A stretch of DNA of 64,000 nt from Gemmatimonadota bacterium (lineage in GTDB: Bacteria; Gemmatimonadota; Gemmatimonadetes; Gemmatimonadales; Gemmatimonadaceae), in contig PMAE01000068.1 of the NCBI GenBank assembly GCA_003152485.1, positions 40,612 through 104,611 on the forward strand, read 5' to 3'. Position 1 is the stretch's first letter; each line of letters starts with the position of its first letter. The notes under the pieces were generated by a model. That model searched no databases, was not told the DNA's origin, and was given only the letters and a program-made list of their open reading frames with translations. Shown piece by piece: positions 1-64,000 of the stretch. Made by a program: the position numbers and the translations under genes.

Positions 1-35
1 CGCGAACCGCGGCGCGCTTGGATGCGCCGCGGATG

Positions 36-1370
36 TCAGTTCGGCTGACGGCCCCCGCCCACCGCACGCTCGACCGCCGCCCGCAGCCTCGGGAGCACAT
101 CGGCGATGTCGGCGAGCGAGACCGCGCCCACCGAGAGCCGGAACCAGCCGCTCTCCTCCGGCACGTCGAACGCTTGGAACGGCACGGCCGCGAATCCGGC
201 TTCGTCGAGCAGATACGCCAGAATGTCGTCGTTGGTCTCCAACCGTGCGCGGCCCGGCGGCTCGAGCCCAACGAGGGCGAACCGCGCGCTGAGATAGATC
301 GCGCCCGCGGGCACCGTCGCGTCCACGGGGAGTCCCGCCTCCCGCATCGCCCGCAGTCCCGCGTACAGCGCATCGAGTCGCTGCTTGAGACCCCGCTGCA
401 ATGTCCCGTGATACTCCGCGATGGCCTCGCCCGATCGGAGCAACTCGGCGGTCGCGATTTGCTCCGCCCGCGGCGCCGACGCGCCCATGTGGACGACGAG
501 ATCTCCCATGTATCGGATGACATCCGGTGGACCAAGTGCCCACCCGACGCGCAGTCCCGTCGCCGCGAACGACTTCGAGATCGCGTCCACTGACACCGTG
601 TACGGGGCCATCGCGGGCCGGAGGGCGACGGGCGTGACGTGCGGGACCGCGGCGAAGGTCAGCATCCAGTACACCTGATCGTAGAGCAGGTACAGGGGTC
701 GCTCATCCCCCGCGCGCCGCGCGTTCTCTTCGAGCACGAGATCGCAGATCGCGCCCAGCGCCGACGCCTCGAACATCGTGCCCGTCGGATTGACCGGCGA
801 GTTGAGGACCAACAGTCGCGCACCACGCAGCTCGCGCTCGAGCGACGCGCGCGTCGGTAGGAAGTCGGCGGCCGCACCGCACGCGACGGGAACTTCGCGC
901 GCACCGACAAGATGGCAGTAATACGAGTTTTGCCACGAGGGCACGGGAAACACCACGCGGTCGCCCGGGTCCACGAGGGTGCGATAGGCGGAGTAGAGCA
1001 CGGGACGCGCGCCGCTCGTGACCAGCACCGACTCCAGTGGATAGTCCACGCCGAGCCGTTCCCGCGCATAGACGCGAATCGCCTCTCGGAGAGCCGGCAT
1101 CCCGGGACCGGCTGGATAGTTCGTCTCGCCTGCCCGCAACGCGGTCACGATGCCGTCCCGCAGCGTGGCCGGGATCGGGAACTGTCGTGAATCGAAGTCG
1201 CCGATGGTGAAGTCGCAGATGCGGTGACCGCTCGCCGCCCGCGCCCGCACGTCGGTCGCCACCTTGAGAATCAGCGAGGCAGCCATCCCCGCCGCGACCG
1301 CCGAAACGCGCGCCGCCGCTCGGCCCGGCACCGGCGTGGGTGGGAGACGGGTCTCCGATCGCGATGGCAT
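36..1370 (-). CDS. Class I/II PLP-dependent aminotransferase
   Basis: 444 aa, fold-type I aminotransferase. The PLP Schiff-base lysine is K266 in SVDAISKSF. N194 in LNSPVNPTGT, D231/Y234 in LLYDQVYW and the arginine in GLRVGW fit the cofactor and substrate pocket. I start at the ATG at 1370 (MPSRSETRL). A longer reading frame to 1472 would overlap the upstream hydratase gene and begins with low-complexity Arg-rich sequence. It is the last gene visible in the phenylacetate operon, 5 bp behind the hydratase. Family members transfer amino groups between amino acids and 2-oxoacids. With an E1 2-oxoacid dehydrogenase two genes upstream, an aromatic amino acid such as phenylalanine is a reasonable inferred substrate. 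The sequence alone does not fix the substrate. Confidence 0.88.
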   Translation of the reverse strand: MPSRSETRLPPTPVPGRAAARVSAVAAGMAASLILKVATDVRARAASGHRICDFTIGDFDSRQFPIPATLRDGIVTALRAGETNYPAGPGMPALREAIRVYARERLGVDYPLESVLVTSGARPVLYSAYRTLVDPGDRVVFPVPSWQNSYYCHLVGAREVPVACGAAADFLPTRASLERELRGARLLVLNSPVNPTGTMFEASALGAICDLVLEENARRAGDERPLYLLYDQVYWMLTFAAVPHVTPVALRPAMAPYTVSVDAISKSFAATGLRVGWALGPPDVIRYMGDLVVHMGASAPRAEQIATAELLRSGEAIAEYHGTLQRGLKQRLDALYAGLRAMREAGLPVDATVPAGAIYLSARFALVGLEPPGRARLETNDDILAYLLDEAGFAAVPFQAFDVPEESGWFRLSVGAVSLADIADVLPRLRAAVERAVGGGRQPN

Positions 1371-1375
1371 GTCGG

Positions 1376-2173
1376 CTATCGGGCGGCGAAGGCCGCGATG
1401 GCGGTCCGGGTGTAGTCGGACAGCACGAGCGCGCCACTCATTGCGGCCCGTGCTTCGAGCAACTGGTCCCACTGCTCGGTGCCCTGCCAGAATGTCTCCT
1501 TCATCCGCGCCATCGCCTCGGGGCTCGACTTCGCAAGCTGCTGGACCACGGCGGCCACCGCCGCATCCAATGCGTCGCCCTCACCCGCCACCTGCGAGAA
1601 GAGTCCGTGGCGCTCGGCCCACGCCGCGTCGCGCCACCCCGCCGCGTCCACGGCCAAGGCCTGGAATGCGCCGCGGCCGATCTTGCGCTGGATCACCGGG
1701 CCCACCACGAAGGGTCCGATTCCCACCGCGAGCTCGCTGAGCCGCACCATCGCGCTGGGCGACGCGATCACGTAGTCGGATGCGGCGACGACGCCGACGC
1801 CACCGCCGACCGCCTTCCCGTGCACGCGCGCCACGATGAATTTTGGACAGCGACGCATGGCGAGGATGAGGCGCCCAAATCCCATGAAGAATTCCTTGCC
1901 CGTCGCCGCATCCCCAATCCGGCGCAGTTCGTCGAACGACGCGCCCGCGCAGAAGGGCCCCGCCCCGCTGCTCCGGAGCACGACCACCCGTGCGTCTGCA
2001 TCGGCGCCCACGGCGTCGATGGCATCCGCCATCCGACGGAGGAGCGCGCCGGGAAGTGAATTCCCCTTGGGATGACTGAATTGGATCGTCGCGACCCCGT
2101 CCGCCGTCCGCACGATGACGGTGCCGACGTCGCCTGGATCGCCGGACACCGCTGAGGGTGGTACCGAGGGCAT
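1376..2173 (-). CDS. Enoyl-CoA hydratase/isomerase family protein
   Basis: 265 aa, crotonase fold. The N-terminal half has CAGASFDEL and the oxyanion-hole region HGKAVGGGVGVVAASDYVIAS. The C-terminal SSPEAMARMKETF helix is typical of the family. It is a second crotonase in this operon besides the PaaG-like protein at 12886-13674. It may be the PaaF-type hydratase acting on 2,3-dehydroadipyl-CoA, or it may serve the 2-oxoacid branch together with the E1 gene 36 bp upstream. The usual crotonase acidic residues are not obvious at the canonical positions (SELAVGIGPFVVG replaces the common GLxPxxG), so the exact reaction is unclear. Confidence 0.85.
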   Translation of the reverse strand: MPSVPPSAVSGDPGDVGTVIVRTADGVATIQFSHPKGNSLPGALLRRMADAIDAVGADADARVVVLRSSGAGPFCAGASFDELRRIGDAATGKEFFMGFGRLILAMRRCPKFIVARVHGKAVGGGVGVVAASDYVIASPSAMVRLSELAVGIGPFVVGPVIQRKIGRGAFQALAVDAAGWRDAAWAERHGLFSQVAGEGDALDAAVAAVVQQLAKSSPEAMARMKETFWQGTEQWDQLLEARAAMSGALVLSDYTRTAIAAFAAR

Positions 2174-2209
2174 TGAGTGATGGCTGCGGTTGAACGTGAA
2201 GAACAGCTG

Positions 2210-4342
2210 TCAGTGCGACAGCACGCGATCGATCACCGCGGCGATACGCTCCGCGTCCGGCAACACGGCGCTCAACAAGACTTCGTGGTACGGCATCGGC
2301 ACGTCGTCCACGGCCAGCCGTTCCACCGGCGCGTCAAGCGACCAGAACGCCTCCTGGGCGACGGTGGCCGCGACCTCTGCGCCGAAGCCCGCCGTCAGCG
2401 TGTCTTCGTGCACGATCAAGCACCGTCCGGTCTTCCGCACGCTTGCCAACACCGCCGCCCGATCCCACGGCGCGACTGTCCGCAGGTCCAGCACCTCGAC
2501 GCGATCACCGAAACGCTCGGCCGCCGGCACACAGCGGTGGACCATCGCGCCCCACGTGACGACGGTCACGTCGGTCCCGGCACGCAGGGTCTTGGCGCGT
2601 CCCATCGGCAGCACATAGGAGTCGCCCGGATATCGCGCGCTACCGTCACTGGTCATGAGAAGCGATCGGTGTTCGAAAAAGATGCTCGGGTTCCGGCTCC
2701 GCATCGCGGCGCGCAACAGCCCGACGGCGTCAGCCGCGTTTGACGGCACGAGCACCTGCCACCCGATCGCGTGCACCCATGTGACTTCGCTGCTCAGCGA
2801 GTGCCACGGATCGCCCACATCCTTGCCGAACCCGCCCGGCATCCGAACGACAATGGGCGCCGCAAACTGGTTGTTGGTCCGCCAGCGCATGGTCCCGCAG
2901 TTGTTGAGCTGCTCGGTGGCGGGGTCGGCGTATTTGCGAAACTGGATCTCCGCCACCGGCATCAGCCCCGACACCGCCATCCCCACGGCCCGTCCAATGA
3001 TCCCTTCCTCCGAGAGGCTGGTGTCGAATACGCGCCCGGCGCCGAATCGCTTGCGGAGTCCCTCGGTCACGAGATGCACACCACCTTTGACGCCGACATC
3101 TTCGCCGAACACGAGCACTTTCGGGTTGGCCTCGAGCTCATGCGCGAGCGTCCGCCGCACTGCCTCGGCGAACCGGACGACAGGGCCGTCCTCCTCTACG
3201 ACGTCGCGGCCACCGAGCGCGGCAAGCTCGCGCGCCGAGAGTCCGCCCACCGTGTCCGCGTCGCCGGCCCCCGCCGGTTCGCCGTAGATAAATCGCTTGA
3301 CGGTCGAGGGATTGGGTGCCACCCGGCCCCGTGCGCCAGCGAGTGCGGTCGTGACGTCGCGCTCAACCTCGCCCTCGAGCGCGTGCCACTCCTGCTCCGA
3401 CATCCCGCTCGCGAGGACGTGACGCCGCAGTTTGGGCAGCGGATCCCGCGTCCAATCCGCCGCGATCTCATCGTCCGTCCGATACCCCTTCTGGTTGTCG
3501 GGGCCAGAATGGTTCGACAGCCGCGGGACCGTCAGCCGAATCAGCGCGGGCCCCGTGCCCCCACGCACATGGCTCACGACCTCTTGAAGCAGCCGCGCAC
3601 TCTCGGCCGGATCAGTGCCGTCGCCGTCGCGGATGAGCAGATTGCCGAACGACGCCAGGTTGGCGGCGATATTGCCGCCCGGTGTCTGCATCTCACTCCG
3701 GACTGAGATCCCGAGCCCGTTGTCTTCGACGTAGAACAGCATCGGGAGGGAGAGGGTCGTCGCCATCGTCAGCGCAGCCCAGAACCCGTTCGTCGCGACC
3801 GATGCCTCGCCCCCCAGCGCGACCGCGATGCTCCCCGCACGACTCGCGTCCCCCAAGACGTCGCGGTGATACTGGAGGGATTGGGCCCACCCGGCCGTCG
3901 GCGTGTACTGGCTCCCCACGTCGCCGGCCATGGGCAGCACGAGTGCGCCGTGATGCGGCGGGAGATTGCACACTACACCGATGTCGCGTCCATCGCTGAA
4001 TCCACCGCTCCGGCCGAGCGGGCTGGCGAGGGCGTCTTCGATCGTCAATCCGAGTGTCAGCAGCAGCGGCCGCGATCGATAGTACGCGCCCGCCGCGTCA
4101 TGCGGCCGGTCGAGGAGAGTGCCGAGAATGACCTGCGACATCTCGTGGCCACGGGCGGAGAACTGGTATAGCACCTGATGCTCGCGAGGCACGGTCGCCT
4201 TGTTCCGATTCGTGGCCTCTTCAACGTCGTCGAGCGCCCGCGAGACCAGGACATGGTAGGCAATGCGGCGCCAATCCGGCGCGACACGAGCCGCTGGCGT
4301 AGGCGACGGCCGTCGATCGACCCGAATGGAATGCGTGGCCAT
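2210..4342 (-). CDS. Fused alpha-beta E1 component of a 2-oxoacid dehydrogenase (ThDP-dependent)
   Basis: 710 aa. Residues about 30-330 are an E1-alpha (ThDP-binding) domain. About 385-710 are an E1-beta domain (VLVFGEDVGVKGG, then VVTWGAMVH and a C-terminal transketolase-C-like region). The fused arrangement is known for branched-chain and related 2-oxoacid dehydrogenases. The enzyme would decarboxylate a 2-oxoacid and hand the acyl group to a lipoyl E2, and no E2 or E3 is in the window. The usual ThDP/Mg motif GDG is replaced by GGEAS at 177-181, while EDNG at 206-209 keeps the second half. The gene sits 15 bp after paaD in the phenylacetate operon. Phenylpyruvate is an attractive but unproven substrate. 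Confidence 0.85.
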   Translation of the reverse strand: MATHSIRVDRRPSPTPAARVAPDWRRIAYHVLVSRALDDVEEATNRNKATVPREHQVLYQFSARGHEMSQVILGTLLDRPHDAAGAYYRSRPLLLTLGLTIEDALASPLGRSGGFSDGRDIGVVCNLPPHHGALVLPMAGDVGSQYTPTAGWAQSLQYHRDVLGDASRAGSIAVALGGEASVATNGFWAALTMATTLSLPMLFYVEDNGLGISVRSEMQTPGGNIAANLASFGNLLIRDGDGTDPAESARLLQEVVSHVRGGTGPALIRLTVPRLSNHSGPDNQKGYRTDDEIAADWTRDPLPKLRRHVLASGMSEQEWHALEGEVERDVTTALAGARGRVAPNPSTVKRFIYGEPAGAGDADTVGGLSARELAALGGRDVVEEDGPVVRFAEAVRRTLAHELEANPKVLVFGEDVGVKGGVHLVTEGLRKRFGAGRVFDTSLSEEGIIGRAVGMAVSGLMPVAEIQFRKYADPATEQLNNCGTMRWRTNNQFAAPIVVRMPGGFGKDVGDPWHSLSSEVTWVHAIGWQVLVPSNAADAVGLLRAAMRSRNPSIFFEHRSLLMTSDGSARYPGDSYVLPMGRAKTLRAGTDVTVVTWGAMVHRCVPAAERFGDRVEVLDLRTVAPWDRAAVLASVRKTGRCLIVHEDTLTAGFGAEVAATVAQEAFWSLDAPVERLAVDDVPMPYHEVLLSAVLPDAERIAAVIDRVLSH

Positions 4343-4357
4343 GTGATGCCGAGTTCC

Positions 4358-4867
4358 TCAGATCGCCTTGAATAGCTCGAAGGGTTGGCGGCACTGCTCG
4401 CAGTACATCAGCGCTTTGCACGCGGTGGATCCAAACTCACTGCGCATTGTGGTCGCGTGCGAGCTGCAGAAAGGGCACGCGACCGACGGCGTGCGACGTC
4501 GGAGCGGCACGAGCTCGTGGTCGTCACTCTCGCGCGACGGGGGCGACGCAATGCCGTACGCCTCGAGCTTCCGCCGAGCATCGGCCCCGATCCAATCGGT
4601 GGTCCACGCCGGCGAATAGATCGTCCGCAGCCGGGCGTCAGGCCATCCGTCCTTGGCGAGCGCATCCAGGATGTCGCGTTCGATGACCTGGAGCGCCGGG
4701 CACCCGGAGTAGGTCGGCGTGATGGACACGGTCACGCGCCCCTGGTCGTCCATGGCGACGTCACGCACGATCCCCAGCTCGACGACGCTCAGCGCCGGCA
4801 CCTCGGGGTCCGGGACTCGGTCGAGTGCCGCCCAGATGGCCGCGAGGTCGCGCGGCACAGCTACCAT
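4358..4867 (-). CDS. paaD: Phenylacetyl-CoA 1,2-epoxidase subunit PaaD
   Basis: 169 aa. The N-terminal DUF59/MIP18-type domain has DPEVPALSVVELGIV and TPTYSGCPAL. The C-terminus carries a Cys cluster: C131, C134, C150, C156 and C159 (CPFC, CKALMYCEQC). PaaD is thought to help mature or assemble the PaaABCE epoxidase, probably through iron. I start at the ATG at 4867 (MVAVPRDLAAIW), 19 bp after the paaC stop. A longer frame to 4981 would run inside paaC and has no PaaD-like sequence. Length and motif order match the family. Confidence 0.95.
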   Translation of the reverse strand: MVAVPRDLAAIWAALDRVPDPEVPALSVVELGIVRDVAMDDQGRVTVSITPTYSGCPALQVIERDILDALAKDGWPDARLRTIYSPAWTTDWIGADARRKLEAYGIASPPSRESDDHELVPLRRRTPSVACPFCSSHATTMRSEFGSTACKALMYCEQCRQPFELFKAI

Positions 4868-4886
4868 CCGTACCCCCTGTCGCGCG

Positions 4887-5714
4887 CTACCACTTGGCCC
4901 CCGGGTATGACCGCTGCAAGATCTGCATCTCGGCCAACATGATCCCCAGATGCTCGGTGTGGCGACCGCTCCGCCCGCCACGCTGCATGTATCCTGCGGC
5001 CGGGATCGTCAGCGTCGCGCGCTCGATGACATCGGTCACCTGTGCAAGCCACCGCGGCTCCACGGTCGTGAGATCGGGCACGAGTCCCGCGCCGACGAGT
5101 GCCGCGTCCACGGCGTCGGTTTGGAACATCTCGCCGGTGTAGCGCCAGAGTCCGTCGAGCGCCGACTGCGTGCGCGCATGACTCTCGTCAGTACCGTCAC
5201 CGAGCTTGATCACCCATTCGCCGGCGTGGCGGACGTGATACCGGGTCTCTTTGAGCGCCTTCGCCGCGATCCCCGCGAGATCCGTCTGGGTGCTCCGAGC
5301 GATCCCTTCGAGCTGATAGTACGCGGCCACGCTGAACAGGAATTGGCGCACCACCGTGAACGCGAAATCACCCTTCGGCAGCTCGACGAGGAGCACGTTG
5401 CGGTAGTCGATCGCCTCCCGGAGGTATGCGAGCGCATCACCGTCCCGGCCCGCATCCTCGGTCGCACCCGCAAGATCGAGCAGCAGCGCCGCCTGGCCCA
5501 CGAGATCGAGCGCAATGTTGGCGAGCGCGATGTCTTCTTCGAGGATCGGCCCATGGCCGCACCACTCGGACAATCGATGCCCGAGGACCAGACGGTCATC
5601 GCCGAGCCGAAGCAGAAACTGGACGAGCGCGGACCGAGTGGTGGAGTCGCTCGCGGTGACTGCGATCGGTCGGCCGACCGAGGATGCGGCGGGACGGGGC
5701 ACGGCGGGCGTCAA
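4887..5714 (-). CDS. paaC: Phenylacetyl-CoA 1,2-epoxidase structural subunit PaaC
   Basis: 275 aa, ferritin-like fold, the non-catalytic partner of PaaA. Recognisable segments are LRLGDDRLVLGHRLSEW, EDIALANIALDLVGQA and the mid-protein ALKETRYHVRHAGEWVIKLGDGTDESH. With PaaA it forms the core of the multicomponent oxygenase that epoxidises the ring of phenylacetyl-CoA. Its ATG overlaps the paaB stop by 4 bp, indicating translational coupling. The length is normal for the family, about 250 to 275 aa. Confidence 0.96.
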   Translation of the reverse strand: MTPAVPRPAASSVGRPIAVTASDSTTRSALVQFLLRLGDDRLVLGHRLSEWCGHGPILEEDIALANIALDLVGQAALLLDLAGATEDAGRDGDALAYLREAIDYRNVLLVELPKGDFAFTVVRQFLFSVAAYYQLEGIARSTQTDLAGIAAKALKETRYHVRHAGEWVIKLGDGTDESHARTQSALDGLWRYTGEMFQTDAVDAALVGAGLVPDLTTVEPRWLAQVTDVIERATLTIPAAGYMQRGGRSGRHTEHLGIMLAEMQILQRSYPGAKW

Positions 5715-6043
5715 TACACGCGCACGCCGCGCGGCACGCTGTAGAACTGCGGGTGCCGATAGGGCTTGTCGTTGCCCGGATCGAAGAATGGTCCCACATC
5801 TTCTGGCGTGGACGCGGTGATCGCGGTCGTCGGCACCACCCAGATGTTCACGGCTTCACCCCGCCGAGCGTAGACATCGCGCGCATTCTGCAGCGCGCTC
5901 TCGGCGTCCACGGCATGGACGCTCCCTGCGTGCTCGAACGGCGCGCCACGCGGCGGCTGCAAGAATACCTCCCACAGCGGCCACTGGCCGTCGCGCGACG
6001 TGGTCGCGACGCTGGCGGGCGCCGCCGAATGATCGTCAGCCAT
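5711..6043 (-). CDS. paaB: Phenylacetyl-CoA 1,2-epoxidase subunit PaaB
   Basis: 110 aa. PaaB signatures are WPLWEVFLQPPRG near the N-terminus, HAVDAESALQNARDVYARR in the middle, and PGNDKPYRHPQFYSVPRGV at the C-terminus. It bridges PaaAC heterodimers in the epoxidase complex. It starts 24 bp after the paaA stop and overlaps paaC by 4 bp. The N-terminal 15 or so residues are Ala/Ser-rich and variable, as in other PaaB proteins. Confidence 0.96.
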   Translation of the reverse strand: MADDHSAAPASVATTSRDGQWPLWEVFLQPPRGAPFEHAGSVHAVDAESALQNARDVYARRGEAVNIWVVPTTAITASTPEDVGPFFDPGNDKPYRHPQFYSVPRGVRVY

Positions 6044-6067
6044 GGGGCAGCCGGTTGGGCGCGGAGC

Positions 6068-7030
6068 TCACGCGGCGGCGGATTTCGCGACGGCATCGGC
6101 CGCCGCGGCTCGCTTGGCCGCGTGCGCCACCGCCGCGTCGCGGACCCACGCTCCCGCGCGATGCGCGTCCTGGCGGGCGGCCAGGCGCTCCCGATTGAGC
6201 GGTCCGTCACCGTGCACGACGCGCGTGAACTCGTCCCAGTCGATCGGTCCAAAATGCCAGTTCCCGGTCTCCGCGTCATGGCGTAGTTCGGGATCGGGAA
6301 GCACGAGGTCGATGGCCACGGCCTGCCCGACGGTCAGGTTCACGAACCGTTGCCGCAACTCGTCATTCCCCTTCCGCTTGATACCCCACCGAGTGAGTTC
6401 CGCGGAATTCGGTGAATCCTTGTCCGAGGGCCCGAACATCATGAGCGACGGCCACCACCAGCGGTTCACCGCGTCCTGCGCAATTCGTTTCTGTTCGGGC
6501 GTCCCGGCCGAGAGCGTCGCCATGATCTCGTAGCCCTGGCGCTTGTGGAAGTTCTCTTCTTTGCAGATCCGCACCATGGCGCGGGCATACGGCCCGTACG
6601 ACGCCTTGGCGAGCATTGTCTGGTTGACGATCGCGGCACCATCCACGAACCAGCCGATGGCGCCGATGTCGGCCCAGGTGAGCGTGGGATAGTTGAAGAT
6701 GCTGGAGTACTTGGCCTTTCCGGCGAGGAGTTGATCGACGAGCTCCGCGCGATCGATGCCCAAGGTTTCGGTGCCGCAGTAGATGTAGAGCCCGTGACCG
6801 GCTTCATCCTGCACCTTGGCAAGGAGCCCCAGCTTGCGACGCAGCGTCGGAGCACGGGTGATCCAATTCCCTTCGGGCAGCATCCCCACGACCTCGGAAT
6901 GCGCGTGCTGCGACATCATACGGATGAGCTGCTTGCGGTACCGATCGGGCATCCAGTCTTTGGGCTCGATCGTCTCCCCGGCCGCGATTCTGGCCTCGAA
7001 CTCCCGCACCGCGTCAGGACTGTCAGGCAT
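6068..7030 (-). CDS. paaA: Phenylacetyl-CoA 1,2-epoxidase catalytic subunit PaaA
   Basis: 320 aa, the diiron catalytic subunit of the ring-epoxidising oxygenase. The iron-ligand helices are visible: [28 protein letters not shown] and [13 protein letters not shown], followed by [12 protein letters not shown]. The C-terminus ends in an Ala-rich tail. A Shine-Dalgarno GGAGAG lies about 7 nt before the ATG at 7030. Electrons would normally come from the PaaE reductase, which is not in this window. The 142-bp gap upstream may hold a promoter. Confidence 0.97.
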
Positions 7031-7068
7031 TGTTGACTCTCCGCTGTCCGCGTGACGAGATCGATGGC

Positions 7069-7101
7069 AATACCAACGGCAAGTCCATGTCAGTCAACAT
7101 G
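7069..7101 (-). promoter_or_regulatory. Candidate promoter and imperfect inverted repeat upstream of paaA
   Basis: On the minus strand a TTGACT hexamer (7092-7097) is followed by a 17-nt spacer and GGTATT (7069-7074), a weak sigma-70-like arrangement about 40 nt before the paaA start. The -35-like box lies inside an interrupted palindrome, CATGT-N6-ACATG (7086-7101), which could be an operator. It sits in the largest gap inside the paa operon. Only the -35 match is good. The -10 matches 3 of 6 bases, so this is tentative. Confidence 0.3.
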
Positions 7102-7172
7102 TTCCCGCTGTCGTATTCTACATCCGCGTGACCTACCCGGGCAAGCCGCCGACGCGTAGGACGGCTCGCGGG

Positions 7173-9338
7173 TCAGCTCACCCGGGCAGGCGCGTCACCA
7201 GGCTGCGTTTTCTGCATCACGCCGGGCGGTGTGAGCGCGGTCGGGGCTTCGCTTTGGAGCGCCTGAGCCAGGTCGCCAGCCGTCTCCGGCATGGTCTTCC
7301 CGGCCTGTCGGCGCACCAGCGTGAGGATGGTGTAGACCGCCACCGGCTCGTCGTTCTGGTTGGTGACTTCCACGTCCCACGCCACGACGCCCTGCGGGAT
7401 CTGCCCGTCCCGATCTTCTTTGACTGTCTTTTGCTTGCACGTGAGTCGGGCGCGAATGGTATCGCCGATGTAGACGGGTTTGACGAAGCGCAGGCTCTCG
7501 AGCCCGTAGTTCGCGAGGACCGGTCCGGGCGCCGGATCGACGAACAGCCCGGCGGCCGCCGACAACACGAAATAGCCGTGCGCGACGCGGCGTTCGAAGA
7601 TCGAGTCCTTGGCCGCGATGTCGTCCATGTGCGCGTAGAAGAAATCGCCACTGATACCGGCGAAGTTCACGATGTCGCTCTCGGTCACTGTCCGCCGGTG
7701 GGTGTGCAGCGTCTCGCCGATGCGCAGCTCATCGAAGTATTTCCGGAACGGATGCACGCGATCGGTGAGCTCGGCCGCCTTTGGCATCCACTCGCGCGTG
7801 ATGGCCGACAGCACCGCGGGCGAGCCCTGGAGCGCTGTGCGCTGCATGTAGTGCAGCACGCCCCGGACGCCGCCCATCTCCTCGCCGCCACCGGCACGCC
7901 CGGGTCCGCCATGCACAAGGTGCGGCAAGGGTGAGCCGTGCCCGGTCGATTCCTTCGCGCTCGTCCGATCCACGATCATCAGGCGGCCGTGGTAGGCCGC
8001 GGTACCGGAGACCACGGTGCGCGCCACGTCGGGGTCGGCCGTGAACAGCGAACCCACGAGCGACCCCCGCCCGAGATTCGCGAGCGCGACCGCCTCGTCG
8101 ATTGTCGCGTAGGGCATCACGGTGCTGACGGGGCCGAACGCTTCGATGTCGTGCGGCGCGGTCCGGTCGAACGGTCGATCGTTGTACAGGAGCAGCACGG
8201 GGAAGAACGCCCCGCGCTGCGGATCGGCGCCGACGACGCGCATACTGTCGAAGCCCCCGTACACGACTTCCGCGGCCTGCCGGAGCTTATCCACGTTGTG
8301 CCCGACTTCCTCGACTTGCGACCGGCCCGCCAACGGCCCCATGCGAACACCCTCGCGGCTCGGATCGCCGATGGTGACGCCATCGAGACGCTTCTTGAGT
8401 GCCCCGATGACGTCGCCGACCATCGACTGCGGGACGATGGTTCGCCGAATCGCGGTGCACTTCTGCCCCGCTTTGACCGTCATCTCGCGGACGACTTCCT
8501 TGATGAACAGGTCGAACTCGTCGGTCCCGGGACGCGCGTCCGGCGCCAGCATCGAGAAGTTGAGTGAATCGGCTTCCTGGTTGAAGCGCACGGACTGCTC
8601 GATCATCGCGCGACCGGTCTTGAGCATCTGTCCGGTGGTCGCCGACCCGGTGAAGGCGACCGCATCCTGACCGCCGACGTGGTCGAGCAAATCGCCCGCG
8701 CTCCCGCACAGCAACTGGAACGCGCCCGGCGGCAGGATCCCCGATTCCACCATGGCCTGCGCCACCGCTTCCGTGAGGTAGGAGGTCACGGTCGCCGGCT
8801 TGACGATCGACGGCACGCCCGCGAGCAGCGCCGTGGACATCTTCTCCAACATGCCCCACACGGGGAAGTTGAAGGCGTTGATCAACACCGCCGCGCCCTG
8901 CAACGGGACACAGATGTGGCGCCCAACGAACGTCCCACCCTTGGAGATCGCTTCCGCGGAACCGTCGACGTAGAAGGTCTCATCCGGAAAGTCCCGCCGC
9001 CCACGGCTCGCGTACGCGAACAATGTCCCGAATCCGCCGTCGATGTCGATCCAACTGTCGGTCTTGGTGGCGCCGGTCGCTTTCGAGACGTCGTAGAACA
9101 GGTCTTTCCGTGCGGTGAGGTATTGCGCGAGCGCCTTGAGCATGCGCCCACGCTCGTGGAAGGTCATGGACCGCAGCTTCGGCCCCCCCACGGTGCGCGC
9201 GTAGTCGAGCACATCTTTGAAATCGATGCCGCCCGTACTCGCTTCGCCGATCTGGTCACCGGTGACCGCGCTGAAGAGGGGCGTCGTCTTCCCCGTCCCC
9301 TCGACCCACTCCCCCTGCACGTAGTTCTTGAGCCGCAT
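7173..9338 (-). CDS. paaZ: Bifunctional oxepin-CoA hydrolase / 3-oxo-5,6-dehydrosuberyl-CoA semialdehyde dehydrogenase PaaZ
   Basis: 721 aa in two domains. The aldehyde dehydrogenase spans about 1-520, with general base E255 (NQEADSLNF) and nucleophile C294 (AGQKCTAIR). The C-terminal MaoC hot-dog hydratase spans about 530-690, with D565 and H570 in GDFFYAH. PaaZ hydrolytically opens the oxepin ring and then oxidises the resulting aldehyde. All catalytic residues of both domains are present, so the fused form is intact. The Pro/Ala-rich C-terminal extension after about 690 is not typical. It lies between paaY and paaA. Confidence 0.96.
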
Positions 9339-9373
9339 CTACCCGAGCCTCAGTATGAGATCCTCTCGAACCG

Positions 9374-10003
9374 CTAGCCGCCCTTGCCTGCATCACCACC
9401 CGCTGTCCCTTGCCGCTCGTTCCACGTCTGGTACACGGATGCTTGGTGTCCCCGTGCGGCCGGGACCTCGCGCAATGGATCGCACGGGACGAGCGCGGCG
9501 TGGAGCCGTCCCGGCAGCTGTTGGTAGAGCCGGGTCCCATCGGTTTTCCAGGCAAGCATTGCATCGCTCACGTCTTTGACCACGCGGGCGGGATTCCCGA
9601 CGACCACTTTTCGCTCCGGGATCTGCATGTCCGCGGGGACGAAGGTCAACGCGCCGACGATGCACCCCGCGCCGACGACCGCGCGATCCATGACCACGGC
9701 GTTCATGCCCACCAGGACGTTGCGCCCAATACGTGCGCCGTGGATCACCGCGCCATGCCCGATGTGCGCGCCCGCCTCGAGCCACGCGTCCACGCCCGGG
9801 AACGAATGAATCACGCACGTCTCCTGGACGTTGCACCCGTCTTCGATCACCACGCCCCCCCAGTCGCCACGGATCACCGCGCCGGGGCCCACGTACACGT
9901 CTCGACCGATGATCACGTTGCCGACGACGGTCGCGTTCGGATGCACGAATGCCGACGCATGCGCGACCGGCCGCATCCCCTCGAATTCGTAGAAGGTGGC
10001 CAC
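9374..10003 (-). CDS. paaY: Hexapeptide-repeat thioesterase-like protein PaaY
   Basis: 209 aa left-handed beta-helix protein of the gamma-carbonic-anhydrase-like group. Repeats run through HPNATVVGNVIIGRDVYVGP and IGHGAVIHGARIGRNVLVGMN. The metal-site histidines are in HSFPG and AHIGHGAVIHG. PaaY proteins hydrolyse dead-end CoA thioesters formed during phenylacetate breakdown. I choose the GTG at 10003 (MATFYEFEGMRPVAH, family-like), 17 bp after the paaJ stop. The ATG at 10069 would lie inside paaJ. Confidence 0.9.
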   Translation of the reverse strand: MATFYEFEGMRPVAHASAFVHPNATVVGNVIIGRDVYVGPGAVIRGDWGGVVIEDGCNVQETCVIHSFPGVDAWLEAGAHIGHGAVIHGARIGRNVLVGMNAVVMDRAVVGAGCIVGALTFVPADMQIPERKVVVGNPARVVKDVSDAMLAWKTDGTRLYQQLPGRLHAALVPCDPLREVPAARGHQASVYQTWNERQGTAGGDAGKGG

Positions 10004-10020
10004 GGCGGCGCTCGGCCCGC

Positions 10021-11229
10021 TCAGACGCGTTCGATGATGGTCGCCATTCCCTGGCCCACGCCCACGCACATCGTGGCGAGTGCATAGCGACCACCCGTTG
10101 CCTCCAACTCACGCGCGGCCGAGAGGATCAAGCGCGCGCCCGTCATCCCCAACGGATGACCGAGGGCGATCGCCCCGCCGTTCGGGTTGACCCGCGGATC
10201 GTCGTCGCGAAGACCGAGCTCCCGAAGGCACGCGATCGACTGCGAGGCGAACGCTTCGTTGAGCTCGATCACGTCGATCTGGTCGAGCGCCAGCCCCGCG
10301 CGCGCCAGCACGGCACGCGTCGCCGGGACAGGACCCATCCCCATCGTGCGTGGCTCGACGCCGGCCGCGACGGTGGCAATCGACCGCGCGATCGGGGTGA
10401 GCGAAAAGTCCGTGAGCGCTCGATCCGAGGCCACGAGCACCGCGACCGCACCGTCGTTGATCCCGGAGGAGTTACCCGCCGTCACGGAGCCACCGGCACG
10501 AAACGCCGGCTTGAGTTTCCCGAGCGTCTCCAATGTCGTGTCCGGGCGGATGAACTCGTCCTGCTCGAACCGCCGCGTCTCCCCACGCTTCGCACCCGGC
10601 ACGTCCACGGGGGTGATCTCGCTGGCGAACCGCCCGCGCGCGCGCGCGGCGGCCGCGCGCCCCTGGGTCAGACACGCGAACCGATCTTGATCCTCCCGCG
10701 CGATGGAGTAGTCGGTGGCGACGTTCTCCGCGGTCTCGCCCATAGCGTCCACGCCGTAGCGCTGCTGCAGTCGCGGATTCACGAACCGCCAGCCGATGCT
10801 CGTGTCGTAGAGCTGCGCATCCCGCGCGTATGCCTTGCCGCTCTTCGACATCACGTATGGCGCGCGCGTCATGCTCTCGACGCCACCCGCGATGTAGAGG
10901 TCGCCATCGCCCACTGTGATGCCCCGAGCCGCGTGCGCGATCGCGCTCATCCCCGAGGCGCACAACCGGTTGACGGTCTCCCCGGGGACGGAGACCGGCA
11001 GGCCAGCCAGCAGTAGCGCCATGCGCGCCACGTTGCGATTGTCCTCCCCGGCCTGGTTCGCGCATCCCAAGATGACATCCGTGATCCGGGACGCATCGAG
11101 CGTCGGATGCCGCGCCAGCAATCGCTGGATCACGAGCGCCGCCATGTCGTCCGGACGGATCTCACTCAGGCTGCCACCAAACGAGCCGATCGGCGTGCGC
11201 ACGCCATCGACGATGAATGCCTCACTCAT
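10021..11229 (-). CDS. paaJ: Beta-ketoadipyl-CoA / 3-oxo-5,6-didehydrosuberyl-CoA thiolase PaaJ
   Basis: 402 aa acetyl-CoA acetyltransferase. The nucleophile is C90 in ETVNRLCASGMSAI. The C-terminal His is in GGAIALGHPLGMTGA and the second Cys is in TMCVGVGQG. ELNEAFASQS is also present. It performs the thiolytic steps at the end of the phenylacetate pathway. The ATG at 11229 (MSEAFIVDGVRTPIG) gives an 8-bp overlap with paaI. The longer frame to 11382 adds 51 residues with no thiolase similarity. Confidence 0.95.
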   Translation of the reverse strand: MSEAFIVDGVRTPIGSFGGSLSEIRPDDMAALVIQRLLARHPTLDASRITDVILGCANQAGEDNRNVARMALLLAGLPVSVPGETVNRLCASGMSAIAHAARGITVGDGDLYIAGGVESMTRAPYVMSKSGKAYARDAQLYDTSIGWRFVNPRLQQRYGVDAMGETAENVATDYSIAREDQDRFACLTQGRAAAARARGRFASEITPVDVPGAKRGETRRFEQDEFIRPDTTLETLGKLKPAFRAGGSVTAGNSSGINDGAVAVLVASDRALTDFSLTPIARSIATVAAGVEPRTMGMGPVPATRAVLARAGLALDQIDVIELNEAFASQSIACLRELGLRDDDPRVNPNGGAIALGHPLGMTGARLILSAARELEATGGRYALATMCVGVGQGMATIIERV

Positions 11230-11698
11230 GCCGAGCACCCGCTGAGAGCATCTCACGCTGCGTTCGGTAGACCGTCCCCCGAAATAGGGCCACGACGGTG
11301 TCGGGTTGGGTACGAACGGTGACGCGATAGAACGCCAGCCGCCCGCCAACGCCTTCTTCGACGGCGACCGCCGTGAGGACATCGCCGAACGCGACGGGCG
11401 CGACGTAGGAGATGCCGTTCTCGATGCTCATGGTGACGCGCCCATGCGTGTTGGACGCGAACGCCAACGCGCTGTCGGCGAGTGAATAGGTCACGCCCCC
11501 ATGACACACGCCGAAGCCGTTGAGCATCTCTCGCCGAACCGTGGCGCGCACGGTGCACGTCCCCGGCCCAAGCGCGACGAGCTCCACCCCCAGCCACGCG
11601 CTGAAGCCATCAGCGACCCGCATCGTCGCCACGAGTCGCTCGGCGAGCGCCTGCGCCTCGCTGCCACCAGCCACGGCCGCCACGTCTGCGGCGCTCAC
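11222..11698 (-). CDS. paaI: Hydroxyphenylacetyl-CoA thioesterase PaaI
   Basis: 158 aa hot-dog thioesterase. The family core is present: LNGFGVCHGGVTYSLADSALAFASN, then ENGISYVAPVAFGD and the C-terminal FRGTVYRT. PaaI releases CoA from hydroxylated phenylacetyl-CoA shunt products. The gene overlaps paaH by 4 bp (ATGA) and paaJ by 8 bp, so the three are probably co-translated. Confidence 0.94.
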   Translation of the reverse strand: MSAADVAAVAGGSEAQALAERLVATMRVADGFSAWLGVELVALGPGTCTVRATVRREMLNGFGVCHGGVTYSLADSALAFASNTHGRVTMSIENGISYVAPVAFGDVLTAVAVEEGVGGRLAFYRVTVRTQPDTVVALFRGTVYRTQREMLSAGARHE

Positions 11699-12882
11699 GT
11701 AAACCGACGCCCCTCGCGCACCATCCGCTTGAGCAACGCGCTGGGACGGTACCGGTCCTCGCCATAGTCGTCTTGCAGCGCGGTCAGTCGCGCGAGTACG
11801 CGGTCCAACCCCATCTCGTCACCCCATGCCAGGAGCCCCTTCGGGTAATTTACTCCCTTGGTGACCGCGAGATCGATGTCTGCGGGCGACGCCACGCGCC
11901 ACAGCACGGCGTCGATCGCCTCGTTGATCAGCATCACCAGGATGCGCTCCACGATCTGCCCACCGAGCTCCGGGTCGGTCGTCGGCTGCGGCCGGCTCGC
12001 GCCGTCTCGGTAGTCGTAAAACCCCCGCCCGGTCTTTCGACCAAACAGCCCCGCATCGACGAGCCGTTGCTGCGTGATCGATGGCTTGAAGCGCGGATCA
12101 TAGAAGAACGCCTCGAACACGGACCGCGTGACCGCGAAATTGACGTCGTGGCCGATCAGGTCCATCAATTCGAACGGGCCCATGCGGAAGCCCCCGATCT
12201 CGCGCATCGCCCAATCGATCGTCGCGGGGTCTGCCACGCCCTCGTCGTGCACCCGAAGCCCTTCGCCGTAGAACGGCCGCGCGATTCGGTTGACGATAAA
12301 CCCAGGCGTGTCCGTGGCTAATACGGTGGTCTTCCCCCACCCATTCACCAGCGCACGTGTCTGGGCCGTGACGTCGGCGGTTGTCCCGAGCCACGGGATG
12401 ATCTCCACCAGTGGCATCACCGGCGCGGGATTGAAGAAATGCACGCCCAGCACGCGCTCCGGTCGCTGACACCCGGCGGCGATCGCCGCGACGGCCAACG
12501 ATGATGTGTTCGTCGCGAGGACGCAGTCGCCACTCACCACGCCCTCGACTCGCGCGAACAGATCGCGCTTGACGTCGAGCGTCTCGACGATCGCCTCGAT
12601 GACCAGCCCGCAGTCGGCGAGGACGCCCAATCCTGACGGCCCTGACATGTCGTGCCACCGAAGCCGAGCGACGGCGGCGGCTCCGGCCGGTCCATCCAGT
12701 CGCCCCTTCTCGACGTCGCGCGCGATCGCGCGCTGGACATCCGAGGCCGCCCGCGCCAGCACGTCACCGCTCGCGTCGATGACGACGACCGGATGTCCCC
12801 GGGTCGCCGCCACCTGCGCGATACCGCTCCCCATGGCGCCCGCGCCTACGACTCCGATGGCCGTACCGCGCTCCAATCGCAT
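11695..12882 (-). CDS. paaH: 3-hydroxyadipyl-CoA dehydrogenase PaaH
   Basis: 395 aa. The N-terminal Rossmann domain has GVVGAGAMGSGIAQVAA and the NAD-binding acidic residue in VVIDAS. The catalytic HFFNPAPVMPLVEII segment follows. A second 3HCDH C-terminal repeat carries KGVNYPKGLLAWGDEMGLD. It oxidises 3-hydroxyadipyl-CoA to 3-oxoadipyl-CoA. It is somewhat shorter than the roughly 475-aa enterobacterial PaaH but keeps both C-terminal repeats. It starts 3 bp after the paaG stop. Confidence 0.92.
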   Translation of the reverse strand: MRLERGTAIGVVGAGAMGSGIAQVAATRGHPVVVIDASGDVLARAASDVQRAIARDVEKGRLDGPAGAAAVARLRWHDMSGPSGLGVLADCGLVIEAIVETLDVKRDLFARVEGVVSGDCVLATNTSSLAVAAIAAGCQRPERVLGVHFFNPAPVMPLVEIIPWLGTTADVTAQTRALVNGWGKTTVLATDTPGFIVNRIARPFYGEGLRVHDEGVADPATIDWAMREIGGFRMGPFELMDLIGHDVNFAVTRSVFEAFFYDPRFKPSITQQRLVDAGLFGRKTGRGFYDYRDGASRPQPTTDPELGGQIVERILVMLINEAIDAVLWRVASPADIDLAVTKGVNYPKGLLAWGDEMGLDRVLARLTALQDDYGEDRYRPSALLKRMVREGRRFT

Positions 12883-12885
12883 GCG

Positions 12886-13674
12886 CTACCGCCCCACGTA
12901 TGCCGGCGCCCGCTTCTCCTGAAACGCCCGCACGCCTTCCATATAGTCGGCCGAGCGGCCCGCTTCCCGCTGCAGCTTCGCCTCGACGGCGAGCTGCGCC
13001 TCGAGGTCGTTGCCCAGCGACGCGTTGAACGCCCGCTTGATGAGACCCAACGCCCGAGTGGGCTGGGTCGCCAGATGTCGGGCCAGTCCGCCGGCGGCCT
13101 CCATCAGCGCCTCGGGGGCCGCGACGTCGTGGATCATCCCCCAATCCCGTGCCTGCTGCGCGGACACTTTCCCACCCAGCATCGCCAGACTCGTCGCGCG
13201 CGCCATCCCGACGAGTCTCGGGAGAAAAAAGGTGCCGGCGTTGTCGGGGATGAGCCCGATCTTGATGAACGACTGGATGAACGAGGCGTCGGTTGACGCG
13301 ATCACGAAGTCCGTGGCCAGCGCGATGTTTGCCCCGCCCCCCGCCGCGACGCCGTTCACGGCCGCCACCACAGGCTTCTCGAGGCGGCGGATCGCCATGA
13401 TCAATCCGTTATAGCCAGTCACCAAATCGCCGATGTCGGGTGCCGGCGTCCCCGCCGGCGGGATCGCTTCGGCGAGATCCTGGCCCGCGCAAAACGCGCG
13501 GCCCGCGCCGGTCAGCAGAACTGCCCGCACCGTGACGTCGGTGCCCGCGCTCTCGAACGCCTGCCGCAGTTCCCCGACCATCCCCCGGTTGCAGCTGTTG
13601 AGAACGTCGGGCCGGTTCATGGTGAGCGTCAAGACCCCTGCGTCCACACTGCGGAGGATGAACCGATTGTCCAT
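12886..13674 (-). CDS. paaG: Epoxyphenylacetyl-CoA isomerase, PaaG-type enoyl-CoA hydratase/isomerase
   Basis: 262 aa crotonase. It has NRPDVLNSCNRGM, FCAGQDLAEAIPP, and NGVAAGGGANIALATDFVIAS with the oxyanion-hole glycines. The catalytic acidic region is FIKIGLIPDNAGTFFLPR, where the aspartate matches the PaaG-type D. It ends in MEGVRAFQEKRAPAYVGR. PaaG converts ring-1,2-epoxyphenylacetyl-CoA to oxepin-CoA. It is the first gene of the operon. The roughly 200 bp upstream (13675-13879) should contain the main promoter, but no clear operator is visible there. Confidence 0.92.
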   Translation of the reverse strand: MDNRFILRSVDAGVLTLTMNRPDVLNSCNRGMVGELRQAFESAGTDVTVRAVLLTGAGRAFCAGQDLAEAIPPAGTPAPDIGDLVTGYNGLIMAIRRLEKPVVAAVNGVAAGGGANIALATDFVIASTDASFIQSFIKIGLIPDNAGTFFLPRLVGMARATSLAMLGGKVSAQQARDWGMIHDVAAPEALMEAAGGLARHLATQPTRALGLIKRAFNASLGNDLEAQLAVEAKLQREAGRSADYMEGVRAFQEKRAPAYVGR

Positions 13675-13879
13675 GCGGACCTCGCGACTTGCTCGGTGGG
13701 TAATGGTCGATCCTGGGCGTCGCGGACCGGCGGACGCTCGATCGCGGCCGATCGGCGGCCGCCGTCCGACCGAAGATTAACGGTACGGAGTCACCGCGGC
13801 ACTGGCCCGCGCGCAGCGACTCGCGTCGGGACACGCCTCCCCGCGGCTCGGCACGGCTCTACGCTCCGACTCCACCCGA

Positions 13880-14848
13880 TCACGGTAGCCGACACAGGTC
13901 ATCCACGCCGATGTTGCCGCCGCATAGGAACAAGACGACGTGGCGATCCGGACCAAATTGGTCCCGCAGCCGCTCGGCGGCCGCCAGCGTGCACGACCCC
14001 GCCGGCTCGACCAGCATCTTCGTGCGCTCGAGGAGCAAACGCAGCGCCGCGATCGCTTCGGCGTCACTCACCACGGTCACGGATTCCACGTACCGCTTCA
14101 CCGCGGCGAGCGTCTCCTCCGACGCGGCGGGCGCCCCGAGTGTTCGGGCGATCGACGTGACCGCGCTCATCGTCACCACGTGACCGGCAGCCAACGCCTG
14201 CGCCATGCAGTCCGCACCTTGGGTCTCGACTCCCCACACCCGCAGGTCCGGCCGCCGCGACTTCACCGCCGTCGCGATACCGGCGATCAACCCGCCGCCC
14301 CCGATGCTGACGATGACGTCGGTTACTTGGGGCGCGTCGTCGAGGATCTCCAACCCCGCCGTCCCTTGCCCCGCGATCACCAGCGGATCGTTGAAGGGAT
14401 GGACCGCCACCCACCCCTTCGTCGCGTAGTCGTCCATGGCCGCGAAGCCGTCCAGCGAGGTCGGCACGAACGACACGGTGGCACCATAGCTCCGTGTGCC
14501 ATCGACGTAGTTCTTCGGCGTGGACTGCGGCATGAAGATCAGCGCCTTCATGCCGAGCGCTCGCGCCGCGTACGCCACGGCCTGCGCGTGGTTCCCGCCA
14601 CTCATCGCGACGACCCCTTTGCCCCGCGCGTCGCCGCTGATGGAGAGCATCCTGTTGAACGCGCCCCGAACTTTGAATGCCCCGGTCTTCTGAAACAGCT
14701 CGGCTTTGAGATAGATGTTGGTGCCGAGTCGCTGACTCAGCGTCTCGCTGCGCGCGAGCGGCGTCCGACGGACGTAGGATGCAATGCGGGGGTGCGCGGC
14801 CTCGATGTCGGACAACGTGACGGGCGGGAATGTGGCGCGGTTCAGCAT
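13880..14848 (-). CDS. Threonine/serine dehydratase-like PLP enzyme
   Basis: 322 aa, fold-type II PLP enzyme. The Schiff-base lysine is in QKTGAFKVRGAFN, the phosphate-binding loop is IGGGGLIAG, and MSGGNHAQAVAYAA is the substrate loop. There is no C-terminal ACT domain, so it resembles the short catabolic or racemase-like form rather than biosynthetic IlvA. I start at the ATG at 14848 (MLNRATFPPVTL), preceded by GAGGAA about 7 nt upstream. A longer frame to 14929 lacks family sequence. It lies upstream of the paa operon on the same strand, separated by 205 bp. Serine racemase or D-serine dehydratase activity cannot be excluded. Confidence 0.88.
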   Translation of the reverse strand: MLNRATFPPVTLSDIEAAHPRIASYVRRTPLARSETLSQRLGTNIYLKAELFQKTGAFKVRGAFNRMLSISGDARGKGVVAMSGGNHAQAVAYAARALGMKALIFMPQSTPKNYVDGTRSYGATVSFVPTSLDGFAAMDDYATKGWVAVHPFNDPLVIAGQGTAGLEILDDAPQVTDVIVSIGGGGLIAGIATAVKSRRPDLRVWGVETQGADCMAQALAAGHVVTMSAVTSIARTLGAPAASEETLAAVKRYVESVTVVSDAEAIAALRLLLERTKMLVEPAGSCTLAAAERLRDQFGPDRHVVLFLCGGNIGVDDLCRLP

Positions 14849-15022
14849 GGGGGTTCCTCGGTGGCGTGTGCCCGTCTTCGTGAGTGGGTCAGTGGACCCG
14901 CCCCCAAAGCTACCGACCCAGGGCAGCATCGATCAGTAGCTCGGTTGATGGACTGTCGGACCAGACGCCCCGGCGCCAATTTCTACGCGGGAGTGGTCAC
15001 CGTCACCTTGGGAGACGCCGCG

Positions 15023-16066
15023 ATGATCAATGGTCACCGTTCCGCCGTGTCGGCGTACGTGCTGGGCGGCATGTCCGTGCTCGTTGGCGGGCCGCGCATC
15101 GCGGTCGCTCAGCACGCGCAACCAGCGGCGGCCATCACGTGGGACAAGTTTACGGATCCGGTCGAGCATGCGTTCACGATCGACGGTCCGCGCGGCTACG
15201 TGGTTCGCCCAATGACGGTTCGGCGCGGCCCCATCGACTACGTGCTCCAGACTCGGGCCGTCGCCCCCGACAGCTCGATCGACGTGCGAATCAATGACGG
15301 CGGAATTCCGGCGTTCTCCGAGCCGACGCGAATGGGGCAGCAATTGGGACAACGCGTCGGGATGGTGGTCGATGGCGGCCACGGCCAGCGCTTTATGATC
15401 GAGCCCTACGAGCCAGCGCTGCCGTTCGCGTACGACTATGGCAAGAAGATGATGTCCGCGTTCTGTGCGCAGCCCGCTCTCAAGGCCGCGCGGCCGCTAC
15501 CGGTGCCCCCATCGGCGGCCCCTGCCACGCCCATCTCGACGGTCGACGTGGGCGAGGCGTATTTCGAATGTCCGAATAATGGCAAGGTGGGCTACGTCTA
15601 TATGATCACGTCGCGATTTCACCAAGCCGGCTCGGAGATCGGCACCTGGGGGGTCTACGTGGTGGTCGGACTCGTCGCCACGCGCGCGCGCGCCGGCGAG
15701 GGCTTCGCCATCGCGCGCCACATGGCGTTCTCCGTAAACGTCAACCAGCAGTGGTACATGGCGAACCTGCAGACGGCCGCACGCCAGGACGCCGACATCA
15801 ACGCGGAGTTCGATCGGCAAAAGTCGGCGCGCGAAAGTCAGTTGGCGGCCTCGGACCGCAATCAGGACAGCGAGCAACAGTCATTCGAGGACATCATCAA
15901 CGGCGTCACACCCACTATCGATCCGCAGACCGGTGAGAAGCGCGACGTAGCGACTGGTTACAAAGGCAACTACTACTGGACCGATCAGAACGGCCATACG
16001 GTCAACACCAGTACGTGGACGGCGCCCGGTCCAAACTACCGCCCGCTCCAGGTCGCCCCCCACTAA
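15023..16066 (+). CDS. Secreted protein of unknown function
   Basis: 347 aa. The ATG at 15023 has GGGAG about 8 nt upstream and begins a Sec-type signal peptide (MINGHRSAVSAYVLGG, hydrophobic to about residue 25, with a likely cut after VAQ). The mature part has a DKFTDPVEHAFTIDGP start, a proline-rich linker near 160 and a charged Gln/Glu/Asp stretch around 260-300. It ends in a Tyr/Trp/Asn-rich tail (GNYYWTDQNGH). An in-frame ATG at 14948 is possible but has no signal sequence. I recognise no family. It is divergent from the dehydratase and may be monocistronic. Confidence 0.75.
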   Translation: MINGHRSAVSAYVLGGMSVLVGGPRIAVAQHAQPAAAITWDKFTDPVEHAFTIDGPRGYVVRPMTVRRGPIDYVLQTRAVAPDSSIDVRINDGGIPAFSEPTRMGQQLGQRVGMVVDGGHGQRFMIEPYEPALPFAYDYGKKMMSAFCAQPALKAARPLPVPPSAAPATPISTVDVGEAYFECPNNGKVGYVYMITSRFHQAGSEIGTWGVYVVVGLVATRARAGEGFAIARHMAFSVNVNQQWYMANLQTAARQDADINAEFDRQKSARESQLAASDRNQDSEQQSFEDIINGVTPTIDPQTGEKRDVATGYKGNYYWTDQNGHTVNTSTWTAPGPNYRPLQVAPH

Positions 16067-16144
16067 CACCGTGTCTGTCTCCGTTCTATTGTCTACGGTC
16101 TCCCCGCTACGTTCTCCTCTCTAACGTGCGGCGAAGCCGCGATC

Positions 16145-16696
16145 GTGGCCGCTACCGCGAGCATCTACAATTTTGACATCGAGCTGTCGGACATCGATCG
16201 ACAGGTGTACGAATCGCTCCACCTCCGCGTTGCTCGGCATCCCTCGGAGTCCGAGCACTTCCTGCTGGTGCGCGTCCTCGCGTACTGCCTCGAGTACCAG
16301 GAAGGCATTGCCTTCGGGCACGGGTTGGCGGAGCCCGATGAGCCCGCGCTGGCGGTTCGCGACCTGACCGGCGCGCTCCGGGCCTGGATCGAGGTCGGCA
16401 TGCCCGACGCACCTCGCCTGCACAAAGCCAGCAAGGCATCCCCCCGCGTCGTCGTGTATGCCCACAAAGATCCCGCACAACTCGCCCGGCAGCTCACCGG
16501 CGAGCGCATCCACCGGGCCGAGGCGGTGGAACTGTACGGTCTCGGCCGCGAGTTTCTGGACGCGTTCGCCGAGCACCTCGAGCGGCGGGTGGCTTTCGCC
16601 CTCACGGTGACCGAGCGAGAGTTGTATCTCGAGATCGACGGCGTCACGCTCACGAGCCGGGTCGAACGGGTCGCCATCCCGGCCCCGACTTCCTGA
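16145..16696 (+). CDS. yaeQ: YaeQ family protein
   Basis: 183 aa. It contains the YaeQ landmarks: IYNFDIELSDIDRQVYESL, ARHPSESEHFLLVRVLAYCLEY, DLTGALRAWIEVGMPDA, and a C-terminal LTVTERELYLEIDG. The fold is PD-(D/E)XK nuclease-like and the cellular role is unsettled. The start is GTG at 16145. The preceding 78 bp (16067-16144) are pyrimidine-rich spacer. The gene seems to stand alone before the efflux operon. Confidence 0.92.
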   Translation: MAATASIYNFDIELSDIDRQVYESLHLRVARHPSESEHFLLVRVLAYCLEYQEGIAFGHGLAEPDEPALAVRDLTGALRAWIEVGMPDAPRLHKASKASPRVVVYAHKDPAQLARQLTGERIHRAEAVELYGLGREFLDAFAEHLERRVAFALTVTERELYLEIDGVTLTSRVERVAIPAPTS

Positions 16697-16794
16697 CGGC
16701 GACTTGTCAAACACGCGTTTCATACACACGTTAGATTCTGTCGGGTCCGACCGACGGTACCCGACCACGCACCTTCCTGCCCGTGACCGGTCCC

Positions 16795-17850
16795 ATGTCC
16801 AGTAAGAGACTGCCTGTCATTCTCGGCGTAGCCGTCGTCCTCGCCGCCACTGCGGGGTGGTTCGTCGAGACCCGATCGGATGCCCTCGTCCTGACCGGCA
16901 TCGTGACGACCGACGATGTGGTGGTGAGTCCGCTGATCGCGGGTCAGATCGACAAGATGTTCGTCAAGGAAGGCGATTCGGTCGTCCCCCTGCAGTTGCT
17001 CGCGCGGCTGGTGCCCGCGGAGCTCCAGGCCGACCGCGCGTTCTTTCAGCATAGCGCCGCGGAGGGGGTCGTCCGGGTCCAGGAAGGCGAGGCGTCCGTC
17101 CGGCTCCAGTCGATGCAGACCGAAGATCAAATCTCGCAAGCCGAGTCGATGCTGGCGGCCGCGGTCGCACAGCAAGCGGAGGGCGCCGCCAACCTCTCGA
17201 ACGCGAAGACGGCGCTAGATCGCTATGAGGTACTCGGTCGCGCCGGCGCGATCGCCCAGCAGGACCTCGACCAGCAGCGAACGACGTATTCGGTGGCCAA
17301 AGCCCGCGCCGATGCCGCGGACAAGCAGGTCGAAGCCCAGCGCGCCGCGCTCGCGCTCGCGCGCGCGGCGGCCGAGCAGGTCACGATCAAACGCAGCGAG
17401 CTCGGCGCCGCCCAGCAGCAACGGGCCGCCGAGGCGGCCCAGCAAACAAAGGCCGATGTCCGGCTCGCTTACACCGAGATCCGGTCCCCGATCGCCGGGA
17501 TCGTCAATGTCCGCGCCGTCCGCGCGGGCGAGGTGGTGAATCCGGGCCAGCCGATCGTGACGCTCGTCAACCCCGACTCGCTCTGGGTCCGGGCCGATGT
17601 CGAAGAGACCTACATCGATCGGATACGGCTCGGCGACACGCTGACGGTCCGCCTCCCGTCCGGGATCGAGCGCACGGGGACGATCTTCTACCGCGGGGTC
17701 GATGCCGGATTCGCGACGCAGCGCGATGTCAGTCGCTCGAAGCGGGACATCAAGACCTTCGAGATCCGGCTCCGCATCGACAATCACGACCGGCGGCTTG
17801 CCGTCGGGATGACCGCCTACGTCCTCGTCCCCGCGTCGGCACGGTCATGA
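16795..17850 (+). CDS. HlyD-family periplasmic adaptor (YbhG-like membrane fusion protein)
   Basis: About 351 aa. An N-terminal membrane anchor (LPVILGVAVVLAATAGWF) is followed by a biotinyl-lipoyl half (DDVVVSPLIAGQIDKMFVKEGD). A long coiled-coil hairpin rich in Ala/Gln/Glu spans about 95-220. The second lipoyl half is LAYTEIRSPIAGIVNVRAVRAGEVV, followed by a beta-barrel domain. It would link the inner-membrane ABC pump to an outer-membrane channel. Its stop overlaps the ATPase start by 4 bp. I use the ATG at 16795. A GTG at 16783 is also in frame. Confidence 0.9.
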   Translation: MSSKRLPVILGVAVVLAATAGWFVETRSDALVLTGIVTTDDVVVSPLIAGQIDKMFVKEGDSVVPLQLLARLVPAELQADRAFFQHSAAEGVVRVQEGEASVRLQSMQTEDQISQAESMLAAAVAQQAEGAANLSNAKTALDRYEVLGRAGAIAQQDLDQQRTTYSVAKARADAADKQVEAQRAALALARAAAEQVTIKRSELGAAQQQRAAEAAQQTKADVRLAYTEIRSPIAGIVNVRAVRAGEVVNPGQPIVTLVNPDSLWVRADVEETYIDRIRLGDTLTVRLPSGIERTGTIFYRGVDAGFATQRDVSRSKRDIKTFEIRLRIDNHDRRLAVGMTAYVLVPASARS

Positions 17851-18833
17851 GCGCGATCGACGTTCGCGAGATCACGAAGACATTTGGCACGTTCACCGCG
17901 GTGGACGCCATCTCGTTTGACGTGGCATCGGGCGAGATCCTCGGGCTCCTAGGCCCGAACGGCGCCGGTAAGTCCACGCTGCTCCGTATGCTGACCACGC
18001 TCATCATCCCCACGTCGGGCACGGCCGTGATCGCCGGCGCAGACGTCGTCGCGCACCCGGACGATGTACGGCGCGCGATCGGTGTGATCCCGCAGGCGAT
18101 GACGAGCGATCTCGAGCTCTCGCCTCGCGAGAATCTCACGATCTTCGCCAAGCTGTATGGGGTCCCCTCGGACCGCCGCCGGAAGCTCATCGGCGAGCTG
18201 CTCGCGGCGGTCGAGCTCACCGAGTGGGCCGACAAGCCGGTGAAACAGCTCTCCGGCGGGATGCGGCGGCGGGTCGAGATCGCGCGCGCGCTGGTCCATG
18301 AGCCGCGGATCTTCTTCCTGGATGAGCCAACGACGGGGCTCGATCCGGTGTCGCGCACCAGCGTCTGGGACATGCTGCGGCGCATCAAAGCCGAACGCGA
18401 TCTCACGGTGCTGCTGACGACGCACTACATGGACGAAGCCGACAAGCTCTGCGACCGGATCGCGATCGTGGACCATGGCAAGCTGATCGCGCTCGACTCG
18501 CCGATGAAGCTCAAGGCCGCCGTGTCGGCCGTCAGCACCTTGGAGGTGAGCTTCTCCCCCGCTCCGGCCAACTGGTCCAAGCGGCTGGCGGGACTCCCCG
18601 GCGTCGAGAGCGTTACGGGCGATGGCCCGCGATTTCGCCTGACGTCGCATTCCGGGGTGGCGACGACCAGTGCGGTGCTCGCGGAGGCGGCCGAAAGCGG
18701 CGTGGCGGTGGATTCGATCGCCATCGCCAACACGACGCTGGACGATGTGTTTTTGCATTTCACGGGCCGCCAGCTCCGCGATCGTCTATCCGCACCGTCG
18801 GCCTCCGAGAGTCCGTTCATCATGCGGCGCTGA
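17847..18833 (+). CDS. ABC transporter ATP-binding protein (YbhF-like efflux)
   Basis: 328 aa. Walker A is GPNGAGKST (about 36-44), the signature is LSGGMRRRVEIARAL, Walker B is IFFLDEPTTGLD, and the H-loop is TTHYMDEAD. The last 90 residues are the accessory C-terminal domain common in DrrA/YbhF-type exporters. Translation is coupled to the adaptor gene (ATGA overlap). It would energise export through the single permease encoded 18 bp downstream. Substrate unknown; drugs or other hydrophobic compounds are likely. Confidence 0.95.
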   Translation: MSAIDVREITKTFGTFTAVDAISFDVASGEILGLLGPNGAGKSTLLRMLTTLIIPTSGTAVIAGADVVAHPDDVRRAIGVIPQAMTSDLELSPRENLTIFAKLYGVPSDRRRKLIGELLAAVELTEWADKPVKQLSGGMRRRVEIARALVHEPRIFFLDEPTTGLDPVSRTSVWDMLRRIKAERDLTVLLTTHYMDEADKLCDRIAIVDHGKLIALDSPMKLKAAVSAVSTLEVSFSPAPANWSKRLAGLPGVESVTGDGPRFRLTSHSGVATTSAVLAEAAESGVAVDSIAIANTTLDDVFLHFTGRQLRDRLSAPSASESPFIMRR

Positions 18834-18851
18834 CCGCGGCCCACGCGCACG

Positions 18852-19967
18852 ATGCATCGCATCTGGGCCATGATCGAGCGCGATCTCCGGCGGTTTCGCC
18901 GGAGCCCGATGCTCATCGTGATGTCGTTGGTCCTCCCGCTCTTCCAGTTGGTCATTCTGGGGTACGCGTTCGGCGGGACGGTGAAGCACCTGCGGATCGG
19001 CGTGATCGACCAGGACGGCGGCATCCCGGCCGTCAAGTTGCGGGAGCTCACGGTGGCGATCGCCGCGAACGCGCGCACCTTCGAGACGATCAGCTATTCC
19101 GATCCCGGACTCGCCCTCGCCGCGCTCCGCGCGGGACGACTCAACGGGGTGCTGACCATTCCCCCTGGCTTCTCACGCCGAGTCCTCGACAAGGATGCGC
19201 CCCGGATCGCGCTGATCGAGGACAATACCGACAACTTCGTCACGGGCGCGCTCACGGCGAGCGTCGCGGGGATGGTGGACGCCTACAACCTGCGGCAGCC
19301 CAGCGCCGACCGGGTCCCGGAGGAGGCGACGCTCGACGTGGTCGAGGTCTATCCCTATGTGCCCTACATCCAGTATCTGCTGGCCGGCTCGATCCTGCTC
19401 GCGATCTTCACCATGGTCATGGTCGGCGGCGGCATCATTTTCATTGACGACAAAGCGCGGGGGCTGCACGAGGGATATTTGGTTACGCCGATCAGCAAGT
19501 TCGAGCTGATCCTCGGATTCGTCATCTCAGGCGCGATCAAGGCGGTCCTGGCGGGCGTGGTGTTGATGACGATCGGCTCCGTCGTGGCGGGAATCCCCGA
19601 CCCCTTCGCGCCGATGCGCCTGCTCCGGCTGTTCGTCGTCGTCGTGTTGACCGCGTTGGCGCTCGTCAGCATGATGTTCATGATCATGGCGCGGATGAGT
19701 GATCCGCTCATTCCCCGCGCGTTGTTCGGAGTCCTCAACACGCTGTTGTATTTCCCGAGCGGCGCGGTGTACCCGACCCAGGCGTTCCCGGCGTGGATGC
19801 GGGCCTTGTCCAAGGTCGATCCCTTTAGCTATGGCGTGCACGCCCTGAAAAGCTTGTTGCTCAAGAACACGGGCTTCGGCGCCATCAGCGGGGACCTCCT
19901 GTACCTCACGCTGTTCACCGTCGTGACGTTGACGATCGCGACGGCGTTGTTTCGGCGGACGTTGTGA
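18852..19967 (+). CDS. ABC-2 type permease (YbhR/YbhS-like)
   Basis: 371 aa. An N-terminal transmembrane helix (LIVMSLVLPLFQLVILGYAFGG) is followed by an extracytoplasmic domain of about 150 residues. Five further helices lie in the C-terminal half, including YLLAGSILLAIFTMVMVGGG and FLVVVVL-type segments. E. coli YbhFSR uses two permeases; here only one is present, which would act as a homodimer. The stop overlaps the TetR start (GTGA). Confidence 0.93.
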   Translation: MHRIWAMIERDLRRFRRSPMLIVMSLVLPLFQLVILGYAFGGTVKHLRIGVIDQDGGIPAVKLRELTVAIAANARTFETISYSDPGLALAALRAGRLNGVLTIPPGFSRRVLDKDAPRIALIEDNTDNFVTGALTASVAGMVDAYNLRQPSADRVPEEATLDVVEVYPYVPYIQYLLAGSILLAIFTMVMVGGGIIFIDDKARGLHEGYLVTPISKFELILGFVISGAIKAVLAGVVLMTIGSVVAGIPDPFAPMRLLRLFVVVVLTALALVSMMFMIMARMSDPLIPRALFGVLNTLLYFPSGAVYPTQAFPAWMRALSKVDPFSYGVHALKSLLLKNTGFGAISGDLLYLTLFTVVTLTIATALFRRTL

Positions 19968-20650
19968 ATCACGCCGCCGCACGACCGCGTCGTCGAGCCG
20001 CGCACTCGCGGGCCCCGCGGGCGGAGGGCACAGCCACCCGCGAGCGTTTGCTCGGCGCCGCCACGCGCCTGTTTTCAGAGCACGGGTTCGAGCACGTGGC
20101 CGTGCGCGACATCTGCCGCGAAGCGGGCGCGAATCTCGCGGCCGTCAACTACCACTTTGGCGACAAGCTGGGGCTGTATCTGGCGGTCGTGGACGTCGCG
20201 ATCGCGATCGCGCTGGAGGTCAACGCGCTGACCATGGACGCCGGTGCCGACCGCTCGACGGAAGACCGCTTTCGACACTATGTGCGCACGTACGTCGGGC
20301 AGCTGATGAACATCGATGCCCGAACCTCCTGGTGCCACCAGCTCATCCAACATGAGCAGGTCGAGCCCACACCGGCGGCGAGTGCGTTTTTCGAGCAGGC
20401 GATTCGCCCCCGGATCGCGTACCTCCGTACGGTCATCGCCGACCTCATTGGGTGCCCGCCGGACGACACCCGGGTCTCGCGCAGTATCGCCGGGGTGCAG
20501 GCGCAGTGCCTCTTCTACCGCCCCGACCCCTTCCGCCTCGCGGTGCTCGGCGAATGGCCCGTAGGGACCGACTCCGCCGACGCTGTAGCCGACCACATCA
20601 TCGCCTTCTCCCTCGCCGGCATCCGCGCCCTCTCCCGCTCAGATCCCTAA
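19964..20650 (+). CDS. TetR-family regulator (CecR-like)
   Basis: 228 aa. The HTH is TRERLLGAATRLFSEHGFEHVAVRDICREAGANLAAVNYHF, split here only by residue order, starting near residue 25. The ligand domain resembles the CecR/YbiH type (DUF1956). The first 20 residues are Arg/Ala-rich. Its GTG start overlaps the permease stop. In E. coli, CecR represses the ybhGFSR efflux operon; here the same gene set is adjacent but the regulator is the last gene. That order supports local autorepression, though this is inference. Confidence 0.92.
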   Translation: MNHAAARPRRRAAHSRAPRAEGTATRERLLGAATRLFSEHGFEHVAVRDICREAGANLAAVNYHFGDKLGLYLAVVDVAIAIALEVNALTMDAGADRSTEDRFRHYVRTYVGQLMNIDARTSWCHQLIQHEQVEPTPAASAFFEQAIRPRIAYLRTVIADLIGCPPDDTRVSRSIAGVQAQCLFYRPDPFRLAVLGEWPVGTDSADAVADHIIAFSLAGIRALSRSDP

Positions 20651-20728
20651 CGCGCACTCTTTTTTTGTCGACTCTCGACTTTCGACTCTCGGCGTGTGCT
20701 GTTTTTTGATTTGTGGTGGTTGTTTCTC
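20651..20728 (+). other. Convergent intergenic spacer with T-run and pyrimidine-rich repeats
   Basis: Spacer between the TetR gene (+) and the SARP regulator (-). It has a 7-T run at 20660-20666, then imperfect repeats of CGACTTTCGACTCTCG type and a second T-run (TGTTTTTTG). No stable GC stem precedes the T-run. It may terminate transcription from both sides, but the more notable feature is the pyrimidine-rich repetition, also seen at 32686-32727. Confidence 0.4.
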
Positions 20729-23377
20729 CTACTCTCCGATCAACCGCCGAAACCCCGCGTTCCGCTTGAGCGGCGCATACGTCGGATCCACCCGGAGCCA
20801 TCCGACCGACACGTACGAGGGCACGCGGAGCAATGTCGACAGTGTCTCCACCGCCCGATCGTCCTGGCCGAGCATGACGTACACGCGGGCGAGTTGCTGG
20901 AGGACGTAGGTCCCGGTCACGGCATCCTTATCCAGCGGACAGAGCGTGACCGCCAGCCGCGCCTCTCGCAGCGCGTCGTCGCGACGACCGAGGTAGGCGT
21001 TGGCGACGCCCAACAACGCATGGGTCTGCGGCTCCGTTGGGTCGTTGCGGACACTCCCTGCGCCCTCGCGGAGCGCGGTGTCGGCGTAGGCGCGCATTGC
21101 GGCGCTGTCGCCGGCCAGCCATGACATCCCGGCCAGCGCATAGCTCCAGTTAAACCGGTCATCCCCGAACGAGGTCGGGGTCAGTCGGAGCAGAAGCGCA
21201 CGTTGTGAGTCATCGAGCGCCCAATACAGATCGCCATAGGTCGCGACAAAGGTGACGAGCGTCGTGGGATCTTCGGTCCGTCCCGCGTGTGTCATCACCG
21301 CCCGCGCCGCCGGGAGATCCCCGTTGGCCAGCGGGATCATCGCCACGAGCTGCCACCCCTGCGGTCCCGGGCTCAACTGAACGGCCCGGACGGCGACATC
21401 GTGCGCCTCCGGGAAGCGCCGAAGTAAGAAGAGCGTCACTCCCAAATCGTATAGCACGGTCTCCGAACGCGGGTCGAACGCGCGCGCTTGCTGCAGATGA
21501 ACGACCGCCGAGTCCCACTGTCCGAGCGCTCGCTCGCTGATCGCGACCAGGATGAGAAGCGCCGCGTCGCGCGGACTCGATCGCAATCCGATGCGAAGCT
21601 CGCGCAACGCCCGGATCTGATCGTTTTCCCCCACCGAGTAGTAGCCCGCCATCGCCGCCCGCGCGTTGGGAAGCGTCGAATCCAGCGCCAGCGCACGCTC
21701 GGCCGCAACGCGCGCGCGCAGGATGTCGGATCGTTGCAGACTGCCGCTGTTCTCGTACAGTCGCGTGCGCGCGACCGCCAGCTGCGCCCACGCAGGCGCG
21801 AAGTTGGTGTCGAGGGCTACCGCGCGCTCCAACTCTGCGACCGCCCTGTGTAGCACCGCCGCATCCGCCGGCCCACTCGCGAAGAGGTTGGAGCCGTGCA
21901 GATATGCATCGTACGCCGCACTGTTCACCGTGGGGAGCCGGGCCAGCGCCGCGCGGGCGCTGTCGTTGACTCGCACGTTGAGCGCCTGCACCACCGCTTC
22001 CGCCACGCGGCCCTGCACACCCACGAGATCGGTCGGAGCCGCGTCGAACGGAACCGTCCACGCGGTGGTCGCGTCCGAGACCCGGATCAGCTCCGGCGTG
22101 ACGCGCACATGCGTGCTGTCGCCCGGCCCCGCACGCACGACGCGGCCCATCAGCAAATACTCCACACCCAACTCGCGCCCGATGCGCTGCACACCCGCCG
22201 AGGCGTCGGTATACTGCTCAGAGCTCGCGCCCGCGATGACCCGCAACCCCGGCAGCGCGGCGAGACGGCTGCGAATGTCGTCAGTGATTCCGCTCGCGAG
22301 ATACCCGTCGGTCGCCGGTCCATCGTGCGCGAAGGGCAGCACCGCCAGCGTGGGAGTCGAGGCCGCTGATGTGCCAGGACGCATACGGTGCGCGAGCAAC
22401 CATCCGCCAGCCACCACCGCGGCCACGAGAACCCCCCCGACGATTGCTGTTCGTGGGGTGCGGCGGCGGCCCCACTGCGGCGGGTCGGGGACGCGGGACG
22501 CGGAGGCCGTGGCAGCAATGGTCGGCGTGGCACGGGCGGCCGCCGGCGGCGTGTCGGAGACCACCACACGACTCACCGTGTTCGATTCGGCGACCCGGTC
22601 TATCCGATTCGCGGCGGTGGTCGCGGTGGGTGTCGCAACCGGCGCCTCGCTACGCGCGCGCACGTCGGCAACGAGCGCCGCGGTCTCCGCCGACGGGCGC
22701 GTCTCGTACGCCGACCAGAGATGGCGCGAGAATTCGTCATAGGCCCGGAGCGCGCCCCCGCGGTCACCACCGGCATCGAGAACCTCGATCAATCGGCGCG
22801 TTGCCCGCTCGTCGTCGGGAGCGAGCTGCGCCGCGACTCTGCCCCATGCGGACGCCGCGTCCCGATCGCCAGCCCGCTCCGTCTCATCCCGCAGTGTGGA
22901 AGCGGCAGCGGCGGCTTTGGAGCGGTATCGCGCCCGGGCGCCCTCGAGCCACTGCTCGAACTCGGCAGATTGGTTGGCGAACGCGAACGCCGGGAGGAAA
23001 TCGCCACGGTAGACGGCCATCGCATCGACGAAGCGTCGGTCGCCGGCGCAGTGGTCGAATTCGGTCGCGTCGCACCACAGAACGCCGCGGTTGACCGTGA
23101 TCTCGTCGGCCGACCGGGCGACGAACACGTCCTCGGCCGTCTCCCGACGCAGGTGATAGAGCGTTTGCCGAAGTGCCTGGCGCGCCGATTCGACGTCCGC
23201 GTCAGGCCAGAACAACGCCAGCAGGGTCTCGCGGCGCACGAAGCCCTGTGACCCCTCGGTCGCGATGTACGCGAGCACCGCTAGTCGCTTGGGCTGAGCC
23301 AGGACCGAGCGGATCTCCGCGCCCGCACGATCCGTAAGCGCCGGGCTCCCGAGCGTAATCAGCCGAAACACTACCAC
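20729..23377 (-). CDS. SARP-type membrane regulator: wHTH-BTAD, TM, FlgO-like, TPR
   Basis: 882 aa. Residues 1-100 form an OmpR-like winged helix (LITLGSPALTD, LLALFWPDADVESARQALRQTL). About 100-245 form a bacterial transcriptional activator (BTAD) TPR domain. After a low-complexity linker comes one TM helix (AIVGGVLVAAVVAGGWLLAH, about 315-335). A FlgO-like domain follows (TLAVLPFAHDG, GITDDIRSRLAALPGLRVI). The C-terminal half is TPR repeats ending in RVDPTYAPLKRNAGFRRLIGE. It would be a one-piece sensor-regulator with DNA-binding in the cytoplasm and TPRs outside. GTG start at 23377. It is divergent from the lipoprotein set at 23530, a possible target. Confidence 0.88.
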   Translation of the reverse strand: MVVFRLITLGSPALTDRAGAEIRSVLAQPKRLAVLAYIATEGSQGFVRRETLLALFWPDADVESARQALRQTLYHLRRETAEDVFVARSADEITVNRGVLWCDATEFDHCAGDRRFVDAMAVYRGDFLPAFAFANQSAEFEQWLEGARARYRSKAAAAASTLRDETERAGDRDAASAWGRVAAQLAPDDERATRRLIEVLDAGGDRGGALRAYDEFSRHLWSAYETRPSAETAALVADVRARSEAPVATPTATTAANRIDRVAESNTVSRVVVSDTPPAAARATPTIAATASASRVPDPPQWGRRRTPRTAIVGGVLVAAVVAGGWLLAHRMRPGTSAASTPTLAVLPFAHDGPATDGYLASGITDDIRSRLAALPGLRVIAGASSEQYTDASAGVQRIGRELGVEYLLMGRVVRAGPGDSTHVRVTPELIRVSDATTAWTVPFDAAPTDLVGVQGRVAEAVVQALNVRVNDSARAALARLPTVNSAAYDAYLHGSNLFASGPADAAVLHRAVAELERAVALDTNFAPAWAQLAVARTRLYENSGSLQRSDILRARVAAERALALDSTLPNARAAMAGYYSVGENDQIRALRELRIGLRSSPRDAALLILVAISERALGQWDSAVVHLQQARAFDPRSETVLYDLGVTLFLLRRFPEAHDVAVRAVQLSPGPQGWQLVAMIPLANGDLPAARAVMTHAGRTEDPTTLVTFVATYGDLYWALDDSQRALLLRLTPTSFGDDRFNWSYALAGMSWLAGDSAAMRAYADTALREGAGSVRNDPTEPQTHALLGVANAYLGRRDDALREARLAVTLCPLDKDAVTGTYVLQQLARVYVMLGQDDRAVETLSTLLRVPSYVSVGWLRVDPTYAPLKRNAGFRRLIGE

Positions 23378-23529
23378 ACAATCTGCCCAGCGTCCAAAAA
23401 AATTGCCAGGTGACGATCAGGTGACGGCCGTACGCACCGGCAAGTGACAGCGAACCCTCATCTTCGCCGCGTTGGATGTCCTGTGTGACGTCAGGCGGGT
23501 GGACACGCAATTCGCGAGAGGACACGGCA

Positions 23530-24747
23530 ATGAGTCGGATGCGATACGGTTCACACGGCGACCTCATCAAGGTCGCGCTGACTGTGACGATGCTGATGAC
23601 GTGGGCGTGCGGCGGGAACAGGAGCTCGCCTCCCGACGCCGCGGCTCGAGGTACCGCCGATACCGCGACCGCGGCGGCCGCCACAGGGGAGGACGGATGC
23701 CGCTATCTCACGGCGTCCGATGTCGAGCCGTATACCGGCCCGCTCGTGTCTCCCCCCTATCGAGCCACCGACGACGCCGTGGCCAACCGATCCGGGGACC
23801 ATTGCCTCTATCGCGGGAAGGACGGCCGCGAAATTCTGTTCAACCATAGCGCGCACGGCGGCCAGATAGCCGGCACGGTCACGCGCCGCGTCCCGGCGGT
23901 CATGGATCGGCTGCTGCACGACGGCGCCGGTGGCGTACAAGGAGGATCGGAACAGCACGGTCCCGCCGACGCGGTCATGGGATCAGCCGGCCCCGGCCCG
24001 TGGGACAACTCGAATTGGATTCCCACCGGTACGTTGTTCGCGTTCAAGGGCGACGACTTCTTGGAAGTCGATGTCTCGGCCGCCAGCGGTGGCAAGCCCG
24101 GCGCGATCGATCTCGCCACCAAAGCGATCGGCCGGCTCACCCAGCCCCTCGACTACGACGGATCGAAGGCCGTAACGCTCGCGCCCAAGCCCGATGCCCG
24201 CGTGCCCGCGTGTCAACTGATCCCCCGCGACCGAGCCGAAGGCATTCTCGGGTCGCTCGCCGGTGATCCGCAGACGGACAGCGAAGGCACCACCTGTACC
24301 TACAAGGTCGCCTCCGCGGACGGCGACGTCAGCTATCCCGTCGCGATCACCTGGACCAACGGCTACAAGCAGCTCAACACCCTCAAGCGCGGCATGTCGA
24401 TGGTGTCCGGCCTAATGGGGCCGGCACAAGGCGCGTTCAACGTCGGGAGAGGGCCGGTCGGTCAGCTCCCGGCCGGCGGAATGCCGGCCATGCCGAAGCT
24501 CGATTCGACGCAGCAGAAGATGTTCGACGGATTTGCAAAGATGGTGGGCGTCGGCGGGATGGGCGGCGCGGTCAAGCGAGGGCTCAAGACCGACACGACG
24601 CTGACCGGCCCGTGGGACTCGGCCGCGCTCATCAACGGGATGTGGCTGATCGCGAGCCGACACGATGTCGCGGTCACGATCAATGTTGGCAGCGCCGACT
24701 ACGACAAAGCCAAGGCGCTTCTCGCCGCCGCCTGCGAGCGCCTCTGA
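23530..24747 (+). CDS. Putative lipoprotein of unknown function
   Basis: 405 aa. The ATG at 23530 (MSRMRYGSHG) follows a GAGAGGA about 7 nt upstream. The N-terminus is positively charged, then hydrophobic (VALTVTMLMTWACGG), with a cysteine that may be lipidated although the lipobox (TWAC) is imperfect. The mature part opens with an Ala/Thr-rich linker and contains two repeated-looking halves, each with CRYLTASDVEPY or CQLIPRDRAEGIL followed by a conserved-looking C. It may be a duplicated domain. It ends in AKALLAAACERL. Its stop shares one base with the next start. Confidence 0.75.
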   Translation: MSRMRYGSHGDLIKVALTVTMLMTWACGGNRSSPPDAAARGTADTATAAAATGEDGCRYLTASDVEPYTGPLVSPPYRATDDAVANRSGDHCLYRGKDGREILFNHSAHGGQIAGTVTRRVPAVMDRLLHDGAGGVQGGSEQHGPADAVMGSAGPGPWDNSNWIPTGTLFAFKGDDFLEVDVSAASGGKPGAIDLATKAIGRLTQPLDYDGSKAVTLAPKPDARVPACQLIPRDRAEGILGSLAGDPQTDSEGTTCTYKVASADGDVSYPVAITWTNGYKQLNTLKRGMSMVSGLMGPAQGAFNVGRGPVGQLPAGGMPAMPKLDSTQQKMFDGFAKMVGVGGMGGAVKRGLKTDTTLTGPWDSAALINGMWLIASRHDVAVTINVGSADYDKAKALLAAACERL

Positions 24748-24962
24748 TGGGCGTCTCCTTCGAAGTGGTGGCCGGCGGAGCCGGCAACCGGGTGCTCTCG
24801 GATCACCGTGTTACGGCAGTCAAGGATGCGCTCACCGCGCGGTACGGCGTTGCCGCCAGCCGACTCACCGCGGGCGGTGCCGGCGACAGTCAACCGCTCG
24901 AAACCAACTCCACGCTCGAAGGGCGGGCCCGGAATCGCCGCGTCGAGCTCACGCGAGACTAG
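24747..24962 (+). CDS. Short protein equal to the C-terminal half of an OmpA-like domain
   Basis: 71 aa, starting at the ATG that overlaps the preceding stop (TGATG). Residues 17-71 match the second half of the OmpA peptidoglycan-binding domain: LSDHRVTAVKDALTARYGV, SRLTAGGAGDSQPLETNST and EGRARNRRVELTRD, which keeps the Arg-Arg-Val strand. The first half with the GHTD motif is missing and replaced by VSFEVVAGGAGNRV. No signal peptide is visible. It is either a decayed OmpA gene or, less likely, a C-terminal domain split from the upstream lipoprotein by a frameshift. Confidence 0.65.
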   Translation: MGVSFEVVAGGAGNRVLSDHRVTAVKDALTARYGVAASRLTAGGAGDSQPLETNSTLEGRARNRRVELTRD

Positions 24963-24973
24963 AGATCTTCACC

Positions 24974-26809
24974 ATGACCTCTCCTTCAATCACGACACCC
25001 CTGCGTCTCGTCGTCGCCGTGTTGTGTCTGGCGGCATCGGCTCGAGCCCAGTCGCCAGACGAGCCGTCCGTCACGTTGACCGTGACGCCAGCCGACATAC
25101 CGGTCAACGGCCACATCACGATCGCGGGGCTGGGCTATCCCCAGCCGGGCGCGTCCATCAGTGTGACCGTCACACCACCGTCGGGTCCCCCCACGACCGT
25201 CACCGCGACACCGGACAAGACCGGTCGCTATAGCACCACCTACGCGCGCACTCCGATCGACGGCACATACAAGGTCAGCGCCCAAACCGGCGCCAAGAGC
25301 ACCCCCGCGACGGGTGCGTTCACCGTCCACACCTACTTGATCGACATCGATGAGGATGTCGCCGACAACAAGGCATTCCTCGCGGAGATGGCGGACTTCG
25401 TGACCACCGTCAAGAAAGCCATCACCGACATCCCGGATTCACCCGCCCGTACCGAGATGGAGGCCAAGCTGGATGCGCTGGATGAGGAAACCAAGCAACT
25501 GCCCGCGCAATCCGCACATCTCGCCAGCGCCCTCGCCGACTACAAGAACATGGTGTCCCAGGACCCGGATGCGGCCGCCGTCCTGCAGCCCGCGTTCGAT
25601 CATCTCGCCGAGCTCGACGCGCAATCCAACGCCAGCAAAAAAACGATGGAAGCCGAGATTCAGCAGAGTGAGAAGAACCTGCAGGCGTGCGACGCCATCG
25701 ATCACGCCACGGAAGCGCTCAAGGCCGTGCCCGAGATGATCGGGATCTTGAAGAAGCCGTTTCAGTTCGCCCTGAGCTTCATGACGAACATGGCGAAGTC
25801 GGAGGCACCCGCGGCGGCGGGACCTGGCATATCCGCGGGGGGGAAACTGGCATCCGGGCTCGTCAAGGCGGCCGGCTCGCCGACCGAGTCGCTCGCCGAA
25901 AACGAGTTGGAGGAGGGGTCGGAGTCTGAGATTGCCGAGAAGCTCGCGGACCACATCCCCGAATCAGTCCGTACGACGCCAGCCTACAAGTTTGTCGTCT
26001 CCGAATCGAAGAAGTATCTGCCCTCGATCGTCGACGGCACGACAGGACCACTCGGCATGTTCGATAAGGCGACGAAACTGGCCGGTGACGTGGCGGCCTA
26101 CGCCAACGAGCAACTGTTCGCCAAGTACTGCGAGAAGTTTGAGGGACATTTCACCGCCACCATGCTGGCGCACTTCTATAGTAAGGTCAATGCCCAGGGC
26201 GTATTCGTCGAGTGGTGGACGTACTCCACGACGATCGAAGGGACGCTCACCCTCCGGTACCCCAAGGGCGAGTCCGGCAAAGCGGTGGCGTTGAGCGGGC
26301 AGTTCGAGGGCGGCGCGACGCGGTTTACGTATAAAGAGGATGTGTTCAACTCCGGACTGTTCGGCAGCATGGCCAAAGGCGGCGTGGTGCACCTACTCGA
26401 TATCCCTCCCGCGGCGACCGACAACGCGTCGGGAGGCATGGTGAATTCCCTGGCATCGCCCACCGGCTTCTTCATCCCGGTCACCGGCCAATTCGCTGAC
26501 GGGAAGATCACGCTCGTGCTGGGCGACGCCCGCACGGACTTCAATGACTCCTACACCCGCGCGCACACGGTGTACGTGGTCATCGCACCGTCGACGCTGA
26601 TGCTCCCCGTTGAGGGGCATTTCAGCCTGCCGTACACGAATGCGCACTTCATCCTCGATCACATCGCCAAGGGCGACTACCCGGTGACCCAATCAGGGTC
26701 CGCCATGTGGATCGAGAAGACGAATGAGAGGAACCTCCCCGCGAATCAGAACGACGCGGTGTATTCGATCGATCTCAAAGCCTGTAACCCCGGGTGCGGC
26801 GGGTCATGA
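24974..26809 (+). CDS. Large secreted protein of unknown function
   Basis: 611 aa. The ATG at 24974 starts a clear signal peptide (LRLVVAVLCLAASARAQ, cut likely after AQ). An Ig-like or CarboxypepD-like repeat follows (VTLTVTPADIPVNGHITIAG through about 120). Next is an alpha-helical region about 125-260 rich in Glu/Lys/Asp that may form a coiled coil. A Gly/Ala-rich hydrophobic segment lies around 265-290. The C-terminal half has the aromatic YSKVNAQGVFVEWWTYSTT. It ends with two Cys (ACNPGCGGS). It lies 11 bp after the OmpA fragment. Cell-surface or extracellular role likely; family not recognised. Confidence 0.75.
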   Translation: MTSPSITTPLRLVVAVLCLAASARAQSPDEPSVTLTVTPADIPVNGHITIAGLGYPQPGASISVTVTPPSGPPTTVTATPDKTGRYSTTYARTPIDGTYKVSAQTGAKSTPATGAFTVHTYLIDIDEDVADNKAFLAEMADFVTTVKKAITDIPDSPARTEMEAKLDALDEETKQLPAQSAHLASALADYKNMVSQDPDAAAVLQPAFDHLAELDAQSNASKKTMEAEIQQSEKNLQACDAIDHATEALKAVPEMIGILKKPFQFALSFMTNMAKSEAPAAAGPGISAGGKLASGLVKAAGSPTESLAENELEEGSESEIAEKLADHIPESVRTTPAYKFVVSESKKYLPSIVDGTTGPLGMFDKATKLAGDVAAYANEQLFAKYCEKFEGHFTATMLAHFYSKVNAQGVFVEWWTYSTTIEGTLTLRYPKGESGKAVALSGQFEGGATRFTYKEDVFNSGLFGSMAKGGVVHLLDIPPAATDNASGGMVNSLASPTGFFIPVTGQFADGKITLVLGDARTDFNDSYTRAHTVYVVIAPSTLMLPVEGHFSLPYTNAHFILDHIAKGDYPVTQSGSAMWIEKTNERNLPANQNDAVYSIDLKACNPGCGGS

Positions 26810-27209
26810 CACGCCCCGGCGGCGCGGCACGTCAAGCAATAGTCGAGCGCCATCACGTCGCCCTGTAGGACCGGCGATACAAACGCGACGGCCGGCTGCA
26901 CGTCACCGCAGCCGGCCGTCGCTGCATCTCCGACACTCGACCGCTCGGCTCCGTCTCACGCATGAATTGCGGTCGGACGATCCGACGAGCCAGCCGGCGA
27001 TTCCTCGGTGTGAGACCGTGGTGCAACGAGACCATGAGAGGTTTCCAATGTTCCGCGGTCTGGCCACAGTGACTGATGTTCGATCGGCGAGTCTGAGGGG
27101 AACAGAACCCGCCCTTCCGATCGCGCTCGATCCTGGGTGCGATGCGAAAAGGTGACTGGTCGGCAATCTCGCCACCAGGCGCGCCTAACCCAGATACCAG
27201 CATACTCAA
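26810..27209 (+). other. 400-bp intergenic region without a convincing gene
   Basis: Apart from the hairpin at 26885-26922 I see no conserved coding sequence. Short frames on both strands lack RBS and codon bias. The region is slightly less GC-rich than neighbours and contains the promoter side of the NHL lipoprotein gene. Confidence 0.6.
26885..26922 (+). terminator. Long GC-rich hairpin downstream of the secreted-protein gene
   Basis: Perfect 15-bp stem (arms 26885-26899 and 26908-26922) with an 8-nt loop ACGTCACC. It begins 75 bp after the stop of the 611-aa protein. No strong T-run follows, so it could be a terminator or a transcript-stabilising stem. A near copy lies at 28629-28660. Confidence 0.6.
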
Positions 27210-27221
27210 ATGGGATACACC

Positions 27222-28586
27222 ATGCCCCGTTCGTCCCGCCGCGTTTACTTCACGACCGCGCTCTGTATCGCTACCGTCATTGGATGTAGCTCAGACAAGC
27301 ACAATGGACCCGCCGCGACCGGCAGCCTCGCCGTCACAGTGAACGCGTCGGGCGATGGCGCGCTAGGCTCGGTCGTCGTCAGTGGACCCAATGGTTACAC
27401 GTCGACGATCACCGCGACGAAGACACTGACCGCGCTCGTGCCCGGCGTGTACACGGTCGTCGCTGACTCCTCCACCGCCCCGGACTCAGTCGTGGGTACG
27501 GTCATCGACACGGGCGTGGTCACGGGAAGTCCTGCGACCGTGACGGCCCATGTGACCGCCGCGGTCACGGCACAGTACGCGGCCAAGGGGCGAGTCGGTG
27601 GACTGTGGATCGCCAACAACGACCGTGGTACGATCCCCGAATTCTCGTCAAATCAGCTTCGTGCGACGGGCACACCGGTGCTAGCTGAGTCGCTCGCCAC
27701 CCAGGTGGGAACATCGGCGGGATTGGCGATCGACGCTAGCGGCAACCTGTGGGAGTCGGCCTGGAATAGCGACACAGTGCTCATGTATTCGCCTGCGGCC
27801 CGGAACGCCGGCGGCTCGCCGACTCCAACGACTGTCCTCGTCAGTTCCGCACTCTCGCACGACGAAAACATCGCCTTCGACCCGAACGGCAATCTGTGGA
27901 TCACCAGCTGTGGGAACGGCGGCATCGTCGAGTTCACGCCGAGTCAGCTCGCAGCAGGCGGGACCCAGACGCCGGCCGTCACGATCAGTCGCGCCTCGAG
28001 CTGCCCATGGGGGCTGACCTTCGATGGCGCGGGCGACGTATGGGTCGCTGATTTTGACCTGAGCGACCTCGTCGAGTATAGTGCGGCCCAGCTCGCGACG
28101 ACCGGCTCGCCGACACCAGTCGACACGATTGGCGCGAACGGCGGATCGTTGGCAAAGCCAAGCGGCGTCGCGTTCGATGCAAGCGGCAATCTCTGGGTGT
28201 CGAATTTCAATGCAACTACTGTGGTCGGTTATTCGCCCAGTCAGCTCACCGCCGGCGGTGCGCCGGTCCCGGCGACTACCATTACCATGCCCGCCTCGTC
28301 ACGCGGCTTGGGCACCGCCTTCGACAATCGCGGGACGCTCTGGGTCACCGACGAGAGCCATGGCGTGGTCTACGGATTGACCAGCGCGCAATTGGCGGCT
28401 GGTGGCACTCCGAGCCCCGTCCTTACGGTCACTGTCGGCCTGGCCAGCTTCGTGCCCGAACAGCTGGTGTTCGACCAAGTCGCGACGGCAGTGGGAGTGG
28501 CCGCCGCCAGTACGCGCCTGCGCACGCTGTCGGTGCCGCAACTTCACCAACAGAATAGGAATGTGGAGACTCGTCACTCCCACTAA
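27222..28586 (+). CDS. NHL/beta-propeller-type lipoprotein
   Basis: About 454 aa from the ATG at 27222. An ATG at 27210 is also in frame. The N-terminus is a lipoprotein signal with C at VIGCSSD. An Ig-like repeat follows (SLAVTVNASGDGALGSVVV to about 115). Then 6 or so repeats of the type LAIDASGNLWES, IAFDPNGNLWIT, LTFDGAGDVWVA, VAFDASGNLWVS, TAFDNRGTLWVT, each followed by a YSPSQL/A-G-G-T-P linker, form a beta-propeller. The cell-surface role is unknown. A similar hairpin lies on each side of the gene. Confidence 0.85.
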   Translation: MPRSSRRVYFTTALCIATVIGCSSDKHNGPAATGSLAVTVNASGDGALGSVVVSGPNGYTSTITATKTLTALVPGVYTVVADSSTAPDSVVGTVIDTGVVTGSPATVTAHVTAAVTAQYAAKGRVGGLWIANNDRGTIPEFSSNQLRATGTPVLAESLATQVGTSAGLAIDASGNLWESAWNSDTVLMYSPAARNAGGSPTPTTVLVSSALSHDENIAFDPNGNLWITSCGNGGIVEFTPSQLAAGGTQTPAVTISRASSCPWGLTFDGAGDVWVADFDLSDLVEYSAAQLATTGSPTPVDTIGANGGSLAKPSGVAFDASGNLWVSNFNATTVVGYSPSQLTAGGAPVPATTITMPASSRGLGTAFDNRGTLWVTDESHGVVYGLTSAQLAAGGTPSPVLTVTVGLASFVPEQLVFDQVATAVGVAAASTRLRTLSVPQLHQQNRNVETRHSH

Positions 28587-28628
28587 TACCCGACGGTTCG
28601 CCGAGTAGAATCGGCGGGGCATACGCGA

Positions 28629-28660
28629 AGGCCGGCTGCAATTCACCGCAGCCGGCCTTT
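28629..28660 (+). terminator. GC-rich hairpin, second copy
   Basis: 12-bp perfect stem (arms 28629-28640 and 28649-28660), loop AATTCACC. The core of both arms (GGCCGGCTGC and GCAGCCGGCC) and the CACC end of the loop match the hairpin at 26885-26922. It follows the NHL gene and precedes a convergent gene. TTTC after the stem fits an intrinsic terminator. Confidence 0.7.
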
Positions 28661-28684
28661 CGTCGTCGGTCGCCCCGAGTGGCG

Positions 28685-29026
28685 TTAGTCGATCCGGGGA
28701 ACGAGCTCCGCCTGATCGAACCGGTACCCGCAAAACCGGCACTTCGCCGCGTCCACCTTCACGCTCTCAGCGCAGTCCGGACACACCTTCGTCGCGACTT
28801 TCGCCGTAGGAATCAGGACGACCACCACCAACGCGATCGGTCCCAACATCGCGCCCAGCATCGCCCAGCGAAGCGGGTTGTGCCCTCGGCGGACAGCGAC
28901 ATACGCCGACGCAAGTGCGAACACGAACGACAGCACCGTCGAGACCCACAAGACCGTCGCCAGATGAGCCTGCAACGAGGCCATCTGCGTCTGGAACGAC
29001 TCCAACTGCGACGGCAAATCGTCCAT
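28685..29026 (-). CDS. Zinc-ribbon membrane protein
   Basis: 113 aa. The ATG at 29026 (MDDLPSQLES) has GGAGAAG about 7 nt upstream. An N-terminal amphipathic region is followed by two TM helices (VLWVSTVLSFVFALASAYVAV and WAMLGAMLGPIALVVVVLI). A C-terminal rubredoxin-type zinc ribbon has CPDC and CRFC spaced by 12. Such proteins are common small membrane adaptors of unknown function. Confidence 0.8.
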   Translation of the reverse strand: MDDLPSQLESFQTQMASLQAHLATVLWVSTVLSFVFALASAYVAVRRGHNPLRWAMLGAMLGPIALVVVVLIPTAKVATKVCPDCAESVKVDAAKCRFCGYRFDQAELVPRID

Positions 29027-29406
29027 GGAACACTTCTCCGCTGAAGGCACGCGCCTGGTACCCAGTCGGGCGATCCGTTCTCACGCTGTCGGCGGGACTT
29101 CCATGAAAGCTACGTCGGGTTTTCCAGAAACCGAGTAGCAGCGGTCCGAGACCCAGTGCCGCCTGGCCGGTCGCCAGCACGTGCCACCCCATGACGACCG
29201 CAACCTCGCGTCCATGACGAAGACGTAATCATCCGCGAGCCCCGCCTCGGCGACTCGACGCATCACCATCGCGCGTTTACTGTCGGAATCGGCCGCCGAC
29301 ACCTATTCTGTGAGATGCACGTTTCGGTGACCGCCCGCGCTGGCCGCACGCCGCTGGTACGCGTCGCGTTCCCCGGCGCCCCGCACACAACCTAGCCGCT
29401 CCGCCA
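29027..29406. other. 380-bp intergenic region, nothing firmly supported
   Basis: A minus-strand frame (29081-29302) and a second one in a different register (around 29110-29192, with the hydrophobic WHVLATGQAALGLGPLLLGFW) look faintly coding, but neither has a clear RBS or family. It could hold a degraded membrane-protein gene. The right end should hold the promoter of the AAA gene. Confidence 0.4.
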
Positions 29407-30717
29407 ATGATCACGGCTATCCAGCCACCGCGCGCCACCGGCGCCCCGCTGGCGATCCCCGACTCGATCGAAAACACCGGGATCCGGCGCAGCGTGCTCG
29501 AAGACCTCGCGCTCAAGACGATCTACGTCGAAGGCGAGGTCTCGGTGCGCGTCCTGGCCGACCGGATGGGACTCGGCTTCGCGGTCGCCGAAGATCTGTT
29601 TCAACGCCTTCGCAAGCGCAAGATGTGCGACGTGTCCGCCCTCGATGGACTCGTCCCCCGCATCACGCCCAACGGCCAAGGCGCGGCCCGCGCGCAAGAA
29701 CTGCTCGCCGCCAATCAATACGTGGGGCCCGCGCCGGTCGCGCTCGAAGACTATGTCCACCGGGTTCGGGAACAGAGCGTCGGTCTCGTCGAGGTCGGCG
29801 CCGCGGACGTGGACCGCGCATTCGAGCAGCTGGTACTCAGCCAGGACCTACGAAAGCAACTCGGTATCGCGATCCTCGCCGCCCGCTCGATCGTGCTCTA
29901 CGGACCCAGCGGCACGGGCAAGACGGCCATCGCCGAACACATCCCCGACGTCTACCAGGGCGGCGTCTGGATCCCTCACGCGGTGGAACACGACAGTCAG
30001 ATCATCACCGTCTACGACCCAACAGTGCACCGCCGGATCGAGCGCGACGTCCCCCAAGACAGCGATCGACGGTGGGTGCTGTGCGAGCGGCCGCGTGTCA
30101 CGGTGGGTGGCGAGCTGACGATCGAGATGCTCGATCTGCAGTTCAATCCGGCTAGCGGCGTCTACGTCGCCCCGCTGCAGATGAAGGCCAATAATGGCGT
30201 GCTGATCGTGGATGATTTCGGTCGTCAACGGATCCCACCCGAGGCACTCCTCAACCGGTGGATCGTGCCGCTCGACCGCAAGATCGATTTCCTCACGCTC
30301 CGCGGCGGCAAGAAGTTCGAGATGCCCTTCGACTGTCTCGTGGTCTTCTCGACGAACCTCGACGCCGCCGGGGTCTTCTCCCTCAACCCGGAAGCGTCGG
30401 CCCTCAATGATGACGCGTTCCTTCGGCGGATTCCCAATAAGATCCGTCTCGATTACGTCTCCGTTGATGAGTTCCGTGAGATCTTCCGTCGCGTCTGTAT
30501 CCTATTCAACGTGCCCTACGACGCCGAGATCGTAGACCGGCTCGCGACATACCTCTGCACCGACCTCAGGCAGCAGCTCCGCCCCTGCTACGCGCGTGAC
30601 CTGGTACAACAGGTCTGCTGGGAGGCCCAGTTCGAGAAACGGCCCCCGGTTCTCGACTGGCCAACTGTCACGCGCGCTTGCAGCACGTATTTTCTTTCCT
30701 CGGGGTCGATCGCCTAA
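29407..30717 (+). CDS. AAA+ ATPase with N-terminal winged-helix-like region
   Basis: 436 aa. Residues about 25-75 look like a small helical DNA- or protein-binding module (SVRVLADRMGLGFAVAEDLFQRL). The AAA core has Walker A GPSGTGKT at 166-173 and Walker B VLIVDD at 265-270. A sensor-1-like STN (VVFSTNLDAAGVF) and an arginine-bearing FLRRIPNKIRL follow. It resembles MoxR/RavA-like or secretion-linked ATPases, but no VWA partner or pilus gene is beside it. Its job is therefore unknown. Confidence 0.82.
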   Translation: MITAIQPPRATGAPLAIPDSIENTGIRRSVLEDLALKTIYVEGEVSVRVLADRMGLGFAVAEDLFQRLRKRKMCDVSALDGLVPRITPNGQGAARAQELLAANQYVGPAPVALEDYVHRVREQSVGLVEVGAADVDRAFEQLVLSQDLRKQLGIAILAARSIVLYGPSGTGKTAIAEHIPDVYQGGVWIPHAVEHDSQIITVYDPTVHRRIERDVPQDSDRRWVLCERPRVTVGGELTIEMLDLQFNPASGVYVAPLQMKANNGVLIVDDFGRQRIPPEALLNRWIVPLDRKIDFLTLRGGKKFEMPFDCLVVFSTNLDAAGVFSLNPEASALNDDAFLRRIPNKIRLDYVSVDEFREIFRRVCILFNVPYDAEIVDRLATYLCTDLRQQLRPCYARDLVQQVCWEAQFEKRPPVLDWPTVTRACSTYFLSSGSIA

Positions 30718-30886
30718 CCACGCGGCGCTCGACGCTCGTCCCCGGGCGGCTCGGTAGTGCACACGGCAAGACGGCGGCGTCGAGCGAGTGTGGTGATCAC
30801 GCGTGTGTCCCCGCGGTTCCGGAGTCCGTTGGCGCCCCTCCCCCCTTCACATCACCTGAACTACCACCTCTTCACGAGACGGTCCA

Positions 30887-31792
30887 GTGGATATCGGATT
30901 TATTGGCCTCGGCAGTATGGGCCAGGCGATGGCGACCAATGTGATCAGAGCCGGACACCGCGTCCGGGTGTGGAATCGCTCGCGCGGTCCGGTCGATGAA
31001 CTCGTACGCCGTGGTGCGCTGGCCGCCGCCACCGCACGAGACGCGTTTACCGGCGATGCCGTGATCTCAATGCTCCCGACCGATGATGTCGTGCGCTCGA
31101 TCATCGTCGCCGAGCGGCTCCTCGACGACGCACCGCCCACCATCGTCCACGTCAACATGGCCACGATCTCCGTTGCGCTCGCACGAGAGCTGGCAGACCT
31201 CCACCGCGCACGCGGGCTCGGCTATGTCGCGGCGCCCGTGTTCGGCCGCCCCGATGTGGCCGCGGCCGGCAAGCTCCAGATCGTCGCCGCCGGAGATCCA
31301 GCCGTGATCGCTCGGGTACAGCCGCTGCTCGACGCCATCGGCCAGAAGACATGGATGGTCGGCGCCGAGCCCCACCAAGCCAACGTCGTCAAGGTCGCCG
31401 GCAATTTCATGATCATCGCCGCAATCGAGGCGATGGGTGAGGCCGCCGCGATGGCCGAGGGTTACGGAGTGGCGCCGGGTGAGCTCCTCGATATCCTCAC
31501 GAATGCGGTTTTCCCGGCGCCCGTCTACAGGAACTACGGCGCCATCATCGCCGAGCAACGCTACGAACCGGCGGGATTTAAGTTGGTGCTGGGGCTCAAA
31601 GACGTGCGCCTCGCGCTCGAGGCCGCGGAAGCGGTCCATGCACCGCTGCCCTTCGCCAGCGTGCTCCGCGACAATCTGTTGGATGCCATCGCCCATGGAC
31701 AGTCGGATCAGGATTGGTCATCCGTAGCATCGGTGGCGCGTCGTCGAGCGGGACGCGAGCCGCACGATGCGAAGACGACGACACCGTCGTGA
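30887..31792 (+). CDS. NAD(P)-dependent oxidoreductase, 3-hydroxyisobutyrate dehydrogenase family
   Basis: 301 aa. The N-terminal Rossmann fold has IGFIGLGSMGQAMATN. The catalytic lysine region is VVKVAGNFMIIAAIEAMGEA. The second domain contains GFKLVLGLKDVRLALEAAE. It would oxidise or reduce a beta-hydroxyacid or a related small carbonyl compound. GTG start at 30887. A short charged tail extends past the family core. It is 33 bp upstream of the agmatinase-family gene and probably shares its transcript. Confidence 0.9.
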   Translation: MDIGFIGLGSMGQAMATNVIRAGHRVRVWNRSRGPVDELVRRGALAAATARDAFTGDAVISMLPTDDVVRSIIVAERLLDDAPPTIVHVNMATISVALARELADLHRARGLGYVAAPVFGRPDVAAAGKLQIVAAGDPAVIARVQPLLDAIGQKTWMVGAEPHQANVVKVAGNFMIIAAIEAMGEAAAMAEGYGVAPGELLDILTNAVFPAPVYRNYGAIIAEQRYEPAGFKLVLGLKDVRLALEAAEAVHAPLPFASVLRDNLLDAIAHGQSDQDWSSVASVARRRAGREPHDAKTTTPS

Positions 31793-31825
31793 CCCCGGTG
31801 CCGTTCCCCTCACTGAGGTAGCACG

Positions 31826-32656
31826 ATGGCTCAATCCGGTCAGTCGTCGCGTGGCGGCGGCGTGGTCGTCCTCGGCCTCCCCTACGACGGATCGTCGTCG
31901 TTCCTCCGCGGCGCGGCCGCCGCGCCCCCGCTCATTCGCGCGGCGCTGAACTCCGATGCCACCAACGGATGGAGTGAATCACAGATCGATATGCGGGCTC
32001 CCGGGGCGGTGCGAGACGCCGGTGACATTTCCGTCGATGGTCCCGAGGACATCCGCACTCGGATCGAGACGGCGGTCGCCGCGGTGCTCGCTGGCGGTGG
32101 ACACCCGCTGTGCCTGGGCGGCGACCATTCGGTGACGTATCCCGTGTTACGGGCGGTCCGTCGGCATTTTCCGCGCTTGGCCCTGTTGCAATTCGACGCA
32201 CACTCCGATCTGTACGACTCGTTCGAGGGAGACCGGTATTCGCACGCGTGCCCATTCGCGCGGATCATGGAGGAGCGACTGGTCGATCGGTTGATACAGG
32301 TCGGGATTCGGACCATGAATCCGCACCAGCGCGCCCAGGCGGACCGGTTCGGTGTCGAGGTCATCACCATGGAGGAATGGGACGCAACGCAAATCTTCTC
32401 GTTCGACACGCCGGTCTATGTGTCGATCGATCTCGATGTGCTCGATCCCGCCTTCGCGCCAGGCCTCTCCCATCGCGAGCCCGGCGGCCTCTCCGTGCGA
32501 GAGCTCCTCCGAGTCATACAACGGATGCGAGGGGAGGTCGTCGGCGGCGATGTCGTCGAATTCAACCCCACCCAGGATCCGTCCGGCGTCACCGCCTGGG
32601 TCGCCGCGAAGATCGTGCGCGAGCTGGCCGCGCGAATGCTGGACGTCTCGCGCTAG
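31826..32656 (+). CDS. Agmatinase/arginase (ureohydrolase) family enzyme
   Basis: 276 aa. All manganese motifs are present: GGDHSVTYP, FDAHSDLYDS, SIDLDVLDPAFAPG, and a final glutamate in EFNPTQDPSG. Family members hydrolyse agmatine, arginine, formiminoglutamate or guanidino compounds to urea and an amine. Length fits SpeB-type agmatinases. The motif set does not separate these substrates. It lies 33 bp after the dehydrogenase gene. Confidence 0.9.
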   Translation: MAQSGQSSRGGGVVVLGLPYDGSSSFLRGAAAAPPLIRAALNSDATNGWSESQIDMRAPGAVRDAGDISVDGPEDIRTRIETAVAAVLAGGGHPLCLGGDHSVTYPVLRAVRRHFPRLALLQFDAHSDLYDSFEGDRYSHACPFARIMEERLVDRLIQVGIRTMNPHQRAQADRFGVEVITMEEWDATQIFSFDTPVYVSIDLDVLDPAFAPGLSHREPGGLSVRELLRVIQRMRGEVVGGDVVEFNPTQDPSGVTAWVAAKIVRELAARMLDVSR

Positions 32657-32684
32657 GGCTCCAAATTGTCGGCGGCGATATCTG

Positions 32685-32728
<44 letters not shown>

Positions 32729-32754
32729 GCCTTTCGCCCCTCTACTTTCCACCC

Positions 32755-33318
32755 CTACCCCCCCACTACCCCCGTATCCGTTGCCGCACTCGGTAGCCGC
32801 CGCCACACGGAGTCCGCGTGCGGTGGCAGTTCCGTCTGATGCTTCAAGAACGTCGCGATCGCCCACCGTTGGTTCGCGTTCAGTGTCTGTGTGTATGCAG
32901 GCATCCCGGTAAGCCGGATGCCGTGCGTGACCTTCCAGTACGTCTCTTCGACAGGATCATCAGTGACGTCGTGCTTCGCGAATTGTGGCGGACGCTGATA
33001 CAACCCTAGCGCGATCGACGAGGCCTTCTCGTCAGACGTGCCGTGGCACACCGCACAATGGGTCCCGTAGAGCCGCACGCCTCGGGACAGCGTCGAATCG
33101 TCAGCCGGTAACGGGTCGACTTCCCCGCGCGACCCGCGCTCGATCGCGACGCTCAGTGACCGCTTGGCGATCAACCGCTCGAGCGCGCCAGGCGTCGCGT
33201 CGGCATTCGCTGGCAGCATCCCGGTAACGACCGCCAGGAAGCCAATCACGACGAAGGTCACCACAGTCGCGGCGACGGTCGTCATGATCGTGACGGCCGA
33301 CCGGCGTTGATCCAGCAT
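32755..33318 (-). CDS. Membrane-anchored c-type cytochrome
   Basis: 187 aa. A single N-terminal TM helix (VVTFVVIGFLAVVTGML, about 18-35) anchors a mono-haem domain. The CAVCH haem motif is C88, C91 and H92; the likely axial Met is M139 in LTGMPAY. The C-terminal 25 residues are a short tail. It would carry electrons in the periplasm, perhaps to or from an oxidase. It is transcribed towards the heptamer repeat and divergent from the GGDEF-EAL gene. Confidence 0.9.
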   Translation of the reverse strand: MLDQRRSAVTIMTTVAATVVTFVVIGFLAVVTGMLPANADATPGALERLIAKRSLSVAIERGSRGEVDPLPADDSTLSRGVRLYGTHCAVCHGTSDEKASSIALGLYQRPPQFAKHDVTDDPVEETYWKVTHGIRLTGMPAYTQTLNANQRWAIATFLKHQTELPPHADSVWRRLPSAATDTGVVGG

Positions 33319-33635
33319 ATCAGTTCTCGTTGTTTAGCGGAAATGTGCGGGGACAAAGCCCCTACCGAATTGAAATATGGTAGCACCCCTGAGCCGGTAC
33401 CGCCCGATCGATTGTAACGCCCCCAGGCCCGAGCGTTCGCGCCAAGGGAGATCGATCATCGAGGCAAGTGGTCAGGGACCAGCGGTGGGGTGAACGGCAA
33501 ATCCGGCTACCCCTCGGCTCCTGTCGTTAGCGGTACGTCAGCTGGCGACGTGGGAGCGGTGACCTCCCCTACGCCCCGCAGTCCACTTAGGACGTCCCAG
33601 GGTTCACCCAATACGCCTTCTCTCGGTCTATCTCC
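33319..33635. other. 317-bp divergent intergenic region
   Basis: Lies between the cytochrome c gene (-) and the GGDEF-EAL gene (+). It contains an interrupted inverted repeat CTACC-N12-GGTAG (33362-33383) with an AT-rich centre, and a small GGGG/CCCC stem at about 33341-33362. No gene is supported. It should hold promoters for both neighbours. Confidence 0.5.
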
Positions 33636-36017
33636 GTGCCGGTACCTGCCAATTCCACAGCGCGCAACACGCCCGACCGTCAGGCGACCGCGGCACTGCT
33701 GGCACAAGAACGCGGAGACGCCGAACGCCTCCTGAACGGCGTGCGCATGGTGGTCTTGGTCATGCTTGCCGCGGCCGCGATGATGTACGCGTCTGCCCTG
33801 ACCTACGGCCTCGAACTGGTCAACATCGGCGTCCTGTTCCCGATGTTTCTGTGGACGGGTGGTCAGTACTTGCTCCTGCACCGGCAGCGACGCACGCTCC
33901 CGTGGTTGACGACCGCCAACGTCGCGATCGATGTCTCGGCCGTCACCGCGCTGTTGGCTGGCTACGGCTTCGTGGGCACCCCCGATCTGGCCGTGCAGTC
34001 CCCGATCTGGGTGGCGTATTTCGTGATTCTTGCCGCCCGCCCGTTTACGGGCTCCGCCCAACGCGCGGCGATCGCGTCCGTGATTGCCGTCGTGGAATAC
34101 GCAGCCCTCATCGTGCTCTTCGCCACGATCGGTCACCTCACGATGCGCGCGAGCCCGCTCGCGGTAGCCGACACCGGTGGTACGTCGTTGATGAACGAGA
34201 TCGCCAAGGTGTTCCTCTTGGCCGCAGTCGGCGCCACCGCAACCTACGCAACCGCATGGTGCGAGCGGACGCTCGTCCGGGCGCAGGCGGCGCTCCGCGA
34301 AAGTGACGCCGAGCTCCGCGCGCTCATTGGCGCGATGTCGGACGTGATCGTGGTGATCGACCGCGAGGGCCACTACCTCAAGATCGCCGCCAGCGGCGCC
34401 GACGCGCGCCACCGGCCGCCGAGCGACTGGGTCGGGCGTCGGCTCCACGACGTCCTGCGGCCAGAACACGCGGACCTCCTCGCGAAGTCGGTCGCACGGG
34501 CGCTCGAGTCCCGACTGCCGGTGGACGTCGAGTACAGCGCCGTGATCGACGGCAATACCGCGTGGTACGCGGGGACCGTGTCACCGATGACCGACGACTC
34601 GGTCGTCTACGTCGCGCGCGACATCACGGCCCGCAAGGCATTGGAGGCCCAGCTCTCGTTTCAAGCGCTCCATGATCCGTTGACCGGGTTAGCCAACCGC
34701 GTGCTCTTCCACGACCGCGTCCAACACGCGTTCGCTGGCTCCGAACGGGCCGGCGGACGCATCGCGGTCCTCTTCCTCGACGCGGACGAGTTCAAGACCG
34801 TGAACGACAGTCTCGGACACGGCCTCGGTGATCAGCTCCTCACCACGCTGGCCCATCGGCTCTTGAACGCCACCCGGGGCTGCGATACGGTCGCCCGGCT
34901 GGGCGGGGATGAATTTGCCGTGCTGATCGAGCATGCGAGCGCGGATGCCGACGCGATCATCGTCGCGGAACGGATCGCGGCGAGCCTGCGGGTGCCATTT
35001 GCCCTCGGCGATTGTCAAATGTCCGTCAGCGCGAGTATCGGGATCGCACGGGCCAGCGATGACGACAACGCGGAAACGCTCCTGCGGAATGCCGACGTCG
35101 CGATGTATCAGGCGAAACACGAGGGCCGGGGCCGTCACGCGATCTTCGAGCCCGCGATGCACCGCGCGTTGGTCGATCGCATGGCGCTCGAGAGCGACCT
35201 GCGTGATGGGATCGAGCGGGGCGAGCTGCGGCTCGTCTATCAGCCGATTGTCGAGCTGCAAACAGGACGCCTCACCGCCATCGAAGCCCTCGTGCGCTGG
35301 GCGCATCCACGGCGGGGGATCCTGCCGCCTGCGCTCTTCGTCCCGCTGGCCGAGGAGACAGGATTGATCGTGCCGCTGGGACGCTACGTGCTACGTGAGG
35401 CCTGCCGCCAGGCCGTGGTCTGGCAGAACGCGTCGGCAGGGGCCGCCGCGCCGGCCGTTGCGGTCAATCTTTCGGGTCGCCAATTCGACCAGGAGGACCT
35501 GGCCGCGGATGTCGCCGCAGCCCTGCAGGAGTCCGGCCTGAACCCCGCATGCTTGGTTCTCGAGATCACCGAGAGTGTCGTCATGCGAAACACCGAAGCG
35601 ACGGTCCTCCAGCTCCACGCCTTGAAGGCACTCGGCGTGCAGCTCGCGATCGACGACTTCGGCACCGGCTATTCGTCGCTCAGTAGTCTCCAGCGCTTCC
35701 CGATCGACATCCTCAAGATCGACAGGTCGTTCATCGATGGCGTGACACGCGGCGGCAACAACGCGGCGCTCGCGCGCACGATCATCGCGCTCGGTGACAT
35801 GCTGGCCATGCGAACCGTGGCCGAAGGGATCGAGCACGAGGACCAGCAGGAGCTCATGCACAAACTGGGCTGTCGGTTTGGACAAGGATACTTGTTCGCT
35901 AAGCCGGTGTCGGCCGACGAGATCACCCTGCTGCTCAAGGACTCGCTGGGTCCCAAGATCGCCTCGCCGGACGAGCCGCCTGTCGGGAATGGGGCCCGCC
36001 CCATCCTGGTCGGCTAG
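33636..36017 (+). CDS. Membrane PAS-GGDEF-EAL cyclic-di-GMP protein
   Basis: 793 aa. A membrane part of six or so TM helices (about 35-220) is followed by a PAS domain (about 230-345). The GGDEF domain has RLGGDEFAVL at 421-430. The EAL domain has AIEALVRW (E at 550), with NLSGRQF, EITESV, DDFGTGYSS and KIDRSF. Both active sites look intact, so it could make or break c-di-GMP, probably switched by the sensor part. GTG start at 33636. It is not in an obvious operon. Confidence 0.95.
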   Translation: MPVPANSTARNTPDRQATAALLAQERGDAERLLNGVRMVVLVMLAAAAMMYASALTYGLELVNIGVLFPMFLWTGGQYLLLHRQRRTLPWLTTANVAIDVSAVTALLAGYGFVGTPDLAVQSPIWVAYFVILAARPFTGSAQRAAIASVIAVVEYAALIVLFATIGHLTMRASPLAVADTGGTSLMNEIAKVFLLAAVGATATYATAWCERTLVRAQAALRESDAELRALIGAMSDVIVVIDREGHYLKIAASGADARHRPPSDWVGRRLHDVLRPEHADLLAKSVARALESRLPVDVEYSAVIDGNTAWYAGTVSPMTDDSVVYVARDITARKALEAQLSFQALHDPLTGLANRVLFHDRVQHAFAGSERAGGRIAVLFLDADEFKTVNDSLGHGLGDQLLTTLAHRLLNATRGCDTVARLGGDEFAVLIEHASADADAIIVAERIAASLRVPFALGDCQMSVSASIGIARASDDDNAETLLRNADVAMYQAKHEGRGRHAIFEPAMHRALVDRMALESDLRDGIERGELRLVYQPIVELQTGRLTAIEALVRWAHPRRGILPPALFVPLAEETGLIVPLGRYVLREACRQAVVWQNASAGAAAPAVAVNLSGRQFDQEDLAADVAAALQESGLNPACLVLEITESVVMRNTEATVLQLHALKALGVQLAIDDFGTGYSSLSSLQRFPIDILKIDRSFIDGVTRGGNNAALARTIIALGDMLAMRTVAEGIEHEDQQELMHKLGCRFGQGYLFAKPVSADEITLLLKDSLGPKIASPDEPPVGNGARPILVG

Positions 36018-36138
36018 CCGCTCGTACTCCGGCCGGCGTCGACGGACCGTCTCGTGGGCACTCATTGCACGGTCACGGGCACGCGATAGCTTGCCACACG
36101 CTGTCTGAAGTCTGCGGACACTCACTCGAGGAGGCGCC

Positions 36139-36339
36139 GTGCAATGGGCCATCATAGGCATGAACGTGCTGTACGCCGCACTCGGCGTGGTCCTCATGTT
36201 CGTCAGCATCAAGGTCTTCGATCGCCTCACGAAGATCGATCTCGAAGAGGAGCTGCAAAAGGGTAACATTGCGGTGGGCATCCTGGTCGGCGCGCTCTTT
36301 CTCTCGATCGCGATGATCATCGGTCGCGCGCTGAGCTGA
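36139..36339 (+). CDS. DUF350-type small membrane protein
   Basis: 66 aa. Two TM helices (AIIGMNVLYAALGVVLMFVSI and GNIAVGILVGALFLSIAMII) flank a charged loop with FDRLTKIDLEEEL. This is the DUF350 half-unit pattern. GAGGAGG lies 4 nt before the GTG start at 36139. It is 2 bp upstream of the lytic transglycosylase, so the two are probably co-translated. Confidence 0.88.
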   Translation: MQWAIIGMNVLYAALGVVLMFVSIKVFDRLTKIDLEEELQKGNIAVGILVGALFLSIAMIIGRALS

Positions 36340-36341
36340 CG

Positions 36342-37016
36342 ATGGGTACGCTGGTTCGGATGGTGTACCTCGTAGCCGTCACATTCGGCATGGCGGGCGG
36401 CGCCCAGAGCGACAGTGGACGCTCGCCGGGTTCCCAGGCCAGCGCGGCCTCGGCAGGCGGCACCCTCCGGGTGCCCTCGATCCGCTACGATGAGTACTTC
36501 CGCAAGTACAGCAAGCGCTATTTCGGCCCGGGATTCGCGTGGCGAGTATTCAAAGCGCAGGCCATGGCCGAGAGCGGGCTCGATTCGACGGCGCGAAGCT
36601 CGGCCGGCGCGCGCGGGGTCATGCAGCTCATGCCGGCGACCTTCGCGCTGATCAGTGCGCACCGAACCGAATTCAAGTCACCCGAGGACGCGCAGAGCAA
36701 CATCGCCGCCGGCATCGCGCACGACGCCGATATGTGGCATTTGTTTGGCCGGATCACGCTCCATCCCGAGCACTACCGGTTCATGATGGCGGCGTACAAC
36801 GCTGGTGAAGGCACGATTCAGCGGGCGCAGCAGGTCGCGCGGGCAGCCCACCTAGACGAGACAAGCTGGTTCGGCGTCGCGAGTGTGGCGCAACAGGTCC
36901 CCCGGTGGCGCTATCACGAAACTCTCGGCTACGTCTCGCGAATCGCGATCGATTACCGTCGCCTCAAGATGCTGGATGCCGTCCCGCCAGTCGAGATGGA
37001 TCTCGATCAGCCATAG
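36342..37016 (+). CDS. Lytic transglycosylase (SLT, Slt70/MltE-like)
   Basis: 224 aa. A short signal-like N-terminus (MVYLVAVTFGMAGGAQS) is followed by the SLT domain at about 60-185. The catalytic Glu is in KAQAMAESGLD. GARGVMQLMPAT and the substrate-groove AAYNAGEGTI are intact. It cleaves peptidoglycan glycan strands in the periplasm. The C-terminus (VPRWRYHETLGYVSRI) is typical of the family. Downstream a hairpin separates it from the convergent EVE gene. Confidence 0.92.
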   Translation: MGTLVRMVYLVAVTFGMAGGAQSDSGRSPGSQASAASAGGTLRVPSIRYDEYFRKYSKRYFGPGFAWRVFKAQAMAESGLDSTARSSAGARGVMQLMPATFALISAHRTEFKSPEDAQSNIAAGIAHDADMWHLFGRITLHPEHYRFMMAAYNAGEGTIQRAQQVARAAHLDETSWFGVASVAQQVPRWRYHETLGYVSRIAIDYRRLKMLDAVPPVEMDLDQP

Positions 37017-37056
37017 GCGACTCGCGCCGGTGCGCCGCGACCCGGCATTTTCGGCC

Positions 37057-37077
37057 TGGCCGAGCGGCGCTCGGCCA
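37057..37077 (+). terminator. Bidirectional hairpin between convergent genes
   Basis: Perfect 9-bp stem TGGCCGAGC / GCTCGGCCA with a 3-nt loop (37057-37077). It lies in the 76-bp gap between the stops of the transglycosylase (+) and the EVE gene (-). No T-run, but position and strength fit a shared terminator. Confidence 0.55.
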
Positions 37078-37092
37078 ACGCACGGACCCGGT

Positions 37093-37476
37093 TCACCCGC
37101 CGGTCAAGAATTTGTACTGCGCGGCCGTCAACGGAACGACCGAGAGTCGGCCCTCGCGCACGAGCGGCGAGTCGGCGAAGATCTTGGTTGCCTTGATCGT
37201 GGCGAGCGACACCGGCTTCGCAATCGGACGCCCCACTTTGATCGTCACCACGGGCTGTTTCGGATCGGACGCATCGACCGCGGTGACCGAGGCGGTCCCC
37301 ACGGCGAGGGTGCGACCGCCGGTCTCATAGACGACCAGCCGTGCACCCACGGTCATTGCTCGCAGGTTCTTTACCGCTGCGGGGTTCGAGACGCCGTCCC
37401 ACGTCGTCACGCCGTCGCGCCGAAGGTCGGCGAACGAATATGCGGATGGTTCGGTCTTGATGAGATAGTCCATCAT
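37093..37476 (-). CDS. EVE domain-containing protein
   Basis: 127 aa. Begins MMDYLIKTEPSAYSFADL and has VTTWDGVSNPAAVKNLRAM, a pocket-lining segment of the PUA-related EVE domain. EVE domains bind modified bases in DNA or RNA, and some sit in defence loci. Here neighbours are a transglycosylase and an amidase, so no defence context is seen. Two adjacent ATGs (37476, 37473) are possible starts. Confidence 0.93.
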   Translation of the reverse strand: MMDYLIKTEPSAYSFADLRRDGVTTWDGVSNPAAVKNLRAMTVGARLVVYETGGRTLAVGTASVTAVDASDPKQPVVTIKVGRPIAKPVSLATIKATKIFADSPLVREGRLSVVPLTAAQYKFLTGG

Positions 37477-37547
37477 GACGACAACTCCGAGTCGGTGTGT
37501 GCTGTGTGCTGTGCAGTGTGCGAGCCGCTATCCCTGCTCCCCGTAGC

Positions 37548-39356
37548 CTAAAACCCCGGCGGCCGCTCGCCAACGACCCCGAACGCCCGCTCCAGCGCGA
37601 GCCCCGCACGCCCCAGCGTCCCCTCGTCGAACAGCCGCCCGATCAGCGTGACCCCGTGCGGTACGCGCCGCGGCGGCGAGAAGGTCGGCAGCGGGTGGTG
37701 CGGGTCGGGCGCCCAATCACTGCGCGCCTGAGAGACGTTGACGAAGCCGGCTCGCATGGTGAGCGACGGATGCCCCGTGAAGTTCGTGATGGTCAACATC
37801 TCATCGCGCAGCGACGGCACGAGGAGCAGATCCACTTGCGAAAAGACGCGCGCCATTTCGATCGCCACCCGGCGGCGGAGTCGATCGGCCTGTACGAAGT
37901 CCACGGCCGAGAGGAACCGCGCCTCCCGGAACTGATTCGGCCACGCATCCGGGACCTGCGCCTTGAGTTGGTTCGCCTTGCCGGTGAGCGTCAACTCCTC
38001 AAAAGCCGCCGCCGCTTCGCTGAACAAAATGAGGTTGAGCGAGTCGTAGGGCCAATCGGGGATGTTCACTTCGACCGGCACCATGCCCACTGTTCGAACC
38101 GCTTCCAACGCCGCACGGTCCACATCGGTAGCGGGGCTCTCCTTCATCCACGCCGGGAAATACCCGACGCGTAGGCCCGCTACGGAGCCCGTTCCGTCGA
38201 AGTCGAACCGGCTCGGTACACTCGATACATCGCCGTCGTCAGGGCCCGTGATCGCGTGCAATACCAGCATGGTGTCCTCCACGCTGCGCGTCATCGGCCC
38301 CAGTTTGTCGAGCGACCAACACAGGGTCATCGCCCCGGTCCGCGGCACCCGACCGTAGGTGGGACGCAGCCCGTTCACGCCGCACCGCATGCTGGGGCTC
38401 ACGATGCTGCCCCCAGTTTCACTGCCAATCGCAAAGCCCACCAACCCCGCGCCCGTCGCTGCCCCGGGGCCCGCGCTCGATCCCGACGAGCCTTCCTCCA
38501 GGAGCCACGGATTCATCGTCTGGCCACCGAACCAGATATCGTTTAGCGCGAGCGCACCCAAACTCAGTTTGGCGACGAGCACCGCCCCCGCCTCGTGGAG
38601 ACGCTGGACGACCGCGGCGTCCGCGGTCGGCACTCGGTTCCTGAACGGCTCCGCGCCGTAGGTCGTGGGGATGCCGGCGGTGTCCAGGAGGTCTTTGCCG
38701 CCCCACGGAATCCCATGCAGCGGGCCACGATACTTGCCGGCCGAGATCTCCTGGTCCGCCGCCTTGGCCTGCGCGAGCGCGAGGTCACGCGTGAGCGTGA
38801 TCACGCAATGGAGTTTGGGATCGAATCGCTGCAGTCGCTCGAGATAGATGCTGGTGAGCCGCGCTGAGGTGAGCTGTTTCCGCTCGATCCACCGCGACAA
38901 CTGCATCACTGACGAGAACGCAATCTCGTCATCGGTCGCCGGCAGCAGCGCCCCATCACTTCGGCTACGGACAAATCGGTCGCGGACCGGTCCGGCAGGC
39001 TGCTGGGAGAACACTGGATTCCACCGCGTCGCCGGCGCGACCGTCGCGTCCAGCGCCACCGTACGCGGTCCTACGCGGCGCTCGAGCAACGCGGCCATCG
39101 ACTGCCGCCAGTTCGCGGCCGCCATGTCGCGCTCGCCGGCCGTCAAGGTCACCTGGACCAGCTTCTCGGCCTCGGCGAACGTCGCCGGCGATACCACTGG
39201 ACCAACCTCTGGTGCCGCGTTGAACGTGGAGGGCGAGCCTGGCGGCGGGGCGGCCGGAGGAGGTACGGCCGCGCTCTGGTGCTCGCCACGGCACGCGGCG
39301 GCGGCCGCGAGCAGGCCGAGTGGGGCACGGATCAGAAACTGGCGGCGCGAGTTCAA
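37548..39356 (-). CDS. Exported amidase-signature hydrolase with Tat/lipoprotein signal
   Basis: 602 aa. The N-terminus SRRQFLIRAPLGLLAAAAAC has a twin-arginine motif and a possible lipidation Cys. After a Pro/Ala-rich linker there is an unusual helical N-terminal region (about 55-165). The amidase domain has the Ser-cis-Ser-Lys triad: Lys in IPWGGKDLLD, and the serines in EEGSSGSSAGPG and GSETGGSIVSP. It would hydrolyse an amide bond outside the cytoplasm. The N-terminal extension is also seen in exported amidases of related bacteria. Substrate unknown. Confidence 0.92.
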   Translation of the reverse strand: MNSRRQFLIRAPLGLLAAAAACRGEHQSAAVPPPAAPPPGSPSTFNAAPEVGPVVSPATFAEAEKLVQVTLTAGERDMAAANWRQSMAALLERRVGPRTVALDATVAPATRWNPVFSQQPAGPVRDRFVRSRSDGALLPATDDEIAFSSVMQLSRWIERKQLTSARLTSIYLERLQRFDPKLHCVITLTRDLALAQAKAADQEISAGKYRGPLHGIPWGGKDLLDTAGIPTTYGAEPFRNRVPTADAAVVQRLHEAGAVLVAKLSLGALALNDIWFGGQTMNPWLLEEGSSGSSAGPGAATGAGLVGFAIGSETGGSIVSPSMRCGVNGLRPTYGRVPRTGAMTLCWSLDKLGPMTRSVEDTMLVLHAITGPDDGDVSSVPSRFDFDGTGSVAGLRVGYFPAWMKESPATDVDRAALEAVRTVGMVPVEVNIPDWPYDSLNLILFSEAAAAFEELTLTGKANQLKAQVPDAWPNQFREARFLSAVDFVQADRLRRRVAIEMARVFSQVDLLLVPSLRDEMLTITNFTGHPSLTMRAGFVNVSQARSDWAPDPHHPLPTFSPPRRVPHGVTLIGRLFDEGTLGRAGLALERAFGVVGERPPGF

Positions 39357-39526
39357 GCGAAACCTCCGAGTGCCGGATAGCGGGAGACTCGGGGCAAAAT
39401 GTACCGCGCGCGACCCGGGACGTCTTGGTCCCGGGCTCGAATCGCCCGGCTGTCAGTCCGGCGCGTCGCTCACGCCTGGTGTGGGACGCCACCCGGTCGG
39501 TGGGCCGACCGCGGCGTGAGCGGCCA

Positions 39527-39880
39527 TCACGTCAGGACGGTGATTGGTCGCGACGCGGCCGTCACGGGGGTTACTGTGGCCGCGTAGGTGGAATAGGTCG
39601 CCTCGAGGCCGGCCAGGTTCCGGCTGCCCTTCCGCCAGCACCAGAATCCGAAGGCGATCACGGGGATACCGACGATGGCGAGCACGATCATGAGTACCGA
39701 GCACACCCCCATGATCATCGCGGACAGTCCGACCATTTTCTGGATCTTGAACGTTCGCCCGTATTCCGTCTTGGCGGCGAACAGTACGTCCGGATCGGTC
39801 GAGCCGGTCGCCCTCAACATGCCGGTCACGTCGCGAGGATCTACGTCAGCCAGGGAAACCCTGGTGTCTCCGAAGTGCAT
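39527..39880 (-). CDS. Small membrane protein of unknown function
   Basis: 117 aa from the ATG at 39880 (MHFGDTRVSLADV), with AGGAGA 5 nt upstream. An N-terminal soluble stretch (about 1-45) is followed by one long or two close TM helices (MVGLSAMIMGVCSVLMIVLAIVGIPVIAFGFWCW, interrupted by glycines). A short C-terminal tail follows. No family recognised. It lies between the amidase and the divergent ECF sigma gene. Confidence 0.65.
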   Translation of the reverse strand: MHFGDTRVSLADVDPRDVTGMLRATGSTDPDVLFAAKTEYGRTFKIQKMVGLSAMIMGVCSVLMIVLAIVGIPVIAFGFWCWRKGSRNLAGLEATYSTYAATVTPVTAASRPITVLT

Positions 39881-40065
39881 ACGTTCTCCTGGTGGGAGTT
39901 GAACGGGGGCGGTGCTCCTCCGTTCCCAGACAGGCGTCCGTGCGTCCAAGCGGTGCGGCGGGGCATGAACTCGGTGCGTGTGTTGCCCGGTGTGCCCTCA
40001 GTGTGGTAGCCTAATGTGCAGTCTCACCTCGCTGTGCAATGCGTCAACGCGCGGGAAATACCGTC

Positions 40066-40644
40066 ATGGCGCCAAAACCCATAGAGAAGCGCGCGGGGCC
40101 GGACCTCGGAGGTCTCGACGCCATCCCTGGCGATCGGGCGGCCCTCGAAGAGCTTTTTACCGCCACGTACGAGGAGCTACGTCGCCTCGCATCGAGTGTG
40201 CGACGCGGTGACCCCAGCGCCACGCTCAGCCCCACCGCGCTCGTCAACGAGGCGTGGCTGAAACTCGCCGACTCGCCGCGAATCGCGGTGACGTCCCGCA
40301 TCCACTTCAAACGGATCGCCGCCCGCGCGATGCGGCAGGTCCTGATTGAAGCAGCGCGCCGCCGAAATGCGGAGAAGCGTGGGGGTGGCATCGCGCCCGT
40401 CACGTTCGATGAGGCGGTCGACGAGAGATCCACGGGCGCCGAGGAGCTGCTCGCGCTCGACGCCGCGCTGGACGAGTTGGCGCGGATCCACCCGCGACAG
40501 GCCATGATGGTCGAAAGCCGATTCTTCGGGGGCCTCGACGTCAGCGAGACCGCGGAGCTGCTCGGCGTCTCGGAGGCCACCATCCTTCGCGACTGGCGAG
40601 CCGCCAAAGCATGGCTCGCCAATGAGCTCCGCCGCACCAGCTGA
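40066..40644 (+). CDS. ECF-type RNA polymerase sigma factor
   Basis: 192 aa from the ATG at 40066, or 201 aa from an ATG at 40039. The sigma-2 region is ALEELFTATYEELRRLASSVRRG, followed by LSPTALVNEAWLKLADS. The sigma-4 HTH is LARIHPRQAMMVESRFFGGLDVSETAELLGVSEAT, split here by helix boundaries. This ECF subfamily often has a serine/threonine kinase gene next door, as here (61 bp). No anti-sigma gene is visible, so activity may be controlled by phosphorylation. It recognises unknown promoters. Confidence 0.93.
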   Translation: MAPKPIEKRAGPDLGGLDAIPGDRAALEELFTATYEELRRLASSVRRGDPSATLSPTALVNEAWLKLADSPRIAVTSRIHFKRIAARAMRQVLIEAARRRNAEKRGGGIAPVTFDEAVDERSTGAEELLALDAALDELARIHPRQAMMVESRFFGGLDVSETAELLGVSEATILRDWRAAKAWLANELRRTS

Positions 40645-40704
40645 CCCGCCGGCCTCGATGCGCTGGTCGGCGGCGCTGGCGCCGTCTGAACGATTGGAGA
40701 GGTG

Positions 40705-43392
40705 ATGGACGCAGAGCGATGGGAGCGGATCCAAGACCTCTTTCACCGCGCGGCTGACCTGCCACCGGCCGAGCAGCGCGCGCTGATCGACGCGGAATGC
40801 GATGATCCGAGCTTGGCCGCCGATGTCGAAGCGCTTCTGCAGCAGGACTCGGGCGGCGCATCCCTCCTCGATCGCGGCATCGCGCACCTCGCCCACCGCG
40901 TACTCGGCGAGCCACACACGTCCGATCTCCCACGTCAAGACTTTGGGCGGTACCGCATCAAGTCCGTCCTCGGCGAGGGCGGGATGGGCGTGGTCTACCT
41001 CGCCGAGCGCACGGATCTGGGTGGCTTCGTCGCCATCAAGATCTTACGCGATGCGTGGCTGTCGCCCGCCCGCCGCGATCGATTCGCAAACGAACAACGC
41101 ACGCTGGCCCAACTCAATCATCCGTCGATTGCGCGTCTCTTCGACGCGAACACGCTGAGCGACGGCACACCGTGGTTCGTCATGGAGTACGTCGCGGGCG
41201 TCCCGCTCACGACCTACAGCACGGTCAACGGGCTACCGGTGGCCGATCGGATGCGGCTCTTTCGCGCGGTGTGTGAGGCCGTGCAATACGCGCATCGGCA
41301 CTTGGTCATCCACCGCGATCTCAAGCCGTCGAACATCCTGGTCCGACCCGACGGGACCGTCGCACTCCTCGATTTCGGCATCTCGAAGCAGCTCGATAGC
41401 TTGGACGTCCCCGTGGACCAGACCCGCACCGGCCTGCGCTTCATGACACCCGCCTACGCGGCGCCCGAGCAGATGCGTGGTGGCCAGACTGGTGTCCATA
41501 CCGACGTGTACTCGCTCGGCGTCGTGTTGTACGAGCTCCTCACGGGACGATTGCCATTTGACATCGGGCGGCGCACTCCCGGAGAAGCCGAGGCGATGAT
41601 CCTGCAGCACGAGCCGGTCAAGCCGTCCGCGGTTGCTCGGCGAGTTGCCGAACGCAGCACCGACAATCTGCGACGGGCAATCGTGAGCAACGCGTCGTGG
41701 GCCGATCTAGACGTGCTCTGTCTCACCGCGATGCACAAGGATACGCACCGGCGGTACCGCTCGGTCGAGGCCCTGATTCGAGACGTGGACCATTATCTCC
41801 AGGGCCAACCGCTCGACGCACAGCCCGATTCCGCCCGCTATCGGCTCAGCAAGTTTACGAGACGGTACCGGCGGCCGATCTCAGCCGGGACGCTGGTTCT
41901 GATGGCAGGTATCGCCATGACCGCGTTCTATACGGTGCGTTTGGCCGCGGCCCGGGATGCCGCGATAGCGCAGGTCGCGCGTACGCAGCGGATCCAGCGG
42001 TTTATGCTCAACCTCTTCAACGGAGGAGAGGACGTCGCCGGACCGGCTGATACGCTGCACGTGATGACCATGGTCGGCCGCGGGGAACTCGAGGCTCGAA
42101 TGCTCGACAATGAACCCTCGGTGCAGGCGGCGCTCTATGGGACGCTGGGCGGCATTTATCAGAAACTCGGCAATTTCGACCGCGCGGATACGCTGCTCCG
42201 CGCGGCGCTGGACCGACGCCGGGCGCTCGTCGGCCCCGATAATCCGGATGTCGCGGCGAGTTTGGTTGCCCTCGGATTGCTGCGATCCGATCAGGCAAAG
42301 TACGACGACGCGGAGCGGCTCGTGCGCGAGGGGCTTTCGATGAGCACGCGAGACGTGCCACCCCAGGATCCCGCGATCGGGCGGCAGACGATGGCCCTCG
42401 GACAGGTCCTGGCCGACCGCGGCGCCTACGACAGTGCCATTACCGTGCTGGACCAAGCGGTCCGGCTGCAGTCGCGCCCACCCAGCGACACCGGGGACCT
42501 CAGCGAAAGCTTGAATCGGCTCGCGAACGCACACTACTACGCCGGCCACTACACGATATCCGATTCGCTGAACCGGACCGTCCTATCGATGGACCGACGA
42601 CTCTATGGCGATCGGCACCCGGGCGTCGCGGACGATCTGGTCAACTTGGGCACGATTCAAAATGACCTGGGACACCCTCGACAGGCCGAACTGTTCCTCC
42701 GCCAAGCGCTGGCCATCGATCGGGCGTGGTACGGCGACGACAATCCCGAGACCGCCTCTGTCCTGACCATTCTCGGTCGCACGCTCGTCGCCGAGGAGCA
42801 TTTCGACGAAGCGATGTCCTCGCTCCGACTGGCGCTCAATATTCAGGAGCGGGTCTATGGCCCCACGCACCCGCGAGTGGCGTCGGCACTCAACGCGCTG
42901 GGCAGCGCCGAGTTGGCACAGGGTGCGCTCGATGACGCCCAGACGAATTTCGTCCGGATGGCGGCCATCTACCGCACGGTGTACGGCGACAAACACTATC
43001 TCCTCGGTATCGCCGCCTCGGACCTGGGAAGCGTCGCCGAGAAACGCGGCGACCACATCGTCGCGGAACGATATTTTCGGGAAGCGGTGCAGCGACTCAC
43101 GGACGCACAGTCCGCCGACCACCTGAATACCGGCGTCGCACGCCTCAAGCTCGGCCTCGCGCTGCTGGGGCAGCACCGATTCGCGGAAGCCGAGCGCGAG
43201 ACTGTTGCCGCGTATGGGATCATCGCGAGGCAAGCCAGTCCATCGAGCCCCTGGCTCCACAATGCGCGCTCGTATCTGGTCATAGAGGCCGACTCGCTGC
43301 ATCAGCCTCTTCAGGCCGCGAAGTTTCGCGCCGAGCAGGCGGCGATCGACAGCCCCGCGAGGGTGCACCGAGGCGTCGCGACGGCGCCCTGA
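40705..43392 (+). CDS. Serine/threonine protein kinase with TM helix and TPR domain
   Basis: 895 aa. A small helical N-terminal region (about 1-75) precedes the kinase domain (about 80-350). The P-loop is LGEGGMGVVYLAE, the VAIK lysine follows, HRDLKPSN starts at 203 and DFG at 223. One TM helix lies at about 393-412. The outside part carries repeated kinesin-light-chain-like TPRs (ALDRRRALVGPDNPDVAASL, ALAIDRAWYGDDNPETASVL, and so on to about 800). The RBS GGAGAGG lies just before the ATG at 40705. It pairs with the upstream ECF sigma factor and may phosphorylate it. Confidence 0.94.
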   Translation: MDAERWERIQDLFHRAADLPPAEQRALIDAECDDPSLAADVEALLQQDSGGASLLDRGIAHLAHRVLGEPHTSDLPRQDFGRYRIKSVLGEGGMGVVYLAERTDLGGFVAIKILRDAWLSPARRDRFANEQRTLAQLNHPSIARLFDANTLSDGTPWFVMEYVAGVPLTTYSTVNGLPVADRMRLFRAVCEAVQYAHRHLVIHRDLKPSNILVRPDGTVALLDFGISKQLDSLDVPVDQTRTGLRFMTPAYAAPEQMRGGQTGVHTDVYSLGVVLYELLTGRLPFDIGRRTPGEAEAMILQHEPVKPSAVARRVAERSTDNLRRAIVSNASWADLDVLCLTAMHKDTHRRYRSVEALIRDVDHYLQGQPLDAQPDSARYRLSKFTRRYRRPISAGTLVLMAGIAMTAFYTVRLAAARDAAIAQVARTQRIQRFMLNLFNGGEDVAGPADTLHVMTMVGRGELEARMLDNEPSVQAALYGTLGGIYQKLGNFDRADTLLRAALDRRRALVGPDNPDVAASLVALGLLRSDQAKYDDAERLVREGLSMSTRDVPPQDPAIGRQTMALGQVLADRGAYDSAITVLDQAVRLQSRPPSDTGDLSESLNRLANAHYYAGHYTISDSLNRTVLSMDRRLYGDRHPGVADDLVNLGTIQNDLGHPRQAELFLRQALAIDRAWYGDDNPETASVLTILGRTLVAEEHFDEAMSSLRLALNIQERVYGPTHPRVASALNALGSAELAQGALDDAQTNFVRMAAIYRTVYGDKHYLLGIAASDLGSVAEKRGDHIVAERYFREAVQRLTDAQSADHLNTGVARLKLGLALLGQHRFAEAERETVAAYGIIARQASPSSPWLHNARSYLVIEADSLHQPLQAAKFRAEQAAIDSPARVHRGVATAP

Positions 43393-43548
43393 GCCGGAAA
43401 TCCGGGTCGCGTCGGGCCTCGGAAGTGCCGTCCGGCGTGTGAGGATGTCGTCAACACTCGGCGCGCCAAAACCCGCCGCAAACGCTAACTCCGCTGCCAG
43501 GCCGAGCCGCGCGCGCGGTAGCCCGGCTCTTGCAAAGGGACCGTACCC

Positions 43549-44559
43549 ATGGCACACACGCGGTGGATCCATCGGATCGGCACCCCCAAATCGGGCTTTC
43601 GATACGTTACCGACGCTGGTGTCGCCATTCGCTCGCAGCCGGTGCTCGATCGCGTCGAGGGGCTCCACATCCCACCGGCCTACCGGGATGTACACATCGC
43701 CGGCAGCGCCCACGCCGCCATCCAGGCATGGGGCTTCGACGCGCGCGGCCGCCGACAATATCGCTACCACGCCCGCGCGGTCGAACGCGGTCAGCTCCGG
43801 AAGTACCATCGGGTCGCTCGGCTGGGGAGGTACCTCCCGGCCATTCGGTCCGCCCTGGCTCACGATTTTCGCGGAACCGATCTCTCCAAGAGTCGAGTGG
43901 CCGCCGGCGTGGTGCTCCTGATCAGCGAAGGGCACCTCCGAGTGGGGGAGGAACGCTACGAACGGGCGAACCACACCTACGGCGCGACCACCCTGCGGAA
44001 GTCGCACGCGGCCGTAGACGGCGCGCAGGTGACGCTGGAGTACATGGGGAAGCGAGGAATTCCACAGCGCCACAAAATTCGGCATCCGCGTCTCGCGGCT
44101 TTCATCGCGGAGTTGAAGAAGACGCCAGGTACGCGTCTAGTCCGTTATCGCACGCCCGACGGCTGGTGCGATCTCACGTCACGGGATGTGAACGCGTACC
44201 TTCGGACGCTGGTCCGCATCCCCTACACCGCTAAGGATTTTCGCACCTGGGGTGGCACACTCCAATGCGCACTCGCGCTCGCTGCCGTGGGGCCAGCGGC
44301 GACGGAGCGCCATGCGAAAAAGAACGTCGTGGCGGCCATTCGGACCGTGGCCGACACATTGGGAAACACGCCCGCTATCAGCCGGAAGTCGTACGTCCAT
44401 CCCCTCGTGATCGGACTCTATGTAGACCGCGGGTTGACCATCGCCCAATACCTGCACCGCCGCCGGAAGGTCCTTCGGCTCTCCCGCGAGGAGTCGGCGC
44501 TCACTCGCTTTCTGGACGAGCACTTCCCGGATCGACGCCGTAAACCGAGAGCGGCGTAG
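43549..44559 (+). CDS. DNA topoisomerase IB (poxvirus-like)
   Basis: 336 aa. The N-terminal region has RIGTPKSGFRYVTD and GLHIPPAYRDVHI. The catalytic domain has RVAAGVVLLISEGHLRVGEERYERANHTYG, KRGIPQRHKIRHPRLA and the active-site Tyr Y282 in SRKSYVHP. R/K/R/H residues of the pentad appear in order. The enzyme relaxes DNA supercoils by a 3-prime phosphotyrosine link. Monocistronic appearance; 156 bp separates it from the kinase gene. Confidence 0.95.
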   Translation: MAHTRWIHRIGTPKSGFRYVTDAGVAIRSQPVLDRVEGLHIPPAYRDVHIAGSAHAAIQAWGFDARGRRQYRYHARAVERGQLRKYHRVARLGRYLPAIRSALAHDFRGTDLSKSRVAAGVVLLISEGHLRVGEERYERANHTYGATTLRKSHAAVDGAQVTLEYMGKRGIPQRHKIRHPRLAAFIAELKKTPGTRLVRYRTPDGWCDLTSRDVNAYLRTLVRIPYTAKDFRTWGGTLQCALALAAVGPAATERHAKKNVVAAIRTVADTLGNTPAISRKSYVHPLVIGLYVDRGLTIAQYLHRRRKVLRLSREESALTRFLDEHFPDRRRKPRAA

Positions 44560-44667
44560 GACGGGAGACGCCGCACCGGGTCCGCATGCGCGAGGAGCCA
44601 GTGACGATGTTCCCACGCCACCGCGGAATCGCCGCCCTTGGCGATGGTTATCCCGGTGACCGGGAGT

Positions 44668-45804
44668 CTATCCGAGCGGCGTCAGGTGAGCGATCAGGCC
44701 GCCATCAATGCCGAGGTAGAGTGATCCGTCGGGCGCCTGCTGCACCACGCGTATCCTCCATCGTCGATCCAGGAGCAGCCGCTCTTCGTGAATGACGTGA
44801 TCGCCGTCGACCACCAGCCGATTGACGTGCCGGCCAAACATCGCGCCGATGAAGACGTTGCCTTGCCACCGCGGAAACGCGGTGCTGGTGTAGAAGATCA
44901 TTCCGCTGGGCGCGATGTCGGGCTCGTAGTAGAAGACGGGTTGCTCCATTCCTGCGTGGTGCGTGAGTCCCGCGCCAACCGGCTTGCCACCGTAGTTGAC
45001 GCCGTAGCTGATCACCGGCCAGCCGTAGTTGAGACCGCGGCGAATGATGTTGATCTCATCCCCGCCTTGCGGACCGTGCTCGTGCTCCCATAGCGCCCCG
45101 GTCGCGGGATCGATCGCGAGGCCCGCTGAGCTCCGATGTCCGTAGCTCCAGATCTCAGGGAGGGCGCCCTTCTGGTGTATGAACGGGTTGTCCCGCGGCA
45201 CAGTCCCATCATCTCGCAGCCGGATGACTTTTCCGAGATCCGATCCAAGGCCCTGCGCGCTGTCGGGACTATCACGCTGACCCAACGTGATGTAGAGATA
45301 CCCGTGATCGATGACCAGACGCGAGCCGTAGTCTTTACTATTAGCGAGGGCCGGCCGCGCAGTAAAGATCCGTTGCCGATCCGCGAGATGATTCGCCACG
45401 AGGTGGGCCCGTTCGACGACCGTGGTGCTGCCATCCGGCACATCGATCGCGGAGACCAGATAGATCCACCCGTTCCGGGCGTAGTCCGGGTGCACGAGCA
45501 CGTCGATCAGTCCCCCTTCGCCCGTTCCGTGCACCGGCGGGACACTGTCGATCGGCGTCAGCACCCGCGTCGCCGGATCGAATACGCTCAAGCGACCGGT
45601 GGGACGGTCGGCGATGAGTAAGCGGCCATCGGGGAGGAACGACATGCCGACCGGCGCCGTCAGCCCCGCGACGACCACCTCGACCCGGAACCGCGCGTCG
45701 GGCGTCTCATACGTCCACTGCGATCCCACTGAGTCGTGCCCCGGCTCTTGTGCCGCACCCGATGTTGCGACGAACAGCGCGAGGACCAACCCGTATGGTT
45801 TCAT
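44668..45804 (-). CDS. Secreted PQQ-dependent sugar dehydrogenase family protein
   Basis: 378 aa from the ATG at 45804. Signal peptide MKPYGLVLALFVATSGAAQ. A six-bladed beta-propeller of the soluble glucose / sorbosone dehydrogenase family follows, with VGMSFLPDGRLLIADR, DVLVHPDYARNGWIYL, GSRLVIDHGYLYITLGQR, and the PQQ/Ca region EIWSYGHRSSAGLAIDP and HEHGPQGGDEINI. It would oxidise a sugar in the periplasm. A longer frame to 45942 lacks a signal and is rejected as start. Confidence 0.9.
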   Translation of the reverse strand: MKPYGLVLALFVATSGAAQEPGHDSVGSQWTYETPDARFRVEVVVAGLTAPVGMSFLPDGRLLIADRPTGRLSVFDPATRVLTPIDSVPPVHGTGEGGLIDVLVHPDYARNGWIYLVSAIDVPDGSTTVVERAHLVANHLADRQRIFTARPALANSKDYGSRLVIDHGYLYITLGQRDSPDSAQGLGSDLGKVIRLRDDGTVPRDNPFIHQKGALPEIWSYGHRSSAGLAIDPATGALWEHEHGPQGGDEINIIRRGLNYGWPVISYGVNYGGKPVGAGLTHHAGMEQPVFYYEPDIAPSGMIFYTSTAFPRWQGNVFIGAMFGRHVNRLVVDGDHVIHEERLLLDRRWRIRVVQQAPDGSLYLGIDGGLIAHLTPLG

Positions 45805-45925
45805 GGGCGTATAGCGTACGATTCGTCCATCGCCCACGCAATGGCGCACACCCGCCCGGCGGCCTGTTCGGCGGTCTGATATCGTCGGATTGAGCGCCGG
45901 GGCCGTCGGCCCCATCTTTCCGCCC

Positions 45926-48001
45926 ATGCCTACCCACCGCACTCCCGCCCGACTCGACGATCATTGGGCCGGCGGACCCGCGCCCGATGCCGACGATCTC
46001 GACCAACTGGTCTACCTCTCGCACCTCATTGGCCAGGAGACCCGGCTCGTGCAGCCGGGCGGTGGCAACACGTCGATCAAGCTCGGGGATACGCTGTTAG
46101 TCAAGGGGAGTGGGACCGACCTCCGCACGATCGGCCGGAAGGGATTTACCCCGTTGTCGCTCGCGGCCCTGAAGCCGCTGCGGGCGGCGGAGACAATGCT
46201 CGACGCCGAGATGATGCGGTTCATGGCCAGCTGTATGCTGCAAGCTGACGCGCCGACGCCGAGCGTGGAGACACCGCTGCACTCGCTCCTCCCGCATCGT
46301 GTGATCGCGCACACGCACGACGTCGCGACGATGAGCGTGACGAACCTCACCGACGCCGTGGCGGAAACGCTGGTCGCCGAGCTGTTCGCCGGAGAGATCG
46401 TATACGTGCCATATGTGCGGCCCGGGTTCCCGCTCGCCCGCGCCGTCAGCGACATGGCGGATCGATTGCCCGACAAGGCGATCGGACTCGCGCTCGCCCA
46501 TCACGGCCTGGTTGTGTGGGCGGACGACTCTCGGGCGTGCTATAGGCGATTGCTGGGTGCGGTGAACGCGATCGAGGACTACCTGGCGACGAAGCGGAGT
46601 GGGCGGACAGTCGTCGGACCGGCGGTGCGCCCGATCCCGTCCGTGGAAGTTCGCCGACGCTGTGCGGAGCACGTGCTGCCCGTCGTTCGCGGCGCACTTG
46701 GCCCCACGAATCGCGTGATCCTGCACTTCGATGACGCCGACGACATCCTGAGCGCGCTCGCGGACCCCCGCATGCCGGCACTCGCCCAGCGTGGGATGGC
46801 GACGCCCGAACATATCCTGCGTGCGGGACGATTGCCCGCGTGGCTCGACCTCGATCCCTCCGCGCCCGCCGACACCACTGCCGAAGCCGTCCGCACACAG
46901 CTCGGTCAACAACGGGCAGACTACGAAGCCTATCACGCCCGTCATGCCTCGCCCGGCGAGCAGCCGCTCGATGATTGGGCCAAGGTGGTACTCGCACCGG
47001 GGATCGGGATGATCACGGCTTCGCGGGACAAGCGGGGCGCGGCCACTGCCAATCTGTGCTATCGGGCAGTACTCGACACGATCGCCAATGCCGAGGCGAT
47101 CGAGGCGTTTCACTTCATTCCCGAGACGGATGTCTTCGAGTTCGAGCATTGGCAGCTCGAGCGGCGGAAAATCGACGAACAGGACGCCCGGGAGCGCGCA
47201 TCGCTACTCCTCCCCCGCCTCATCGCCGTGGTCATTGGAGCGGGAAGCGGCATCGGAAGGGCCGCTGCGCGACGGTTCGCGGAGGAAGGCGCCCACGTGG
47301 TCGTGGCGGATATCGATGGCTCGGCTGCCGACGCCGTCGCCGCTGGGATCCGAGCGTCGTATCCGGGGCGCGCCATCGCCGTTCGTGTGGATGTGCGGGT
47401 CGATGAGAGCCTGGCAGAGTTGATTCGGCAGACTGTGTTCGAGTTCGGTGGCCTGGACTGCCTATTCTATACGGCGGGGCAAGCCCCGAAATTCACGGAC
47501 GTCACCGAGATCCGCCGCGAGGATCTCCAGCAGCAACTCGACATTCACTACCTCGGCGCCGTCCTGGCAATCGGGGGCGCGGCGTCCGTCATGCGACGTC
47601 AGCGACTCGGTGGCTCGATCGTCGCGTCGGTGTCCAAGGCCGCGCTGGCGCCCGGGCGTGATGCCACCGCGTATTGTGGGAGCAAAGCCGCACTGCTGCA
47701 CGCAATGCGTGTCGCCGCCGTCGAACTCGGTGCCGACAGCATTCGGGTCAACGCCATCAACGCCGACCAGGTCGAAACGCCGCTGTTCATGCGATTCGTA
47801 CAGGAACGGGCCGCGATGCGGGGCGTGTCGGCAGCGGATCAATTGGAGGCCTACCGCCGGCGCAACGTCATGGGAGTATCGCTCATCCCGGCGGACACCG
47901 TGGCGGATATCGCTGCGCTACTCGCGAGTGAGCGGTTCCGTTTCACCACGGGCGACATCATCACCGTGGACGGCGGCTTGCCAGACGCGTTTCCGCGGTG
48001 A
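45926..48001 (+). CDS. Bifunctional rhamnulose-1-phosphate aldolase / short-chain dehydrogenase
   Basis: 691 aa. Residues about 20-400 are a class II aldolase domain (LVQPGGGNTSIKLGDTLLVKGSG, PHRVIAHTHDVATMS, LAHHGLVVW, giving zinc histidines). About 430-691 are an SDR with GAGSGIGRA (starting at 438), S570, Y583 and K587 (AYCGSK). The fused form is known from the RhaD/RhaE-type bacterial rhamnose pathway, where rhamnulose-1-phosphate is split and lactaldehyde oxidised. Other rha genes are not nearby. I use the ATG at 45926; a TTG at 45890 is in frame. Confidence 0.9.
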   Translation: MPTHRTPARLDDHWAGGPAPDADDLDQLVYLSHLIGQETRLVQPGGGNTSIKLGDTLLVKGSGTDLRTIGRKGFTPLSLAALKPLRAAETMLDAEMMRFMASCMLQADAPTPSVETPLHSLLPHRVIAHTHDVATMSVTNLTDAVAETLVAELFAGEIVYVPYVRPGFPLARAVSDMADRLPDKAIGLALAHHGLVVWADDSRACYRRLLGAVNAIEDYLATKRSGRTVVGPAVRPIPSVEVRRRCAEHVLPVVRGALGPTNRVILHFDDADDILSALADPRMPALAQRGMATPEHILRAGRLPAWLDLDPSAPADTTAEAVRTQLGQQRADYEAYHARHASPGEQPLDDWAKVVLAPGIGMITASRDKRGAATANLCYRAVLDTIANAEAIEAFHFIPETDVFEFEHWQLERRKIDEQDARERASLLLPRLIAVVIGAGSGIGRAAARRFAEEGAHVVVADIDGSAADAVAAGIRASYPGRAIAVRVDVRVDESLAELIRQTVFEFGGLDCLFYTAGQAPKFTDVTEIRREDLQQQLDIHYLGAVLAIGGAASVMRRQRLGGSIVASVSKAALAPGRDATAYCGSKAALLHAMRVAAVELGADSIRVNAINADQVETPLFMRFVQERAAMRGVSAADQLEAYRRRNVMGVSLIPADTVADIAALLASERFRFTTGDIITVDGGLPDAFPR

Positions 48002-48066
48002 CGCCGGCCCTCGACGCCGTGGCACCTCGCCCGACCCGCTGGCCACCGGCCTGCGGGGTTCCCCCG

Positions 48067-48978
48067 TCAGCGCCCTACAGCACCGCCCATGCGCTGGTCG
48101 TCGTCTCGCCGCACGGTGCGCCCGACCACGACCGTCACATTGTCGGTGCCGCCGCCGTCCAGCGCGTCCTGGACCAGCGCTTCGCACGCCTCACGGGCCG
48201 ACGTCATGTTCATCAAGCGCTCGCGAATCTTGGAGTCCGGCACGTGTTTGGTGAGGCCATCGCTGCACAGCAGCCCCACCGTCCCCCACACCTGCGAGAG
48301 GGAGCTTACGACTGGCGTCGTCTGCTGGCCGCCGATCGCACTCGATAGCACGTTGACCCACGGGCTCCGGTAGGCATCGGTCCGACTCAGGACACCGAGG
48401 TCCACCAGTTCCTGTGCCATGGTCTGATCACGGGAGAGCTGTGTCAACTCGCCATCGTGCATGAGGTAACAGCGGCTATCGCCGACGTGGAGGAGATACG
48501 ACCGCGGCCACATGCCGATCCACATCGTCAGCGTCGTGGCCATCCCCGCGAGCGCGGGGTTGCCTTCCGCCTGACGCAGAATACCGTCGTGACACTCGCG
48601 CGCCGCATCCTCGAGCGCGTGGGCGAATGCATCACTCGGGCCCGCGGTATCTGTCGTACACAATCGGATAGAACGCGTCACATACTGCGTCACCGCTTCA
48701 ACCGCCATCCGGCTTGCCTCTTCACCCATCGGCCCACCGCCAACCCCGTCGGCGACCATCGCCAAGAGCGCCACGCGCTCGGCGCCGAGCGGGAGCCGGT
48801 CGAGCGACGGCAGGCTCGAGAGATGGACCTCCATCTGTCGGCGCATCGAGCAGATCAGGAAGTTGTCCTGATTGACCTTGCGCACTTTCCCGACGTTTGT
48901 CAGTCCGAAAAAGTCGATCTCGTCGTCGCGCGGGACTCGGTCCGCGAGCTGCGGGCTGGTCTTGGTGTCGGCAATCAT
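48067..48978 (-). CDS. PP2C-family serine/threonine phosphatase
   Basis: 303 aa. PP2C motifs in order: VRKVNQDNFLI, AMVADGVGGGPMGE, GMATTLTM, LLHVGDSRCYLM, LLCSDGLTKHV and GGTDNVTVVVG. All metal-binding aspartates are present. It would reverse phosphorylation by kinases such as those at 40705 and 57234. GGAGGTTATT gives a good RBS. A GCTCCCG/CGGGAGC hairpin (48994-49009) sits just upstream of it in the leader and might affect translation. Confidence 0.95.
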   Translation of the reverse strand: MIADTKTSPQLADRVPRDDEIDFFGLTNVGKVRKVNQDNFLICSMRRQMEVHLSSLPSLDRLPLGAERVALLAMVADGVGGGPMGEEASRMAVEAVTQYVTRSIRLCTTDTAGPSDAFAHALEDAARECHDGILRQAEGNPALAGMATTLTMWIGMWPRSYLLHVGDSRCYLMHDGELTQLSRDQTMAQELVDLGVLSRTDAYRSPWVNVLSSAIGGQQTTPVVSSLSQVWGTVGLLCSDGLTKHVPDSKIRERLMNMTSAREACEALVQDALDGGGTDNVTVVVGRTVRRDDDQRMGGAVGR

Positions 48979-49207
48979 CGAATAACCTCCTCCGCTCCCG
49001 AGCGGGAGCCGAATGCGGCGGGCCCGACTCGGCGGCCGCCCCTCGGGGACGGGCGCCGACCTTCAAGAATGCGCGCCCCGCCCGAGGGCGCAAGACCCGC
49101 CCTCCGCAATCCTGCCGATTCACTCGTTAGCGCCCCGCACGTCGCGGCAGCCTGAACGGTAGATTGGGCGGCGTGACCTGCCCTTGCCCTTCGACCCCGG
49201 AACTCTG

Positions 49208-50614
49208 ATGCCCCGCCGCCTGGCATACCTCTCCCTCGCACCGATCGCCGCCGTCGCCGTCATGGCGGCGATTCGGACCACGCCTGCACCGAATCCCGCG
49301 CCGCCGGCTTTGGCCATTGTGCACGCGACGCTGATCAATCCCAACGCGGCCCCGGTGCCCGATGCGGTCGTGGTGTTCCAGGCCGGCCGCGTGACGTGTG
49401 CCGGGGCGCGCACCTCGTGCGCGGTGCCGCAGGGGGCCGCCACGCGGGACGCGACGGGCGGATACATCACGCCAGGCCTGATCGACGCCCACGTCCACTA
49501 TTCGCAAACCGCATGGATCGACGGGCGGCCGGACGCTGGCGATGTGCGCGCCCGGTTTCCGTACGACTCCGTGGTCGCCTCGTTGCGCGACCATCCGGAG
49601 CGATTCGACCGCGCGTACCTCTGCTCGGGCGTGACGAGTGTCTTCGATGTGGGCGGATATCCCTGGTCGCTGCCCATGGCGCGGCGACACGAGGAGACGC
49701 TGACGGCGCCGCGGATGGTGGCCGCGGGTCCGCTGCTCGCGACGGTCGACTTCTGGCTCAACCTCCCGTTCGAACGGCAGTTCGTCTTCATGGGCAGCGA
49801 CTCCGCGGTGCGCACAGGAGTCAGCGCGCTGGCGCGGATGGGCGCGTCGGCAATCAAGGTGTGGTACATCCAGGTGCCCGACTCGCTCCAGGCGACGATG
49901 CGTCACCGGCTGATGGTCGCCGGCGAAGAGGCGCGCCGAGTGGGGCTGCCGTTGATCGTGCATGCGACGGAGCTGGCGCGGGCCAAGGAAGCGCTGGCCG
50001 CTGGGGCGCGGGTGCTCGTGCACAACGTGGACGATGTGCCGGTAGACAGCGAGTTCATCGCGCTCGCGCGGAAGAACGACGCGATCGTGATCCCCACGCT
50101 GGTCGTCGTCACCGGCTACGAAGATGTATTCCGGGGCCGCTCGCCCGGCCTGCGCTACCCGCTGGACTGCGTGGACAAGATCACGCGGTCCCATCTGGAG
50201 TCGCCGCTGCCGGACAACTTGCGTCCGCCGGCCGCCCGTCTCGACCGACTGAAGTCGGTGCCCGTCCGCAGCGCCCACAATTTGGCGCTCTTGGTCGCGG
50301 CTCACATTCCGATCGCCATGGGCACCGACGCGGGCAACCCGGGGACCGCCGCCGGCCCCAGTGTGTACGCCGAGATGGAGGCGATGCAGGCCGCCGGCAT
50401 GAGCGCGAAGGCGGTGTTCGCGTCCGCGACCATGGGCTCGGCCCGAGCGATGGGTCGCGACCGCGAACTGGGATCGCTCGAGCCGAACAAGCTTGCCGAT
50501 GCGGTCGTCTTCGACGCCGACCCCTCGGCCGACATCGCCAACGCTCGGAAGGTGAGGCTCGTCGTGCGCGGCGGCGCCGTGTACACGCGCGAGGAATTGT
50601 TGCCTCAGCCGTAG
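49208..50614 (+). CDS. Secreted amidohydrolase (metal-dependent)
   Basis: 468 aa from the ATG at 49208. A signal-like N-terminus (LAYLSLAPIAAVAVMAAI) precedes an amidohydrolase fold. HVHY in DAHVHYSQT is the first metal pair. AIKVWY may hold the carbamoylated lysine. HATE and VHNVDD carry further histidines and MGTDAGNPG the catalytic Asp. It resembles imidazolonepropionase/prolidase-like members. Substrate unknown. It is divergent from the PP2C gene. Confidence 0.88.
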   Translation: MPRRLAYLSLAPIAAVAVMAAIRTTPAPNPAPPALAIVHATLINPNAAPVPDAVVVFQAGRVTCAGARTSCAVPQGAATRDATGGYITPGLIDAHVHYSQTAWIDGRPDAGDVRARFPYDSVVASLRDHPERFDRAYLCSGVTSVFDVGGYPWSLPMARRHEETLTAPRMVAAGPLLATVDFWLNLPFERQFVFMGSDSAVRTGVSALARMGASAIKVWYIQVPDSLQATMRHRLMVAGEEARRVGLPLIVHATELARAKEALAAGARVLVHNVDDVPVDSEFIALARKNDAIVIPTLVVVTGYEDVFRGRSPGLRYPLDCVDKITRSHLESPLPDNLRPPAARLDRLKSVPVRSAHNLALLVAAHIPIAMGTDAGNPGTAAGPSVYAEMEAMQAAGMSAKAVFASATMGSARAMGRDRELGSLEPNKLADAVVFDADPSADIANARKVRLVVRGGAVYTREELLPQP

Positions 50615-51058
50615 TGCGCGGCAACCCACTGGCACACTCCTGGAGAGATCACGCATGGAGGGGCGCCATCTTCTTGGAGCGGTGCTTCCTCAACTCGCCG
50701 CGCCACGACCGCCTGACCTGCTCCGTGGTCGGCTACGGCGATAGTTTCTTCACCGACTCCTACGTCGATACGGCCACTGGCAACACGGTCTATCCGAACG
50801 TCGGTGCCACGCCATCGAGCGTCGTTGCGTTCATCGTGCCCTGACGAGCGCCCGCGATCTCGGCGTAGCCGGAGCCGACGCTCACTCGCCTCCCTGAGTT
50901 GAACCGACGCACCTGGGCCGCGCCTGACGCGTCTCTGGATTGACGGCTGGCGCTCCGGCGACGCTCGGCCGATACCACTCCCGCCGCACGAGGTGTGGCG
51001 TGTGTGAGAGGGCGCTCTAGGGGCGGGATCCAAAATCGGTCCTCCACCGACGGCTGCG
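50615..51058. other. 444-bp region with a possible gene remnant
   Basis: On the plus strand an ATG at 50655 with GGAGAG 7 nt upstream gives only 29 codons. In a second register, codons 50690-50844 read as DRLTCSVVGYGDSFFTDSY and continue in coding-like, low-charge residues to a stop at 50842-50844. The pattern suggests a frameshifted remnant of a secreted protein. Nothing convincing is seen from 50845 to 51058. Confidence 0.35.
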
Positions 51059-52483
51059 TCACAGCCCCACGACGGTCGGATGCCGAGTATGCCATGTCGT
51101 TGCCTGTTCGTACGCATGTGCGGCGCGGAGCACCGTCGATTCGTCGAAGGCGCGGCCGATGAACTGCAGACCCACTGGGAAGCCGTCGTGAGAAAAGCCG
51201 CATGGGACGGAGATCGCGGGCAGGCCGAGCAAATCGAACGAGAAGGTGTAGCGGATCGCGTCGTTGGCTGTAAACTCGCGGTTCTGGACGCGTGGGTACG
51301 GACCGAACGGACGGCCGGCGAGCGGATACGTGGGAGCGACGACCACGGCCGTGTCGTGCGTCGCGCGTGCGTAGGCACTCTGTAGCACGCGCCGCTGTTG
51401 CGTCGCGCGGATGTAATCGACGGCGGGGATCAGCGCGCCAGCCTTGATGTCGGCGCTGCTCGCGGCCGGTGGAACCGCCGCGTCGAAATCACTGGGGTGC
51501 TCGTGGAAGAGCTGCGCGGCGGCGACCGAGTACTCGCACGACGCGATCGTGTTGCCAACCGCGAGGAGCTGATCGAACGGCGGCAGGGTGACATCGACCA
51601 CCGACGCACCGAGCGAGCGTAAGGCATCGAGCGCGACATCGAACGCGGCGAGGACATCGGGCTGTCCGACGGTGACGTACCCGCGATCGACGCCGATGAC
51701 CATCCCCTTGATGCCGGTGCGCAATCCCGCGCCGTAATCGGGCACCGGCCGGCGCGCGGTAGTCGTGTCTCCGGCATCATGCCCCGCCAGCACTTGCAGC
51801 GCGATCGCGCAATCTTCAACGGTGCGCGTGAGTGGTCCCGGATGATCGAGCGTGTAGAGGCGAGGGAAGATGCCTTCGAGGCTGATGCGGCCATGCGTCG
51901 GCTTGAGACCGACGACGCCGCACAACGCCGCCGGGATCCGCACCGAGCCGCCGTTGTCCGTACCGACCGACAGCGGCACGATGCCGGCCGCAACTTGCGC
52001 GCCCGACCCGCTACTCGAGCCGCCCGGCGAATAGTCCCGGTTCCACGGATTCCGGATCTTGCCGAAATCCGGGTTATCGCCCGATTCGCCATCGGCGAAC
52101 TTGTTCATATTCGCCTTGCCGATGATCACGGCGCCGGCACGCTTCAACCGCCTGACGACGGCGGCATCGGCGGCCGGGACGTTGGCCACACGCGACTTGG
52201 CGCCGGCGGTGGTCCGAATACCAGCAGTGTCGATATGGTCCTTGATGCTGATCGGGATCCCGTGCAGTGGCCCGCGGTACTGCCCGCGGGCGATCTCGGC
52301 GTCCATCTGCCGCGCCTCCTCGAGGGCGGCGTCCGGGATGAGGGTAATGAATGAGTTCAACGCGGACTCGAGTCCGCGCGCCCGATCGAGTGCCTGGCGG
52401 ACGACGTCCACGGACGCAACCCGCCGCGCTCGCAGGTCGCCCGCCAACTCGGCGATAGTTGGGAACGCCGGGTCGGGGCTCAT
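51059..52483 (-). CDS. Amidase-signature hydrolase
   Basis: 474 aa. Triad visible: Lys in ISIKDHIDTAG, serines in PGGSSSGSGAQVAAG and GTDNGGSVRIPA. C-terminal GLPAISVPCGFSHDGFPVGLQ is typical. No signal peptide of its own, unlike the amidase at 37548-39356. Its start overlaps the preceding small gene by 4 bp, so the two products are made together and may interact. It could hydrolyse small amides or act on peptides; the substrate is not evident. Confidence 0.93.
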   Translation of the reverse strand: MSPDPAFPTIAELAGDLRARRVASVDVVRQALDRARGLESALNSFITLIPDAALEEARQMDAEIARGQYRGPLHGIPISIKDHIDTAGIRTTAGAKSRVANVPAADAAVVRRLKRAGAVIIGKANMNKFADGESGDNPDFGKIRNPWNRDYSPGGSSSGSGAQVAAGIVPLSVGTDNGGSVRIPAALCGVVGLKPTHGRISLEGIFPRLYTLDHPGPLTRTVEDCAIALQVLAGHDAGDTTTARRPVPDYGAGLRTGIKGMVIGVDRGYVTVGQPDVLAAFDVALDALRSLGASVVDVTLPPFDQLLAVGNTIASCEYSVAAAQLFHEHPSDFDAAVPPAASSADIKAGALIPAVDYIRATQQRRVLQSAYARATHDTAVVVAPTYPLAGRPFGPYPRVQNREFTANDAIRYTFSFDLLGLPAISVPCGFSHDGFPVGLQFIGRAFDESTVLRAAHAYEQATTWHTRHPTVVGL

Positions 52484-52740
52484 ACGTCGATGTCGGGGTC
52501 GAAGTCCGACTGCGGCTGGATCGTCGGATCGACCGCGGCCGTGAACCGGTTTCCGTCAAGCGACGCCTGGACCTTTGCGCCCTCGCCAGGTCGCAGTGTG
52601 TAGCCGGTAAGCTGCTGGAGCAGTACTCCGATCTGCGCTTCCGATGGACCTTCGCTCGAAGCCGGAGGCGACGAGCATGCGCCAAGCAGCAGGCCGGCGC
52701 CCGACGTCATGAGGGAAGCCAACGCATCACGACGCTGCAT
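52480..52740 (-). CDS. Small Tat-lipoprotein, putative amidase partner
   Basis: 86 aa. The ATG at 52740 is 6 nt after GGAG (a longer frame to 52770 has no better RBS). The N-terminus QRRDALASLMTSGAGLLLGAC has a twin-arginine-like pair and a lipobox (LGAC, mature end CSSPP). The rest (EAQIGVLLQQLTGYTLRPGEG to QPQSDFDPDIDV) has the size and the Pro/Phe/Asp-Pro end of small GatC/AtzG-like amidase partners. It overlaps the amidase start. It may tether or co-export the amidase. Confidence 0.75.
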   Translation of the reverse strand: MQRRDALASLMTSGAGLLLGACSSPPASSEGPSEAQIGVLLQQLTGYTLRPGEGAKVQASLDGNRFTAAVDPTIQPQSDFDPDIDV

Positions 52741-52921
52741 GATCATCTCCGTGAGAGGGTGCCCGACCACGTATAGCGCGGCCGGGAGGGCCCGGAATCA
52801 CCTGGTGCGACAGGCACTGTCCGATCGGCCTTGCAACCGCGAGCACCCTCACGAGCGTGACCGCGAGCGCGAACTCGAACGCGAACGCCCCCAGCCGTCG
52901 AGGCGGCCGCCGTACCCCGCG

Positions 52922-53374
52922 TCAACCCGCCTCCACCGGCAACTCCAGGCATTCGACGGTGCGCCCATCTGGATCGCAGGCATAGATGGCGCGGATCCCA
53001 TCCCAGGCCGACCCCGGCTCGTTGATCGTCACCGGTCGAGACGTGGGGACGGCACCAAGCTCGGTCAGGCGATCGTAGACCGCGTCCACATCGGCGACCT
53101 GGAACCCGAGATGGGTGTGGCCCGGCTGGTTTCTCAGCTGGCCCAGTGGGACGCCCAGTGGGGTCACATACTGTATGAGCTCGAGGATCTCGCCGTCCGG
53201 CAGCTGAAGGTCCGCCGTGACGATGTGCGCATCGGATACGCCCGTGAGCGTCTCGACTTCGACGCCGCTGCTCTCCGATCTCTCACGCACGGTACACCCA
53301 ACGATCGCGCGATAGAACTCGATCGAGACGTCAAGATCCGAGACCGTGAGGCCGATATGATGGAGCATGGTCAT
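52922..53374 (-). CDS. VOC (glyoxalase-fold) metalloprotein
   Basis: 150 aa. Two beta-alpha-beta-beta-beta repeats. Metal ligands are plausible: His in LHHIGLTV, Glu in LELIQYV, His in HTHLGFQV and Glu in TVECLELP. VOC proteins can be isomerases, dioxygenases or resistance proteins. The stop of the upstream decarboxylase overlaps its start by 4 bp, so it belongs to the peptide-locus operon (52922-57053). Function there unknown; epimerase- or dioxygenase-like chemistry is possible. Confidence 0.88.
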   Translation of the reverse strand: MTMLHHIGLTVSDLDVSIEFYRAIVGCTVRERSESSGVEVETLTGVSDAHIVTADLQLPDGEILELIQYVTPLGVPLGQLRNQPGHTHLGFQVADVDAVYDRLTELGAVPTSRPVTINEPGSAWDGIRAIYACDPDGRTVECLELPVEAG

Positions 53375-54768
53375 AGGGTCGTGAACGGCGCGCGCGGCTC
53401 ATCTCGGCTGAGCACCTCCTCGAGCGTTTCATGGCGTTTGACGAGGCGTGCGCGGTTTCCGCTCACCAACACCGTCCCCGGTCGTGCCAACACGTTGAAA
53501 TTCGAGGCCGCGGCATCCTGATACGCTCCCGTGTCGAGAAACGCGACGATGTCTCCGGCGACGACCCGCGGAGCGGGCACGTCCCGCGCGATCAGGTCGA
53601 AGTTGCACGAGATCCCCACGATGTGCACGGGCGCGACGTCCGGCGATTCCGCTCTCGACGCGAATACCGGCCGAAAATAGGCATGTTCGAGCAGGAGATC
53701 CGGCATGAACATCTCCGTCGTGTCCACCTCCACCCAGGTGCTCGCGACTGGACGGGTCTGCGTCTTGACGTGACAGACGCGACTGAGATGCAGCCCCGCA
53801 TCCGCAAAAAGACTCCGGCCCGGTTCGAGCTGCAAGACGATTCCGTCGGGGTCGATACCCCCGTGCACGAGCGCCGACCGAAGGGCGACGGCAACGCCCT
53901 CGGCGTATCGATCAATCGGCTGAGCCGGCCGCCGATCCGGATCGGTCGGGTCGCGGGGTGCTGGGAACCCGCCCCCGATATCGAGCTCTCTTGGTCTCCA
54001 TGGAGCCCATGCGTTGCAAAGCTCGGCCACCGTCTCCCCAAAGCCCGCGGCCATCTTCGCCCACACGCCCGGATCCGCACTGTGCCGGCCGAGGTGCGTC
54101 ATGAGGCCCGTGAGCTCGATCCGATCGTGGGACAGTGCACGGCGCCCGAGGGCACGCGCTGTCGTGGGCTCGATCCCTGGCTTGTAGAGCTGCGCGGCGT
54201 CCCGAATCGCCATGTCCGGGAAGAAGTCCGAGCGCTCCGTGAGAGTGGCGTGGTCAGGCCGAATTCGAAGACGGATTCGTGCGGTCTTGCCGAGCTCCGT
54301 GACGATCGCCAGTAGTGATTCCAGTTCGTAAGCGCTGTCGAGCGTGATGTTCGCGCCCGCAACCACGGAAGCCCGGAGAAGCGGCGCGGATTTCGCCGAG
54401 CCGTTGACGGAGATGCGGGCTGCCGGCACGCCGGCCCGCAGTGCCGCATTCAGCTCATTGCCGCCGAATACATCACATCCCACCCCCTCGTCATTCAACA
54501 GCTCGCGAATCGCGAGCACATAATTCGCCTTGAGCGAGGGGAGTAGCTCCACGCGCCCAACCGGCCAGTGCCGCTCGAATGCGGCTCGCAGCATCTGGCA
54601 GTTCGCGCGCAACTGCGCTTCCGAGACGACATAGAGCGGCGTACCGAACCGCTCCGCGAGCGCAACGGTGTCGCAGTGCTCGACCCACAGATGACCACCG
54701 GTGACGTGAAGGTGGCCGCCGAGAATCGGTGGCCCTCCCCTGCCCGCACTACTATGAGTCGATAGCAT
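53371..54768 (-). CDS. LysA/ornithine-decarboxylase-like PLP enzyme (fold type III)
   Basis: 465 aa from the ATG at 54768. An alanine-racemase-like barrel has the PLP lysine K80 in LLPSLKANYVL, then GCDVFGGNELNAAL, DIGGGFP and LEPGRSLFADAG. The C-terminal beta-domain has GISCNFDLIARD where diaminopimelate decarboxylases have CESxD, and the FLDTGAYQDAAASNFN end. The Glu-Ser pair that binds the distal group of diaminopimelate is changed to Asn-Phe, so another amino acid or a peptide C-terminus is the likely substrate. It is in the peptide-like operon between an MFS exporter and a VOC gene. Confidence 0.88.
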   Translation of the reverse strand: MLSTHSSAGRGGPPILGGHLHVTGGHLWVEHCDTVALAERFGTPLYVVSEAQLRANCQMLRAAFERHWPVGRVELLPSLKANYVLAIRELLNDEGVGCDVFGGNELNAALRAGVPAARISVNGSAKSAPLLRASVVAGANITLDSAYELESLLAIVTELGKTARIRLRIRPDHATLTERSDFFPDMAIRDAAQLYKPGIEPTTARALGRRALSHDRIELTGLMTHLGRHSADPGVWAKMAAGFGETVAELCNAWAPWRPRELDIGGGFPAPRDPTDPDRRPAQPIDRYAEGVAVALRSALVHGGIDPDGIVLQLEPGRSLFADAGLHLSRVCHVKTQTRPVASTWVEVDTTEMFMPDLLLEHAYFRPVFASRAESPDVAPVHIVGISCNFDLIARDVPAPRVVAGDIVAFLDTGAYQDAAASNFNVLARPGTVLVSGNRARLVKRHETLEEVLSRDEPRAPFTTL

Positions 54769-54818
54769 GATCGTTCGGGCCTGGGAACCGGGCGTCGGCC
54801 GGTAGAAACGGCACGAGA

Positions 54819-56003
54819 CTACCCACCGCTGGGCTCTGCCGTTCTCAATCGGCAAAGGTACACGATCGAGTAGCAAAGTGTGGCGAGGGTCGCCGCGCCG
54901 CCGGCAAGCAGCAGGACGGCCCAATAGCCCTGTCCCACGGTCAATGCGAGTCCGCCCGCGGCCGGCCCCGCCGCCAATGCAACACCCTGTGCGGCGGGGA
55001 CCAATGCCGCGGAGCGGCCAGTGGGGTCGACGATGGCAAGAGTTCCCAGCTGAAAGATGTCGATGAAGTTCCAACAGACCTGTACGACACAGAGGGCCAA
55101 GATGTACATCACGGGATTGGGGCTACCGGTGTGAATCAGGAGAATCACTGAGAGTCCACCGAGTGCGGCGAGGAGTGGACGCGACTGACCAACGCTCCGA
55201 CTCAGACGATACGCCGCGATGCAGCCGACACTGCTCAACAGCACGCTGGCCGTCAGCAGATGATGCACGAGTCCCGCCGAAAGGCCGAAGCTGATGCCCA
55301 TCCTCTCCGCGTACGCCCAATAACTGCCAATCGCCACGTAGACGAATGCGACCGCAGCCAGGCACAGCGCGGCCATGATTGCAGCGCCCGCGACGCGTGG
55401 GTGCTCCGGCGGCGTTGATGGTGACGAAGCGGACGTACGACGCGGGTCCCGTCCAGGGAGACTGGGAACGATGACGAGCGTTGCGGCCATCACCACGGCG
55501 ATCGTGACGAACAAACCGCCGGGCCCCCACTTCGTGTCGATCGCTGGGAAAACCGCGAGAACTATCGCGTTCGCGATCACCTGGGCGAAGATCACGATCG
55601 AGAATCCGCGGGCGGTATCCGGTACTCGGGAGAGCAGCGTGAGAGAGGATGAGTATGCGACACCGGATGCCAGGCCGGCGCAGAATCTGAGGGCGCACAA
55701 CACACCGAGTGTATGGAACCAAACGCACAGGATGTTCATGACGCAGCAGAGCACGATGGCCGCGCCCACAAACCGTTTCCAGTTGATTCGATTCGCCCAG
55801 ACGGACGTCGTGACGGCTCCCACGAAGAGCCCGGCGAGATCGATCGACGTGATGTAGCCTGCGTACGCTGCGCTGTAGCCCCAGTGATCGGCGAGCGCGC
55901 CGACGATGAGCGGCATACCGAGTATGGGCACCACGCCGCCAATGGACAGGGCGATCAGGGCCCAAAACTGCCATCCGCCACGTCGTATGTCGGTCCCGGC
56001 CAT
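54819..56003 (-). CDS. MFS transporter
   Basis: 394 aa, about 12 TM helices. The N-terminal half has FWALIALSIGGVVPILGMPL and the RVPDTARGFSIVIFAQV loop; the C-terminal half has VGQSRPLLAALGGLSVILLIH and ALVPAAQGVALAAGPAAGGL. A long cytoplasmic loop with GRDPRRTSASS lies in the middle. Likely exports the product of the local cluster. No clear RBS for the ATG at 56003; a tiny upstream frame may couple it. Confidence 0.9.
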   Translation of the reverse strand: MAGTDIRRGGWQFWALIALSIGGVVPILGMPLIVGALADHWGYSAAYAGYITSIDLAGLFVGAVTTSVWANRINWKRFVGAAIVLCCVMNILCVWFHTLGVLCALRFCAGLASGVAYSSSLTLLSRVPDTARGFSIVIFAQVIANAIVLAVFPAIDTKWGPGGLFVTIAVVMAATLVIVPSLPGRDPRRTSASSPSTPPEHPRVAGAAIMAALCLAAVAFVYVAIGSYWAYAERMGISFGLSAGLVHHLLTASVLLSSVGCIAAYRLSRSVGQSRPLLAALGGLSVILLIHTGSPNPVMYILALCVVQVCWNFIDIFQLGTLAIVDPTGRSAALVPAAQGVALAAGPAAGGLALTVGQGYWAVLLLAGGAATLATLCYSIVYLCRLRTAEPSGG

Positions 56004-56024
56004 TAGCGTGGCGACTGGATGTCC

Positions 56025-56105
56025 CTACGGGCTCGGACGGCCACGCAGGGATTCAGGCTGGGCGCGCGTGGTGTGGCCGGCAGGGGCCGCTGAATTGGTA
56101 TCCAT
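56025..56105 (-). CDS. 26-aa reading frame with good RBS, candidate short peptide
   Basis: ATG at 56105, TAG at 56025-56027. GGAG lies 5 nt upstream (56111-56114), a better RBS than that of the downstream MFS gene. The peptide starts MDTNSAAPAGHTTR and ends RGRPSP, with no Cys. It lies between the HDO oxidase and the MFS exporter, 28 bp and 21 bp from them. It may be a small second peptide, a translational coupler for the MFS gene, or chance. Confidence 0.35.
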   Translation of the reverse strand: MDTNSAAPAGHTTRAQPESLRGRPSP

Positions 56106-56133
56106 GGGATCTCCAGTATGGGGTCGCGCCGCG

Positions 56134-56766
56134 CTATCCCCTGCTCCGGGTCCAGTTGTCGACGGTCTCGGTCAGTGAGCGGCCCAACAGGTGCAGGGTC
56201 GAAAATCCGCTAACCGCGATCGTCGCCGCGTGCTCCGCGGTGAGGGGCATCGCGTCCAGCGCGCGATTCAGCGCATCGCGATGGTGAGGATCGAGGTCCG
56301 CGTGCTTGAGAATCGTCCTGAACGCGTTCCGGGGGAGCCCCGTCTCGCTGATAACGGCTTCCACATGCTCCGCCACTGGCGGCGTACCCTCGAGTACCGC
56401 GATATAGCCGAGCAATGCCACCGGGTGGTAGTGCCGGATCCAGTAATATTGAGACCCGACGAGGGCGGCCACGGTCGGCGACGGCATCCGCGCCAGCACC
56501 TGCTCGCGGGCGACGCCCAGCGTCTCGAGGTCGTCGAGCAGCCAGTCGTCGTGGTGGCGCTCCTCGCGGATGTGGTGAGCGAGGTAGGTGGCGAGATCGG
56601 CGGCCACGTCATCATGCGCCGCCAACTCCTGCGCCCGTGCTCTCGCCGTCTCCATTAATGGGACACTGGCCCGAATTATGGAGTGCGTACGGATGAGGTA
56701 GTCGGCAAACAGCGCCGCTAACTCGGGGTGCGACCAGAACGCCCCGCTCGCGGCCGCGTACTCCAT
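56134..56766 (-). CDS. Heme-oxygenase-like diiron oxidase/oxygenase (HDO; 'iron-containing redox enzyme')
   Basis: 210 aa, all-helical. The HDO ligand set is present: ExxH at E68-H71 or E69-H72 (IREERHHDDW), E126 (AVLEGTP) and the HxxxDxxH H155-D159-H162 (KHADLDPHH). HDO enzymes use two irons and oxygen for C-C cleavage, N-oxygenation or decarboxylation, often in natural-product clusters. In-frame residues before the first ATG (SAELRQKLELAG) look coding but carry no standard start. It follows the leader-like peptide gene by 107 bp. Confidence 0.85.
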   Translation of the reverse strand: MEYAAASGAFWSHPELAALFADYLIRTHSIIRASVPLMETARARAQELAAHDDVAADLATYLAHHIREERHHDDWLLDDLETLGVAREQVLARMPSPTVAALVGSQYYWIRHYHPVALLGYIAVLEGTPPVAEHVEAVISETGLPRNAFRTILKHADLDPHHRDALNRALDAMPLTAEHAATIAVSGFSTLHLLGRSLTETVDNWTRSRG

Positions 56767-56873
56767 CCCCGCGAGCTCCAGCTTTTGGCGGAGCTCGGCG
56801 CTGTGCGTACCCCGCGCCTTCGCGCGGCCCCTGGGCGGGCGGTGCGTACCCGGCGCCGCCCCGCCCCGTGCAC

Positions 56874-57053
56874 TCAGAAGAAATCCGCCCCTTGGTGGAG
56901 CGTCGCGTTCGAGCCCTTACCGCCGAGTTTCTGCTTGGCGCTGACCAGCGCATCGACCTCCTGCGGGGTCAGCTTGTTGATCGCGTCCTTGTGCTCCTTC
57001 GTCAACCGCTTGGGATCCACCAGCCCTGCCGCAGCGAGCTTGTCAACCGACAT
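56874..57053 (-). CDS. 59-aa leader-like peptide, putative RiPP precursor
   Basis: ATG at 57053 with AAGGAG about 7 nt upstream. N-terminal residues MSVDKLAAAGLVDPKRLTKE and the following INKLTPQEVDALVSAKQKL resemble the short helix-rich 'aroma-sacti'-type leader domain as I remember it. A Gly-rich stretch GGKG precedes a short tail SNATLHQGADFF that could be a core with His and two terminal Phe. It is the first gene of a minus-strand set with the HDO, MFS, LysA-like and VOC genes. No radical SAM gene is nearby. I infer a precursor peptide; the family match needs a profile search. Confidence 0.6.
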   Translation of the reverse strand: MSVDKLAAAGLVDPKRLTKEHKDAINKLTPQEVDALVSAKQKLGGKGSNATLHQGADFF

Positions 57054-57233
57054 CGTGGTCTCCTTGGTGCGATCGGTTTCTGGCAAGCATGGCCGCGGCG
57101 CGAATCGACCCACTACCGCGCCCGTCCCCAAGCTTGACCGCCGCCGATGGTCAGCCGCTAAGGTAGGGGTCCACCTAGAGTGCTGGCAACCCTCTGGCGC
57201 AGTCGGGTCCGCCGCCCCACCTTAGCGGGCTTG

Positions 57234-59585
57234 GTGTCCGACTCTCCCAGCAGTCCGATTGATCGCGTCCGCGCAGCGCTCGCTGATCATTACGTGATCG
57301 GGCGCGAGCTTGGGCACGGCGCGATGGCGACGGTCTACTTGGCTCGGGATGTGAAGCACGACCGGGACGTCGCGGTGAAGGTCATGCGCCCCGAGTTGGT
57401 GGCCGTGCTGGGCGCGACGCGATTCCTGCAGGAAATCCGATTCGCGGCCCATCTCCAGCACCCGCACATCGTTCCGCTGTTCGATTCCGGCGCGGTCGGC
57501 GACGTCCTCTATTACGTCATGCCCTACGTCGAGGGCGAGTCGCTCCGGCGTCGGCTCGAACGGGAGACGCAGCTCCCACTCGATGACGCGATCGCCATCA
57601 CGACGGCGGTCGCGGGGGCACTCGACTATGCCCATCGCCAGAATATCGTGCATCGCGACATCAAGCCCGAGAACATCCTGCTGCACGACGGGCATCCACT
57701 GGTCGCGGATTTCGGGGTCGCGCTCGCCGTCAGCACGGCGGGCGGCACTCGGCTGACCGGGACCGGCGTGTCGCTCGGGACGCCGGCGTACATGAGCCCC
57801 GAGCAGGCCGCGGCAGAGCCGACGCTCGACGGCCGAAGCGATCAGTACAGCCTGGCCTGTGTCTGTTACGAGATGCTCTCGGGTGAGCCGGTCTATTCCG
57901 GCTCGACCGCCCAGTCGGTGATCGCCAAACATCTCTCCGGAGCGATCCCTCATCTAAGTACGGTTCGCAATGTTCCAGGCTCTGTCGACCGCGCGGTGAC
58001 TCGGGCGCTGGCGAAGGCACCCGCCGATCGGTTTCCGACGGCGCGCGCCTTCGCCGATGCGTTGACCGAACCGGCGCACCCACGCGGCCGAGCGTCGGGC
58101 GCGCGCCGGCGGCCCGCCGTGGTGGCCGCGGTCGCCGTGCTCCTCGTCGCGATCGCGCTGGGCGGCGCGGAGGTCTGGGTCCGCACCCACCGTGGCGCGC
58201 CAGCCAGCGGCGGCATCCGATCGATTGCCGTCCTTCCACTGGAGAACGTGGGCGGCGATCCACGTGACGAATATTTCTCCGATGGAATGACCGACGAGCT
58301 CATGGCCGCGCTCAGCCGCGTACCGGGGCTCCGCGTTGCGTCGCGGACCTCGTCCTACGTCTTCAAGGGCAAGCGCAATGTCGATGTGCGGCAGATCGCG
58401 AACCGCCTCAACGTGGCGGCGGTCCTCGAGGGTTCGGTCCAGCGAGATGGGAGCCGCATGCGAATCAACACGCAGCTGACCAATGTCTCCGACGGGCTCT
58501 CGCTGTGGTCGGAGCGCTACGAGCGGACCAACAAGGATGTGTTTCAGGTTGAGGACGAGATCTCGCAAGCGGCCGTTCGGGCCTTGACGCCGACTCTGAC
58601 GGGCCGAGCCGTGGCTCATTTGGCTCGACCGGGTACGGACAATATCGAGGCGTACGATCTGTATCTCCGGGCCCGATACCGATTCAACAATTTCACGGAG
58701 ACCGACCTGCGCGAGAGCATCAAGCTCTACCAACAGGCGCTCGACAAGGATCCTCGATACGCGCTCGCGTGGGCGGGGATCGCCGAGTCGTGGTCCTACC
58801 TCGCGGATGACTATGTGGCGCCGCGCGAGGCCGAGCCCAACGTCAAGGCGGCCGCGCTCCATGCACTGTCGCTCGATTCCTCCGTCGCCGCGGCCCACGC
58901 GCTGCTCGGCACCGAGTTGTACCAGTTCGAATGGAACTTCGACGCCGGTGGCCGAGAGCTACGCCAGGCGCTTGCACTCGACCCACATCTCTTCATCTCG
59001 CAGCTCAGCTATCACGGGTTCCTGATCGCGACCGGCCACCTCGACTCGGCGCTCGCAGTCCTCGAAGGGGCTCAGGCGCTCGACCCGCTGTCGGTGCTCG
59101 ATGCCCTCTTTCTTGGCCGGTTCTACGGGATCGTCGGTCGCTACGATCGCGCGGCGGCAGAATATCGCCACGCGCTCGACCTCACACCGGGCAATCCGCC
59201 CGCCCTGTTGGGACTGGGGCAGGCGCTGCTCGACAAGGGTGATACCGCGGCCGCCGACTCAGTGCTGAGAGTCGCGCGCTCGCTCTTTCCGCCCGAGGCC
59301 GTATATGTCTTTGCGGAGTCGGATGCCGGGCTTGGCCGACGCGCCGAGGCGGCGCGGCTGGTGGCCGATATGGTGGAGGCATCGAAATCACGATACATCG
59401 GGGCCGAAGGCATCGCCGCGGTCTACGTCCGGCTCGGGGATGCGAACAGCGCATTCCGTTGGCTGGATAGCGCGGTCGTGGCGCGGTCGGCCTACGTGCT
59501 GTCGCTCAAGGCGGATCGCAAGTGGGATCCCATTCGTGCCGACCCGCGGTTCGCGGCGTTGGTGCAGCGGATCGGACTACCATGA
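57234..59585 (+). CDS. Serine/threonine kinase with TM, FlgO-like and TPR domains
   Basis: 783 aa from a GTG at 57234 (a GTG at 57180 is also in frame). Kinase domain about 15-270: GRELGHGAMATVYLARD, VAVKVM, HRDIKPEN from 140, DFG from 159 and SLGTPAYMSPEQ. TM helix at about 290-310. Then a FlgO-like domain (SIAVLPLENVGGDPRDEYF, GMTDELMAALSRVPGLRVAS) and TPR repeats to the end (KWDPIRADPRFAALVQRI). Its stop overlaps the next start (ATGA). The architecture mirrors the SARP regulator at 20729 with a kinase in place of the DNA-binding part. Confidence 0.93.
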   Translation: MSDSPSSPIDRVRAALADHYVIGRELGHGAMATVYLARDVKHDRDVAVKVMRPELVAVLGATRFLQEIRFAAHLQHPHIVPLFDSGAVGDVLYYVMPYVEGESLRRRLERETQLPLDDAIAITTAVAGALDYAHRQNIVHRDIKPENILLHDGHPLVADFGVALAVSTAGGTRLTGTGVSLGTPAYMSPEQAAAEPTLDGRSDQYSLACVCYEMLSGEPVYSGSTAQSVIAKHLSGAIPHLSTVRNVPGSVDRAVTRALAKAPADRFPTARAFADALTEPAHPRGRASGARRRPAVVAAVAVLLVAIALGGAEVWVRTHRGAPASGGIRSIAVLPLENVGGDPRDEYFSDGMTDELMAALSRVPGLRVASRTSSYVFKGKRNVDVRQIANRLNVAAVLEGSVQRDGSRMRINTQLTNVSDGLSLWSERYERTNKDVFQVEDEISQAAVRALTPTLTGRAVAHLARPGTDNIEAYDLYLRARYRFNNFTETDLRESIKLYQQALDKDPRYALAWAGIAESWSYLADDYVAPREAEPNVKAAALHALSLDSSVAAAHALLGTELYQFEWNFDAGGRELRQALALDPHLFISQLSYHGFLIATGHLDSALAVLEGAQALDPLSVLDALFLGRFYGIVGRYDRAAAEYRHALDLTPGNPPALLGLGQALLDKGDTAAADSVLRVARSLFPPEAVYVFAESDAGLGRRAEAARLVADMVEASKSRYIGAEGIAAVYVRLGDANSAFRWLDSAVVARSAYVLSLKADRKWDPIRADPRFAALVQRIGLP

Positions 59586-60712
59586 CCGCGCGTGTTCGCC
59601 GCACGGCGGAGTTCAAGCTGGCCGATGGCCGGAGACTGCCGACGCTGTTGTTCGTGACGAACCGTACCGCGCTCGCGCGCCGCATTGGCCGCGACACGAC
59701 CGCGACGGTGTTGAACGGGATTCGTGCCGCTGGACACATCGTGTACGACACGCTGCGGGCCAGCGCCGCCGGCTCGCCGGCTCCGGCGATCGCCGCGGTC
59801 AGACGCCAGCTCGCGACGCACCCACACGTGGCAGGCGTCGTGCTGCTCGGGGGCTATGACGTCGTGCCGGCGGAACGATTGGATTGCCTGCCGCCGCGAC
59901 TCAGGAAGCGAGTCGGTGCGAGTGACGATCCCGATGATTTCATGGTGTGGAGTGATGACTCGTACGGCGACGCCGATGGTGACCACATCCCGGACCTGCC
60001 CGTGAGCCGCATTCCGGACGGACGATCGGCGGAGCTGGTCGTCGCTGCGCTCCAGGCGAGCGCGATTCCATCGTCCCGGTCGCGGCGCGGTGTACGGAAC
60101 ACCGCTCGGCCGTTTGCGGACGCGATCTTTGAGACGCTGCCCGGTCGAGCCTCGATGCTGCGGTCCAGTCCCGTGCGCCACGATCAGCGGCCGCGCTATT
60201 CGCTGGATGCCGCGTACGTGTACCTCGTGCTGCATGGATTGCCTAACAACGGCTCGGCGTTCTGGGGTGAAGACGGCCATCGGCATCCAAAGGCCGTCGT
60301 GTCTGCCAACCTGCCGTCGCGCCGCGGTGTGGTTGCGTTTACCGGGTGCTGTTATGGCGCACTGACCGTGGACGAGCCGGCGATCTTGGCGCCCGCGGGC
60401 AAGGCGCCGATCTCGCGGTCGCCGGAGCAATCGGTCGCGCTCTCGTTCCTGCTGCGTGGAGCGCGCGCGTTCGTGGGGTGCACAGCGCTTCACTATTCGC
60501 CGGTGCAGCCCCGGTACGACTACTTCGGTGCCCCGTTGCATGAAGCGTTCTGGCGCGCGGTGATGAATGGAAGCCCACCGGCGCGTGCGCTATTGCAGGC
60601 CAAGCACCATTTTATTCGCGGACTGCCACATGGACAGGAACCGAACAGCGCTGCCGAGGCGATCGAATTCAAGACATTCCGCGAATTCACGTGCTTAGGT
60701 CTCGGGTGGTGA
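59582..60712 (+). CDS. Clan CD (gingipain/caspase-like) cysteine peptidase-like protein
   Basis: 376 aa. The N-terminal half looks like an alpha/beta pre-domain (LPTLLFVTNRTALARRI, VLLGGYDVVPAERLD). PDLPVSRIPDGRSAEL is reminiscent of C25 peptidases. The catalytic pair is likely H218 (YLVLHGLPNNG) and C256/C257 (VAFTGCCYG), the HG and GC motifs of the clan. No signal peptide, so cytoplasmic if not exported otherwise. Its ATG overlaps the kinase stop, so the two proteins are coupled. The active-site assignment is from motif reading only. Confidence 0.78.
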   Translation: MTARVRRTAEFKLADGRRLPTLLFVTNRTALARRIGRDTTATVLNGIRAAGHIVYDTLRASAAGSPAPAIAAVRRQLATHPHVAGVVLLGGYDVVPAERLDCLPPRLRKRVGASDDPDDFMVWSDDSYGDADGDHIPDLPVSRIPDGRSAELVVAALQASAIPSSRSRRGVRNTARPFADAIFETLPGRASMLRSSPVRHDQRPRYSLDAAYVYLVLHGLPNNGSAFWGEDGHRHPKAVVSANLPSRRGVVAFTGCCYGALTVDEPAILAPAGKAPISRSPEQSVALSFLLRGARAFVGCTALHYSPVQPRYDYFGAPLHEAFWRAVMNGSPPARALLQAKHHFIRGLPHGQEPNSAAEAIEFKTFREFTCLGLGW

Positions 60713-60767
60713 GGATGCTCGCCGGGGACATGTGGGTGCACCGCCGCTCGATGAGCGCGAGGGGACG

Positions 60768-61163
60768 ATGACCGCAAAATCGGACCGCGAGTTGGATCGG
60801 ATCGTCGCCCGTGAAAAGCCGGGTTACCGACGCGTCACGCGACCACGTCGCTCGGCAGGGTCCCGGAGGCGCGCCCCTGACGCCGGGACACCCGACGTGT
60901 CGGCGTTGCACGCGGCGGTCGAGTCGCTGCGACTTTGGGACATCAAGCCCCGCAGCACAGGACGCAGTGCTCGGGGCGCCGCTAGCGACGCCGCCCAGTC
61001 GCCCGTACCACGGACGAGCCGGCCCGATCCACAGCGTGGTGCGCCCGCGACGCACCATATCGTCACGGTCGGGCATGCGCGGCAGCACGAATCGGATCCA
61101 CTGCAGACGCGCGTAATCGTCGTGTCTCGTTCGCAAGGTCGGATCATTGGCGAACAGGGCTGA
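60768..61163 (+). CDS. Small basic protein of unknown function
   Basis: 131 aa. The ATG at 60768 has GAGGGG 3-4 nt upstream. Very Arg/Ser/Pro-rich and probably disordered in the middle (about 20-95), with a more ordered-looking end (HHIVTVGHARQH, RVIVVSRSQGRI). It starts 55 bp after the peptidase-like gene and could be its substrate or a regulator. No family recognised. The Arg-rich composition also fits a chance GC-rich frame. Confidence 0.5.
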   Translation: MTAKSDRELDRIVAREKPGYRRVTRPRRSAGSRRRAPDAGTPDVSALHAAVESLRLWDIKPRSTGRSARGAASDAAQSPVPRTSRPDPQRGAPATHHIVTVGHARQHESDPLQTRVIVVSRSQGRIIGEQG

Positions 61164-61167
61164 CCGG

Positions 61168-61950
61168 GTGCGCATCGCGGGCTCTCACCGATCGCTGCTC
61201 TCGCTGGCGGTCATCTCTCTGGTGGCTGGGACGGCGTTACCTGCGCGCGGTCAGGTCTCGGCCGAGTGGCCGATCCATTCGATGGACCGGCCCAAGCCAG
61301 CGGTCGTTGACCCAGGTCCGTCGCGCGACCCCGTGCCGCCGCCAGCTGACGCCGTCGTGCTGTTCAATGGCCACGATCTGTCCGACTGGCGTAACGCCGA
61401 CACGAGTGGCGCCCCTGCCCGGTGGAAGGTCGAGGCTGGCTACATCGAGGTCGTCAACGGAACCGGGAACATCGCCACGACGCGCACGTTTGGGGACGCG
61501 CAGCTTCACGTGGAATGGGAAGCTCCCACGCCCCCGACCGGCGAAGGGCAGGAGCGCGGCAACAGCGGCGTCTTCCTCATGGGCAAGTACGAAGTGCAGG
61601 TGATGGATTCGTACGACAATCCCACCTACGCCGATGGGCAGGCGGCGGCGATGTTCGGCCAATATCCGCCCCTGGTCAACGCCAGCCGCCCGCCTGGTCA
61701 GTGGCAGACCTACGACATCATCTGGCACGGCCCACGCTGGGGGCCGAAGGGTGATTTACGCAGCCCCGCGCGCATCACGGTCTTCCATAATGGCATCCTG
61801 GTGCAGGACAACGTGACGCTCACCGGGCCCACGGCATACATGCGTCGCCCGCCGTACACTCACGACCCCGACCAACTCCCGCTGGTGCTGCAAGACCACC
61901 ACAGCCCGGTCCGTTTTCGCGACATTTGGATTCGCCCGCTGAAGGATTGA
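61168..61950 (+). CDS. DUF1080 protein (3-keto-glycoside hydrolase-like)
   Basis: 260 aa from the GTG at 61168. Signal peptide LLSLAVISLVAGTALPARGQ. A concanavalin-like DUF1080 domain follows with VLFNGHDLSDW, RTFGDAQLHVEWEAP, GNSGVFLMGKYEVQVMDSY and PLVLQDHHSPVRFRDIWI. Some members cleave 3-keto-glycosides made by a GMC dehydrogenase, and such a dehydrogenase is encoded 97 bp downstream. It would act in the periplasm. Confidence 0.9.
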   Translation: MRIAGSHRSLLSLAVISLVAGTALPARGQVSAEWPIHSMDRPKPAVVDPGPSRDPVPPPADAVVLFNGHDLSDWRNADTSGAPARWKVEAGYIEVVNGTGNIATTRTFGDAQLHVEWEAPTPPTGEGQERGNSGVFLMGKYEVQVMDSYDNPTYADGQAAAMFGQYPPLVNASRPPGQWQTYDIIWHGPRWGPKGDLRSPARITVFHNGILVQDNVTLTGPTAYMRRPPYTHDPDQLPLVLQDHHSPVRFRDIWIRPLKD

Positions 61951-62047
61951 CCGTGCGCTGTGGTGGTCCCCTCTCCCGCCGCCGTGCCAACGCTCGGCGC
62001 CGCCAGCTGGGGCGCCGAGTCACGTGGTGCCGGTGCCGACTCCCGTG

Positions 62048-63742
62048 ATGCGACTGCAGCCGCGACGGAAGGTGTTCGATGTCGCAATCATTGGATCGGG
62101 CGCAGGTGGCGGCATGGCGGCATACGTCCTCACTCGAGCGGGCGCCGACGTCGTGCTGCTCGAGGCCGGAGCGCCGTGGAGCGCGGCCACGGATGGCGCG
62201 ATGCTCAAATGGTCCTATGAATCGCCGCGACGCGGAGCGCCGACGCCCACCCATCCGTTCGGCGAGTTCGACGGGTGTATCGGCGGTTGGCACATCAACG
62301 GTGAGCCGTACACTGTGGCGCCGGGCAATGAGTTCGGTTGGTGGCGGGCTCGTATGCTCGGCGGACGCACGAACCATTGGGGCCGGATCTCGCTCCGATT
62401 CGGACCGGATGATTTTCGGAGCAAGACGCTGGGCGGCCTCGGCGATGACTGGCCGATCGGATACGACGATCTCAGGCCGTACTACGACGCGGTTGACCGC
62501 TTGGTCGGTGTCTTCGGTAGCATCGAGTCGCTGCCCAACGATCCGGATGGCATCTTTCTCCCCGCCCCCCGCCCCCGCTGCTACGAGCTGCTGATCAAGC
62601 AGGCCTGTGACTCCGTCGGCGTCCGCTGCATCCCGTCACGACTCTCGGTCCTCACGCGTGCTCTGAACGGCCGAGCCGCCTGCCACTACTGCGGACAGTG
62701 CGGGCGCGGGTGTAAGACGAATTCGAACTTCTCGAGCACCGACGTGCTCCTTGGGCCCGCGCACCTCACGAACCGACTCACGCTACTCATGAACACGATG
62801 GCACGGGAGATAACGACCGACGAGACCGGCCTCGTGACCGGAGTATCGTACGTTGACAAGCACACCATGACCGACGAGCACGTGCGCGCCCGCGTCGTCA
62901 TCGTCGCCGCCAGCGCGTGCGAATCGGCGCGGCTTCTCCTGAACTCGAAGTCCTCCCGATTTCCGAGCGGACTCGCCAACACCAGCGGCGTGGTCGGCAA
63001 GTACCTGACCGATACCACGGGGACCGATGTCGTTGGATTCGTGCCCCGGCTGACCGACCACGTGCCCCACAACGAAGACGGCGTGGGCGGCATGCACATC
63101 TACATGCCCTGGTGGCTCGACAATCGGACGCTCGATTTCCCTCGTGGCTACCATATAGAGCCGTGGGGCGGACTGAACCAACCGGCGTACGGATCGATGG
63201 ACTCGATCGAGAAATTCCCGTCGGGAGGTGGCTACGGGACCGCGCTCAAGAACGACTATCGCCGGTACTTCGGGTCCCGGGTCGGTTTTTCCTGTCGCGG
63301 TGCCATGGTGCCGAATCCCGACTCGTATTGCGAGCTCGATCCCCAAGTTGTGGACCGTTGGGGAATCCCGGTACTCCGTTTCCATTGGCAGTGGAGCGAC
63401 CACGAGTACTTGCAGGTGAAGCACATGCAGGAGACCTGTCGCGCGATCATTTCCGCCATGGGTGGCGACGTGCTCGCTCCCATGCCAACACGTGACGAGG
63501 GCTTCGGTATCGCGGCCGGCGGCCGCATCATCCACGAGCTCGGGACCACGCGCATGGGCGATGATCCGATCCGTTCCGCGGTCAACTCGTGGTGTCAGGC
63601 CCACGATGTGAAGAACCTCTTCGTGACCGACGGCGGCCCGTTCGTCTCGCAGGCCGACAAGAATCCAACGTGGACGATTCTCGCGCTCTCCATGCGCACC
63701 GCCGACTACATCGTGACCCAACGGAAGGCCGGCGCGCTGTGA
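62048..63742 (+). CDS. GMC-family FAD sugar dehydrogenase
   Basis: 564 aa from the ATG at 62048. N-terminal FAD fold with [17 protein letters not shown] and VVLLEAG. A cysteine cluster ([11 protein letters not shown], about 216-226) suggests an Fe-S centre like that of some FAD-glucose or gluconate dehydrogenases. The C-terminal GTTRMG and [17 protein letters not shown] region supplies the catalytic His/Asn area. It lacks a signal peptide and may be exported with the Tat-tagged small subunit encoded next. Together with DUF1080 it fits glycoside 3-oxidation. Confidence 0.93.
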
Positions 63743-64000
63743 GCGACCCCGCGGACCGCCGCCTCGCGGGTCTCACACGCCGAGAGGCCATGGCCCTCCT
63801 CGCCGCGCTCCCCCTGGCGGCGGCGGTCGATCCATCGGCGCTCGTCGCCCGCGCGTGGCGTCACGTGGGAGAGCGTTCCATCGCCGCGTCCACGCCCTAC
63901 GCGCCCCGGTACTTTACCGCCCGTGAATGGCGCACCGTATGCCGTCTGGCTGACGACATCCTCCCGCGCGATGAGCGGTCCGGCAGCGCCGCCGACGCCG
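63739..64000 (+). CDS. Gluconate 2-dehydrogenase subunit 3 family protein (partial)
   Basis: At least 87 residues, running off the window. GTG start at 63739 overlaps the GMC stop. The N-terminus TRREAMALLAALPLAAAV has a twin-arginine-like motif. YAPRYFTAREWRTVCRLADDILPRDERS is the family core (split here by residue order). The small subunit would carry the GMC protein across the membrane. The C-terminus lies outside the window. Confidence 0.9.
   Translation, partial: MSDPADRRLAGLTRREAMALLAALPLAAAVDPSALVARAWRHVGERSIAASTPYAPRYFTAREWRTVCRLADDILPRDERSGSAADA

Follow-up and report, generated by a model that had tools for sequence, protein, structure and literature searches.

Does a 59-residue peptide encoded just ahead of a heme-oxygenase-like diiron oxidase (HDO) mark a pathway to a modified peptide, and which of the surrounding genes would belong to it? 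The question is raised by a 64,000-nucleotide stretch of DNA (the window), for which a first-pass annotation had proposed a peptide natural-product locus made up, on one strand, of a leader-like peptide, an HDO, a 26-residue frame, an MFS exporter, a LysA-like decarboxylase and a VOC enzyme. HDO enzymes form an expanding superfamily, and to our knowledge few peptide substrates are known for them. Our sequence comparisons suggest, with high probability, that the peptide and the HDO are a precursor and its maturase within one RiPP cassette. The five named genes are all present where the annotation placed them, including the MFS gene, the fold-type III PLP decarboxylase with its changed substrate motif and the VOC gene overlapping it by 4 bp on the minus strand, but this single-strand gene set omitted a kinase-TPR gene and a C25-like peptidase gene on the plus strand (Table 1).

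Table 1 Features of the candidate peptide-HDO cassette and its neighbourhood (window coordinates)
Feature	Position	Strand	Remarks
Putative precursor peptide, 59 aa	56874..57053	-	NF045560 match over cut-off
Layout of the peptide			aroma_sacti-type leader at about residues 3-44, then a short core ending ...LHQGADFF
HDO (heme-oxygenase-like diiron oxidase)	56134..56766	-	PF14518; true start probably upstream, near 56808
MFS transporter	54819..56003	-	Adjacent module, probably outside the cassette; 68% identical copy in congener G002
Fold-type III PLP decarboxylase, DAP decarboxylase-like, altered substrate motif	53371..54768	-	Adjacent module; 78% identical in G002
VOC-fold protein	52922..53374	-	PF00903; 4-base overlap with the decarboxylase; adjacent module; 66% identical in G002
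Ser/Thr protein kinase, C-terminal TPR region	57180..59585	+	PF00069 and TPR; divergent from the peptide
C25-like (gingipain/caspase-type) peptidase	59582..60712	+	PF01364; probable start overlaps the kinase stop (ATGA)

The peptide gene, which has AAGGAGA shortly 5' of its ATG, occurs once in the genome, and a plasmid search with the peptide returned no match. In a profile search, its product scored 34.6 bits against NCBIfam NF045560 (aroma_sacti_dom; cut-off 30), a recognised RiPP-type leader, and by this match the leader-like peptide of the first-pass annotation falls into a known family. The leader alignment reveals the pattern of a RiPP locus, namely a short precursor gene with a conserved leader and a divergent core that varies between clades. 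The 26-residue frame (about 56105-56025) fared less well: it lies outside the DNA conserved with a congener, the alignment stopping at 55990, and was dropped as a candidate second peptide. A regulatory hairpin between the peptide and HDO genes was likewise rejected, its folding being no better than that of shuffled sequences (z -0.62), and terminator-like sites occur at chance level. In a separate locus (L031, 4986-6779), an MFS transporter frame runs into a C-terminal leader-type peptide (NF045560, residues 538-584), either a fusion of transporter and precursor or two genes that share one reading frame.

The HDO gene product scores 48.5 bits against PF14518 (cut-off 28.9), and its predicted model (pLDDT 96.7) has a fold matching those of UndA, CADD and HrmI. 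The full ligand set described earlier is in place, with the E-x2-H, E, H-x3-D-x2-H pattern of the superfamily represented by E69/H72, E126 and H155/D159/H162; among 39 homologues, D159 is conserved in at least 90%, and no variation is seen at E68/E69, H72, E126, H155 or H162. The start of the gene is uncertain because the N-terminal motif of the homologues (HSxxLRxKIxL), which precedes the residue corresponding to the annotated ATG (56766), has its counterpart in the window in frame upstream of that ATG, where THSAELRQKLELAG is read without any ATG, GTG or TTG. Translation likely begins at an ACG near 56808 or at another unusual start, or else the sequence contains a base error; the lack of a normal start codon for this conserved N terminus counts against the proposed cassette.

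To assess conservation of the peptide-HDO pair, we used an alignment of three HDOs to search a genome set in which each species is represented once. This yielded 80 loci, to which a plasmid and genome G130 added one each, giving 82. Starting from the peptides of the window and of G130, we grew a leader profile on the very loci that were then counted. By this profile, 74 of these 82 loci with the same HDO subfamily contain a relative of the leader, and 10 unrelated loci contain none; as an independent check, NF045560 by itself matches the peptides of 18 of 20 representative relatives. In the reverse direction, 30 of 32 NF045560 leader matches fall inside HDO loci in a set of 38 whole genomes, all of which hold such a locus. 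The leader is genetically linked in both directions to an enzyme of a kind that modifies peptides, from which we infer that the HDO of the window acts on the 59-residue peptide. The precursor idea, which hung on linkage to HDO genes and on a C terminus that is variable rather than conserved, gains from this strong linkage and from the differing cores, the last residue being constrained. Loci with both leader and HDO occur in Actinomycetota, Acidobacteriota, Pseudomonadota, Myxococcota and Planctomycetota, and in one Nitrosocosmicus archaeon. Within the phylum of the window the HDO is rare, with three carriers among 395 genomes: the window genome, G295 (locus L018, 63% identical) and G130. HDO homologues carried by plasmids of Pseudoalteromonas and Methylibium (27-35% identity) were set aside as another kind, having AMP-binding, SDR or crotonase neighbours and no leader matches.

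Most related HDOs have further candidate maturases for company. Established RiPP maturase types are found in 68 of 83 HDO loci (radical SAM, 38; YcaO-TfuA, 15; LanM-type, 10; B12-radical SAM, 5), and a subtilase is located near the HDO in 35. These partner types cluster on the HDO tree beyond chance, although its deep branches are weakly supported. The remaining 15 loci, among them the window and L018, have no established type, in line with the earlier remark that no radical SAM or lanthionine enzyme is present; near the HDO of the window we found no established RiPP maturase other than the HDO itself. The leader domain, for which the peptide exceeds the curated NF045560 cut-off, is shared with the aroma-sacti cluster domain and StsA-related sactipeptides of NCBIfam (NF045560 and NF045559), but the window peptide, unlike those, contains no Cys and no radical SAM homologue was found beside it or near the HDO, which argues against sactipeptide chemistry in the window. 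Neither was the YcaO and TfuA pair of thioamidated RiPPs found within 6 kb. By gene content, the window appears to hold the minimal form of the cassette, with the HDO as sole evident maturase.

The plus-strand genes point to a further recurrent component. No further than 5 kb from the leader or HDO, 73 of the 83 loci encode a protein that contains a Ser/Thr kinase or class III nucleotide cyclase domain (60 of them within 1.5 kb), whereas 348 kb of flanking sequence further out contain one cyclase/kinase frame. In the representatives examined, these domains were confirmed and the partner proteins carry TPR or AAA regions. They resemble the TOMM kinase/cyclase (TIGR03903) and peptide modification cyclase (TIGR04510) families of NCBIfam, signalling proteins with related domains that are named for peptide-modification systems, every match being under the curated cut-off; the papers searched contain no description of either family with an HDO. 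The weight rests on the cross-genome count because the window genome contains 61 stretches matching the kinase-TPR gene (candidate starts at 57180 or about 57234), with dozens of paralogues, the closest of which equals the relative's gene in similarity. Taken alone, the adjacency of the kinase in the window could be chance, and it was dropped as proof by itself. The same layout recurs in L018, the nearest HDO relative, in which a kinase-TPR gene diverges from the leader and HDO genes and is followed by the same C25-like gene (40% identical, at the same place, with HG and GCC motifs kept and no Pfam match of its own). The window C25-like gene scores 27.9 bits against PF01364 (cut-off 23) over a best stretch of just 69 residues, and comparison of its product with solved structures gave no convincing match. 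It is present in three of 390 genomes of the phylum, in two of them beside a leader-HDO cassette. A role exclusive to the cassette was discarded, given that the copy in G206 (L112, 6547-9108) lies behind an MBL-fold domain in another gene setting, with no leader match or HDO.

Where on the peptide might the HDO act? Among 32 distinct peptides the last residue is F in 16, W in six, V in four, L in three, I in two and H in one, so that F, W, V, L or I stands last in 31, against a background of 18.6% hydrophobic ends in neighbouring frames. A formal p-value would be unsafe here, the peptides being related to one another, and HDO-free loci supplied too few leaders for a control. The bias towards hydrophobic ends suggests, tentatively, that the enzyme acts at the C-terminal residue of the precursor. 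Two HDOs offer relevant precedents: MboA coordinates its peptide substrate to Fe1 through the C-terminal carboxylate (PMC13185094), and UndA catalyses the decarboxylation of an acid (PMC13108848). In the mechanism that we envision, two divergent transcription units (56134-60712) would encode the peptide with the HDO and the kinase-TPR protein followed by the C25-like peptidase. The leader would bring the peptide to the HDO, which would oxidise the short core, most likely at its hydrophobic C-terminal residue, the free carboxylate of which can sit on the diiron site. The reaction could be beta-hydroxylation, alpha,beta-desaturation or decarboxylation to an enamide, options favoured over beta,gamma-desaturation, for which F and W lack the necessary C-gamma hydrogen. 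The C25-like peptidase would then remove the leader, and the kinase, replaced in most relatives by a nucleotide cyclase, may sense or regulate the pathway.

The first-pass annotation envisioned a larger pathway, in which HDO, MFS exporter, LysA-like decarboxylase and VOC enzyme all act on the same peptide, as their shared strand and order, short gaps and the 4-base LysA/VOC overlap would suggest. Cross-genome evidence makes this very improbable. The co-occurrence of the peptide with the HDO does not extend to the LysA-like gene: neither a LysA nor a VOC homologue was found near the HDO in any of the 82 other loci. In the same-genus genome G002, the VOC-LysA-MFS trio lies on another contig (66-78% identity), with no peptide and no intact HDO nearby. 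Furthermore, about 12 kb of the window (49011-61243) are missing at the syntenic G002 site, with flanks matching on both sides, and genes of this stretch have relatives at scattered places in congeners G001 and G002; it thus appears to be a mosaic accessory region, in which neighbouring genes need not work together. There is also a chemical objection, in that PLP decarboxylases require a free alpha-amino group and the C-terminal residue of a peptide has none. Nor does the enzyme pass as a diaminopimelate decarboxylase (LysA): it matches the lysA model TIGR01048 at E=8e-64 but with 216 bits, under the cut-off of 298, and reads C-NFD at the CESSD (CESxD) motif of those enzymes. On co-occurrence and synteny we rejected the trio as part of the peptide pathway, and it is most likely a separate neighbouring module. 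What stands of the proposed modified-peptide locus is the leader peptide with its HDO, on the strength of the two-way linkage, the NF045560 match and the maturases of relatives; the membership of the MFS, LysA-like and VOC genes does not. Elsewhere in G002 (contig C27) lies an HDO remnant of about 40 residues (L102, 5284-5372; 89 bases of DNA at 83% identity), which has no peptide close by and points to decay of the cassette in this congener.

Two further alternatives concern the peptide and the HDO themselves. The hydrophobic end could reflect recognition by another component instead of the reaction site, and the HDO may act on an inner core side chain, for example in the His region or on the Cys of related cores, leaving the last residue as a recognition or protease feature only. 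This possibility, which we hold with reserve, finds a parallel in VarO, which dehydrogenates an Arg residue in the thiovarsolin precursor or in fragments of it (PMC6511847), and a His several residues ahead of the end is kept in many cores; on the other hand, the hydrophobic end is more constant than any inner core residue, and MboA holds its substrate by the C-terminal carboxylate (PMC13185094). More radically, the peptide could serve inside the cell as a regulatory partner, either to the HDO or to the kinase/cyclase, the system being a redox- or oxygen-sensing switch. The kinase/cyclase is about as constant as the peptide, and a classical maturase is missing in some loci, the window included, as such a switch would have it. 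However, most relatives have added RiPP maturases and many a subtilase, and in several loci there are between two and four peptide genes whose cores differ, as expected of precursors, making a switch quite improbable and leaving a precursor and its maturase as the preferred reading.

The closest described pathways share parts of this arrangement. The thiovarsolin pathway (varA, varY, varT, varO) contains in VarO an HDO-type RiPP tailoring enzyme (PMC6511847), so that the earlier statement that no pathway with exactly this set is described holds for the exact gene set but not for HDO tailoring of RiPPs. Like the window, this system combines a ribosomal precursor with an HDO-type enzyme, deletion of varO abolishing dehydrogenation of the product, and its cluster includes an MFS gene; unlike the window, it requires YcaO-TfuA, and its repeat-bearing precursor, with a different core, is cut to tripeptides (PMC6511847). 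A second comparison is with the YcaO-TfuA thioamide clusters of Sinorhizobium, for which a heme oxygenase-like gene was pointed out in a survey of 2021 (PMC8120280) and which are probably L015 and its relatives: they have the same HDO subfamily (about 44% identical) and leader type, but differ in having thioamidation enzymes and a cyclase instead of a kinase, the C25-like peptidase being a feature of the window. The mangotoxin acetylenase MboA, likewise an HDO, whose target is the last residue of a peptide, matches the window HDO weakly in sequence (E=0.014), and its substrate, unlike the window peptide, is a tripeptide made by ATP-grasp enzymes and not ribosomally (PMC13185094). No description of the leader-HDO-cyclase/kinase triad was found in the searchable papers, a scope that leaves out most subscription journals.

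Overall, the peptide-HDO pair, usually near a kinase/cyclase gene and spread across many bacterial phyla, probably represents a little-studied route to a modified peptide. A bolder generalisation, somewhat unlikely to hold in full, is a widespread and unnamed three-part RiPP family consisting of an aroma_sacti-type leader, a QYYW-motif HDO and a cyclase/kinase, in which the HDO would oxidise the precursor at its last residue (decarboxylation to an enamide being one example), the signalling protein would read out the modified peptide, and the window would be a minimal, HDO-only system. The occurrence of the peptide beside the enzyme in many genomes provides ready enzyme-substrate pairs, and in minimal loci such as the window two proteins suffice for a test. 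Should the reaction take place at the C terminus, peptides with altered ends would become accessible in a new way. The constancy of the cyclase/kinase partner suggests that peptide modification is tied to signalling in a manner as yet unexplored.

Two of the related loci show peculiarities of their own. The record of L018 (CALQGY020000053.1) is titled Candidatus Kuenenia stuttgartiensis, but its sequence is the same as that of G295, which is placed in the family of the window, and the title or binning looks wrong. In a Myxococcus locus (L030), two HDO genes flank one leader peptide, adjoined by a berberine-bridge-type FAD enzyme.
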